From a virus, in IMG/VR virus record IMGVR_UViG_3300025889_000375, positions 1 to 36,636 of that record: 36,636 bases of DNA; one strand, written 5' to 3'. Each line of letters begins with the position of its first letter. The stretch's first letter is position 1. Below the pieces are notes generated by a model. It was not told the origin of the DNA. It did no database searches and saw only the letters and a list, made by a program, of their open reading frames with translations. A program made the position numbers and the translations under genes. Of the stretch, positions 1 through 36,636 are shown in pieces.

Positions 1-1
1 C

Positions 2-229
2 GAAGAATCCAACTACCAAATATCAAAGGGCGCTCTGGAGGTGCTTCGTGAGAACAAACTCTTGTTGAGCCATGACGCATTCAACGGCGCGTGGAAAAAC
101 CAGAAAGCACATGCTCGCTGCAATATTGAACTAATCACCCACCACTTCCCAAGCATGAGCAAGGAAGAACAGAAGCGGGCGGGTAGAACCATCAACAAAC
201 TTAAACAGCAGTATGGGATTGCGCTATGA
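2..229 (+). CDS. Partial unknown protein, C-terminal part
   Basis: The reading frame is open from base 2, so the gene begins before the window. The visible 75 or so residues are basic, largely helical, and contain an LRENKLLL segment, a KNQKAHARCNIELITHHF segment and a C-terminal INKLKQQYGIAL. I do not recognise the family. By the lambda-like map this is where replication genes (O/P equivalents) end and the nin region begins, so it may be the end of a replication or nin-region protein. That is inference from position only. A GTG at base 41 could be an internal start, but the frame is coding-like upstream of it. Its TGA overlaps the ATG of the next gene (ATGA), which implies translational coupling. 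Confidence 0.55.
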   Translation, partial: EESNYQISKGALEVLRENKLLLSHDAFNGAWKNQKAHARCNIELITHHFPSMSKEEQKRAGRTINKLKQQYGIAL

Positions 230-480
230 GCATCCACGAGCAACAACTCTGCACGCCACTTGCTGAGAAGATTTACAGGGGAGTCTGTCAGCGCGAGGGC
301 TGCGACAACACATGGGAATCTCCAACGACACACCGGAAATTCTGCAAGACACCTGAATGCGATAAGGCAAGACAACAGGCCCTCTGGCAGAAGAACAAGA
401 AGCCTCGAAACGGAGCACGGAGACCAAAACCCAAGCTAGACACTACCCTGAACAACAAATTTCTCATCATGCGATTCTGA
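226..480 (+). CDS. Small basic zinc-finger-like phage protein
   Basis: This 84-residue protein is coupled to the preceding gene by an ATGA overlap. Its middle part has paired cysteines (CQREGC at about residues 21-26, then CKTPEC at about 40-45) with a histidine between them, the pattern of a small zinc-binding knuckle. The C-terminal third is rich in Lys and Arg (KNKKPRNGARRPKPK), so nucleic-acid binding is plausible. Small proteins of this type are frequent in the nin regions of lambdoid phages, but I cannot assign a named family. It lies 8 bases upstream of the phosphoesterase gene and is very likely in the same operon. Confidence 0.6.
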   Translation: MSIHEQQLCTPLAEKIYRGVCQREGCDNTWESPTTHRKFCKTPECDKARQQALWQKNKKPRNGARRPKPKLDTTLNNKFLIMRF

Positions 481-488
481 GGTAAGTA

Positions 489-1835
489 ATGATAGCCAAT
501 CAGCAATGTAGGCCATATGACCCGAATCTTTTGGAGTATTGCACCACTGACAATCAGCGGGAGATATACCGAGTTTACGGTGAGTGCGGCTCGGTGCTTA
601 ACGATGCAGCCAAAAGGCTAGGCAGGGACGTGTCTGGAGTCAGTCAGGCCGTTCGCCGGATTCAAAACAACGCACTGAAAAACAAGTATTCGCTGCTGAC
701 TGAGCTTATCAAGGCTGACCACGAATATACCGAGGAGGAATTGATCGAGATTGTCCGAGCGATGAAGTTGGAAGATCCTGAGAAATTCATTACTCGCTCG
801 CACTTCCGCGCCACCACAAAAATACCAGACTCGTCATGGACTCATATCTTTGGAACCTTTGAGGAGTTTGTCAGGCAGGCGAAGTTCTCACTGTCGCGTC
901 AACAGCACGGCATGGAAAAGAAGGTCGCCGCGCACAAGTCCAGGGACCACTACGCAGACGGTAACGAGCGGCACGAATGGGCGGGTGCTTACCTGAGAGA
1001 CAGCGGAGACAGATATAAAACCAGCATCACCTTCAGCGACACACACGATATTTTAATCGACCCGTTTTATCGGAGAGTTTTAGTTGATGCTGTGCGAAGG
1101 ATTCAGCCGGACAGGGTGATTATGAACGGGGATTTGTTCGACCTTGCCGAGTTTGGACGTTTTGCTATCGACCCTCGAAACTGGGACGTGGTTGGTCGGA
1201 TTAAATCTGTTCACTCACTGATGGAAGATTTGAGAGAAGCCGCGCCGGATGCCGAGTTCTGGTTTCTGGAGGGCAATCACGAGTTTAGATTAGTCCGTCA
1301 CCTGATGGACGAGACCCCCGCAATGAGGGCCGTTCTTTCTGACCTACACGGATGGGACACGAAGAAACTTCTAGGCATTGAGAAGTACGAAATTAATTAC
1401 TTGTCCAAGGCCGATTTGCGCGCCAGCAAGGTAGGTGAGATCAACAAGGAGGTCGCCAAGAGCTACAAGCTATTCGACGACTGCTATCTGGTAGGTCACT
1501 ACAAAATGCTGAACATGGGCTATGACGGAACCAACGGGCACGACCATAAGTTTCAATCTTGGCCCGTGCGCAAACTAAATGGCGGCTCAGGCACTTGGAT
1601 GCAACTTGGTTGTGGTCATATCACTGACGCAGAGTATTGCAACGCAGAGCTTATCTGGAATCTCGGCTTTGCCATTGTCCACACTGACACTCTGACAAAA
1701 TCGGTTAATCAGAACTACATACCAATCACAAACATTGCAGAAGTTGGTGGCGAGTATTACTACCGCGAACTGAGCGAAATGGTGGGCGCATTTACAACCA
1801 GCCGCGCCCAAACTTACAACCAGACGCAGTATTAG
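489..1835 (+). CDS. Calcineurin-like metallophosphoesterase with N-terminal helix-turn-helix
   Basis: The C-terminal two thirds carry the calcineurin-type metallophosphoesterase signature in order: FSDTHD (D184, H186), MNGDLFD (D215), LEGNHE (N263, H264), GHYKM (H337) and GHDH (H351, H353). These residues bind a di-metal centre that hydrolyses phosphomono- or phosphodiesters. Residues about 22-60 read as a helix-turn-helix (REIYRVYGECGSVLNDAAKRLGRD), and about 100-130 may be a second DNA-binding unit (RSHFRATTKI...FGTFEEF). A nucleic-acid substrate is therefore likely. The start has a good RBS (GAGGTAAG). The gene sits 19 bases upstream of an RNA-ligase-like gene, reminiscent of the phosphatase-plus-ligase arrangement of bacterial Pnkp. 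Family assignment is firm; substrate is inference. Confidence 0.88.
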   Translation: MIANQQCRPYDPNLLEYCTTDNQREIYRVYGECGSVLNDAAKRLGRDVSGVSQAVRRIQNNALKNKYSLLTELIKADHEYTEEELIEIVRAMKLEDPEKFITRSHFRATTKIPDSSWTHIFGTFEEFVRQAKFSLSRQQHGMEKKVAAHKSRDHYADGNERHEWAGAYLRDSGDRYKTSITFSDTHDILIDPFYRRVLVDAVRRIQPDRVIMNGDLFDLAEFGRFAIDPRNWDVVGRIKSVHSLMEDLREAAPDAEFWFLEGNHEFRLVRHLMDETPAMRAVLSDLHGWDTKKLLGIEKYEINYLSKADLRASKVGEINKEVAKSYKLFDDCYLVGHYKMLNMGYDGTNGHDHKFQSWPVRKLNGGSGTWMQLGCGHITDAEYCNAELIWNLGFAIVHTDTLTKSVNQNYIPITNIAEVGGEYYYRELSEMVGAFTTSRAQTYNQTQY

Positions 1836-1854
1836 CCCCATAGGAGGGAGAGAG

Positions 1855-2385
1855 ATGGAATTCGAGAGCTTTGAGAAAATCGCAAGACTGAATCGCGGGA
1901 TTGTAGTTACCGAAAAAATTGATGGCACAAACGCCCAGATTGCCTTTAACGAACAGGGAGAGATGTTCGTCGGGAGCAGGAACAGATGGATTACACCCGA
2001 GAACGATAACTTCGGTTTTGCTAAGTGGGCCTTCGAGAACGCTGACCAGTTGCGAGAGCTTGGCGAAGGGCGACATTTTGGCGAATGGTGGGGCTCGGGA
2101 GTTCAGCGCACCTACGGGATGCAGGAAAAGCACTTCTCACTATTCAACACGGGCAGATGGTCAGAGGGTCGGCCTGAGTGCTGTGATCTTGTTCCGTTGC
2201 TGTACGCAGGAAACTACAGCGAGCAAGCCATTAATGATTGCCTTGAAGATTTGCGCGAAAACGGCAGCAAAGCTTCGCCCGGTTTTATGAACCCAGAGGG
2301 CATTGTGGTTTATCACGCGGCGGCCAGAAAGCTATTCAAGGTAACGCTCAAGAATGACGAGCAACCCAAGAGCATGGCTGCCTAA
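1855..2385 (+). CDS. Compact RNA-ligase-like covalent nucleotidyltransferase
   Basis: This 176-residue protein shows the ordered motifs of ATP-dependent RNA/DNA ligases: motif I EKIDG with the expected adenylated lysine K21; a motif III-like HFGEWWG (74-80); motif IV PEGIVVY (147-153); and motif V FKVTLK (161-166). It is about the minimum size of an adenylyltransferase domain and lacks an OB fold or the C-terminal domain of Rnl1/Rnl2, so it is either a stand-alone minimal RNA ligase or works with a partner. It is preceded by a strong RBS (GGAGGGAG) and its stop overlaps the next gene as TAATG. With the upstream phosphoesterase it could heal and seal cleaved RNA; that role is inferred from context. 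Confidence 0.85.
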   Translation: MEFESFEKIARLNRGIVVTEKIDGTNAQIAFNEQGEMFVGSRNRWITPENDNFGFAKWAFENADQLRELGEGRHFGEWWGSGVQRTYGMQEKHFSLFNTGRWSEGRPECCDLVPLLYAGNYSEQAINDCLEDLRENGSKASPGFMNPEGIVVYHAAARKLFKVTLKNDEQPKSMAA

Positions 2386-2831
2386 TGCAAGGAACCTTCT
2401 GGATAGTCAACAGCGACGAGAAGTACGGCAATTTTCTGACCGAGCTTGCCGACGAGTACAAGAAGCACCGCTATCTGAAAATCCAAGTCAGGAACGGCAA
2501 GAAACGCACACTGAATCAAAATGACATGAGCTTTGAGCAGTACACCAGAATCGGCGAACAGTTGTACGGCGGTGATACTGAGTTAGCAAGGCGTGAATGC
2601 AAGCTGGAAATCGGCGTACCAATTTTGAGACGCGACGAGGAAAAGTTCAGAGACATTTACGACAAGTATTTACGCTCGGCAAGTTACGAGGAAAAGATGG
2701 AGCTTATGGGGATGATGCAGGTAACAAGTTTATTCACGACCACACAGCACAAGGAATACATCGACCGGACTTTTGACAAGTACGCTGATCGTGTTCAGTG
2801 GGGTGATTTGTCCCAGGGGCAGAGCAGATGA
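2385..2831 (+). CDS. ninB: NinB-like recombination protein
   Basis: This 148-residue protein has the layout of lambda NinB (Orf): a beta-rich start, then a basic loop followed by RTLNQNDMSFEQYTRIGEQL, which matches the RSLDQNRKLW...LGDVSRQV region of lambda NinB, and a C-terminal segment (SLFTTTQHKEYIDRTFDKYA) before a final acidic/aromatic tail. NinB binds single-stranded DNA and helps recombination in lambdoid phages. It begins on the stop of the ligase gene (TAATG) and its own stop overlaps the next ATG, so it lies in a tightly coupled nin-like operon that also contains ninG. Recognition is by motif and context, not by database search. Confidence 0.75.
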   Translation: MQGTFWIVNSDEKYGNFLTELADEYKKHRYLKIQVRNGKKRTLNQNDMSFEQYTRIGEQLYGGDTELARRECKLEIGVPILRRDEEKFRDIYDKYLRSASYEEKMELMGMMQVTSLFTTTQHKEYIDRTFDKYADRVQWGDLSQGQSR

Positions 2832-3094
2832 TAGCCCTAGCCTCATTCGTAGCAGTTCCCTCTGGTCTGTACATGCTCCAAGTCTTTTTGCGGAGCTTCC
2901 AGCAGAAGAACGTAATCGGCGGGCATCTGTGGGCGATTATTCCGGTGAGTATTCTGATGACGTTTTCAAACAACTACATCATTGAGTTTATATCGAGTAA
3001 CGGCAACTCGTGGGAATTGACTTTGGTTATGGGAGTCTGCGGCGGCTTGGGGAGTATTTTGGCGATTAAATTACACGGGAGATTGTTTCGATGA
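2828..3094 (+). CDS. Small integral membrane protein
   Basis: This 88-residue protein is hydrophobic, with three likely membrane segments at about 1-22, 33-56 and 65-84, joined by short polar loops (FQQKN, SSNGNSWE) and ending in a basic HGRLFR. The last segment is glycine-rich (GVCGGLGSILAIK). Similar three-segment proteins occur in the nin-type regions of many phages and are not assigned a function. It could be holin-like by shape, but it lies before the late promoter and far from the endolysin, so I do not call it a holin. Coupled to both neighbours by ATGA overlaps. Confidence 0.6.
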   Translation: MIALASFVAVPSGLYMLQVFLRSFQQKNVIGGHLWAIIPVSILMTFSNNYIIEFISSNGNSWELTLVMGVCGGLGSILAIKLHGRLFR

Positions 3095-3225
3095 GAAAGA
3101 TTCTTTGTTGGCTCGGATTTCACGATTGGCGAGAAGCAAACCAAAGAAGGATGTGCTGGCGCTGCTATAAAATTCAGAAGCTGGAGTTTTATTCTAACCG
3201 AACATCTGAATGGGTTGATTTATGA
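3091..3225 (+). CDS. 44-residue small CxxCxxx-type protein (DUF1660-like)
   Basis: A short ORF that starts inside the previous stop (ATGA at 3091) and ends inside the next start (ATGA at 3222). The product begins MRKILCWLGFHDW and continues RRMCWRCYKIQKL. The pattern of an N-terminal Cys, a G-x-H-x-W and a later C-x-x-C is that of the small zinc-ribbon-like phage proteins grouped as DUF1660. No function is known for that group. Coding status is supported by the exact overlaps on both sides and by the conserved Cys/His/Trp spacing rather than by length. Confidence 0.65.
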   Translation: MRKILCWLGFHDWREANQRRMCWRCYKIQKLEFYSNRTSEWVDL

Positions 3226-3401
3226 ACTACTCAATATCAATCCCCGCTGAGACTTGGGACAAGGTAAAGCCAGAGGATAGGAAAGACTTTCTCCGAAGCA
3301 ACGGCGTACCAGTTGGCGAGACTGGCTGGACTTCGGACGTTGGTATTGAGCTAAAGACAGAGAATGGCAAATCGACTTGGGTGTATAGCTGGAATGATTA
3401 A
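3222..3401 (+). CDS. 59-residue hypothetical protein
   Basis: A short ORF beginning MNYSISIPAETWDKVKPEDRK and ending WVYSWND. It overlaps the previous gene by ATGA and the ninG-like gene by 8 bases. The composition is polar with five Trp/Tyr near the C-terminus, suggesting a small folded domain. I do not recognise it. Its coding status rests on being the only frame filling the space between two well-supported coupled genes. Confidence 0.55.
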   Translation: MNYSISIPAETWDKVKPEDRKDFLRSNGVPVGETGWTSDVGIELKTENGKSTWVYSWND

Positions 3402-3942
3402 AAAGCCGCGCAAGAAGAAGTGCAAGGCTTGCGGTGAAGTGTTCCAGCCCGAGAGACAGTTTCAGGAAGTGTGCAAGCCGTTTCCTTGTTCGCTGGACTT
3501 GGCAAGAATCAAGGCGAAGAAAAAAGAGGACAGGGAGCACAGAGAGCGCAAGAAAGACCTAAAACCCATTGCTCACTGGCTGAAAGAAACGCAGTTCAAG
3601 GCGTTCAACCCGTACATTTTGAAAAGGGACAAAGAGCGGGGCTGTATGTCATGTGGAACCTACGACTGCGAAGAGTTCCACGCGGGCCACTTGAGGTCAA
3701 TCGGAGCCGCGAGTCAGCTTAGGTTTAACGAGGATAATTGCTGGAAACAGTGCTCGAAGTGCAATACGCACCTATCCGGCAACCGAGAGCAGTACGAGAT
3801 TAATTTAAGGTGGCACATTGGTAACGAACGAGTGGACGCGCTAATCAACGACAACACGACAAGAACATGGACACGGGAAGAACTGGAAGAAATGAGAAAA
3901 GTCTATCGGGCAAAGATCAAGGAACTGGAGGCGCAACTGTGA
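3394..3942 (+). CDS. ninG: NinG (Rap)-like recombination nuclease
   Basis: From the ATG at 3394 the protein starts MIKKPRKKKCKACGEVF, matching the basic N-terminus with a CxxC knuckle of lambda NinG. The ATG at 3364 would add ten residues without family similarity and overlap more of the previous gene. The C-terminal half holds the zinc/HNH-like core CMSCG...FHAGHLRSIGA...NCWKQCSKCNTHLSGN, typical of NinG/Rap, followed by a YEINL...RVDAL segment and a helical tail. NinG acts in phage homologous recombination and cuts branched DNA. Together with the NinB-like gene it identifies this segment as a nin region. Confidence 0.88.
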   Translation: MIKKPRKKKCKACGEVFQPERQFQEVCKPFPCSLDLARIKAKKKEDREHRERKKDLKPIAHWLKETQFKAFNPYILKRDKERGCMSCGTYDCEEFHAGHLRSIGAASQLRFNEDNCWKQCSKCNTHLSGNREQYEINLRWHIGNERVDALINDNTTRTWTREELEEMRKVYRAKIKELEAQL

Positions 3943-4017
3943 TCTATCAAAAAAGATATATTAACGGCAATTAAGCGGCTTTACATATCAATTCTGACAT
4001 ACGCAACCGGAGCCCAA

Positions 4018-4545
4018 ATGAACCCAATACGCGCAATCAATCCAAACAAGCAGCGCATTGATAAGCTGATAGGCATTTACCTTGATTCCCTGGTGTCGCT
4101 CTCCAACGATGCCGGATGGACGGGCGAGAGCATGTTATCCAGACTGATTCAGTTCGAGGGAGAGATCCCCGCGCCCACAAGGAACGACCAGTCGAACATG
4201 ACGATGATTAACGCCATGCAATTCCTGCGGAACGAACACGCCAAGTGCGGCCTGATTCGCAAGGTAATCAAGGAGCAACTGGGAACCTACCTGAACTCGA
4301 ACAAGGTGATTGCCTTGCTGTCAAAGCACTACTATCGAGGGCTGGTGGATGGCACCGACAGGGTGTTCTCAGACCGCGACAGGATGCAGAGAATCGGCAG
4401 GGCTCCCATTGGCCTACCTGATGACTTGGAGGCCGCACAGACGAAGTGGGAGAGCGCAGAGAGGGCGTATCGGCGGGATATTCAGGCAGCCTATGGTATT
4501 CTTGCGAGCGAGATTGATCGGGAAGAAACGAGGGGAGCAGCATGA
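4018..4545 (+). CDS. Candidate late-gene antiterminator (Q-like)
   Basis: This 175-residue mostly helical protein follows ninG and directly precedes a strong promoter and a terminator, the place of Q in lambdoid phages. A central stretch LLSKHYYRGLVDGTDRVFSD resembles the LL..YY..G.t segment of the phage 21/933W class of Q proteins; the C-terminus is charged. Q proteins load on RNA polymerase at pR' and let it pass tR', turning on lysis and virion genes. The function is inferred from location, weak motif similarity and the adjacent pR'/tR' arrangement. An alternative is another HTH-type late activator. There is a 75-base gap before the gene with no obvious promoter. Confidence 0.6.
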   Translation: MNPIRAINPNKQRIDKLIGIYLDSLVSLSNDAGWTGESMLSRLIQFEGEIPAPTRNDQSNMTMINAMQFLRNEHAKCGLIRKVIKEQLGTYLNSNKVIALLSKHYYRGLVDGTDRVFSDRDRMQRIGRAPIGLPDDLEAAQTKWESAERAYRRDIQAAYGILASEIDREETRGAA

Positions 4546-4587
4546 TTCTGGAATCCATTTAACTGTAATTATATACACCTGTACGTA

Positions 4588-4616
4588 TTGACAGTGTTGT
4601 CCGTTTTCTGTAGACT
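4588..4616 (+). promoter_or_regulatory. Putative late promoter (pR'-like)
   Basis: A perfect -35 TTGACA (4588-4593) is followed by exactly 17 bases and TAGACT (4611-4616) as -10, giving a transcription start near 4623. It lies 43 bases after the Q-like gene and about 55 bases before a terminator. This is the strongest sigma-70-like match I noticed in the window and the only clear one ahead of the lysis/virion genes. Confidence 0.75.
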
Positions 4617-4676
4617 TTCTGCTAGTGTGGAGATTGAACTAAATCCACCCGCCACATCACTCCCCTGAGATCAACT

Positions 4677-4699
4677 AGCCGCCAAGTGCGGCTTTTTTT
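4677..4699 (+). terminator. Intrinsic terminator downstream of the late promoter (tR'-like)
   Basis: AGCCGC (4677-4682), loop CAAGT, GCGGCT (4688-4693), then a run of seven T. The stem is perfect and GC-rich. It ends just before the lysis genes, so late genes would stay off unless polymerase is modified, the classic Q-dependent arrangement. Confidence 0.8.
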
Positions 4700-4713
4700 A
4701 TGCCCATGAAACC

Positions 4714-4980
4714 ATGCCCGAACCACTAGACTTCCAACTGCTGTTCAACATCGCAGCCACGGCTTGTAGCGTCCTGTTTGGATGGATACTCAAAACGATC
4801 TGGGATGAAATCAAGAGCTTGCAGCAGTCGGACAAGAGCATTGTCGATGAACTGAGCGCCATTAAGGTGCTGGTTGCTGGCAAATACGTGACACGGGATG
4901 AATTACAGGCAATGTTCAACAAGCTCGACGCTAAGTTGGACGGAATAGGGGTGAAGCTGGACAGGAAAGTGGATCGGTAA
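4714..4980 (+). CDS. Single-TM membrane protein of the lysis region
   Basis: This 88-residue protein has one hydrophobic segment near the N-terminus (about residues 9-27, FNIAATACSVLFGWILKTIW) followed by a long charged, heptad-like helix (IKSLQQSDKSIVDELSAIK... KLDAKLDGIGVKLDRK). It sits right after the late terminator and overlaps the endolysin start by one base, so a role in lysis (holin-like or holin accessory) is possible. Its architecture is not diagnostic, and many phage proteins with one TM and a coiled coil are unassigned. Two upstream ATGs (4700, 4706) hit an early stop and can be ignored. The RBS is weak. Confidence 0.65.
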   Translation: MPEPLDFQLLFNIAATACSVLFGWILKTIWDEIKSLQQSDKSIVDELSAIKVLVAGKYVTRDELQAMFNKLDAKLDGIGVKLDRKVDR

Positions 4981-5378
4981 TGAAAATCACTGAGCTTCTT
5001 CATCTCCATGAGGGATTTAGACGCTTACCGTATGAGGACACTGAAGGCCACTTAACAATCGGAGTGGGCCATAACCTCGAAAGACCCCTATCTACTAGAG
5101 CCATTGAGACCATCCTCGAGGATGACATTAACGAGGCTAGGGGCGAACTGGACAGGATCTATCCCAAATGGATTCACTTAACCGAGACAAGACAAAACGT
5201 CCTGATTGACATGTGTTTCAACATGGGCGCTCCGCGATACCAGACTTTCAAAAAGTTTTGGGAAGCTCTCAGACGACACGACTACAACGCAGCCGCAACT
5301 GAACTACTTGATAGCAAATGGGCTGGACAGGTGGGCGAGAGAGCGACCCGATTATCCAAGATGATGCGGGATGGCTAG
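4980..5378 (+). CDS. Endolysin, T4-type lysozyme (GH24 muramidase)
   Basis: The N-terminus LLHLHEGFRRLPYEDTEGHLTIGVGH places E11, D20 and T26 at the same residue numbers as the catalytic triad of T4 lysozyme, and the C-terminal lobe has the expected RQNVLIDMCFNMG, FKKFWEALRRHDY and W...R..R motifs. The enzyme cleaves the MurNAc-GlcNAc bond of peptidoglycan. At 132 residues it is slightly shorter than T4 lysozyme (164). There is no signal peptide or SAR anchor, so it needs a holin for release. It starts on the stop of the upstream membrane gene (TAATG). Confidence 0.95.
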   Translation: MKITELLHLHEGFRRLPYEDTEGHLTIGVGHNLERPLSTRAIETILEDDINEARGELDRIYPKWIHLTETRQNVLIDMCFNMGAPRYQTFKKFWEALRRHDYNAAATELLDSKWAGQVGERATRLSKMMRDG

Positions 5379-5808
5379 ATTCCTCCGCATTGTTCTCTGG
5401 CTCATTGATAGATATTTTTACGGATGGCCTCCCATGAGCGCGTTCAAGACAGCATTCATTGCTCAAGCTGTTGATGGTGGCTGGCAGCTCACTCAAGAGC
5501 TTATCTATTACTCTGATTACCTACAGCGGGATATTAAGGTTCCTGCTGACTTCTTCACAGACTTAGCGAGCGTTCCACGTGTTGCTCGTTGGCTGGTTCC
5601 GGTGGCAAATGCCAAGAATCGCCGCGCTGCTGTTGTGCATGACTATCTCTGTGACTCAGTAATCCAAGCAGCCTACGGAATTACGCAGGCTCAGGCTGAT
5701 CGTGTATTCCGCGAGGCTAATGAGGTTTGCGGACTTAACACTGTCCAACGCTGGGGCATGTGGCTACCAGTCAGGGTATATCAAGCCTCGAAAGGACTAT
5801 TCAAATGA
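5371..5808 (+). CDS. DUF1353 family protein
   Basis: The motifs F.TDLASVPR (about residues 62-70), AVVHDYLCD (about 87-95) and AQADRVFREANEVCG near the C-terminus are those of DUF1353, a phage and prophage family of unknown biochemical role often located near lysis or tail genes. The His-Asp pair in VVHDYL could be functional. Translation may start at 5371, inside the endolysin gene, giving a hydrophobic LRIVLWLIDRYFY leader, or at the ATG at 5434 (MSAFKTAF). Neither has a strong RBS; the shorter form is closer to the usual family start. Confidence 0.8.
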   Translation: MARFLRIVLWLIDRYFYGWPPMSAFKTAFIAQAVDGGWQLTQELIYYSDYLQRDIKVPADFFTDLASVPRVARWLVPVANAKNRRAAVVHDYLCDSVIQAAYGITQAQADRVFREANEVCGLNTVQRWGMWLPVRVYQASKGLFK

Positions 5809-6047
5809 CCCCAAACTTCCGAAACATCCTACAGATTCTAGCCGCTGTCATCATTGTAGTGGTGCTGACTGTATTCATGACTGGCTGTAGCAACACTATG
5901 GCTGTACTGGACGGGGCAACACATGCTTGTGGGAACGTGCATATTGAGGGCTTCTACACTGACACTCAGGGCGATGTGATAGTCGCTAAAGCCCCTGATA
6001 ACTGGACGCCGGAGCAAGTTAAAGAGTTCTGCGCGGGCGCTCAGTGA
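5805..6047 (+). CDS. Small predicted lipoprotein of the lysis region
   Basis: From the ATG that overlaps the DUF1353 stop (ATGA), the 80-residue product has a signal-peptide-like hydrophobic core (ILAAVIIVVVLTVF) ending in a lipobox MTGC with Cys at about residue 26, then a small soluble domain ending WTPEQVKEFCAGAQ. Two further cysteines may form a disulfide in the periplasm. A lipoprotein next to an endolysin recalls Rz1-type outer spanins, but it is not proline-rich and no clear inner spanin partner is embedded, so the spanin idea is weak. Confidence 0.7.
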   Translation: MTPNFRNILQILAAVIIVVVLTVFMTGCSNTMAVLDGATHACGNVHIEGFYTDTQGDVIVAKAPDNWTPEQVKEFCAGAQ

Positions 6048-6277
6048 GCTCGAACATTTTTGACCCAAACGATTACCAAGAGTTAATAGGTAAGGTCTTT
6101 GTTGAGAGTAAGGGCGAGCACATGAAGCTCAGCGGCATCGTTCTGGCGGAAGACGACTGGTACTGGTGGATGACCCCATTAAAGTGGCCCCATTCATCAA
6201 AAAACCAGCGGCTTTTGAGTTGCGTTGGGGATCTTGAGCAATGGGGATTCGTTCCCCTTAAGGGATTCGCTAAGTGA
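6044..6277 (+). CDS. 77-residue hypothetical protein
   Basis: Starts with GTG overlapping the lipoprotein stop (GTGA) and ends with the same kind of overlap onto the next GTG. The product is acidic-neutral with an aromatic patch (DDWYWWMTPLKW) and looks like a compact beta-rich domain. I do not recognise it. Chained overlaps with three neighbours make it a credible gene. Confidence 0.6.
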   Translation: MSSNIFDPNDYQELIGKVFVESKGEHMKLSGIVLAEDDWYWWMTPLKWPHSSKNQRLLSCVGDLEQWGFVPLKGFAK

Positions 6278-6693
6278 CCACTATCGCCGCAGATCCTGTG
6301 ACTGGCGTAATCGCCTACGAGTCAAGGATTACCCGCGGCGACTATATTCTTGATGACGATTGCGACAAATGTGTCATAAGGGACGGAATAGCATTCTTCG
6401 TCGCTGGTGACGTGGCCCACGAGCAGCAGTTCATCGACCAATACCCAGACGGCAAGATTGATAAACACGCTGACCTAGACGCATTCGTTGTTATCGACGG
6501 GCAAGTAAACCTTGCTGGCGTTGAGGAAGGCCGCATCTGGTCAATGCCCCTGAACAAGCCTTACGCAATCGGCGTAGGTGGCCCAATCGCTGTTGGCGCA
6601 ATGGCTTACGGCGCATCAGTTGAAGACGCTGTGCAGATTGCCATTGACCACACTCAATCATCTGGCGGCAAGGTCAGGACATTCAAGCTATAA
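6274..6693 (+). CDS. Proteasome beta/HslV-like Ntn-hydrolase
   Basis: The product starts MTTIAADPVTG; after Met removal this leaves a Thr N-terminus as in HslV (TTI...). The order of motifs follows the Ntn-hydrolase proteasome fold: IAYESRITRGD, a Lys in CDKC where the active-site lysine is expected, AFFVAGD, AIGVGGPIAVGAMAYGASVEDAVQIAID, and a terminal GGKVRTFKL. Self-compartmentalised proteases of this fold cut peptides with the N-terminal Thr. At 139 residues it is shorter than HslV (about 175), and no ATPase gene lies nearby. It is GTG-started and coupled to the upstream ORF. Fold assignment is good; activity and target are unknown. Confidence 0.78.
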   Translation: MTTIAADPVTGVIAYESRITRGDYILDDDCDKCVIRDGIAFFVAGDVAHEQQFIDQYPDGKIDKHADLDAFVVIDGQVNLAGVEEGRIWSMPLNKPYAIGVGGPIAVGAMAYGASVEDAVQIAIDHTQSSGGKVRTFKL

Positions 6694-6871
6694 ACGATTG
6701 ACCGAGCTTGTGAAGAAACAACTCCCATACAGCGGGATCCATGTCTCTGTCACCAGCTTCCCACTTCTGCCAAGCATTTAAGGTCTTATAAACCATCAGC
6801 GCAGCCTGGGATTGGGTAAGGCCCGCATTAGCACGGGCCGCCTTGATTTGTTCGGGTGTTGGGGATTTCAT
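6683..6871 (-). CDS. Small XRE-type helix-turn-helix protein
   Basis: The 62-residue product reads SPTPEQIKAARANAGLTQSQAALMVYKTLNAWQKWEAG..., a standard XRE HTH (LTQSQAA as helix 2, LNAWQKWEAG as the recognition region) with almost nothing else. Such single-domain proteins occur in phages as regulators or orphan antitoxin-like DNA binders. Its last bases overlap the tail of the proteasome-like gene on the other strand. It is the distal gene of a three-gene leftward cassette inserted in the rightward late region. Confidence 0.82.
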   Translation of the reverse strand: MKSPTPEQIKAARANAGLTQSQAALMVYKTLNAWQKWEAGDRDMDPAVWELFLHKLGQSFIA

Positions 6872-6918
6872 GCGTATCTAGCCCTCGCTCGCTCGCTCAT
6901 CTCGATTGTAATGGGTGA

Positions 6919-7332
6919 TTACTTTTCGCAAGCGTCTGAATATGCGCGGGCTACTTCTTCGGCAATAAACCATGCCAGAGCATTAAGCACCTGCTCGGAA
7001 TTGTCGGAGTCGTTATAGATTGCCTCTGCTACTTCTGATTGGCTGTAATCGCCATTTAAGCAGTTAAAGCCCGCGATCATTTCAAGCGCGCCAGATTGTC
7101 CGAATTCTTTTGCCATTTCTTCTGCGTAATCCATGATTGCCTTGCGGTGCTTTTTGGCGAATTCCACAGTATCTGTGTAGTAGATGAAACCGTGAAAGCC
7201 TCCATCTATGCCGTGGTTTGCGATGTCGATGGCTGACTCCTTGAATGATTCAGCGCCTCCAAGTTGTATTACTACTGCGTCAATCAGTGTCTCGCTGATG
7301 TTTGATTGTGCTTTGAATGTTGAAATCTTCAT
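6919..7332 (-). CDS. Conserved-looking phage protein of unknown function
   Basis: This 137-residue acidic protein (MKISTFKAQSNISETL...) has an excellent RBS (AGGAGATAGACC before ATG). A middle segment, GFHGFIYYTDTVEFAKKHRKAIMDYAEEMAKEFG, and the end (ALAWFIAEEVARAYSDACEK) are typical of small soluble phage proteins seen in several tailed phages, but no function is known to me. It is the middle gene of the reversed cassette and is probably expressed from the promoter at 7573-7600, so possibly in the lysogen. Confidence 0.7.
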   Translation of the reverse strand: MKISTFKAQSNISETLIDAVVIQLGGAESFKESAIDIANHGIDGGFHGFIYYTDTVEFAKKHRKAIMDYAEEMAKEFGQSGALEMIAGFNCLNGDYSQSEVAEAIYNDSDNSEQVLNALAWFIAEEVARAYSDACEK

Positions 7333-7382
7333 GGTCTATCTCCTGAGTTTTCGTTGTTTGTAATGGGCCATCCGCGGGTTGG

Positions 7383-7526
7383 TTAAAGCTCGCCGCGACG
7401 TCGTAGAGCAATCGCGTGCAACGCTATGTGGATTGGACGCATGTACTTGCTAGGCGATCCCATCGATGCGCGGATCCACTCGGTGGACTCTTTGTTAATC
7501 AGTGCTAGGTATTCTCGGTTGTTCAT
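7383..7526 (-). CDS. 47-residue protein, first gene of the reversed cassette
   Basis: I choose the ATG at 7526 (MNNREYLALINKESTEWIRA), with AGAGACAGG as RBS, over the longer frame reaching 7622, because the extra 32 residues run through the promoter-like AT-rich region. The product is helical and ends in a basic IALRRRGEL. It is not recognised. It lies about 40 bases downstream of a good leftward promoter. Confidence 0.55.
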   Translation of the reverse strand: MNNREYLALINKESTEWIRASMGSPSKYMRPIHIALHAIALRRRGEL

Positions 7527-7572
7527 GGCCTGTCTCTTATCTGGTAACTGCCAATCAGTTACTATGGGATAC

Positions 7573-7600
7573 AGTATACAGACATTGTATATTATGTAAA
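7573..7600 (-). promoter_or_regulatory. Leftward promoter of the reversed three-gene cassette
   Basis: On the minus strand TTTACA (7600-7595), 16 bases, then TATACT (7578-7573), 5 of 6 matches at each box. Transcription would start near 7566, ahead of the ATG at 7526. The surrounding sequence contains AGTATACA and TTGTATATTATG half-palindromes that could be operators. Confidence 0.6.
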
Positions 7601-7663
7601 AGGGATTTAGAGATATTTTCACTGATCTTTTATACAGTAGTTTATCGACACTAGGAACACTGA

Positions 7664-8005
7664 ATGGCTGATTACTACGTAAGCTCCAAGTCCAAACAAC
7701 AGACTGGCAGAGAGCTTTTCTTTAAAGGCGATGCAAGAACCATCGCTGTTGACTTCAGTACATGGGCAGACGACAACTCAAACGTATCTAGCGTGACCTG
7801 GACAACTGAATCTGGTCAGGCGGCAATATCAAGCGAGTCCCTATCAAGCAATGTAGCCACTGCTCTAGTAACAACATCCCAATCAGGTAGCTCAATGATA
7901 AAGCTACTCGCTACTGACGGCACTCACTCAATCGCCTTCTACGTAAGAATCTACTCTAAAGATCCTCAATCTATAAGTGATGACTATGGAATGGTTCAGA
8001 TATAG
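7664..8005 (+). CDS. Ig-like beta-sandwich protein, probable virion accessory
   Basis: The 113-residue product has a pattern of short beta strands (KSKQQTGRELFFKG, ARTIAVDFSTWADD, VSSVTWTTESG, TALVTTSQSGSSMIKLLATDG, HSIAFYVRIY) typical of small Ig-like phage surface or fibre domains. It has no signal peptide. It lies just ahead of the terminase genes and may be a decoration or fibre component, or a lone Ig-like protein. The function is inferred from fold-like composition. It is read away from the reversed cassette; the region upstream has only a weak -10-like TATACA at 7631. Confidence 0.6.
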   Translation: MADYYVSSKSKQQTGRELFFKGDARTIAVDFSTWADDNSNVSSVTWTTESGQAAISSESLSSNVATALVTTSQSGSSMIKLLATDGTHSIAFYVRIYSKDPQSISDDYGMVQI

Positions 8006-8012
8006 TCAAAAG

Positions 8013-8046
8013 TGACAATAATTGGCACAAACTGACATTAATTAGC
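8013..8046 (+). repeat. Tandem TGACAnTAATTnGC repeat in front of the terminase operon
   Basis: TGACAATAATTGGC at 8013 and TGACATTAATTAGC at 8033 repeat with a 20-base period, about two helical turns. The second copy, read as CTGACA (8032-8037) with 17 bases to CACAAT (8055-8060), also makes a plausible promoter. The repeats may be binding sites for a regulator of the packaging/virion genes. Confidence 0.45.
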
Positions 8047-8103
8047 CCTTTTCACACAATTAGTTGGAAAAACCACAAAAGGATTGGCTGGAATAGGGGG
8101 GAA

Positions 8104-8370
8104 ATGTGCCTCAAACACGGGATTATATCAATGTCAGAGCTTTCGGACGCTGTTGATAGGGCAAACCAGCAGGGGAGTGACGATATTGCGCTCAGGGCTC
8201 GATGCGGCCTTATACAGCGCTTTATGGATCGCGAGAACGCCAAGACTATACACATGATACTTGACCAGGCTATCGCCACTGGCGACCTGTTGACCATTGA
8301 GGCACTAAAGGCTTTGGAGTATGTGGACGCTGCTCCCGAGCTTATGCCCGAGCAAGATATTGAGCACTGA
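8104..8370 (+). CDS. Hypothetical helical protein upstream of terminase
   Basis: The 88-residue product is mainly helical (MSELSDAVDRANQQGSDD...CGLIQRFMDRENAKTIHMILDQAIATGDLLTIEALKALEYVDAA). The ATG at 8104 has a G-rich RBS (AGGGGGG) very close to the start; the ATG at 8131 is an alternative that removes nine residues. Its place before terS is often held by small DNA-binding or packaging-associated proteins. I do not recognise it. Confidence 0.5.
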   Translation: MCLKHGIISMSELSDAVDRANQQGSDDIALRARCGLIQRFMDRENAKTIHMILDQAIATGDLLTIEALKALEYVDAAPELMPEQDIEH

Positions 8371-8591
8371 CCACAACATATAGTGTTCGGCCCATCCTGA
8401 TTACCCTCAAACAGCCTAAGTGCTTGATTTCCCTAGAGACACTAATTCCAGTAATTAATATTACCGGAAATAGCGATTCGGGGACACCAGATATGGGGGG
8501 GGTACACCCTCTGGGACGAGGACTACGGGGGTGTTGGAGATATTGTCAGACACCTCCCAGACACATTTTCAAAATTTTTTTCAGGTGACTT
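8371..8591. other. Non-coding leader before the small terminase gene
   Basis: No credible ORF. The second half (8480-8580) contains alternating complementary blocks: GACACC and ACACCC on one side and GGGGGTGT, then GACACCTCCC, on the other, so more than one hairpin could form. An AT-rich tail with a long T run follows just before the TerS start. Packaging (pac/cos) sites often lie in or near terS, so this is a reasonable place for one, but I see no known pac sequence. Confidence 0.35.
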
Positions 8592-9050
8592 ATGGCATGG
8601 GACGGCCCTCCCGGCAGTAACGGCGCTCCGAAGGGGAATAAGAACCAGTCCTCTGGAAAGCCTTGGAAGGACGCTATCAATCGAGCCCTCACGAAGAAGG
8701 GTAAGTGTGAGCAGGCTGAAGAACTTTACCTGATCGCTCGTGAGGTTGTTGAGGCGGCACAGGATAGAACAGACCCTAATTTTGCAATGGCGGTGAAGGA
8801 GGTTGGTTTACGACTTGATGGAAAGCCAACTGAGCACATCGCGCTTGAGGGAAATACTTCCCAAGCACTTATCGGAATATCCGCAGCTTTTGCTTCGCTT
8901 GTCCGAATTACCAACAGCGGAGAGGTTATCGACGGAGAGATTATTATGCCGGATCGATCTTTACTTTCTTCTGAGATATGCGTTGAAGCGGAAGGACTTG
9001 GAGAGGGAGTGGATCTTCCAAAGGTGTCGGGAGGTTCAGGAGAACCCTAA
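8592..9050 (+). CDS. terS: Terminase small subunit
   Basis: The start MAWDGPPGSNGAPKGNKNQSSGKPWKDAINRAL and the later AVKEVGLRLDGKPTEHIAL match the small-terminase pattern (GNKN..SG..W..AI.RAL ... A..E...RLDGKP) of P22-like and related podoviruses. The protein binds the packaging site and stimulates the large subunit. Family proteins usually end shortly after the LDGKP segment; here the frame continues about 60 residues more through a region that also encodes the start of TerL in another frame. Either the C-terminal tail is real or a sequence change removed an earlier stop. Confidence 0.8.
   Translation: MAWDGPPGSNGAPKGNKNQSSGKPWKDAINRALTKKGKCEQAEELYLIAREVVEAAQDRTDPNFAMAVKEVGLRLDGKPTEHIALEGNTSQALIGISAAFASLVRITNSGEVIDGEIIMPDRSLLSSEICVEAEGLGEGVDLPKVSGGSGEP
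8796..8803 (+). promoter_or_regulatory. Perfect internal ribosome binding site for TerL
   Basis: AAGGAGGT, a full match to the 16S rRNA anti-SD, lies inside the terS gene. It precedes a TTG at 8815 (11 bases) and an ATG at 8818 (14 bases), both in the TerL frame, and fixes the TerL start there despite a 233-base overlap with terS. Confidence 0.7.
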
Positions 9051-10371
9051 CGGTCGGATTGATATCTGGGCGCGTGAACATTACAAGTCCACGATTATCA
9101 CTTTTGGCAAGAACATTCAGGACATTCTCGCGAGTCATGGGGAAGACCCTTTGCCTGAGTGGAATGGTCGAGAAGTCACGATAGGTATCTTTTCGTTCAA
9201 CCGTCCTGCTGCGAAGAAGTTTCTAAGACAGATCAAAGTTGAGTTCGAGGACAACCAAGAACTTAAACTTTTATTCCCCGATGTGTTGTATCAAAACCCT
9301 CGCAAGGAGTCCTCCAAGTGGTCGGACGATGAGGGGTTGGTAGTAAAACGAAAATCCAACCCTCGCGAGGCGACAATTGAAGCCTCTGGTTTGGTGGATG
9401 GTCAGCCTACGGGGATGCACTACGTCATCAGGTCTTATGACGACGTGGTGACTCTTGAATCTGCCCGTTCGGTAGAGATGATCAAGAAAACCACCCAGGC
9501 ATGGGGCTTGAGTCTTTCCCTCGGCACTGAGGGCGGGTTTGACCGTTACGCCGGGACTTTTTACGCCGACGGGGATACTTACTCAGACATTATTGAAAGG
9601 GGTGGGGCAATTCCCAGAATCCACCCAGCGACGGATAACGGACTTTCCACCGGGGAGCCTGTTTTATTTTCTAAAGAGTATTTGGATTCTAAAAAGTTCG
9701 CCGGGATTTATGACTTTTCTTGTCAGTATTTATGCGACCCCATCCCCGATGAGAACGCCTACTTCACGAAAGACGATTTCCAGTGGTACGACAAGCCCCC
9801 TGAGCATTTAAGGCGCTACGGCGCTTCAGACTACGCTGTGAGCGAGGGTAAGGGCGACTTCACCGAATTGGGAGTTTGCGGGGTCTCCTCTGATGATCAT
9901 ATCTACATTTTAGATTGGTGGTCGGGTCAAACCACGGCAGATGTGTGGATAGACCGTCAAATCGACTTATGCAAAAAGCACAAGCCTACAAAGTGGGCCT
10001 CGGAAGCTGGAGTTATCCGAAGGGCCACAGAACCGTTTCTCTTAAAACGAATGAGAGAGCGGAAAGAATACTTCACGATGGAATGGTTTCCAGCCATTTC
10101 CGACAAAGCAGCAAACTGCAAATCCTTTCAAGCACGAGCAAAGATGGGGATGGTTCACCTTCCCCGAACTGATTGGGCGCAAGACCTTGTTGCCCAACTC
10201 CTCCGATTTCCGAAAAGCCGCCACGACGACAAAGTCGATGTGTGTGGTTTGTTCGGTCGGATGCTGGACGGGATGCACGGCGCATTTGCACCAAGCGAAC
10301 CCAAATTGAGACTGGTTTCTGATTCCTACGGCTTTACCGAGGAAGCGGAACAGGAATGGAAAACGGCATGA
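8818..10371 (+). CDS. terL: Terminase large subunit (packaging ATPase and nuclease)
   Basis: The ATPase domain shows a deviant Walker A region IDIWAREHYKSTIITF (about residues 81-96) and a Walker B-like IRSYDDVVT. The nuclease domain shows an RNase-H-like acidic set: YGASDYAV, WASEAGV and HDDKVDVCG. The motor translocates DNA into the prohead and cuts it. The N-terminus MESQLSTSRLREILPKHL leads into DLYFLLRYALKRKDLEREWIFQRCREVQ, the usual start of this terminase subfamily, so the ATG at 8818 (or TTG at 8815) fits the length of about 517 residues. The gene overlaps terS by 233 bases, which is unusually long. Confidence 0.93.
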   Translation: MESQLSTSRLREILPKHLSEYPQLLLRLSELPTAERLSTERLLCRIDLYFLLRYALKRKDLEREWIFQRCREVQENPNGRIDIWAREHYKSTIITFGKNIQDILASHGEDPLPEWNGREVTIGIFSFNRPAAKKFLRQIKVEFEDNQELKLLFPDVLYQNPRKESSKWSDDEGLVVKRKSNPREATIEASGLVDGQPTGMHYVIRSYDDVVTLESARSVEMIKKTTQAWGLSLSLGTEGGFDRYAGTFYADGDTYSDIIERGGAIPRIHPATDNGLSTGEPVLFSKEYLDSKKFAGIYDFSCQYLCDPIPDENAYFTKDDFQWYDKPPEHLRRYGASDYAVSEGKGDFTELGVCGVSSDDHIYILDWWSGQTTADVWIDRQIDLCKKHKPTKWASEAGVIRRATEPFLLKRMRERKEYFTMEWFPAISDKAANCKSFQARAKMGMVHLPRTDWAQDLVAQLLRFPKSRHDDKVDVCGLFGRMLDGMHGAFAPSEPKLRLVSDSYGFTEEAEQEWKTA

Positions 10372-10387
10372 TGAAAGAGGACGGTAA

Positions 10388-12241
10388 GTGATTACACCGA
10401 AAGAGCAGGTAGAGCGGTTTCTAAACGACACTGACTATGCCCGCCGTCTGTCTCAGAAATGTCGTGATTACTACGACTCGAAACAGTGGACGGAGGAGGA
10501 GGAGAATAAACTCCGCGCCCGTCGTCAGGCTGCGATTGTGGTTAATCGGATTCGCCCGAAGGTTGAGGGGCTTGTTGGGCTTTATGAGTTAAGAAAAACC
10601 GACCCCAAAGCCTTCCCCAGAACCCAGAAGCACGAAAAGGCCGCGCACGTCATTACCGATGCGCTCCGGTTTGTGACTGAAAACAATAAATTCGACCTTA
10701 CTCGCCTAGCCGTCGCCGAGGAGTTTTTCGTCGAAGGTTACGGCGGTGTATTCACTGGAGTTAAAAAGACCCCACGCGGGATTGAGATTGTCATTAATCA
10801 CATCCCGTGGGACAGAATCTACTTCGACCCCCACTCCAGAAAGAAAGATTTCAAAGATGCCCGTTTCATGGGCATGTGGGTGTGGATGGATGAAGACCAG
10901 GCTAAGGACACGTTCAAATTAAGCCAGAAGAAGATTGATGAGATTCTGGACGCGCCTATAGACGGGGAAGAAACCAACGCTGACCGCCCTCGCTGGTCAG
11001 TAAGTCGTGAAAGACGGGTCAGGATCGCCATGCACTTCCACATAGTTGGCGGTGTTTGGAAGATGACTGTCTTTTCCGGCGACACAATCATCAAAAAAGA
11101 ACAAGACTCTCCCTTTGTCGATGAAGACGGAACCCCAATCAACCCGATTGAACTGGTTTCGGCAAATATCGACCGTGATAACAACCGATATGGGGAAGTA
11201 GCCAGTTTTCTCTCCCAACAAGACGAGATAAACCACCGAAGAAGCAAGTTTCTACACCATAACTCCACGCGACAGACTTTTGGCAACGCCACAGCGGTAA
11301 GTGACGTTGAAAGCGTGAAAAAGGAGCTTAAAAAGCCCGACGGACATATTCAGTTAGAGGCAGGGGCCAAACTTAACGAAGATTTCGGCATTTTACCGAC
11401 TCAGGATATGAGTCAGGCCCAGTTTAACCTCTATCTCGACGCAAAAAGTGAACTTGATGCGGTTTCTTTCAACGCCCAACTCGCCGGAGAGCGTCAAAGC
11501 GGCGAAATGTCCGGTCGGGCGATTGAGAAACTCCAAGCCGCCGGAACCATTGAGCTTAACCGACAGTACGCTTTGTTAAGAGCGTTTGAAAAACGTGTCT
11601 ATGAGCAAGTTTGGTACAGAGTTAAGCAATTCTGGAACGAAGAAAAGTGGATTCGCGTCACCGACGACCAAGACGATTTGAGATGGGTCGGCCTTAACGC
11701 ACAGGTCACGGCGCAAACCCTGCTGTTGGAAAACATTCAAGACGAATCTCTCCCATTACAAGCGCGTCAACAGTCAGAGCAGATCCTCCAATTGCTTTTG
11801 GAGACTGAAAACCCTCGTCTCAATGAAATTGTCGAAGTCCGCAACCCAACCTCCGAGTTGGACGTGGACATCATCATCGACCAATCCCTCGATGTCATAA
11901 ACATCCAGCAAGAGCAGTTCGAGCTTATCGCGACCTTCGCTCAGAAGGGAGATATTGACGTGATCGAGTTGATCGAACTGTCTCAACTTCGAGGGAAGGA
12001 CGACCTTATCAAGAAATTGGAGAAACGCCGCGCAGCACAAGCTCAGGCCGAGCAAGCGGCACTCCAGCAAGACAAAGAAATCGAATTGGCAGAAAAGACC
12101 GTAGAGCTTGTTCACAAGAAAGCGGAAACAGCCAATATCGAAGCGGATACCCTATCAAAGCACATAGGGGCAATTACTCAGCAGTTAGAGAATCAACAGA
12201 TTCAGAGAAACCCTGATAAGAATCCGCAAGTAAGCGTTTAG
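10388..12241 (+). CDS. Portal protein, P22 gp1-like
   Basis: A GTG-started 617-residue protein. The N-terminal part (RRLSQKCRDYYDSKQWTEEE..., VVNRIRPKVEGLVG), the wing region with INHIPWDRIYFDPHSRKKDFKDARFMGMWVWMD, and the segment GERQSGEMSGRAIEKLQAAGTIELNRQYALLRAFEKRVYEQVW are characteristic of podovirus portals of the P22 type. Twelve copies form the ring through which DNA is packaged and ejected. The C-terminal hundred residues form a long charged helix rich in Gln/Ala/Glu, equivalent to the P22 portal barrel. An RBS (GAGGAC) precedes the GTG; the gene is 16 bases after terL. Confidence 0.92.
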   Translation: MITPKEQVERFLNDTDYARRLSQKCRDYYDSKQWTEEEENKLRARRQAAIVVNRIRPKVEGLVGLYELRKTDPKAFPRTQKHEKAAHVITDALRFVTENNKFDLTRLAVAEEFFVEGYGGVFTGVKKTPRGIEIVINHIPWDRIYFDPHSRKKDFKDARFMGMWVWMDEDQAKDTFKLSQKKIDEILDAPIDGEETNADRPRWSVSRERRVRIAMHFHIVGGVWKMTVFSGDTIIKKEQDSPFVDEDGTPINPIELVSANIDRDNNRYGEVASFLSQQDEINHRRSKFLHHNSTRQTFGNATAVSDVESVKKELKKPDGHIQLEAGAKLNEDFGILPTQDMSQAQFNLYLDAKSELDAVSFNAQLAGERQSGEMSGRAIEKLQAAGTIELNRQYALLRAFEKRVYEQVWYRVKQFWNEEKWIRVTDDQDDLRWVGLNAQVTAQTLLLENIQDESLPLQARQQSEQILQLLLETENPRLNEIVEVRNPTSELDVDIIIDQSLDVINIQQEQFELIATFAQKGDIDVIELIELSQLRGKDDLIKKLEKRRAAQAQAEQAALQQDKEIELAEKTVELVHKKAETANIEADTLSKHIGAITQQLENQQIQRNPDKNPQVSV

Positions 12242-12308
12242 TAGTTCCGTCGCCGGGAGTTCGGGCGTAAGTGGTCGCCGCACGTAATCGGGTGTTAGGT
12301 AGGAAAAG

Positions 12309-13007
12309 ATGACAGACGAAGATACTGATGTTTTTGATGACGTTGAGGAAGACGTTGAAGTAGAGACCGAAACCGAGACCGAAACTGATGTAAAGGATGA
12401 GTCGAAAGACAAACCCAAAGAGGAAGCATCAACCTCTGAAGACGAAAGTAACGATGTTGTCGGACTTAGAAAGGCAGTCCAGCGCGAACGAGAGCGTCGC
12501 CAGAAAGCCGAAGCACAACTCAAGAAGCAGGAAGCACCCCCTAAAAAGGTTCCTGACCCAGTCACAGACCCTCACGCATTTACAAACCATGTGTCGAGCG
12601 AAACTGACATCAAAATCCTCAGGCTAAAGATCGAACAGTCTCAGGAAATGATGCGCGACCTTCACGATGATTACGATGAGTCTGAGAAAGTATTTATCTC
12701 GCTCATTTCCGATGAAGACGGAAACATCACTGACAGAAAACTTCTTGATCAATTCAATGCCTCGGTATCCCCGGCGAAGTTTGCTTACAACAAAGTTAAA
12801 GAGCACAAAAAATTCCTCGAACGAACCTCTGATGATTACGAAAAGAAAATTAGAGATGACGAGAGGAAGCGACTTTTGGCTGAGTTGGAATCAAAAGGTC
12901 TCGATGCGACAGATTTGCCTGACTTCACTAATGCAGCGGCATCTGGCTCGAACACCGACCCCTTAGATAAGGACACAGGAGATCGTATAGATGCCTTCGA
13001 TGACTAA
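12309..13007 (+). CDS. Scaffolding protein
   Basis: This 232-residue protein is strongly acidic at the N-terminus (DTDVFDDVEEDVEVETETETETD) and then helical and charged, with LRKAVQRERERRQKAEAQLKK, a usual coiled-coil motif of phage scaffolds, and a DERKRLLAELESKGL segment near the C-terminus. It sits between portal and coat genes as in P22, where gp8 guides procapsid assembly and leaves before maturation. It has a good RBS (TAGGAAAAG) and ends 11 bases before the coat gene. No protease signature is visible. Confidence 0.82.
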   Translation: MTDEDTDVFDDVEEDVEVETETETETDVKDESKDKPKEEASTSEDESNDVVGLRKAVQRERERRQKAEAQLKKQEAPPKKVPDPVTDPHAFTNHVSSETDIKILRLKIEQSQEMMRDLHDDYDESEKVFISLISDEDGNITDRKLLDQFNASVSPAKFAYNKVKEHKKFLERTSDDYEKKIRDDERKRLLAELESKGLDATDLPDFTNAAASGSNTDPLDKDTGDRIDAFDD

Positions 13008-13018
13008 CGAGGCACTAA

Positions 13019-14179
13019 ATGACATCAGCAACAATCAATTCGGGTAATAAAACTACCCGATTCCAGAAAGAAGTCCGACGCGAATACGTTCGTGACGGCG
13101 TTTACGGAGATGCGATCGGCAACGATATCAACTCCATCATCCAGACAAACAAGAACCTGAAGAAAATCTCCATCCCTCTCGTCGGCAAAGTCGGCGGGGC
13201 TGGTGTAACTGGTTCTTCGCAATTGTCCGGTAGTGAGCAGCCACTCTCTAACTACGCTCAAACAATGCAACCGACGTATTACCGTCAGGGTGTTTTGGTT
13301 GATAACGAAGAAAACGAGCTGGCTGAATTTGATCTGTTCCAAGAAGCACGTCCTGCCCTGATGGATTGGGCGATGGAGCTTAAGCGCGACCAGATCACTC
13401 AGGCGCTCGGCGCAATTGAGGCAGGTGGTACGTATTACAACTACGGTGGTACTGGTGGTGCTTACGGCGCAACTGCTGCTTCTGCGACCAACCTGGACAC
13501 GTGGAACACCAACAACGCTGACCGCATTATCTACGGTAAGACGATCAGCAACTACTCCGCTGGCGACCACACAGCCTCGCTTTTGAACATTGACACCACC
13601 AACGACAAGATGACCGCAGCACTGGTCACTCTTGCCAAGCGTCGTGCCAATCTCGCGCGTCCGAAGATTCGCCCTGTGAAACTCGGTCGAAACAAATCTG
13701 CTGTTTACGTCATGTATATCGGTAGTTTTGGTTTCCGCGATCTGAAGCAAGACTCCACTATCGCTCAGGCTAACCGTGAAGCGCGTCCTCGTGATGTGAA
13801 AGAAAACCCCATCTTTGCTGATGGCGATCTTTTCTACGATGGCGTGATCATCAAAGAAGTCTGTGATATGGACGTGTTCATTGACGGCGGCGATGCTTCA
13901 AACCCGTATTCCGGTGTTTGGGGTGCTGGCGCTGCTGGTGACAGCCTTGCAACAGGTGGTAACGGTGGTACTCGCGTAGGTGTTGCGTTCCTGTGTGGCG
14001 CTCAAGCGGTGGCCTTTGTTATGGGTCGCAATGCTGAGTTCAAGCGTCGCAAGGAAGACGATTACGAGCATCTGAACGGTGTTGCTGTTTCTATGAAGCA
14101 CGACATCAAGAAGACGTTCTACAACAACAAGCAGCACGGCATGGTTACTGTCTTCCATTCAGCCTCGGCTGATGCGTAA
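13019..14179 (+). CDS. Major capsid protein (N4-gp56/DUF4043-type)
   Basis: This 386-residue protein follows the scaffold and has features of the N4-gp56/DUF4043 coat group: an N-terminal FQKEVRREYVRDGVY, a helix ALMDWAMELKRDQI, PRDVKENPIFADGDLFYDGVIIKEV, and near the end VAFLCGAQAVAFVMGR...YEHLNGVAVSMKHDIKKTFYN. Glycine-rich strands (TYYNYGGTGGAYG) and the HK97-like fold order are consistent. It forms the icosahedral shell. Codon use here shows a preference typical of highly expressed genes. It is followed by a strong RBS (AAGGAGG) for the next ORF. Confidence 0.9.
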   Translation: MTSATINSGNKTTRFQKEVRREYVRDGVYGDAIGNDINSIIQTNKNLKKISIPLVGKVGGAGVTGSSQLSGSEQPLSNYAQTMQPTYYRQGVLVDNEENELAEFDLFQEARPALMDWAMELKRDQITQALGAIEAGGTYYNYGGTGGAYGATAASATNLDTWNTNNADRIIYGKTISNYSAGDHTASLLNIDTTNDKMTAALVTLAKRRANLARPKIRPVKLGRNKSAVYVMYIGSFGFRDLKQDSTIAQANREARPRDVKENPIFADGDLFYDGVIIKEVCDMDVFIDGGDASNPYSGVWGAGAAGDSLATGGNGGTRVGVAFLCGAQAVAFVMGRNAEFKRRKEDDYEHLNGVAVSMKHDIKKTFYNNKQHGMVTVFHSASADA

Positions 14180-14188
14180 GGAGGGCTT

Positions 14189-14476
14189 ATGGCTAGTAAT
14201 AGACCACTTCCCGGTGATTTAACCGTCACCGGGCAAGACCAAGCCTCGCTTAATGCTTGGCAAGGTAATGTGACCGATCTCACGAACGAACTTCAATCAG
14301 ACCACGCAACTAACATTGCCGTGATTGCTGCATTGAAAACCGCCGTGAACGCGATCATTACCGCCGCCGCCGCAACTGGCGCAGCAATTGGAGACATTGG
14401 AGCAGTTACCTCTGTGACAGCATCTCCAGCCGCGTCACTTTCCAACTCAACAGCACTCACGCTTTTAAGGAGCTAA
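14189..14476 (+). CDS. Small structural protein, unknown
   Basis: A 95-residue protein starting MASNRPLPGDLTVTGQDQASLNAW, Ala/Thr/Ser-rich with a repeated small-residue pattern (AVNAIITAAAATGAAIGDIGAV). The strong RBS AAGGAGG next to the coat stop suggests high expression, as for a decoration or head-stabilising protein. Function is inferred from place and composition only. Confidence 0.6.
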   Translation: MASNRPLPGDLTVTGQDQASLNAWQGNVTDLTNELQSDHATNIAVIAALKTAVNAIITAAAATGAAIGDIGAVTSVTASPAASLSNSTALTLLRS

Positions 14477-14477
14477 C

Positions 14478-14963
14478 ATGGCTGATTTAACTTATACAGG
14501 CACTGGAACCTTTAGGCGTGCAAACACAACCACGCTTGGTAAGGGTGACGCTGGTAGTGTCAAAAACTTCACCTCGGTGATTGAAATTGCCGCTGGTGCA
14601 ACGGTCGGTCAAACATGGAAGATTGGCCGGATTCCCTCTAACGCCCGACTCACAGGTTCTTGTGAGCTTTATTGGGACGATGTTAGTACAGCATCGCCTG
14701 ATTTTGACATCGGCCTTGCCTCAGTAAATGGCAATATCACTTCCGACCCCGACGCAGTAAACGACGGTCTGGACGCGGGTACTGCTTCTGCTGGTGTGAA
14801 GATGATTAAAACCATCGACAACATCGGCAAACAGGCTTGGGAATATGTCAACGGGCAAACAACAGATCCGGGCGGTGAGCTTGATCTGTATGTGAGCAAC
14901 ACTGTAGCAACGATAGACGACGGCGGCACTTTGGTTGCTGACGTTTATTACACGCTTGACTAA
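14478..14963 (+). CDS. Probable head decoration/structural protein
   Basis: A 161-residue beta-rich protein (MADLTYTGTGTFRRANTTTLGKGDAGSVKNFTSVIEIAAG... WKIGRIPSNARLTGSCELYWDDVST... FDIGLASVNG). The pattern, with IPSNARL and a stretch describing a DIGL strand, is common in phage proteins encoded just after the coat gene and thought to be part of the capsid surface. It has no enzymatic motif. Its 3' end overlaps the earliest possible start of the radical SAM gene by 29 bases. Confidence 0.7.
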   Translation: MADLTYTGTGTFRRANTTTLGKGDAGSVKNFTSVIEIAAGATVGQTWKIGRIPSNARLTGSCELYWDDVSTASPDFDIGLASVNGNITSDPDAVNDGLDAGTASAGVKMIKTIDNIGKQAWEYVNGQTTDPGGELDLYVSNTVATIDDGGTLVADVYYTLD

Positions 14964-15903
14964 CCTCGCAACAAGGATACGGGCCGTAGAGATACGGCCC
15001 CGACTTCTCCAACACCCAGAAGTTAGGTACGAAGTAACAGATAACTGCAACGCCAATTGCATTATGTGCCCTCGGGACAAGCACGACAGACCCCACGGCA
15101 TAATGAATCAGGAAGATTACGAAAGGTCGATTGACGAAGTCGTTAATTTGGGAGCGGAGCAAGTCACCCTCACAGGGTTTGGCGAGCCTTTGCTTGATAA
15201 GAATCTCGAAAAGAAAGTGGCCTACGCCAAATCCAAAGGGCTTAGGACTTATTTCATTACCAACGGCTCCCTATTAAGGGCCAGAGCGGAAAAGCTCGCA
15301 GAAAGCGGCTTGGACGAACTTAGAATCAGCTTTTACGGTATGTCCGCTTTGACATACGACGCTGTAATGCGCGGCCTCCATTTTGAAAAGACGATGGAGG
15401 GAATTCACAAGTTTTTAAGGGTGAGGAAGGGGACGAAAGTCCAACTGTCCTACCTTCAGTTTGACAACAACGAGCCCTATCAAGAGTTCTTGGATTACTG
15501 GGAGCCTCTTGTTGACTATGTTGAGGTTTGGAAGCCCCACAACTTCGGAGACGGTCGAGACTACCGACTCAGGGAGGGGGTGAAAAAGTCCTGTGGTAGA
15601 CCAAAATCAGGCCCGCTCCAGATTCAATGGGACGGCACGGTAATCCCTTGTTGTTATGACTACAACAACGAGATTGTTTTGGGGAACGCCTTCAGGACTC
15701 CGGTTATGAGCGTCCTTCACGGGAGTGCTTACAACGACCTCAGAGAAGCGCACGAGACCGGACAGTTTGAGAGATTCCCTTACTGTGATCAGTGCGACCA
15801 GCTTTTAGAACATTCTGATTCACTTCTTTACACGAACCGTCACAACCTCCCAAAGAGCGAGGCGGTGAAACTTTCCAACACAGACTTATCGAGGCTTTCT
15901 TGA
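14935..15903 (+). CDS. Radical SAM enzyme with SPASM domain
   Basis: The N-terminal core has CNANCIMC (C38, C42, C45 counted from the TTG at 14935), the CxxxCxxC motif for the [4Fe-4S]-SAM cluster, followed by LTGFGEP (SAM-binding), FITNG and ELRISFYG, as in radical SAM enzymes. The C-terminal part has SPASM-type auxiliary cluster cysteines: C220, C239, C240, then C284 and C287. Such enzymes modify peptides or small substrates by radical chemistry. No ATG is present near the start: TTG at 14935 or 14956 are the only conventional options, and a perfect hairpin lies at 14981-15000. The gene is in the head operon and coupled to the following gene. Confidence 0.88.
   Translation: MLTFITRLTNLATRIRAVEIRPRLLQHPEVRYEVTDNCNANCIMCPRDKHDRPHGIMNQEDYERSIDEVVNLGAEQVTLTGFGEPLLDKNLEKKVAYAKSKGLRTYFITNGSLLRARAEKLAESGLDELRISFYGMSALTYDAVMRGLHFEKTMEGIHKFLRVRKGTKVQLSYLQFDNNEPYQEFLDYWEPLVDYVEVWKPHNFGDGRDYRLREGVKKSCGRPKSGPLQIQWDGTVIPCCYDYNNEIVLGNAFRTPVMSVLHGSAYNDLREAHETGQFERFPYCDQCDQLLEHSDSLLYTNRHNLPKSEAVKLSNTDLSRLS
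14981..15000 (+). promoter_or_regulatory. Perfect hairpin with GAGA (GNRA) tetraloop at the radical SAM gene start
   Basis: GGGCCGTA (14981-14988), GAGA loop, TACGGCCC (14993-15000): an 8-bp perfect stem closed by a GNRA tetraloop, with no T run. It starts 18 bases after the decoration gene's stop and 4 bases after an AAGGA RBS-like motif (14973-14977). It may stabilise or control translation of the downstream gene. Confidence 0.6.
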
Positions 15904-16646
15904 AACGAATTGCAATCGTAGGCGGTACGAAATCGTGGGTAGACGCTCCTTATGAAGATAAATCATGGGAGATTTGGGTAATAGGAAATCAGGTTCAGCA
16001 ATACGACCACAAACGGGTGGATCTGATCTTTGAGATACACAATGACTTTTCCAACAGAGTGGAAGGGTACGCACAGTGGTTGGCTGATTTCAAATTCCCG
16101 ATGGTAGTGGGTGAAGGGTTTCCCTGTAAGAACGAATTAACCGAAGTGTTCGACTTCAATAAAGCGCGTGAAATGATGTCGGGGGATTACCTGACTTCAA
16201 CTCCGTCTTACATGGTCGCCTATGCGCTGTATTCCAGACCAGACCTTGAGGAAATAGGTTTCTGGGGCGTGGATATGGCAGTAGATGACACTGAGTATTT
16301 CTACGAGCAGCCCTGTGTCCAACGGTGGATAGGTTTCTGTAGAGGAAGGGGGATAAAAATCACTCTCCCTGATGGCTGTCCTTTGGGTGAGCCGCATTAC
16401 ATGGAAGGGGTGACTGCGAACAAACCAGAACCCCAACACCCGTATTCAGAGCAAGACTTTTTAGCAATGGCGAAACGCCACGCCGATAAGGTCGCACAGA
16501 TCGACGCGGAATTGTTCACCCTCCAATTAAAGAAAGCCGCACATGACGGGGCTCGTCAGTGCTATCAAAAACTCTCCCAAGTGGGCAGGGCTACCGATGC
16601 CGGGCAGCAGTTCGGTGAGTTAATTCAAACGATGAGGACTTTATGA
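15900..16646 (+). CDS. Rossmann-like protein paired with the radical SAM gene
   Basis: A 248-residue protein starting TTG (overlapping the radical SAM stop; RBS CGAGG). The N-terminus MKRIAIVGG is a Rossmann-type strand-loop, followed by WEIWVIGN and RVDLIFEIHN. Later, YLTSTPSYMVAYALYS, EIGFWGVDMA...EYFYEQPCVQRWIGFCRGRGIKITLP forms a conserved-looking core seen in some phage proteins with a nucleotide-sugar or pterin-type Rossmann fold. I would call it glycosyltransferase-like or DUF115-like only tentatively. The C-terminus is a helical tail. Coupling with the radical SAM gene suggests a shared pathway. Confidence 0.6.
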   Translation: MKRIAIVGGTKSWVDAPYEDKSWEIWVIGNQVQQYDHKRVDLIFEIHNDFSNRVEGYAQWLADFKFPMVVGEGFPCKNELTEVFDFNKAREMMSGDYLTSTPSYMVAYALYSRPDLEEIGFWGVDMAVDDTEYFYEQPCVQRWIGFCRGRGIKITLPDGCPLGEPHYMEGVTANKPEPQHPYSEQDFLAMAKRHADKVAQIDAELFTLQLKKAAHDGARQCYQKLSQVGRATDAGQQFGELIQTMRTL

Positions 16647-16855
16647 AATTCCAATATGTAGGTTTTGGGGAATCCCCGCCTGTAACGATCAACTACATGA
16701 GCAAATTCGAGTTCACGCTGAACGGCCCCGCTGTTGATGTCACGGACAAAGAAGTGCTCGCAAAGATCGTTGGGCACAGTTGCTTTAAATGCGTGAGCGA
16801 AGAAAAAACAGAAGCGCCAAAGAAAATGGGTCGTCCTAAAAAGGTTGCCGATTAA
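16643..16855 (+). CDS. 70-residue hypothetical with C-terminal GRPKK tail
   Basis: The product starts MKFQYVGFGESPPVTINYMSKFEFTLNGPAVDVTDKEVLAKIVG, a small beta-rich domain pattern found in short phage head-region ORFs, and ends KKMGRPKK, an AT-hook-like basic patch. It overlaps the previous stop by ATGA. The function is unknown; the tail might contact DNA at the head-tail junction, which is speculation. Confidence 0.6.
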   Translation: MKFQYVGFGESPPVTINYMSKFEFTLNGPAVDVTDKEVLAKIVGHSCFKCVSEEKTEAPKKMGRPKKVAD

Positions 16856-16857
16856 CA

Positions 16858-17211
16858 GTGGCAACACTCGCCCAAGTCCGAAACACGGCTGCTGGCTTAC
16901 TGGGTCGGCACACGCCAGGTCAGGCCATTAACAATGCCCTCCTGATTGAGCTAAACCTCTGCTATGACCGCGTGTATGCGCGTCTAAAAGCAAAGCGGCT
17001 GAATACGTGGTCGAGTGCGGCGAATACCGTCATTCCCGACGAGGTAGCCGATCAGGTTGCAGCGATGATGGCGTTTTCCGCAACGGGCCAGTTTGCCGTT
17101 TCTGAGGAAAAGATGAACCGCATTCGGGAGAAGAACCGCACGGCAATTTCGGAAATCATGGATGTTGTGAATCCAAAATACGATTCTTTGGACTCTCCAG
17201 AAGACTTCTAG
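16858..17211 (+). CDS. Tail accessory factor, P22 gp4-like
   Basis: A GTG-started 117-residue helical protein: ALLIELNLCYDRVYARLKAKRLNTWSS, IPDEVADQVAAMMAFSATGQFAVSEEKMNRIREKNRTAISE. This helix pattern and its position right before a gp10-like gene match P22 gp4, which binds the portal after packaging and closes the head. It is shorter than P22 gp4 (166 residues), lacking the C-terminal extension that has muramidase activity in P22. Its stop overlaps the next start (TAGTG). Confidence 0.75.
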   Translation: MATLAQVRNTAAGLLGRHTPGQAINNALLIELNLCYDRVYARLKAKRLNTWSSAANTVIPDEVADQVAAMMAFSATGQFAVSEEKMNRIREKNRTAISEIMDVVNPKYDSLDSPEDF

Positions 17212-18629
17212 TGGCCTACTTACCCGTAAGACTTGCAGGTGGCACTCACAGGCACACCGACTTGAGCCTGTCCGCACAAAGGACGATTAACTTCTTTCCA
17301 CAACATCAGGAAGCGGGGAATGAAAAGTCTCCCTTTGTTCTTGAGTCGTTCTACGGATTGAAGTCTTTCGCAAGTGGGACAGGACTTGATAGGGGCATGT
17401 TTGAGCACCTTGGAGTGCTCTACAAGCTCTCTGGGACAACCTTGTACTCTGTGTCCTCTGCTGGCGCTCTAACGTCTCTAGGGACGATACCGGGCGACTC
17501 ACGCGCAGTCTTCGACGGGCTTGGCTCCAGTGTCGTAATTACGGCTGACGGTGTGGCGTATGAGTGGGATGGAGCAACATTAACAGCAGGAACAGACCCC
17601 GACTTTGAAACGCCCAACACAGTAACGGTCATTAACAACCAAGCCATTTATGACGGCGGCGGGACTAATGGTAGGTTTGTGGTTTCTGACGTGGGCCTTC
17701 CGCTTGATCTAAACGCATTGAATTACGGAACCGCTGAGTCAAAGGCTGATGCCTTGATTCGCCCCTTCGCCTTGGGGACGGTGGTTTATATGTTCGGAAG
17801 CAAAACCATTGAACAATGGTGGAACAACGGAACCGGAAACCCGCCATTCCAGAGAATTGAAGACGGCACAATCGCCGTTGGTCTTGGGGCGCAAAACTCC
17901 ATTGCGAACGATGACGAGTTTATCTACTTCTTCGGAGACGATAACCAAGTTTATTTGTTAAACAGCACCGTCCCGACTCCTCTATTCCCCCTGACCATCG
18001 TTCGCGAGATTAGAAAGTTCTCCGTCAAATCTGACGCGATTGGCTGGACGATGCAAATAGACGGACAGTGGTTTTACGTCCTGAAGTTCCCAACAGCAGA
18101 CCGGACATTTGTTTACCCAAGAGGGATTAGGCGAGACGTTTTGGGTGAGGTGTTTGAACTTTCCTCTGGAGTGGACGGTGGAAGGTATCTGGGAAACAGC
18201 TACGCCTTCGCTTTTAACAAGCATCTAGTCGCTGACGAGTCTGGAAACATTCTTGAGCTTGACGAGGACACCTACACCGAGAACGGCGAGGTGATACGCA
18301 GAACGCGAACGATGGCCCCGATTCATGGCGGCTTGTTTGGAAAGCCCGGAAAAGAGATTGAGATAAGCACCTTTAGGCTTATTGGCGCTACGGGAAAAGG
18401 ACTTACCTCTGGTCAGGGCTCAGATCCCGAAGTGATTCTCCAGTTCTCCCAAGACGGCGAAAACTTCTCCACAGAGATTCGCGGAGACGTGGGACGACTT
18501 GGGGTTAAGACAGTGATTGATTTTGAGATAGGCCAGTCTTTCGAGACGTGGGTATTCAGGATCACATCAACAGACCCCGTGTATTCAAATTGGCACTCTG
18601 CCGGAATCGAGGCTTGGATAGGAACATAA
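17211..18629 (+). CDS. DNA stabilisation/tail hub protein, P22 gp10-like
   Basis: The protein is 472 residues, the same length as P22 gp10. It begins with a conserved NFFPQ segment after LSLSAQRTI, then has repeating beta-propeller blades (LYKLSGTTLYSVSSAG, VVITADGVAYEWDG, FVVSDVG) and a motif GSKTIEQWWNNG...FQRIEDGTIAVGLGA. gp10 binds gp4 and forms the tail hub that holds the needle and spikes. It starts with GTG overlapping the gp4-like stop. Confidence 0.9.
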   Translation: MAYLPVRLAGGTHRHTDLSLSAQRTINFFPQHQEAGNEKSPFVLESFYGLKSFASGTGLDRGMFEHLGVLYKLSGTTLYSVSSAGALTSLGTIPGDSRAVFDGLGSSVVITADGVAYEWDGATLTAGTDPDFETPNTVTVINNQAIYDGGGTNGRFVVSDVGLPLDLNALNYGTAESKADALIRPFALGTVVYMFGSKTIEQWWNNGTGNPPFQRIEDGTIAVGLGAQNSIANDDEFIYFFGDDNQVYLLNSTVPTPLFPLTIVREIRKFSVKSDAIGWTMQIDGQWFYVLKFPTADRTFVYPRGIRRDVLGEVFELSSGVDGGRYLGNSYAFAFNKHLVADESGNILELDEDTYTENGEVIRRTRTMAPIHGGLFGKPGKEIEISTFRLIGATGKGLTSGQGSDPEVILQFSQDGENFSTEIRGDVGRLGVKTVIDFEIGQSFETWVFRITSTDPVYSNWHSAGIEAWIGT

Positions 18630-18830
18630 ATGTCAATTCAAAACCCGGCCCCGCAGAAAATACCAACCGCATTATTTGTCAGCCCAGAAGCCAAGTCGTA
18701 CCTGTTAAAGCAAAAAGAAACACTGAGGCTTTTAACGCTTACCGTTGATTCTCTGACCGATGGCTCTAGCGCGGACGCTCTACACCACCATTCTGGCTCA
18801 ATCGCCGCACGGGTAGCCCTGAGAGTATGA
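18630..18830 (+). CDS. 66-residue hypothetical tail-region protein
   Basis: Starts at the base after the gp10 stop, RBS AGGAAC, and ends with an ATGA overlap onto the next gene. The sequence (PAPQKIPTALFVSPEAKSYLLKQKETLRLLTLTVDSL...) shows one central helix and no known motif. It is probably a real small virion or assembly gene from its exact packing. Confidence 0.55.
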   Translation: MSIQNPAPQKIPTALFVSPEAKSYLLKQKETLRLLTLTVDSLTDGSSADALHHHSGSIAARVALRV

Positions 18831-20335
18831 TACGACTCGATGCAACAACCAAGACGCTTGAGGTAGACCTTACCTCGGCAGTCACTACAACGCAGCTCCC
18901 GTTCACCGCTCATTACTCAGACATCAACACTTCAACTGCTTTATTAACAGCGGCTGGTGAGTCTGACGGAGCTACTAACAACACAACGGCGGTTACTCTT
19001 GTTTCTGCTCCGGCAGCCAGCACAACGCGCAAGATAGATTATGTCTCTATCTACAACGCTGACACGGTTGCCGCAGAAGTTACTGTTCAGCTTAACAATA
19101 ACTCCACGCTCCGAGTAATCACCAAGCAGACAGTCCAACCAGGGGAGACTCTTGAATACGTCGATGGCGTAGGCTGGGGTCTCGCTGGAAAAAAAAACGA
19201 AATTATTTCGACGCTGAATAGCACCACCGCGACACTTGCTGGATCAGGGACATTCACCGGAACCGGAGAGCAGAACGACAAACCCGATTTGTTCGTTATG
19301 TGCATCTCTGACGTTTCGGGAACTTTGTTCTTCGATTTTTCCAACGACGGGACGAACTGGGACTCTACTTACCCAACAGCGGGCTTTGTTTGCTCGGCTG
19401 GTGTCCCTGAGGTTCATGAGGCGGTAAAGGCGGGGCGGTATTTCCGAGTCCGATACGTCAACGACTCAGTTGCCCAGTCTTATTTCAGGCTGACCACCTA
19501 CTACGGGACGTACAGCGACCTTACGGCACCGCTTAACCAGTCGATTGCCCGTGATGCCGATGCCTCGGTAGTAAGGCCCACAAACTCGCAGGACGAGATT
19601 TCAATCGGTCTGCGTAGCGGGGTTTATCAGTTCAACAAGTTTGGCTACAAGACGAACAGCACCGCAGCAGGAGGGCAGGAAGTTGTTTGGCCTCTCTCTA
19701 CTGCTGCTCTTACGATTTTAACCACCGCAAGCACGTACACAATCACTTATGACGGTACTGCTGGTGGTTCTACTGATGGCGCAAGCACTACGGGCGCAAC
19801 AGTTCTGCTTTTCGATCACATCGACGAGAACGGTGAGCGGGAGCAAATAACCCACACTCTCGGGACTGATGGAAGTGACGAGACTGCGTTTACAGGACTT
19901 GGGATTAACCGCTGCGTCGTGACTTCCAGTGGTACGAACGATGTCAACGTCAGCGATATAACGATCACCGCCACGACAGGTGGAAGTAATCAAGCCTTCA
20001 TCCCCGCTGGAGAGGGCGTTACTCAGCAATTGATTTTCCATGTCCCGACTAATGCAAGGGCTTTGGCGAAATTGCTCTACGTACGCTGCAACAAACTATC
20101 AGGAAGTAGCCCCGTAGTGACTTTCTACGGCTGGGTCTACAACCGAACCGTGGACTCCAAATTTCTTGTCTACCGAGAAACCCTGAGAACTGCGGATGAT
20201 CGGCTAATTAACTTGATCGACCCGTGCAACTTCCCCCTATCTGCTGGCGATGTGTTCTATCTCACGATGGACACGGACACTAACAACACGGTTGCGGAAA
20301 CACGGGCCAGCTTCAACATTTACAACAACGCTTAA
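18827..20335 (+). CDS. Large beta-rich virion protein
   Basis: A 502-residue Thr/Ser/Gly-rich protein with a beginning MIRLDATTKTLEVDLTSAVTTTQLPFTAHYSD followed by RKIDYVSIYNADTVAAEVTVQLNNN and ETLEYVDGVGW, a domain frequently encoded in podovirus tail regions. The C-terminal third (TQQLIFHVPTNARALAKLLYVRCNKLSGSSPVVTFYGWVYNR... VFYLTMDTDTNNT) forms a second beta domain found in several phage virion proteins. No enzymatic motif. I infer a neck, needle or decoration role. Confidence 0.65.
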   Translation: MIRLDATTKTLEVDLTSAVTTTQLPFTAHYSDINTSTALLTAAGESDGATNNTTAVTLVSAPAASTTRKIDYVSIYNADTVAAEVTVQLNNNSTLRVITKQTVQPGETLEYVDGVGWGLAGKKNEIISTLNSTTATLAGSGTFTGTGEQNDKPDLFVMCISDVSGTLFFDFSNDGTNWDSTYPTAGFVCSAGVPEVHEAVKAGRYFRVRYVNDSVAQSYFRLTTYYGTYSDLTAPLNQSIARDADASVVRPTNSQDEISIGLRSGVYQFNKFGYKTNSTAAGGQEVVWPLSTAALTILTTASTYTITYDGTAGGSTDGASTTGATVLLFDHIDENGEREQITHTLGTDGSDETAFTGLGINRCVVTSSGTNDVNVSDITITATTGGSNQAFIPAGEGVTQQLIFHVPTNARALAKLLYVRCNKLSGSSPVVTFYGWVYNRTVDSKFLVYRETLRTADDRLINLIDPCNFPLSAGDVFYLTMDTDTNNTVAETRASFNIYNNA

Positions 20336-20362
20336 CTTAGATGCAATTTCATAGGCAGAGAT

Positions 20363-23050
20363 ATGGATGAACTAGAAGACAGAGATATCTACGGAAACAT
20401 TGACGGGACTATTAATGTTACTGGCTCCCGTCCTACTCCAGTGGATGTCAATGCCAACATTATCGACCTTGCCACGCTCGGCGCTGCTTCCGACGGTGGA
20501 GTGAGCGCGTCTGGAACCTATTCAGGTGGAAGCTCTGGAGTGGGCGGTGGTGTTTCTGTCCCCGGTAATATTACGGCTCAGGTCGAGCCCTTTGTTAAGG
20601 CAGAGCTTGCGCGGATTCAGGAGCTTTACGACAAGGGGTTAATAAGCCCCCAACAGAAAGCGGTCAGAGAGGCGCAGGTAATCGGTGACGGGGCTTTTGC
20701 GCTCGGGATGGGTGCTGAAGAAGTCGCCAAGGCTGTTAATGCCGTTTACAAGACTTACGGTGTCGATGCCAAATTCGATGGGACTTCGGTTGTCAACCCG
20801 AACGGCAGTGTCAACGTCGCCGAAAATCCCAATATCGGCCTTGTCTCTCGACAGCTCGGAGACATTAAGACCGACAGCGTTCCTAAATCATCTTCTATTA
20901 TTGATGCGGTGTCAGCGGGTATTAGTGTTGTCGGGGCCATTGGGGGTTCAGGGGGTGGCAGCGATACGAAGCCTGCAACCACGCCTCCTGTTACCACGCC
21001 CCCATCAACAGCTACGGCAGCGCCCCAAGGGATAACTATTGGGAACGGCTCTGGAAACACCCCTCCAGGTTATGCTGATAGCCCAACCCTGGCTGAATTG
21101 GGCGCGAATAACGCGACAACTCCTGTCAATACCCCCACTACAACCCCGACGACAAATCCCGTCACCACGCCAGACCCGAATAAAAACTATTCGCTGAGTG
21201 ATCTGCCTGTAACCATTGGCGACGGTGCTGGCACATTGCCGCCCGGTTACGCCGACAGCCCTGCCGCGCCAACCACGGACAACACCACCAACAATGGTGC
21301 TCAAACTGACGAGCAAAGAATTGGCGAAATCATCCAGTCCGAAATGGACGATGTTGCCAAGAAGGAGGCGCTGCAAAACCTCGCAGACGAGAAGGGCATT
21401 AGCATGTCCGACCTCGGCGTTATAGCTGCTGCAACCTTTGGCGCTGCTGTTATCGGCAATCTGTTTGGCGGTAACGGTTCTGGGGGCAATGGCTCTGGCG
21501 GTAACGGAGCAACCGACAATGGCGGTACGACCACGGACAACGCCAACAACAATGGTGGAGACGCGGGCGGAACCGACTGGGCATCAATTATCGCTGGTGC
21601 TGGCTCAATTTTGAGCGCTTGGCTTGGATACAAGGCGGCGGGCGATGCGGCTGACGCGCAGGCGGCGGCGGCTAATCGGGCTCTGGATATCTTTGAAAAG
21701 AACGCCGGAATCGCCACCACCAAGATAAACGAATCCACTAACACCGCATTGAGCCAAATTGCCGTTGGTGCAGATGCCTCTAAAAAGAACATCACCGATT
21801 CATCACAGGCCGCGCGAGACGTTCTGTATAAAGGCGGGAATGTAGCTCGCGATGACATTATCTCTGCCCGAGATAGCGCTACCCAAACCCTGCTCGATGC
21901 CTTTGGGTTACAGAAGGACGAAATCAACGCCACCGCCATTGCGTCAAGTGCTTTGGTTAGTGCTGCGCGAGAGAAATCAGTCGCAGCACTGACAAGCGGC
22001 TTCCGCGATGCGATTGCAGGTGTTGAGTCCGCGCGAGACCTGTCCAACAAAATCATTCAGGACTCGACAGACACCGCAGAGGGGAAGATAGACATAGCCC
22101 GTGCCGGTGCTATCGCAGCACAGGATCGCGGCCTAGCGGCTATCAGAAGCGACTTCCAGCCCTATCTGGATGCCGGAAAAGTCACGGTTGAGGGACTTGA
22201 GAAGTTAATCAACGACCCCCAGACGCAGAGAGATTTCATCCTCAACAATCCTTACTTCGATGAGTTTGCAAACCAGACCGAAAGACGGCTGTTGGCGAAT
22301 CAGACCGCGAAGGGTCGGGTCGGGACTGGCGAGACAGGGCTTGAGTTGAGAAACAGACTTCTTGAGTACGGGAATCAGCTATTAAACACCGCCATTGCCC
22401 AAAGGCAGGCATTGGTAAATACCGGAATCAATGCGGCGGCTAATGTCGGGAATGCCGAGATTGCCAGAGCGAACGCTGTTGCAGGAATTGAAAAAGCGGC
22501 GGGAGAAAGCCTTGCACAACTCGTCCAGACCGCAGGCATTAATAAAGCCAACATCACCACTAATGCCGGGAACACTATTGCCAATCTTAGCACTCAACAG
22601 GGTCAGGCCGTTGCGGACACTGAAACTCAGGCGGGCAAAGACTTGGCGACGATTGAATCCAATCGCGGAACCAATGTCGCTACGCTCACAGGTAACAGCG
22701 CCTCTCAGATTGCGAATGTTGGAATCACAGCGGGCAACAATCTGGCGACCATAGCAACCAGCACGGCAGGAAAACTCGCAGATTCATATACAACCGAAGG
22801 CACTAATCTCGCCAACATCAACACCGCAGCAACCAATGCCTCGGCTGGTCTTGAGGCGAACCGCGGGATCAACGAGGCCAACATCCTTACTGGTAACGCA
22901 GCCAACACCGCCGATGTGGTTCTGGGACAAGGTAACGCCACCGCAGCCGGAACGATTGGTCAGGCAGATCAGTTAAAGAACGGCCTTCTGGATCTCGCGA
23001 CGATCGCCATCAACCCAACCAAATTCAATGTTTCTGGAGTAAACGCCTAA
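20363..23050 (+). CDS. Ejection/internal virion protein (P22 gp7-type region)
   Basis: An 895-residue low-complexity protein in three parts. Residues 1-440 are Gly/Thr/Pro-rich with a repeated unit ending PPGYADSP (two copies near 236 and 299) and GGNGSGGNG runs. A hydrophobic segment IAAATFGAAVIGNLFG lies near 355-370. Then come Ala-rich helices (AAGDAADAQAAAANRALD), a conserved part DFQPYLDAGKVTVEGLEKL...NPYFDEFANQTERRLLANQTAKGR, and a long C-terminal array of about 11-residue helical repeats (AGxxKANITTNAGNTIANL-like). This matches internal proteins injected with the DNA to form a cell-envelope conduit. TAATG-coupled to the next gene. Confidence 0.75.
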   Translation: MDELEDRDIYGNIDGTINVTGSRPTPVDVNANIIDLATLGAASDGGVSASGTYSGGSSGVGGGVSVPGNITAQVEPFVKAELARIQELYDKGLISPQQKAVREAQVIGDGAFALGMGAEEVAKAVNAVYKTYGVDAKFDGTSVVNPNGSVNVAENPNIGLVSRQLGDIKTDSVPKSSSIIDAVSAGISVVGAIGGSGGGSDTKPATTPPVTTPPSTATAAPQGITIGNGSGNTPPGYADSPTLAELGANNATTPVNTPTTTPTTNPVTTPDPNKNYSLSDLPVTIGDGAGTLPPGYADSPAAPTTDNTTNNGAQTDEQRIGEIIQSEMDDVAKKEALQNLADEKGISMSDLGVIAAATFGAAVIGNLFGGNGSGGNGSGGNGATDNGGTTTDNANNNGGDAGGTDWASIIAGAGSILSAWLGYKAAGDAADAQAAAANRALDIFEKNAGIATTKINESTNTALSQIAVGADASKKNITDSSQAARDVLYKGGNVARDDIISARDSATQTLLDAFGLQKDEINATAIASSALVSAAREKSVAALTSGFRDAIAGVESARDLSNKIIQDSTDTAEGKIDIARAGAIAAQDRGLAAIRSDFQPYLDAGKVTVEGLEKLINDPQTQRDFILNNPYFDEFANQTERRLLANQTAKGRVGTGETGLELRNRLLEYGNQLLNTAIAQRQALVNTGINAAANVGNAEIARANAVAGIEKAAGESLAQLVQTAGINKANITTNAGNTIANLSTQQGQAVADTETQAGKDLATIESNRGTNVATLTGNSASQIANVGITAGNNLATIATSTAGKLADSYTTEGTNLANINTAATNASAGLEANRGINEANILTGNAANTADVVLGQGNATAAGTIGQADQLKNGLLDLATIAINPTKFNVSGVNA

Positions 23051-24381
23051 TGCCTTTGGACGCGCGTATCCCCCTGTCTGGTAATTCGCCCAGTTTCTCC
23101 CAGCCTCTTGTTCAGTTGGGATTGAGCCAAAGACAGAACAGATTGGACGAAAGCAACTTAGCCTCGGCTGCGCAGTCTCGTGAGCTTGGCGCTCAGACCA
23201 TGCAGCTAAACAACCAAACCATGCGGTCGAACAGCCAAACACTTGAGCAGCGTCAGAGAGAGCTTGATGCCAATGCCATGAACGCGATTGTCCTCGATAT
23301 GGGAACGATGAAAGCCCTTCTCGATTCCGGCGAAGTGAAAACAGCCGGACAGGTTGGTATGGGCATTCGGCAAAGACTCATTGAAGCTGGGGAGGACGCA
23401 TCTCGCTTCGAGGGGATTCTTCAGGGCATGGCGAATAACCCGCAAGCGGCCTCGGATTTCTTAGGGCAAGCGGTGAACGCAATGAAGCCCAAGGTGGAAT
23501 CTTTGCTGACTCGTTCTGGAGCAAAACCGCCGGAGCCCAAGATACTAAACGACAGTCAGGTTTCTCCGCGGGGGCAGATTTTTGAAATGTCCCCTACCGG
23601 AGTTGTGACAGCCAAAGACGTTCCGGGCTTTAAAGCTGAAGCTGCCCCGAGCAAGAGAAGCATTCTGCAAAGAGTGCTCCCGACTGGTGAAATCCAAAGC
23701 ATTCAATCTGATGGAGAGGGAAACTTTTTCGATCTTGAAAACAATCCTATTTCCGTCAGGGCGAACGAGCGGCTTATCGACAGCAACAGCTTGAGCGGTA
23801 GCACTGAGGATCTTGGGCTTGGGAATAATGAACTCACTCAGCTTCGGGATGCGGAAGTTGCAGCCAAGACCTTTATAGCAACCGCAGGGGATGCGCTAGA
23901 CCTGCTCGCAAACACTCCAGACATAAACACATTCGTCGCCAAGGCCGCATCTGTTGTGAACAGTCTCCAACAGGAAGCAAAGGCGATTGGTCGCGCATTT
24001 GATATTGAGATAGACGAAAGCCTTCTTGACCCCGCCACGCACTCGGCAACATTCGACGATCTGGGCATTAAGAATGTTCAGATGCGAAGTCTTATCACTT
24101 CTCTTGCTTACCAAGCCGCAGCGGCATCAGGGCAGACAAGCAGAAGTGTTTCAGATAGAGACGTGCGCCGATTCATCGACGAGATTGGTGCTAATTCTGC
24201 TGACCCGAGAGCCTTTGAGCAATCCATTATGGATGTGGCAAGTCGGGTAGCGCGTGGCTTTGAGATTAATTACTCAACCAGGGCGCGAAAGGACTACGAA
24301 GGAGATTTGGGCCTTGGCTCGATCGGGGGCAAAAAACCACTCGATGTGAAGGCTTTGTCCGATGAGGAATTATTCAACTAA
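23050..24381 (+). CDS. Ejection protein, P22 gp20-like position
   Basis: A 443-residue, mostly helical protein. The first 80 residues are Gln/Asn-rich (QRQNRLDESNLASAAQSRELGAQTMQLNNQTMRSNSQTLEQRQ), followed by an amphipathic helix domain and a C-terminal domain (AEVAAKTFIATAGDALDLLANTPDINTF... AYQAAAASGQTSRSVSDRDVRRFIDEIG). This layout and the position between the gp7-like and gp16-like genes match the second P22-type ejection protein. It is TAATG-coupled on both sides. Confidence 0.75.
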   Translation: MPLDARIPLSGNSPSFSQPLVQLGLSQRQNRLDESNLASAAQSRELGAQTMQLNNQTMRSNSQTLEQRQRELDANAMNAIVLDMGTMKALLDSGEVKTAGQVGMGIRQRLIEAGEDASRFEGILQGMANNPQAASDFLGQAVNAMKPKVESLLTRSGAKPPEPKILNDSQVSPRGQIFEMSPTGVVTAKDVPGFKAEAAPSKRSILQRVLPTGEIQSIQSDGEGNFFDLENNPISVRANERLIDSNSLSGSTEDLGLGNNELTQLRDAEVAAKTFIATAGDALDLLANTPDINTFVAKAASVVNSLQQEAKAIGRAFDIEIDESLLDPATHSATFDDLGIKNVQMRSLITSLAYQAAAASGQTSRSVSDRDVRRFIDEIGANSADPRAFEQSIMDVASRVARGFEINYSTRARKDYEGDLGLGSIGGKKPLDVKALSDEELFN

Positions 24382-26213
24382 TGACCGACGCTCTCAGCAA
24401 GCAAGCCAAGTGGCAGGAAATAGCCAACAGGGGGTTACAAGATAAATTCGACCCCCAGACTCGGGCGAAATTTGACGAAGCGGTTAGGCGCGGCCTGATT
24501 CAGTTTCCAAACCAGCAGGCAGCGAACGAGCCTCCCGTTGTAAGAAGCACCGAGACCGTTGGCGCTGTACCCAACTCCTTATCTGGGCCTGATCAACCAG
24601 CGCCGAAACAAAAACCCAAAACGTCGTTCGCTCAAAATGTAGTGGGTATTGGCGACGCAGCATTAACTCTGGCGCGAGGCATGGTCGGTGTTCCTGCTGG
24701 CGGTGTCTTGGGCTTAATGAAAGCCGCTAAGGATTTCATCACCGGAGAGGACGACCCGCTAAAGGCTGGCGCTGAAAGGTCTCAGCGAGTGCAGGGAGCG
24801 ATCACTGGGGAACCATTTACCGAGGCGGGAAAAGACGCTCTAAACATGGTGTCCGAGCCCTTCAAGGTTTTGGGCGATGCCGCTCAATATGCCGGAGAAA
24901 AGACGTTAGACGCGACCGACAGCCCAGCCTTGGCGACTATCGCACAGACCGCTATTGAATCCGCTCCGATGCTGCTTGGGGCCAGAGGGAAGGGCAAGAC
25001 CATTTCCGAGAGAAACGTCGATGTAAACAGCGTCATTCAAGAAACAAAGGCCGCTGGCCTCGATGTTGGCGCTCCAATAGTTCGCCAGCGAGAGCAATTA
25101 GTTGAGTCGGGAAAAACGCAAACAGGCGGGCAGGCCAACAAAGCACAAGACTTTAGTTTGATTCAGGGGGCATTGCAAAAGGCTAGAACCCAAACAGAGG
25201 CATTTGTTCAGAACATTTACTTCGATGCCAAGCGAAAAGATGCCGCAGTCAATACTTTTCAAGTAAAGGAACTGCGAAATGAAGTCAATTCCGCTCTCGA
25301 TGAATTCATCATAGGAAAAGAAATAACACCGAAGACAATGGCCTCGCTGGAAAGATTGGACAAGATTTCAGAGGGCGGGCTGTCCACTCCGGTTGAGATA
25401 CGAGAGTTGATGAAGTTCCGCATCGCGAATAACCGTCTGAGAGGATCTGACCCCACCGACAATGCTGGACTGGCAATTATCAACGGACAGGTTGATGCCT
25501 ACCTTCAGGCGCAGGTAACGAAGGACATGGTTAGTGGCGATAAGACCGCCATAGCCAAATGGCAAGAAGCGTTCGAGGGAACCAAAGAATTCAAGGAAAT
25601 GTTCGACGCGAACAAAGCCATTAAAAACCTGTCAACGAATCTCGAAGCCACTCCCGAAATGGCAAAGAACTGGATTATGGGCGCTAACTCTGTTGGCGCA
25701 AAAGCAGAGTCTGGTTTGGTGGTTAAGAGAATCGGGGAAATTATCGGAAAGGACAGTCCCGAGTACAACGTACTACGACAGGAAGTTCTGTTTGATATTG
25801 TCGAGCCCCTGCTGAAATCCCAGCCAAACTACAAAGCCTTTGCAGACAACTACGATAAGTTTGTCCGCAACAACATGACTCTTGCGAATGAATTATTCCC
25901 TGACTCCGTGGGGGAAATGCTGACACTTCGGCGCTTTGCCTCTGCGCTGGAAAAGGGTAGCGCGCGAGGGCTTGACCTGAACTTAAACCAGACCGTCTCC
26001 AGAATCCTGTTTGGTCACGAGATAGCCAAGGGCGCTGTTCGCGTGAACTTGGGCACAAACCTGATGAACATAGCGCGGAGCACAGTCGGCTCATCTCCAA
26101 AGCAACTCCTGATCTCAGACTTTACCGGATATGACATAACCAAGCCGCTTTTACCGAAAGCGCCTGGAGCCATCGGAGCTGTAACCCAAACCGCACAACA
26201 GAGGGACAAGTAA
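24381..26213 (+). CDS. Ejection protein, P22 gp16-like
   Basis: The protein is 610 residues (P22 gp16 is 609). It is third in the coupled set of ejection genes. The N-terminus has [16 protein letters not shown] and a Gly/Ala-rich hydrophobic stretch (about 95-120, [22 protein letters not shown]) that could enter a membrane, followed by helical segments ([41 protein letters not shown]). gp16 is needed for DNA passage through the envelope. Sequence similarity to gp16 is not obvious by eye; the call rests on size, order and amphipathic character. Confidence 0.72.
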
Positions 26214-27724
26214 TGTCTTGGTCGCCAATTAGTCTAGCCACACCCCAATACCAAAACCCCGACAACAACACCCCGTATTCTGGTGCTGTCCTAAAGGCGT
26301 ATTTAAAGGGAACAACGACCGCGACCCCTATGGCGACAGATGCCACAGGAGCTACGACATTTACCTCTGTAGCACTGAACTCCGCAGGATACCCCGAGCA
26401 CCTTGGGGCTATTATCATCCCTCATATAGACAGGGCTTATAAGCTGGCCCTGTACGCTGATCAGACGGCGGCAGATGCCAATACTCCGGCGATCTGGACT
26501 ATTGACGGCCTCTACCCATTGACCGTGAGCGGCTCATTCACCACCGAGGACGCTGTTAGCAACGGCGTAACCTCTGTGCTTAACGTGACCCACGAGACCA
26601 CGGGAACCCCTGTTGCTGGAATTGGTAGCTCGGTGTCTTTGATTACCGAGACTGCCGACAACAACAACGAGACAGGGACTATATTGGCTTCTGTCTCAAC
26701 AGACGTTTCAAGCGGGGCAGAGGACTTCGACTTTGTTTTAAGTTTGATGGAGGCTGGCGCTGCTGCTGCCGAGCGATTCAGAGTCACTTCTTCTGGTGTG
26801 GTAACGGCATCGGGAATGACTTTCGGAGACGCTTTAACCTCCGGTCATTTGGGCCAGTTTGCCGCCACTACTTCATTGCAACTGAAGGGTGTTATCTCTG
26901 ACGAGACAGGATCTGGCGCTTTGGTCTTTGCAGACTCCCCAGCGCTTATTACTCCTGATTTAGGCATTCCGTCTGCCATAGACATATCCAATGCGTCTGG
27001 AACCGTGACAAATCTGACGCTTGTAACTCCTGCACTAGGAACGCCGACAGCAATCACGCTGACTAACGCCACCGGACTACCTTTAAGCACCGGGGTCACG
27101 GGGAACCTTCCAGTCACCAATTTGAACTCGGGCACTTCTGCCTCAAGTTCTACTTATTGGAGAGGGGATGGTACGTGGGCAGCAGTACCGGGAGGGGGCC
27201 TTGTTCTGCTCTCCACCACCACGGCAAGCACATCAGCCACAGTCGATATAGAAACCACTTTCGACAGCACTTATGACAAATACGTGCTTGAGATCAGCGG
27301 GCTTTATCTAGAGACAGACGGTTCCTACTTAACCTGCCTTCTGAAAATCGGCGGGTCGTATATTTCAACGTCAACGTATTTTTATCATTACGCCACAACA
27401 AGCTCAGCCTCTAGTACGCCGGGTGGTGGCAATGCGCCAAACTCATCCAAGGTGGCGCTAATTAGAATGACTCCAGCCCTACTGACCAATGCCGTTTCAG
27501 AGACAGAGCTATCTGTTTTCATCGAGAAACCAACCAGTACCACCACTTACAAAAAAATACGGTGGGCTGGTACGGGGATAAACAACAATACACAAGACGT
27601 TTATGTAATGAGTGGCAGCGCTGCTAATACTGGAACTGGCGCACTAACCGGCCTCAGATTTGCAGCAAGCGCGGATAACATCATCTCGGGCACATTCAGA
27701 CTTTACGGAATCAGGAACTCTTAA
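26213..27724 (+). CDS. Tail fibre/receptor-binding protein
   Basis: A 503-residue protein. The N-terminal 100 residues ([41 protein letters not shown]...) resemble the virion-binding head domain of P22-type tailspikes. Residues about 225-325 contain the common tail-fibre module [20 protein letters not shown], repeated [26 protein letters not shown], and [12 protein letters not shown]. The C-terminal 170 residues are Thr/Ser-rich and likely form the receptor-binding tip. No hydrolase motif is seen, so I infer a fibre, not an enzymatic spike. Confidence 0.85.
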
Positions 27725-27726
27725 TA

Positions 27727-28092
27727 ATGACCAGATACCACACGACAGCACAAGGAAACGTACCCTTTACTCAAGCGGAAGAAGACGCGAGGGACGCAGA
27801 AGAAGCAGCTCGGGCCATTGAAGCCCAAGCAGAGGCCGCATTACAGGCTGAAGAAGCATCAAAACTTACCGGGATAGAAATACTCGGTGTTATGTGTTCT
27901 GCTACCAGAAACGATCAAAACGGCCTTGTAGCGGTAGCTTTAGAGTACAACATGAAGCACTCAGCAGGGCAGACCTTGGGTGACACCGTGTTCAAGTTCG
28001 AGAACGGCAATACACTCACGATTACTGATTCCAATTTTCCCTCAGTGTACGCAACATGGGCCCCGTTCAGGCAGTCGTTCTTCGCTCCGTAG
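27727..28092 (+). CDS. Tail-distal small protein, possible fibre accessory
   Basis: The 121-residue product has an Ala/Glu-rich helical N-terminal 45 residues (EEDARDAEEAARAIEAQAEAALQAEEA) and a C-terminal beta-rich part (AVALEYNMKHSAGQTLGDTVFKFENGNTLTITDSNFPSVYATW). It follows the fibre gene by 2 bases. The helical start recalls tail-fibre-associated proteins of many phages. It is the last gene of the rightward late operon; its 3' end overlaps a leftward gene. Confidence 0.65.
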   Translation: MTRYHTTAQGNVPFTQAEEDARDAEEAARAIEAQAEAALQAEEASKLTGIEILGVMCSATRNDQNGLVAVALEYNMKHSAGQTLGDTVFKFENGNTLTITDSNFPSVYATWAPFRQSFFAP

Positions 28093-28246
28093 GGAGTGGC
28101 TTTTTCTGAGGCTTGTTGAAAGCCATTCGCTTCAAAGTATCTTCAAAACGATCTTTGTTGCCTTTGGAAGGATTGGCCTTCGCGAAGCCTTTTACATCAT
28201 CGGCTTCGCGGGCCTCCTCAAGGCTTAGGTATTTTCCGCGGGACAT
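28067..28246 (-). CDS. Small conserved hypothetical (KYLSLEEAR type)
   Basis: From the ATG at 28246, with a good RBS (AAGGAG), the product is MSRGKYLSLEEAREADDVKGFAKANPSKGNKDRFEDTLKRMA..., a pattern (SRGKYLSLEEAR...FAK.NPS.G....FE..LK.MA) seen in small bacterial and phage proteins of unknown role. The C-terminus is basic. An alternative start at 28276 lacks the fit. It overlaps the membrane protein gene by 29 bases and is probably co-transcribed with it. Confidence 0.7.
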   Translation of the reverse strand: MSRGKYLSLEEAREADDVKGFAKANPSKGNKDRFEDTLKRMAFNKPQKKPLPTERRTTA

Positions 28247-28850
28247 TGTAAATTTCTCCTTCCAAGAACTGCCCAAGCCTCAGTAGTATCTCTGAGGCAA
28301 CTTGAACGAATTTTTCATTATGGATGCCAACAGCCCTGGGGTCCATCAAATCCAGGCGTTCCAGCCATTGGCGCAAGTTCTCAGAGACCCTTTCGGCCTC
28401 TTTCAGGGTTTCTTCTCTCCAAGGGTTGTATCCTATCACGAACTCGAAAATATCAATTTGATTAGAAATTATCTTGTTCCTCAGCTCAATCCCTTCGCTC
28501 CTGAGTCTCCAGAGCTCACTGATTGCTGCTTGCCGCTTTTTCCTATTAAAAATTTCAAGCTCAAGGCCGTCGATAGTGGTGGCCCTATCTTCATCTAGAT
28601 GTTTTGCGGCCCTAAATAAGTTTACCGAGTAAACTACAATCCCGATAAGCGCCACAGCGCTTACAGTAACAGAAGCAACAAAGAGCTCATCCATCGCAAC
28701 TTCGATTTTCCCAAGCGCGACCAGAACACAAAGTACCAGCGTGAAAATCACTGAAGCTATGAATGCGCCCGCAATGCTCGGAAGACCCATCGGTGCGCGG
28801 GTCATTTCCATGGCAAGATCGCGTAGTTTCTTGTAGTAGCCTGTTTCCAT
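28218..28850 (-). CDS. Two-TM membrane protein, possible moron
   Basis: This 210-residue protein has two hydrophobic segments at about 26-46 (AGAFIASVIFTLVLCVLVALG) and 57-79 (LFVASVTVSAVALIGIVVYSV), then a long cytoplasmic, charged, helical domain (about 80-210: FNRKKRQAAISELWRLRSEGIELRNKIISNQ...). It is transcribed opposite to the late operon, next to attP, a place where lysogenic accessory genes are common. Shape and site are compatible with a superinfection-exclusion or envelope-altering protein, but I do not recognise a family. RBS is modest (TAGGA). Confidence 0.7.
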   Translation of the reverse strand: METGYYKKLRDLAMEMTRAPMGLPSIAGAFIASVIFTLVLCVLVALGKIEVAMDELFVASVTVSAVALIGIVVYSVNLFRAAKHLDEDRATTIDGLELEIFNRKKRQAAISELWRLRSEGIELRNKIISNQIDIFEFVIGYNPWREETLKEAERVSENLRQWLERLDLMDPRAVGIHNEKFVQVASEILLRLGQFLEGEIYNVPRKIPKP

Positions 28851-28891
28851 GACAGAATCCTACCCCATCCCGCCAAACAGGGGTTAGTCAT
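28802..28891 (-). CDS. Possible 29-residue leader ORF
   Basis: An ATG at 28891 with a strong RBS (AAGGAG, 7 bases before) opens a short frame MTNPCLAGWGRILSWKQATT... that ends at 28802 inside the membrane protein gene. It overlaps the start of that gene (28850) in another frame. It could be a regulatory leader peptide, or the RBS may be fortuitous. Only a short ORF and a good RBS support it. Confidence 0.3.
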   Translation of the reverse strand: MTNPCLAGWGRILSWKQATTRNYAILPWK

Positions 28892-29099
28892 GTCAAATAC
28901 TCCTTACTTGAGTCAAGGGGATAATGTCCTCTAAGTTAATCACTGTACCAATTCCAGCCTAAGCAGCCAGTCAACTTATCGCGTTTTAAGTCATTGATTG
29001 TATTGATCTGCATTGTGTCATTTTGCCTATTTTGCCATGGCACAATTCCTGCCTTTATCCCAGCAACCACGCGCCTTCCCAGTGATTATAACCGCCTTA

Positions 29100-29144
29100 C
29101 TGGGGGTCAAGTGGTCGTCGGTTCAAATCCGTCCGCTCCGACCA
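29100..29144 (+). other. attP: attP core: 3' half of a tRNA-Pro(GGG) gene
   Basis: The sequence folds as the 3' part of a tRNA: anticodon loop CTGGGGG (29100-29106, anticodon GGG), TCAAG for the 3' anticodon stem, variable loop TGGTC, T-arm GTCGG-TTCAAAT-CCGTC (one U-U mismatch), acceptor CGCTCCG, A73 and CCA (29142-29144). The matching 5' half is absent: the bases before 29100 (CCTTA) pair only in part. Acceptor G72, A73 and the GGG anticodon point to tRNA-Pro. Temperate phages carry such a piece so that the host tRNA is restored on integration. The adjacent integrase supports this. Confidence 0.8.
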
Positions 29145-29153
29145 TTACACGGG

Positions 29154-29171
29154 GGCTACAGGGAAGTAGCC
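29154..29171. repeat. Inverted repeat next to attP
   Basis: GGCTAC (29154-29159), 6-base spacer, GTAGCC (29166-29171), a perfect 6-bp inverted repeat just right of the tRNA-like core. It may be an integration-factor site or a weak hairpin at the end of the int gene. There is no T run. Confidence 0.45.
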
Positions 29172-29180
29172 TTAAACCCG

Positions 29181-29210
29181 TCTACTTAAATTCTACTTAT
29201 TTTCTACTTA
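29181..29210 (+). repeat. Three 11-bp-spaced TCTACTTA repeats, integrase arm-site candidates
   Basis: TCTACTTA occurs at 29181, 29192 and 29203, exactly one helical turn apart, between attP core and the end of int (the last copy overlaps the int stop). Evenly spaced direct repeats on one flank of a core are typical arm-type binding sites of lambda-like integrases. The remaining part of this gene-free stretch (28892-29099) shows no clear ORF or terminator; an opposite arm should lie there. Confidence 0.65.
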
Positions 29211-30278
29211 TCCAAGCTCCATGCTTGCCTTTGCCTGAATATATTCCGGCTCTCCAGAGTCCAGATAAATCTTCGTTGTGTCTGCTTTCGTGTGCCCGAG
29301 CAGCGCCTGAATTTCGCTTTCTGGCATTCCTCGTTCCTTGTATAGCCTCGCTCCAAGCGACCTGATTTCGTGAAAGGTCGGGGGGTCTGATTCCCAAAGG
29401 CCTGAATCTTCCACCGCCTTTGCGAAAAAACGAGTTAGCATGTCGGGCTTAATAGAAACCGAGCTGCCTTTTGCTGGGCTGCGACATATCAGGTTTCGAG
29501 AGCCCAAAGACAGGGCCGATATTCTGCACTCCATGAATAGTTTCCGTAATGAAGCGCCAATCCGGATTTCGATCAATGCTCCCGTCTTGCCTCTCACCGC
29601 TTTGATCGTTTCCGCGCTGGCCTTCGGTAGTTTCCATGAGCATATAACCTCTCTCGGTTGCAGGGTAATCAGAGCCAATCTCATCGCCCGCTTGAGCCAT
29701 GCGGGAGCCTCTTTTTCAATGGCGTAGAATTGCTCTAAATCCTTAATTCTATTGCGCTTTCTCTTCGTTTTCTTGGCTATCAGTATACCATCTGCGACGT
29801 TGAATTTCCTCATTCCTTTGCCGACTGCGAAGCGGTCAATCAGGCGCAAAAGAAAGGTGGCGTGACGCTTTCCGCCTCCCGAAAATTCGGCGTCTATCAG
29901 CTCGTTAAAAAAGCGAATATCAGTGGCGTTGTAGGTGGTCTGCCCGTACTTGCGGAACAGTTTGATCTTGCGTAGCTGCTCGGCTCGGTAACTGTCCGAC
30001 CAAGTTAATCCAGGGACATGCTCTTTAACATATCTATCCAGCACGTCGCCGAAGGTGGGCCAGCTTGGTTCGAGGATTGACCTGATGGCAAAGTCAGCCT
30101 TGGCAAAATGGGCGTTGATTGCTCTCGCCGTGGAATTGGCTTTTTCGAGGTCTTTGCCGAAAGTGTAGGCTTTCTTCAGCTTAGGGTGGACAAGAGACAG
30201 GTATCCGCGAGAGTCACGCTTTACGTGCGGCTCCAGATCGCGGTTTTTGGCGTACCTTCTTCTGCCCACTATTTGCAT
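29208..30278 (-). CDS. int: Lambda-type tyrosine integrase
   Basis: A 356-residue integrase. The N-terminal GRRRYAKNRDLEPHVKRDSRGYLSL... resembles the lambda Int arm-binding domain (GRRR...RDLPPN). The catalytic domain has K231 (VRGKTG), HEIR (H303, R306), LGHT (H329) and the nucleophile Y338 (KIYLD). At the first catalytic arginine box the sequence is TLQPREVI: families usually have R right after the Q (TGQR or TLQR), so here a Pro takes that place and R209 follows. Whether R209 substitutes is unknown. The enzyme would recombine attP with a tRNA-Pro gene. Overlaps xis by 10 bases. Confidence 0.9.
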   Translation of the reverse strand: MQIVGRRRYAKNRDLEPHVKRDSRGYLSLVHPKLKKAYTFGKDLEKANSTARAINAHFAKADFAIRSILEPSWPTFGDVLDRYVKEHVPGLTWSDSYRAEQLRKIKLFRKYGQTTYNATDIRFFNELIDAEFSGGGKRHATFLLRLIDRFAVGKGMRKFNVADGILIAKKTKRKRNRIKDLEQFYAIEKEAPAWLKRAMRLALITLQPREVICSWKLPKASAETIKAVRGKTGALIEIRIGASLRKLFMECRISALSLGSRNLICRSPAKGSSVSIKPDMLTRFFAKAVEDSGLWESDPPTFHEIRSLGARLYKERGMPESEIQALLGHTKADTTKIYLDSGEPEYIQAKASMELG

Positions 30279-30472
30279 CCCTCGGCCTCCAGAATCCTAT
30301 CAGCTATCGTATTGCCAGTGGAAGGGGCTTGCAGGTAGACGAACCACAATCCGCCCTCCTTGCATCCGGCTAGTTCGCCTCGCTCAATCCGAGAGATGAT
30401 CGTGCGGGGGTCGGGCCTTGACCCCTCGGCGTAGTTGCGCTCGATATACTTGCTGACTTTCTGCTTCATCAT
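30269..30472 (-). CDS. xis: Excisionase-like protein
   Basis: The 67-residue basic product MMKQKVSKYIERNYAEGSRPDPRTIISRIERGELAGCKEGGLWFVYL has the winged-helix pattern of small recombination directionality factors (turn, then G.L.G.K.GG.W.V). It is directly upstream of and overlapping int, the usual xis position. Xis bends the attachment DNA to favour excision. The start may be either of two adjacent ATGs. Confidence 0.8.
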   Translation of the reverse strand: MMKQKVSKYIERNYAEGSRPDPRTIISRIERGELAGCKEGGLWFVYLQAPSTGNTIADRILEAEGCK

Positions 30473-30487
30473 TCGCTCAGTTGGCTA

Positions 30488-30817
30488 TCAGCCTTCTCCC
30501 TTCGGTGGCTCTGGTAGGGGCGTCCAGTGAGTTATCGTTTCGCTCTCATCAACATCATCGACCAGCCATTCGTCCTCCCATATTGCCGTAACGCATGACC
30601 GAACCGATGTTTTATAGATGGTGGAAAGTAGATATTGGCCCCATGTTTCCGGCAATCTCTCATCCACGCTTATCCACACGCCCGCTGGTGCTGCGCGGGT
30701 TCCGTGAGCCAAATCAGCAGGTATTTCTCCCGCCGCTAATCCTGATGGCATAAATTTCCGCTTCCCGCTCTCGCTATTTGTCATCACAATCTCCATTGTC
30801 TGTGCCATGTCATTCAA
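30488..30817 (-). CDS. DUF551 domain protein
   Basis: The C-terminal half has the DUF551 pattern: WISVDERLPETWGQYLLST...VTAIWEDEWLVDD...ITHWTPLPEPP. Proteins with this domain are frequent in early regions of phages; their function is unknown. The 30-residue N-terminal part (MAQTMEIVMTNSESGKRKFMPSGLA) is not part of the domain. Starts at 30817 or 30808 both work; the first overlaps the peptidase stop by 8 bases. Confidence 0.85.
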   Translation of the reverse strand: MNDMAQTMEIVMTNSESGKRKFMPSGLAAGEIPADLAHGTRAAPAGVWISVDERLPETWGQYLLSTIYKTSVRSCVTAIWEDEWLVDDVDESETITHWTPLPEPPKGEG

Positions 30818-31985
30818 ATACCGGAATAGTCACGACCTTGGTGATTTCCGCTGTGTTGATATCACCAATTCCGATACCGCAGTAAATCTCACCGCCTGAA
30901 AACTGCTTCAAGTCCATCCACTGAACTAATCGAATGAAGTTGTCTTCTTGTAGCGTGTAGTCAGACACAACAGGCTCGTATCCAAATGACGCGGGCATCC
31001 ACTGGTCATAGCTGTTGTTAATGCTAGTAGCTGGCCCGACAAAGAACTCGGCAGGCATTGGCTGCTTCATGTACGGCTCACCGCCGATGATTCCACCGAC
31101 AAAGATTTTTACCTTCTTTCCAACGTCTTCAGCCTTTGGCGTGTAGCGAATCTCAATCCGTCGGGAGTTGATGAACTCAAGTTTGAATCCAGGCTTCTCG
31201 GGTATTGTGTACGCCTTGAATCTTCGGGTAATCGTGCTTTCAAAGAACGGCTCAGAAACAATCCAGTAGGGCAGGTAGCAAATCCCACCCTGACCCCATT
31301 CAGTTCCCCAACTGTTGAGGACAATGAAACAGTTTCTTGCATGATCGAATCCGATAAAGGTCATCAGGTGTCCACCGATGGGTGGGTTGGTTGCGCTGAC
31401 TTTCTGGTAATCATGGAACACCATCGGCCCCTTGAGTCCGTGGAGACTGCTCGTGACCTGCATGGCGAAGGTTGGTAAAAATCCTTCCTGAATCGCTGAC
31501 CTGATGTTGTGTATTCGCTGGTCAGGATCTTCGTTCAACACCATTGGCTTAACGATAAACTCATAGCGATCTATCCGGTTTTCAAAAGCCTCAATTTCAA
31601 GACTCTCAGGTGGTACTGTGAACTCCTTGTCCAAGTCATAAGGATAGGATTCCTCAGTAGGAAACCCGAGCTTGCGACCGACCTTATAAGCGTTTCTGGG
31701 GCTGACTCCTGACTCGAACATCCTATTTTCGTAGAGCTTGGTCATCACGTAGGGGTACATTCTGGAGTATTCGGTATTGTCCCCGTTCAATTTCCCAAGA
31801 TGCTCGACTTGATTGGTGATCCCATTCCACACACAAGTCCCTGCGCTGAGTTGATTCGGCACACTGAGGACTTCATCTGATCGGTTCAGGTACGGAACCA
31901 ACTGATCTGGAGTAAACGGCGAGACATAGGGAATGTCCCGAAGGTCGGCAACCGAAGGTACAACGCCTGCTATTTCGTAGTTCAT
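30810..31985 (-). CDS. Papain-like (C1A) cysteine peptidase
   Basis: This 391-residue protein has the papain catalytic signature: Q45 with the nucleophile region NQLSAGTCVWNGI (C51), GGHLMTFIGFD (H206) and NCFIVLNSWGTEWGQGGICYLPY (N224). The start MNYEIAGVVPSVADLRDIPY resembles the short N-terminal approach of bacterial C1A enzymes, without a pro-domain. A C-terminal region of about 130 residues (255-391) is beta-rich and could bind a partner. There is no signal peptide, so it acts in the cytoplasm or in the virion. It sits in the leftward early operon between the nuclease and DUF551. The target is unknown. Confidence 0.85.
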   Translation of the reverse strand: MNYEIAGVVPSVADLRDIPYVSPFTPDQLVPYLNRSDEVLSVPNQLSAGTCVWNGITNQVEHLGKLNGDNTEYSRMYPYVMTKLYENRMFESGVSPRNAYKVGRKLGFPTEESYPYDLDKEFTVPPESLEIEAFENRIDRYEFIVKPMVLNEDPDQRIHNIRSAIQEGFLPTFAMQVTSSLHGLKGPMVFHDYQKVSATNPPIGGHLMTFIGFDHARNCFIVLNSWGTEWGQGGICYLPYWIVSEPFFESTITRRFKAYTIPEKPGFKLEFINSRRIEIRYTPKAEDVGKKVKIFVGGIIGGEPYMKQPMPAEFFVGPATSINNSYDQWMPASFGYEPVVSDYTLQEDNFIRLVQWMDLKQFSGGEIYCGIGIGDINTAEITKVVTIPVFE

Positions 31986-32009
31986 GTAATTACCTATTCG
32001 TCAGGGGTG

Positions 32010-32579
32010 CTAGGCTGCTTGCTTTCGAGCAGGAAGTGACTTGAAGAACACCGCCAGTTCCTGTGGATCAACCTGAAAGCAAGCCCACTTCGATTTCATG
32101 GATACCGGAACCGATACAGTATGTAACTTCCGAACCAACTCCCCAGGGATCAGAAAAACCTTCTCCACTTCTTGGTTTTCGCAAAGTCCGACACAGACAA
32201 AAAAGTCAGCATCTTGGCTCTGTTTTTTAAAGCTGAAACTCCATGCCCGAGAATCGAACCGTTTGGACGTCTTTTTCCTTCTGCTCGTCTTGACGTCCAC
32301 GCCATACCCAAGGACATCAAAATCAATCTTTGGCTGAAACTTCACTTTGTTAAGATCCACCGCGAACGGAACCATCCGACCGAACAGCAATTCACCATGC
32401 GCGGCCAGCTTGTCTTTTGGGCTTCCGTATGTAGACTTGTCGCCAGTTACCGGGACGCCCTTTTCCTTGAGGTACACGTAAACCGTTTGCCAAGGTATTC
32501 CGACTTCATCAGCCACGTTGTGCAGATGCTTGTGGCGTGAGTAGCTTTCCGCGCACTGTTCTTTGATGTCCATATTCAT
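32010..32579 (-). CDS. HTH + PD-(D/E)XK-like nuclease
   Basis: From the ATG at 32579 (overlapping the SSB stop as TGATG), residues about 5-40 form an HTH (CAESYSRHKHLHNVADEVGIPWQTVYVYLKE). Then E63 precedes FQPKIDFDVLGYGVDVKTSRRKK, where D86/D88 and D95-V-K97 make a PD-(D/E)XK-type metal site. The end (DADFFVCVGLCE...VFLIPGELVRKL) continues the nuclease-fold strands. Such proteins include phage resolvases and restriction-like endonucleases. With RecT and SSB next to it, it may process recombination intermediates. Confidence 0.75.
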   Translation of the reverse strand: MNMDIKEQCAESYSRHKHLHNVADEVGIPWQTVYVYLKEKGVPVTGDKSTYGSPKDKLAAHGELLFGRMVPFAVDLNKVKFQPKIDFDVLGYGVDVKTSRRKKTSKRFDSRAWSFSFKKQSQDADFFVCVGLCENQEVEKVFLIPGELVRKLHTVSVPVSMKSKWACFQVDPQELAVFFKSLPARKQAA

Positions 32580-33004
32580 CAAAATGGCACCCCCTCAAAA
32601 TCATCGAATGCCGGAGCTTGACTTTTCCCCTGCGGCGCTGACTGACTGTTTCCTGTTTCTGAACCGGAAGCGCGGGAGTCGAGCATTTGCATGGTGTTTG
32701 CAATGATCTTGGTCGAGTATTTCGTAACCCCGTCCTTCTCGTATTTGTCGGTTTTCAGCTTGCCCTCGATGTAGAGCTTTGAACCTTTCTTGACATACTT
32801 CTCAACGACCTCCGCCAGCTTCCCGAAGATGGTTATGTTGTGCCACTCGGTATGGCTCTGCTGTTCACCAGTGTTCTTGTCCCTCCACTGCTCGCTGGTG
32901 GCTATTGAAAAACTTGCCACCGCGTTGCCGTTGGGCATATACCTAATGGTAGGATCGTCGCCCAGATTTCCAATCAAAATTACTTTATTAATTCCGTTGC
33001 TCAT
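32579..33004 (-). CDS. ssb: Single-stranded DNA-binding protein
   Basis: The OB fold is typical: [84 protein letters not shown] Gln/Ser-rich linker leads to an acidic-hydrophobic tip DDFEGVPF, close to the DDDIPF tip of bacterial SSB that recruits repair proteins. It covers ssDNA in phage recombination with RecT. A strong RBS (AGGAG) sits inside the HNH gene end. Confidence 0.95.
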
Positions 33005-33527
33005 GTCTTAACTCCTGATTTGATTTTGGGCCAGCCCCGTGATGTCCTGGCGTCCCGGGTCTAAGATTGTTCAGCGACGACGCATTGAGCCTGTTCTTTG
33101 CCGAGCAGTCGCGCATGTTTTCTTTTTGCGATCCTATAAATATATGGGATGGGTTCACGCATTTCGGGTTGTCGCATTTATGACAGGCGTTCATTCCTTT
33201 GGGTATCTGCCCGTTAAACAACTCCCAGCCAAGGCGATGAGCAAAGACTGGTGAAGCGAAAACACCGCGAGACAATTTCCCATACCCGTGGTTATCGAGA
33301 GTGCCTTTCCACTCCCAGCACTCATTGCCGCCCTTTCGGTCGACATAACTCCAGAACCGAATATGCAAAGGGCTTTTTGTCTCCCTTGATTTGTTGTTGC
33401 ATGAGATAGAGCAGTATTGCCTCGAATCCCATTGAGAATATGAATCCCTTGGATTCTTGTAGAACTCCCTGCCGCAACATTCGCAATATTTCGAAAACTG
33501 GCTTGGTTGTGATGCGCCCAATCCCAT
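32988..33527 (-). CDS. Free-standing HNH endonuclease
   Basis: The N-terminus has a treble-clef-like finger (CECCGREFY...YCSISC). The HNH_3-type domain runs from [19 protein letters not shown] through [46 protein letters not shown]. This is the form of many mobile homing endonucleases in phages. It is placed between recT and ssb and joined to recT by a TAATG overlap. It may be a mobile element that settled in the recombination operon, or a domesticated nuclease. Function beyond DNA cutting is not evident. Confidence 0.88.
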
Positions 33528-34657
33528 TACGCCGCTACCTCACTCAAACACTCATCAATGAAATGGCGCACATCGTCTTCGGTGTTCGCCTTGATGTAGT
33601 CAATGGCTTCCTGCGGCATATCCGTTAGTAGTTCTTTAACTGCCAGATCGTCGCCGGTTTCTGCTGCGTCTTCCATTGCAAGCTGAATGTCGGTGAGCTT
33701 GTGCCTGCCATCACTTTCCAGCTTGGCGGCAATCGCTTTGAACTTAGTGATTGAGCCTTTCTCGAATGAGTTGTGAAGCGCCGTCCTTACTCCCTCATCC
33801 AGCGTCGTTAGAAAACAATACATACAGAGCGCATCGCTGTTTGATATGCACTTGTCGTAATAGGCTTTCTGCTCTGCCGTGTAGCTGTTCATGGTCGGAG
33901 TGGTTAGTAGGGGTTCAAAGCCTTCATTCTCGTTCGACATATGGATAGCTTCTTCCATGCGACCAATTTGATAATTCTTGGGCCACGTTTTGAACGCCTG
34001 CCGGATTACCGCCTTCTTGGACATTTCTTCTTCGTCGGTTAGCCAAGTCCCCGCACCGTTTCCACCCTCCTTGATTGACTTCTTCCACGTCTCTGACCTG
34101 CCACGAATAGACTCCAGCTTTTCCTTGTTCATTATCGTGGTGAGATAATCCCCGCCAGCTTTGGCAACGCAGTAGACTCCAACAATCGGCCCCCTGGTCT
34201 CGTCGGTGGCGAACGCATCATAAATGTGAGTCGGCTTGAGTCCTACGCCGTTGTCCGTGAATGTGTCAGACTTTCTGACGACCCGCGCCTGAATCCATTC
34301 AATGGAGCCGGTGTTGGTGGCAATGTTGCAAAGCCCCATGTAGCTGGGCTCTAGGAATATCCGCGACTCCCACTTGTTGCCGTTCTTCACGGTACGGGGA
34401 ATCAGATAAGCCTCCTTGCTCGCCGGATTCAAACTCAATCCGATAGCCGCGACATTCACAACAGCATTCACAAGAGAGTGCGGGGATTCGCTGGCGACCT
34501 TCATCAAGTATTCGCTGTTGCGAAGTATCTGGATGGCAAAGTCTGCCTCCTTGTCAAACATCATTCCCGATGGTTTGATCTTGTTGAACTTAGGCTCCGC
34601 GAAACGGATTACCTCAGTTAAACTTTTCGGTGCTTGCTCGCTCGCTAATTCGGTCAT
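33527..34657 (-). CDS. recT: RecT-family single-strand annealing protein
   Basis: The core residues 1-250 match RecT: SLTEVIRFAEPKFNKIKP, LVNAVVNVAAIGLSLNPASKEAYLIPR, FLEPSYMGLCNIA, KAGGDYLTTIMNKEKLESIRGRS, EEEMSKKAVIRQAFKTWPK. RecT anneals complementary single strands and promotes recombination. The protein is 376 residues, about 100 longer than E. coli RecT (269); residues about 255-376 (YTAEQKAYYDKCISNSDALCMYCFLTTL...) are a separate helical extension. There is no RecE-type exonuclease next to it. RBS GGGAGA. Confidence 0.92.
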   Translation of the reverse strand: MTELASEQAPKSLTEVIRFAEPKFNKIKPSGMMFDKEADFAIQILRNSEYLMKVASESPHSLVNAVVNVAAIGLSLNPASKEAYLIPRTVKNGNKWESRIFLEPSYMGLCNIATNTGSIEWIQARVVRKSDTFTDNGVGLKPTHIYDAFATDETRGPIVGVYCVAKAGGDYLTTIMNKEKLESIRGRSETWKKSIKEGGNGAGTWLTDEEEMSKKAVIRQAFKTWPKNYQIGRMEEAIHMSNENEGFEPLLTTPTMNSYTAEQKAYYDKCISNSDALCMYCFLTTLDEGVRTALHNSFEKGSITKFKAIAAKLESDGRHKLTDIQLAMEDAAETGDDLAVKELLTDMPQEAIDYIKANTEDDVRHFIDECLSEVAA

Positions 34658-34658
34658 A

Positions 34659-34811
34659 TCAATCTCCCAATAAGTCCTGCAATTTAACCGGCTGTTCCGG
34701 CTGAAATATCTCTCGAAACTTGTCCTCGTCCAGAATCTGCGCCATTACTTGCTCGTCATTCATCATCTTCTTTGCTGTGCGGTCTATTGCTTGTTTGTCT
34801 GGGTAGGTCAT
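34659..34811 (-). CDS. 50-residue early protein upstream of recT
   Basis: An ORF starting ATG at 34811 and overlapping the previous stop (ATGA) gives MTYPDKQAIDRTAKKMMNDE...LQDLLGD. It ends one base beyond the recT start codon, so it is tightly packed in the early operon. The short acidic, helical product has no known motif. Its coding status rests on packing and overlaps. Confidence 0.6.
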   Translation of the reverse strand: MTYPDKQAIDRTAKKMMNDEQVMAQILDEDKFREIFQPEQPVKLQDLLGD

Positions 34812-35086
34812 GGCTTGCCCTCCGCTTTGGCAATTGCTGCTCTTACAGCCTCGCCGACGTTATTGGTTTTGACTTCAGGGTGGTATAATCCGCAATGCTC
34901 GTAGCAAAGCTTTAAGGCTTCGTACATATCCTTACTTGCCGCGAATAAGTTGGCGTTCGCCTCGCCGTGAACAATTTCAGCAACACACTCGCCAAATTTG
35001 CTCCAGTGGATTTCGTAAATATCGTCTTGTCCATACAGCGGCCCACGACAGACTGCCTTCCACTCGCCCTCTGTAAACTCGCTCAT
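34808..35086 (-). CDS. Small early phage protein (ANxxLxAAxxxMYEAL type)
   Basis: The 92-residue product starts with TEGEWKAVCRGPLYGQ and includes ANANLFAASKDMYEALKLCYEHC and AVRAAIAKAEGKP. This pattern (TEG.W.. ... AN..L.AAS.DMYEAL ... AI.KAEG) is frequent in early regions of phages; the function is unknown. It overlaps both neighbours by 4 bases. Confidence 0.75.
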   Translation of the reverse strand: MSEFTEGEWKAVCRGPLYGQDDIYEIHWSKFGECVAEIVHGEANANLFAASKDMYEALKLCYEHCGLYHPEVKTNNVGEAVRAAIAKAEGKP

Positions 35087-35442
35087 AACGGCTCCCTCGA
35101 TAGTCTGGACAGCTTCGCCATTTCTGCTGAAATGCTTTTATGATCGTCCATGAATCGACTGTCAGGATCGCTGTCGTCGGTTCCGTCCATCCATTCTGTT
35201 GGCTGATTCTCAGATAGGTATTTGTGAATAAGGCCGATCACAGTTTTCCCGACTCTCAGGCAAGCGTCTTGATGTGACTTACAAGGCTTGACGAGTGAAT
35301 CCGCAATCTCCGCATCTTCAGCGATAGACTTCATAACCTCGTCCGGTGCGTCACTCAGTATTTCCCGAATCAAAGAGGGGACTGTGCAATACCCGCTCAT
35401 CATTCCAATTCGTGCTGCTTCTTGTGCTTCTGAATAGCTCAT
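35083..35442 (-). CDS. 119-residue hypothetical early protein
   Basis: The product begins MSYSEAQEAARIGMMSGYCTVPSLIREILSDAPDEVMK and continues with IADSLVKPCKSHQDACLRVGKTVIGLIHKYLSENQP and an acidic tail DGTDDSDPDSRFMDDHKSI. It is helical, with three Cys. I do not recognise it. Overlaps both the downstream gene and the upstream micropeptide by ATGA. Confidence 0.6.
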   Translation of the reverse strand: MSYSEAQEAARIGMMSGYCTVPSLIREILSDAPDEVMKSIAEDAEIADSLVKPCKSHQDACLRVGKTVIGLIHKYLSENQPTEWMDGTDDSDPDSRFMDDHKSISAEMAKLSRLSREPL

Positions 35443-35525
35443 ATCAATAACCCCGCGATTAACAAAACATAGATAAGGCCGATAAAGCAGATGCCGCCTA
35501 CTATGTCCTCGATTAGTTGTTTCAT
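35439..35525 (-). CDS. 28-residue membrane micropeptide
   Basis: The ORF starts ATG at 35525 after GGGAGAGAGAAG and encodes MKQLIEDIVGGICFIGLIYV followed by LLIAGLLI: a charged N-terminus of seven residues and one membrane span. Its stop overlaps the next start as ATGA. Such tiny single-span proteins are easily missed; in phages they include Kil-like or envelope-targeting factors, though nothing here identifies its role. Confidence 0.6.
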   Translation of the reverse strand: MKQLIEDIVGGICFIGLIYVLLIAGLLI

Positions 35526-35601
35526 CTTCTCTCTCCCGTTGAATCCGCGATGACTCTGAAAAAATGGGGCCATACTTCAGCCCCTAGCTCCTAAGGGTTC
35601 G

Positions 35602-35961
35602 TTAGGCGCGCATTACGTGCGTGTGATTTGCCAGCGCCGCGATATGGCGGACAGTTTCAAATGCCTCGCCGTGGTGATGGCCCGAAACAATGAATGAATA
35701 GATAGGGTCTGATGCGTCTCCGCCAATCGCGCTGAAGTGGACATTTGCGCCCCACTTGTTGAGATAGATTGGCATGACAGAGTTGGACTCGATCTCTGTC
35801 TCCATCTGGTCAATCTGCTTTACTCCGAACGCCTTAATGAGCAAGCCGCGCTTCACTCCGATTCGCTGCGTGTAGGCTTCGAGTGCGCCCTGTGTGTCAG
35901 GGTCGTGCTGAACGAAAAAATCGCATCCCATCTTCATTTCCTCTCTGGTTGGTTTGCCCAT
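35602..35961 (-). CDS. 119-residue hypothetical, first gene of the leftward operon
   Basis: The ATG at 35961 gives MGKPTREEMKMGCDFFVQHDPDTQGALEAYTQRIGVKRGLLIKAFGVKQIDQMETEIES..., with a GTG just before it as an alternative. The later part contains ISYSFIVSGHHHGEAF-like spacing (FIVSGHHHGEAFETVRHIAALANH), three consecutive histidines near residue 99 that might bind metal. I do not recognise a family. It is the first gene after the leftward promoter PL, so early expression is expected. Confidence 0.6.
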   Translation of the reverse strand: MGKPTREEMKMGCDFFVQHDPDTQGALEAYTQRIGVKRGLLIKAFGVKQIDQMETEIESNSVMPIYLNKWGANVHFSAIGGDASDPIYSFIVSGHHHGEAFETVRHIAALANHTHVMRA

Positions 35962-35974
35962 CACACTTATGCTT

Positions 35975-35993
35975 TGTAGGACTTTCCCCTACA
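35975..35993 (-). promoter_or_regulatory. Leader hairpin, possible boxB/nut-like site
   Basis: On the minus strand TGTAGG (35993-35988), a 7-base loop, CCTACA (35980-35975): a 6-bp perfect stem in the leader of the leftward transcript, 14 bases ahead of its first gene. In lambda a boxB hairpin lies here for N antitermination. No boxA is clear, so the link is weak. Confidence 0.35.
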
Positions 35994-36029
35994 TTCGTGG
36001 TGTGGTAGGTTTGCTGAATCTTGGGCGGC

Positions 36030-36091
36030 GATAGCAACCCATGTGCAAACGATAGCAAAAGCTATTAGACAATGCAATAGCAAATGCTATT
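36030..36091. promoter_or_regulatory. Repressor operator cluster (OL-like)
   Basis: Two palindromic sites, GATAGC-AAAA-GCTATT (36051-36066) and AATAGC-AAAT-GCTATT (36076-36091), centres 25 bases apart, with a third imperfect site starting GATAGC at 36030. The consensus AATAGC-N4-GCTATT is the 16-bp dyad expected for a CI/Cro-type protein. They overlap both promoters described here. Confidence 0.75.
36049..36077 (-). promoter_or_regulatory. Leftward early promoter (PL-like)
   Basis: On the minus strand TTGCAT (36077-36072), 17 bases, TATCGT (36054-36049), reading into the long leftward operon. The -10 overlaps the operator at 36051-36066 and the -35 overlaps the one at 36076-36091, so a repressor bound there would block it. 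Confidence 0.55.
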
Positions 36092-36093
36092 AA
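36066..36093 (+). promoter_or_regulatory. Rightward promoter opposed to PL
   Basis: TAGACA (36066-36071), 16 bases, TATTAA (36088-36093), 28 bases before the ATG at 36121. It overlaps the same operators as PL, so one repressor could switch both. Confidence 0.45.
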
Positions 36094-36120
36094 ATTTTGA
36101 AATAGTTGGAAGGGGGCGCT

Positions 36121-36336
36121 ATGTCTGTGAAAAACATACGAGCGGATGGTATTCGGGCTATTGGGTTTGTGGCGTTGCTATGTAATGGCGATGGGTCGGT
36201 TGTATCTGAGGTTGCTGATTGCGCCGATACAGCCATATATGGCCTTATGGCTGACGAACTGAGTCGGGTTGCGGCGTTGTATAGGGGCGCTGCTTCAGAG
36301 CCTCTAGCGGCCCCTCAGAAGCTCTCAGGAGGCTAG
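36121..36336 (+). CDS. 71-residue hypothetical in the immunity region
   Basis: From the ATG at 36121 (RBS AAGGGGG) the product is MSVKNIRADGIRAIGFVALLCNGDGSVVSEVADCADTAIYGLMADELSRVAALYRG..., with a hydrophobic IRAIGFVALL segment and an Ala/Leu-rich helix. It is not recognised and has no HTH. It lies opposite the CI-like gene, at the location of rex-type or PL-antisense genes in lambda; it may be expressed in lysogens. Its 3' end overlaps the repressor stop by 4 bases. Confidence 0.55.
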   Translation: MSVKNIRADGIRAIGFVALLCNGDGSVVSEVADCADTAIYGLMADELSRVAALYRGAASEPLAAPQKLSGG

Positions 36337-36636
36337 TCGGACTTCTTCTTGCTTTGGGACATGGTGCGTAGGAGCCCGACAAAATGGGCTTTCTGGTCTT
36401 TATTGAGGAAATCTGCCTCATTGAGCGCCTTTTCGATCTCCTGAAAGGCCGATCCGCTGGTCGTGGCTTCGGTCTGGTCGAGACTGCCGCGCCTGAGCCC
36501 TATGGCTGACTCCAGGTTCCGAGCAGACTTTTCGCCAATAGATCGGTGTCCGCCAAGCATCTGGCGCAGATAAGTAGCGTCCAGCCCATGCTCTCGGGCA
36601 AATTCCGCTGTATTACCGTGGACTTCTGGCCGGATT
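36333..36636 (-). CDS. CI-like repressor, partial (5' end outside window)
   Basis: The frame is open to the end of the window, so the N-terminal start is missing. The visible part has an HTH: NTAEFAREHGLDATYLRQMLGGHRSIGEKSARNLESAIGLRRGSLDQ (turn at HGLDA, recognition region YLRQMLGGHRSIG), as in short XRE/CI-type regulators, followed by a 50-residue charged tail (EIEKALNEADFLNKDQKAHFVGLLRTM). There is no C-terminal LexA/CI-type protease domain. It may be a short phage repressor. It reads toward the operators at 36030-36091, as cI does toward OL in lambda. Confidence 0.75.
   Translation of the reverse strand, partial: IRPEVHGNTAEFAREHGLDATYLRQMLGGHRSIGEKSARNLESAIGLRRGSLDQTEATTSGSAFQEIEKALNEADFLNKDQKAHFVGLLRTMSQSKKKSD

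Follow-up and report, generated by a model that had tools for sequence, protein, structure and literature searches.

Xylellain-type C1A cysteine peptidases are known in Caudoviricetes, and enzymes of this type have been acquired from bacteria by Mimiviridae, Myoviridae and Siphoviridae (PMC10380794). The jumbo phage XacN1 likewise lists a C1 peptidase, ORF382 (PMC5852040). In our literature search we found no paper giving any phage xylellain-type C1A peptidase a substrate. A second point of reference is the exo-xis region of phage lambda, whose genes are very early and non-essential, and affect host replication, the cell cycle and the choice between lysis and lysogeny; the DUF551 domain is found in a variant (variant 2) of Ea22, a pro-lysogenic protein (PMC10834534). 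Here we describe a phage genome in which these two subjects meet, in that a C1A peptidase with an additional C-terminal domain is encoded among recombination and integration genes. All positions refer to the complete stretch of DNA analysed (IMG/VR record IMGVR_UViG_3300025889_000375, 36,636 nucleotides), hereafter the window.

The recT-int operon and its phage

The window is a 36.6 kb temperate-type phage, with terminase, portal, major head and head-closure genes on the plus strand. These late genes run opposite to a single co-directional run of minus-strand genes, in the order recT, HNH, ssb, phrog_13389 nuclease-like, peptidase, DUF551, xis-like, int. The run begins with a RecT-type annealing protein (33527-34657), an HNH endonuclease (32988-33527) and a single-strand DNA-binding protein (32579-33004). 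The next gene (32010-32582) belongs to phrog_13389, and its product has an HTH-like N-terminus, a D..DxK motif (D87, D96 and K98 invariant) and an invariant KKQ; judged by these motifs, it is likely a PD-(D/E)XK nuclease, found after ssb in several recombination cassettes. The peptidase gene follows after a gap of 24 bp, and is followed in turn by a DUF551 gene (30488-30817, E=1.7e-10, starting at ATG 30784 or TTG 30817), a small gene of phrog_33468 (30269-30472, 67 aa) that its position and sequence style suggest to be excisionase-like, and a tyrosine integrase (29208-30278). The preliminary description had placed the peptidase in an early or recombination-type operon between a nuclease-like gene and a DUF551 gene, which is the arrangement seen here.

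No terminator-like site was found on the minus strand from 35566 to 28754, and a scan of 28200-36636 identified no promoter for the minus-strand operon. Only two sigma-70-like sites lie in that interval, against a chance expectation of 7.8 (sd 3.0), and neither is positioned to drive the operon. Beside the integrase gene, the sequence GTCGGTTCAAATCCGTCCGCTCCGACCA at 29110-29145 resembles a tRNA 3' end and is a probable, putative attP core of tRNA type; ARAGORN recovers no whole tRNA there.

Positions 1853-28203 match a separate 26 kb IMG/VR record at 99.96-99.98% identity and represent the same phage, which gives independent support to the assembly over this interval; the matching record ends before the recT-int operon. 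Within the head module, a plus-strand gene at 14935-15903 encodes a radical SAM/SPASM protein (PF04055, E=1.2e-20; PF13186, E=4.4e-13), which is unusual for a phage of such type, and is directly followed on the same strand by a gene (15900-16646) whose 248 aa product matches nothing in Pfam or NCBIfam. A minus-strand gene at 28218-28850, converging on the late genes, encodes a 210 aa protein with a hydrophobic N-terminal segment and no family match above the cut-off. Another minus-strand gene, at 36333-36635, encodes a repressor-like protein.

A xylellain-type catalytic domain with an intact active site

The peptidase is encoded by an uninterrupted open reading frame of 391 codons at 30810-31985, running on the minus strand from the ATG at 31985 to the stop at 30810; the plus strand of this interval is closed by many stops. 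The frame had been reported with the same limits in the preliminary description, which left the strand unstated. With a GC content of 48.6% against 48.3-51.8% in its neighbours, the gene gives no compositional signal of recent acquisition, and this idea was dropped.

The gene product matches the Pfam family Peptidase_C1 (PF00112) with E=1.8e-6 and 28.7 bits, above the curated gathering cut-off of 20.7, and its best sequence match in PDB is xylellain (3ois, E=1.8e-9). The catalytic part comprises residues 1-256 (31218-31985), and carries near its N-terminus a conserved DxRD segment (residues 10-35), as in the xylellain type. Residues Q45, C51, H206 and N224 occur in the expected order and are invariant in 34 of 34 viral homologues (alignment A3), where N224 belonged to the pattern with which the homologues were searched and Q45, C51 and H206 did not. 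A profile built from the 34 homologues retrieves 3ois with E=4.3e-87, far ahead of any other chain. On the strength of these matches we consider it almost certain that the protein is a C1A peptidase whose active site is intact, as the preliminary description had proposed together with the complete Q/C/H/N signature.

We built a structure model with the 34-sequence alignment, and obtained a mean pLDDT of 79.6, with residues 11-180 mostly between 84 and 96. The top Foldseek match of this model in PDB is again 3ois (E=3e-16, TM-score 0.77 by target length), followed by procathepsins, Lpg2622 and papain (1ppn, E=1.6e-9), and the catalytic part is accordingly modelled as a papain fold. Since 3ois ranks best both by profile and by structure, assignment of the enzyme to the short bacterial xylellain type of C1A peptidases is well supported.

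The peptidase shows no I29 propeptide match and no signal peptide, hydrophobic N-terminus or transmembrane stretch (maximum 19-residue hydropathy 0.95), and no peptidoglycan-binding or glycoside hydrolase domain was recognised in it. PADLOC profiles gave no match at E<=0.01, and a defence-system label was rejected on that basis.

A C-terminal domain common to two proteins

Residues 257-391 (30810-31217) form a separate domain, modelled as an Ig-like beta-sandwich. This part is beta-rich in both models that we examined, as anticipated in the preliminary description, and the confidence for residues 257-391 is moderate; in the model made from the single sequence, only the C-terminal domain folds and the catalytic domain is poor. 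Searched alone, the domain has no Pfam, PDB-sequence or phage match, and no credible plasmid match. Foldseek and VIA-align comparisons of the single-sequence model return generic Ig-like and CBM-like matches with a best Z of 7.2, below the level at which the fold-comparison tool advises trust; this fold arrangement is a common one, and we did not accept a family assignment from such matches. Neither 3ois nor any of the remaining 32 viral homologues in A3 has the approximately 130 C-terminal residues, which are carried by two sequences only, the window peptidase and a protein that we call P0010.

P0010 (locus L016 of phage record G005, IMGVR_UViG_3300037780_000102, 34.6 kb) is the sole end-to-end match found, with 45% identity over residues 8-389 of the window peptidase (E=2e-121); the identity is higher in the catalytic part (49%) than in the C-terminal part (39%). 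All four catalytic residues are kept, and P0010 also has no hydrophobic leader. The only cysteine common to the two proteins is the catalytic one, which, together with the missing leader, fits a reducing cytoplasm and agrees with the cytoplasmic character ascribed to the enzyme beforehand.

The phage carrying P0010 is unrelated to the window phage. Its peptidase gene is the last in a tail-gene operon, behind tail-fibre-like genes, and is accompanied neither by an adjoining DUF551 gene nor by the recombination/ssb/phrog_13389 cassette; no integrase was recognised when the record was read by eye. The 98 bp upstream of the P0010 ATG contain GTGACA-18-TATGAT with an extended -10 (TG), followed by TAAGGAGG. 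This promoter-like site matches the consensus at 10 of 12 positions, lies 28 bp before the ATG, is accompanied by AAGGAGG, and is the only such site in the 2.35 kb scanned. In dinucleotide shuffles of the gap on the same strand, a 10/12 site occurs with a frequency of 0.006, and with the TG with a frequency of 0.0005. Judged by this consensus match, the putative promoter makes P0010 look like an independently expressed accessory gene.

Occurrence among phages

Searches of 50,697 phage records yielded 5 matching records with the window peptidase and 18 with P0010, and relatives are encoded in at least 152 IMG/VR stretches. Apart from P0010, the viral relatives mostly have a single domain and a length of 240-300 aa. 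The preliminary description had called such enzymes rare in phages; this holds for the five matching phage records, but not in view of the IMG/VR stretches and of the enzymes published from Caudoviricetes (PMC10380794). The catalytic domain alone is a minority but recurrent bacterial gift to phages. The two-domain form is rare in the collections scanned, because neither single-protein pattern scans of viral and genome contigs with the window peptidase, which found nothing, nor a scan with the two-sequence alignment, which found nothing beyond L016, added a further member; pattern scans of these contig collections reach close relatives only. While the enzyme type was already known in phages, the two-domain form and the location in a presumed early operon appear to be new. 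Among the PHROG families shown beside 50 other viral C1 loci, many are head, tail and packaging families; as this tally had no background set, it was not weighed as evidence.

The peptidase gene is optional cargo

In order to see what occupies the position of the peptidase in related phages, we read six related recombination/ssb/phrog_13389 cassettes (L002-L005 and L129-L130). All six are without the peptidase, the place after phrog_13389 being taken by small genes of other, unrelated kinds, and therefore the peptidase gene is optional cargo; several of these records are fragments, and the absence holds for the stretches read. In G011, the nearest near-complete structural kin of the window phage, the DUF551, xis and int genes are present and the peptidase is absent. 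A check on co-occurrence with DUF551 had been proposed, and it revealed no functional pair: G011 has DUF551 without the peptidase and G005 the peptidase without a neighbouring DUF551 gene, so that a functional pairing was rejected. After its tail genes, G011 encodes a C93 transglutaminase-like cysteine peptidase (L123:12314-12685; PF06035, E=1.7e-12). Lying between recombination genes and xis-int, and variable among kin, the site of the peptidase gene corresponds to the exo-xis accessory region of lambda.

Possible role of the peptidase

We propose that the product is an accessory endopeptidase, expressed early and acting in the cytoplasm, and that its C-terminal domain selects the protein to be cut, of the host or of the phage; we give this reading about an even chance of being correct. 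In the active site, C51 would act as the nucleophile and H206 as the base, with N224 orienting the histidine and Q45 contributing to the oxyanion hole. The enzyme would be co-expressed with the recombination and integration genes, and its C-terminal beta-sandwich would dock it onto a particular protein; docking is the most likely role of this domain, but with two sequences carrying it, the role is proposed by analogy. At an early stage of infection or upon induction, the enzyme might then make a limited cut in a protein of the host, or in a regulatory protein of the phage, and so tune the host cell, influence the choice between lysis and lysogeny, or disarm a defence. Catalytic activity and a target on the host side are inferred here, as is the early timing, and the targets suggested beforehand, host defence proteins or the repressor, are guesses. 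It counts against our reading that the scan identified no promoter for the window operon. A more specific version, counter-defence, in which a particular immune or regulatory protein of the host is recognised by the beta-sandwich and cleaved by the papain domain within minutes of infection, seems to us unlikely; if true, it would mean that phages encode a targeted papain-type protease, made of a bacterial C1A enzyme and a swappable targeting domain and carried as exo-xis-like cargo.

Several observations count against an early accessory enzyme and would suit a late virion or lysis protein, that is, a tail- or envelope-associated peptidase serving entry, fibre processing or release, for which the place in an early operon would be incidental. 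P0010 ends a tail-gene operon behind tail-fibre-like genes, and other phage C1 domains are found in lysis cassettes, as with Lilbeanie gp40 between lysins and a holin, or fused to cell-wall-degrading domains, as in an Alicyclobacillus phage protein with an Rv2525c glycoside hydrolase-like domain and a peptidoglycan-binding domain. In addition, the BFVD matches include several with an endolysin, muramidase or peptidoglycan-binding annotation, and the C-terminal beta-sandwich has weak CBM- or lectin-like neighbours. However, the window gene is part of the recT-int operon, on the other strand from the late genes, and its product has neither a signal peptide nor a peptidoglycan-binding domain; P0010 has a host-type promoter-like site of its own; and the lytic enzymes reported from XacN1 virions do not include ORF382 (PMC5852040). 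We regard a late function as rather improbable.

Two further explanations remain closer to the temperate life cycle. Sporadic cargo in a temperate phage could be a moron, a lysogenic-conversion gene that the prophage expresses to the benefit of the lysogen, perhaps in defence against competing phages, and the promoter-like site of P0010 is of the kind that morons have; but no separate promoter is seen in the window, where the surrounding operon is expected to be silent in a lysogen, and we consider this explanation quite unlikely. We doubt even more that the peptidase acts on its own phage, cutting the repressor or some other lysogeny protein and thereby shifting the balance between lysis and lysogeny. 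The gene does adjoin DUF551, a domain found in a variant of the pro-lysogenic Ea22, in an exo-xis-like region, and an integrase gene and a putative attP of tRNA type are present in the window phage, but the P0010 record is without a recognised integrase, kin with xis-int have no peptidase, and no cleavage site or partner is known.

It is of interest that the same two-domain enzyme, with its tetrad intact, has been kept by two unrelated phages, in one within an exo-xis-like operon and in the other behind its own promoter-like site. This retention makes a catalytic mutant informative on a protease role in infected cells.

Comparison with known systems

With xylellain of Xylella fastidiosa (3ois), the window peptidase shares the papain fold, the Q/C/H/N residues, the DxRD segment and the lack of a recognisable I29 propeptide, but at 391 aa it breaks the norm of the type, a single domain of about 250-290 aa, by its extra C-terminal domain. 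The xylellain-type enzymes of phages and Mimiviridae (PMC10380794) are of the same type, whereas the present one has two domains and lies in an integrase/recombination operon. The endolysin of Alicyclobacillus phage MMB025 has the PF00112 domain in common, but fused to cell-wall domains, and Gordonia phage Lilbeanie gp40, in a lysis context, shows weak tblastn similarity around the His and Asn motifs; these two proteins have 25-39% identity to the window peptidase, over parts only. In lambda, the exo-xis genes ea22, orf61, orf63 and orf60a are likewise optional and lie between the recombination genes and xis-int, and the peptidase gene of the window has a DUF551 neighbour, a domain present in Ea22 variant 2 of that region. 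No peptidase is described there (PMC10834534), and the early transcription proposed for the window operon follows from the analogy with lambda. The peptidase described here adds an enzyme to the poorly understood cargo of the exo-xis region.
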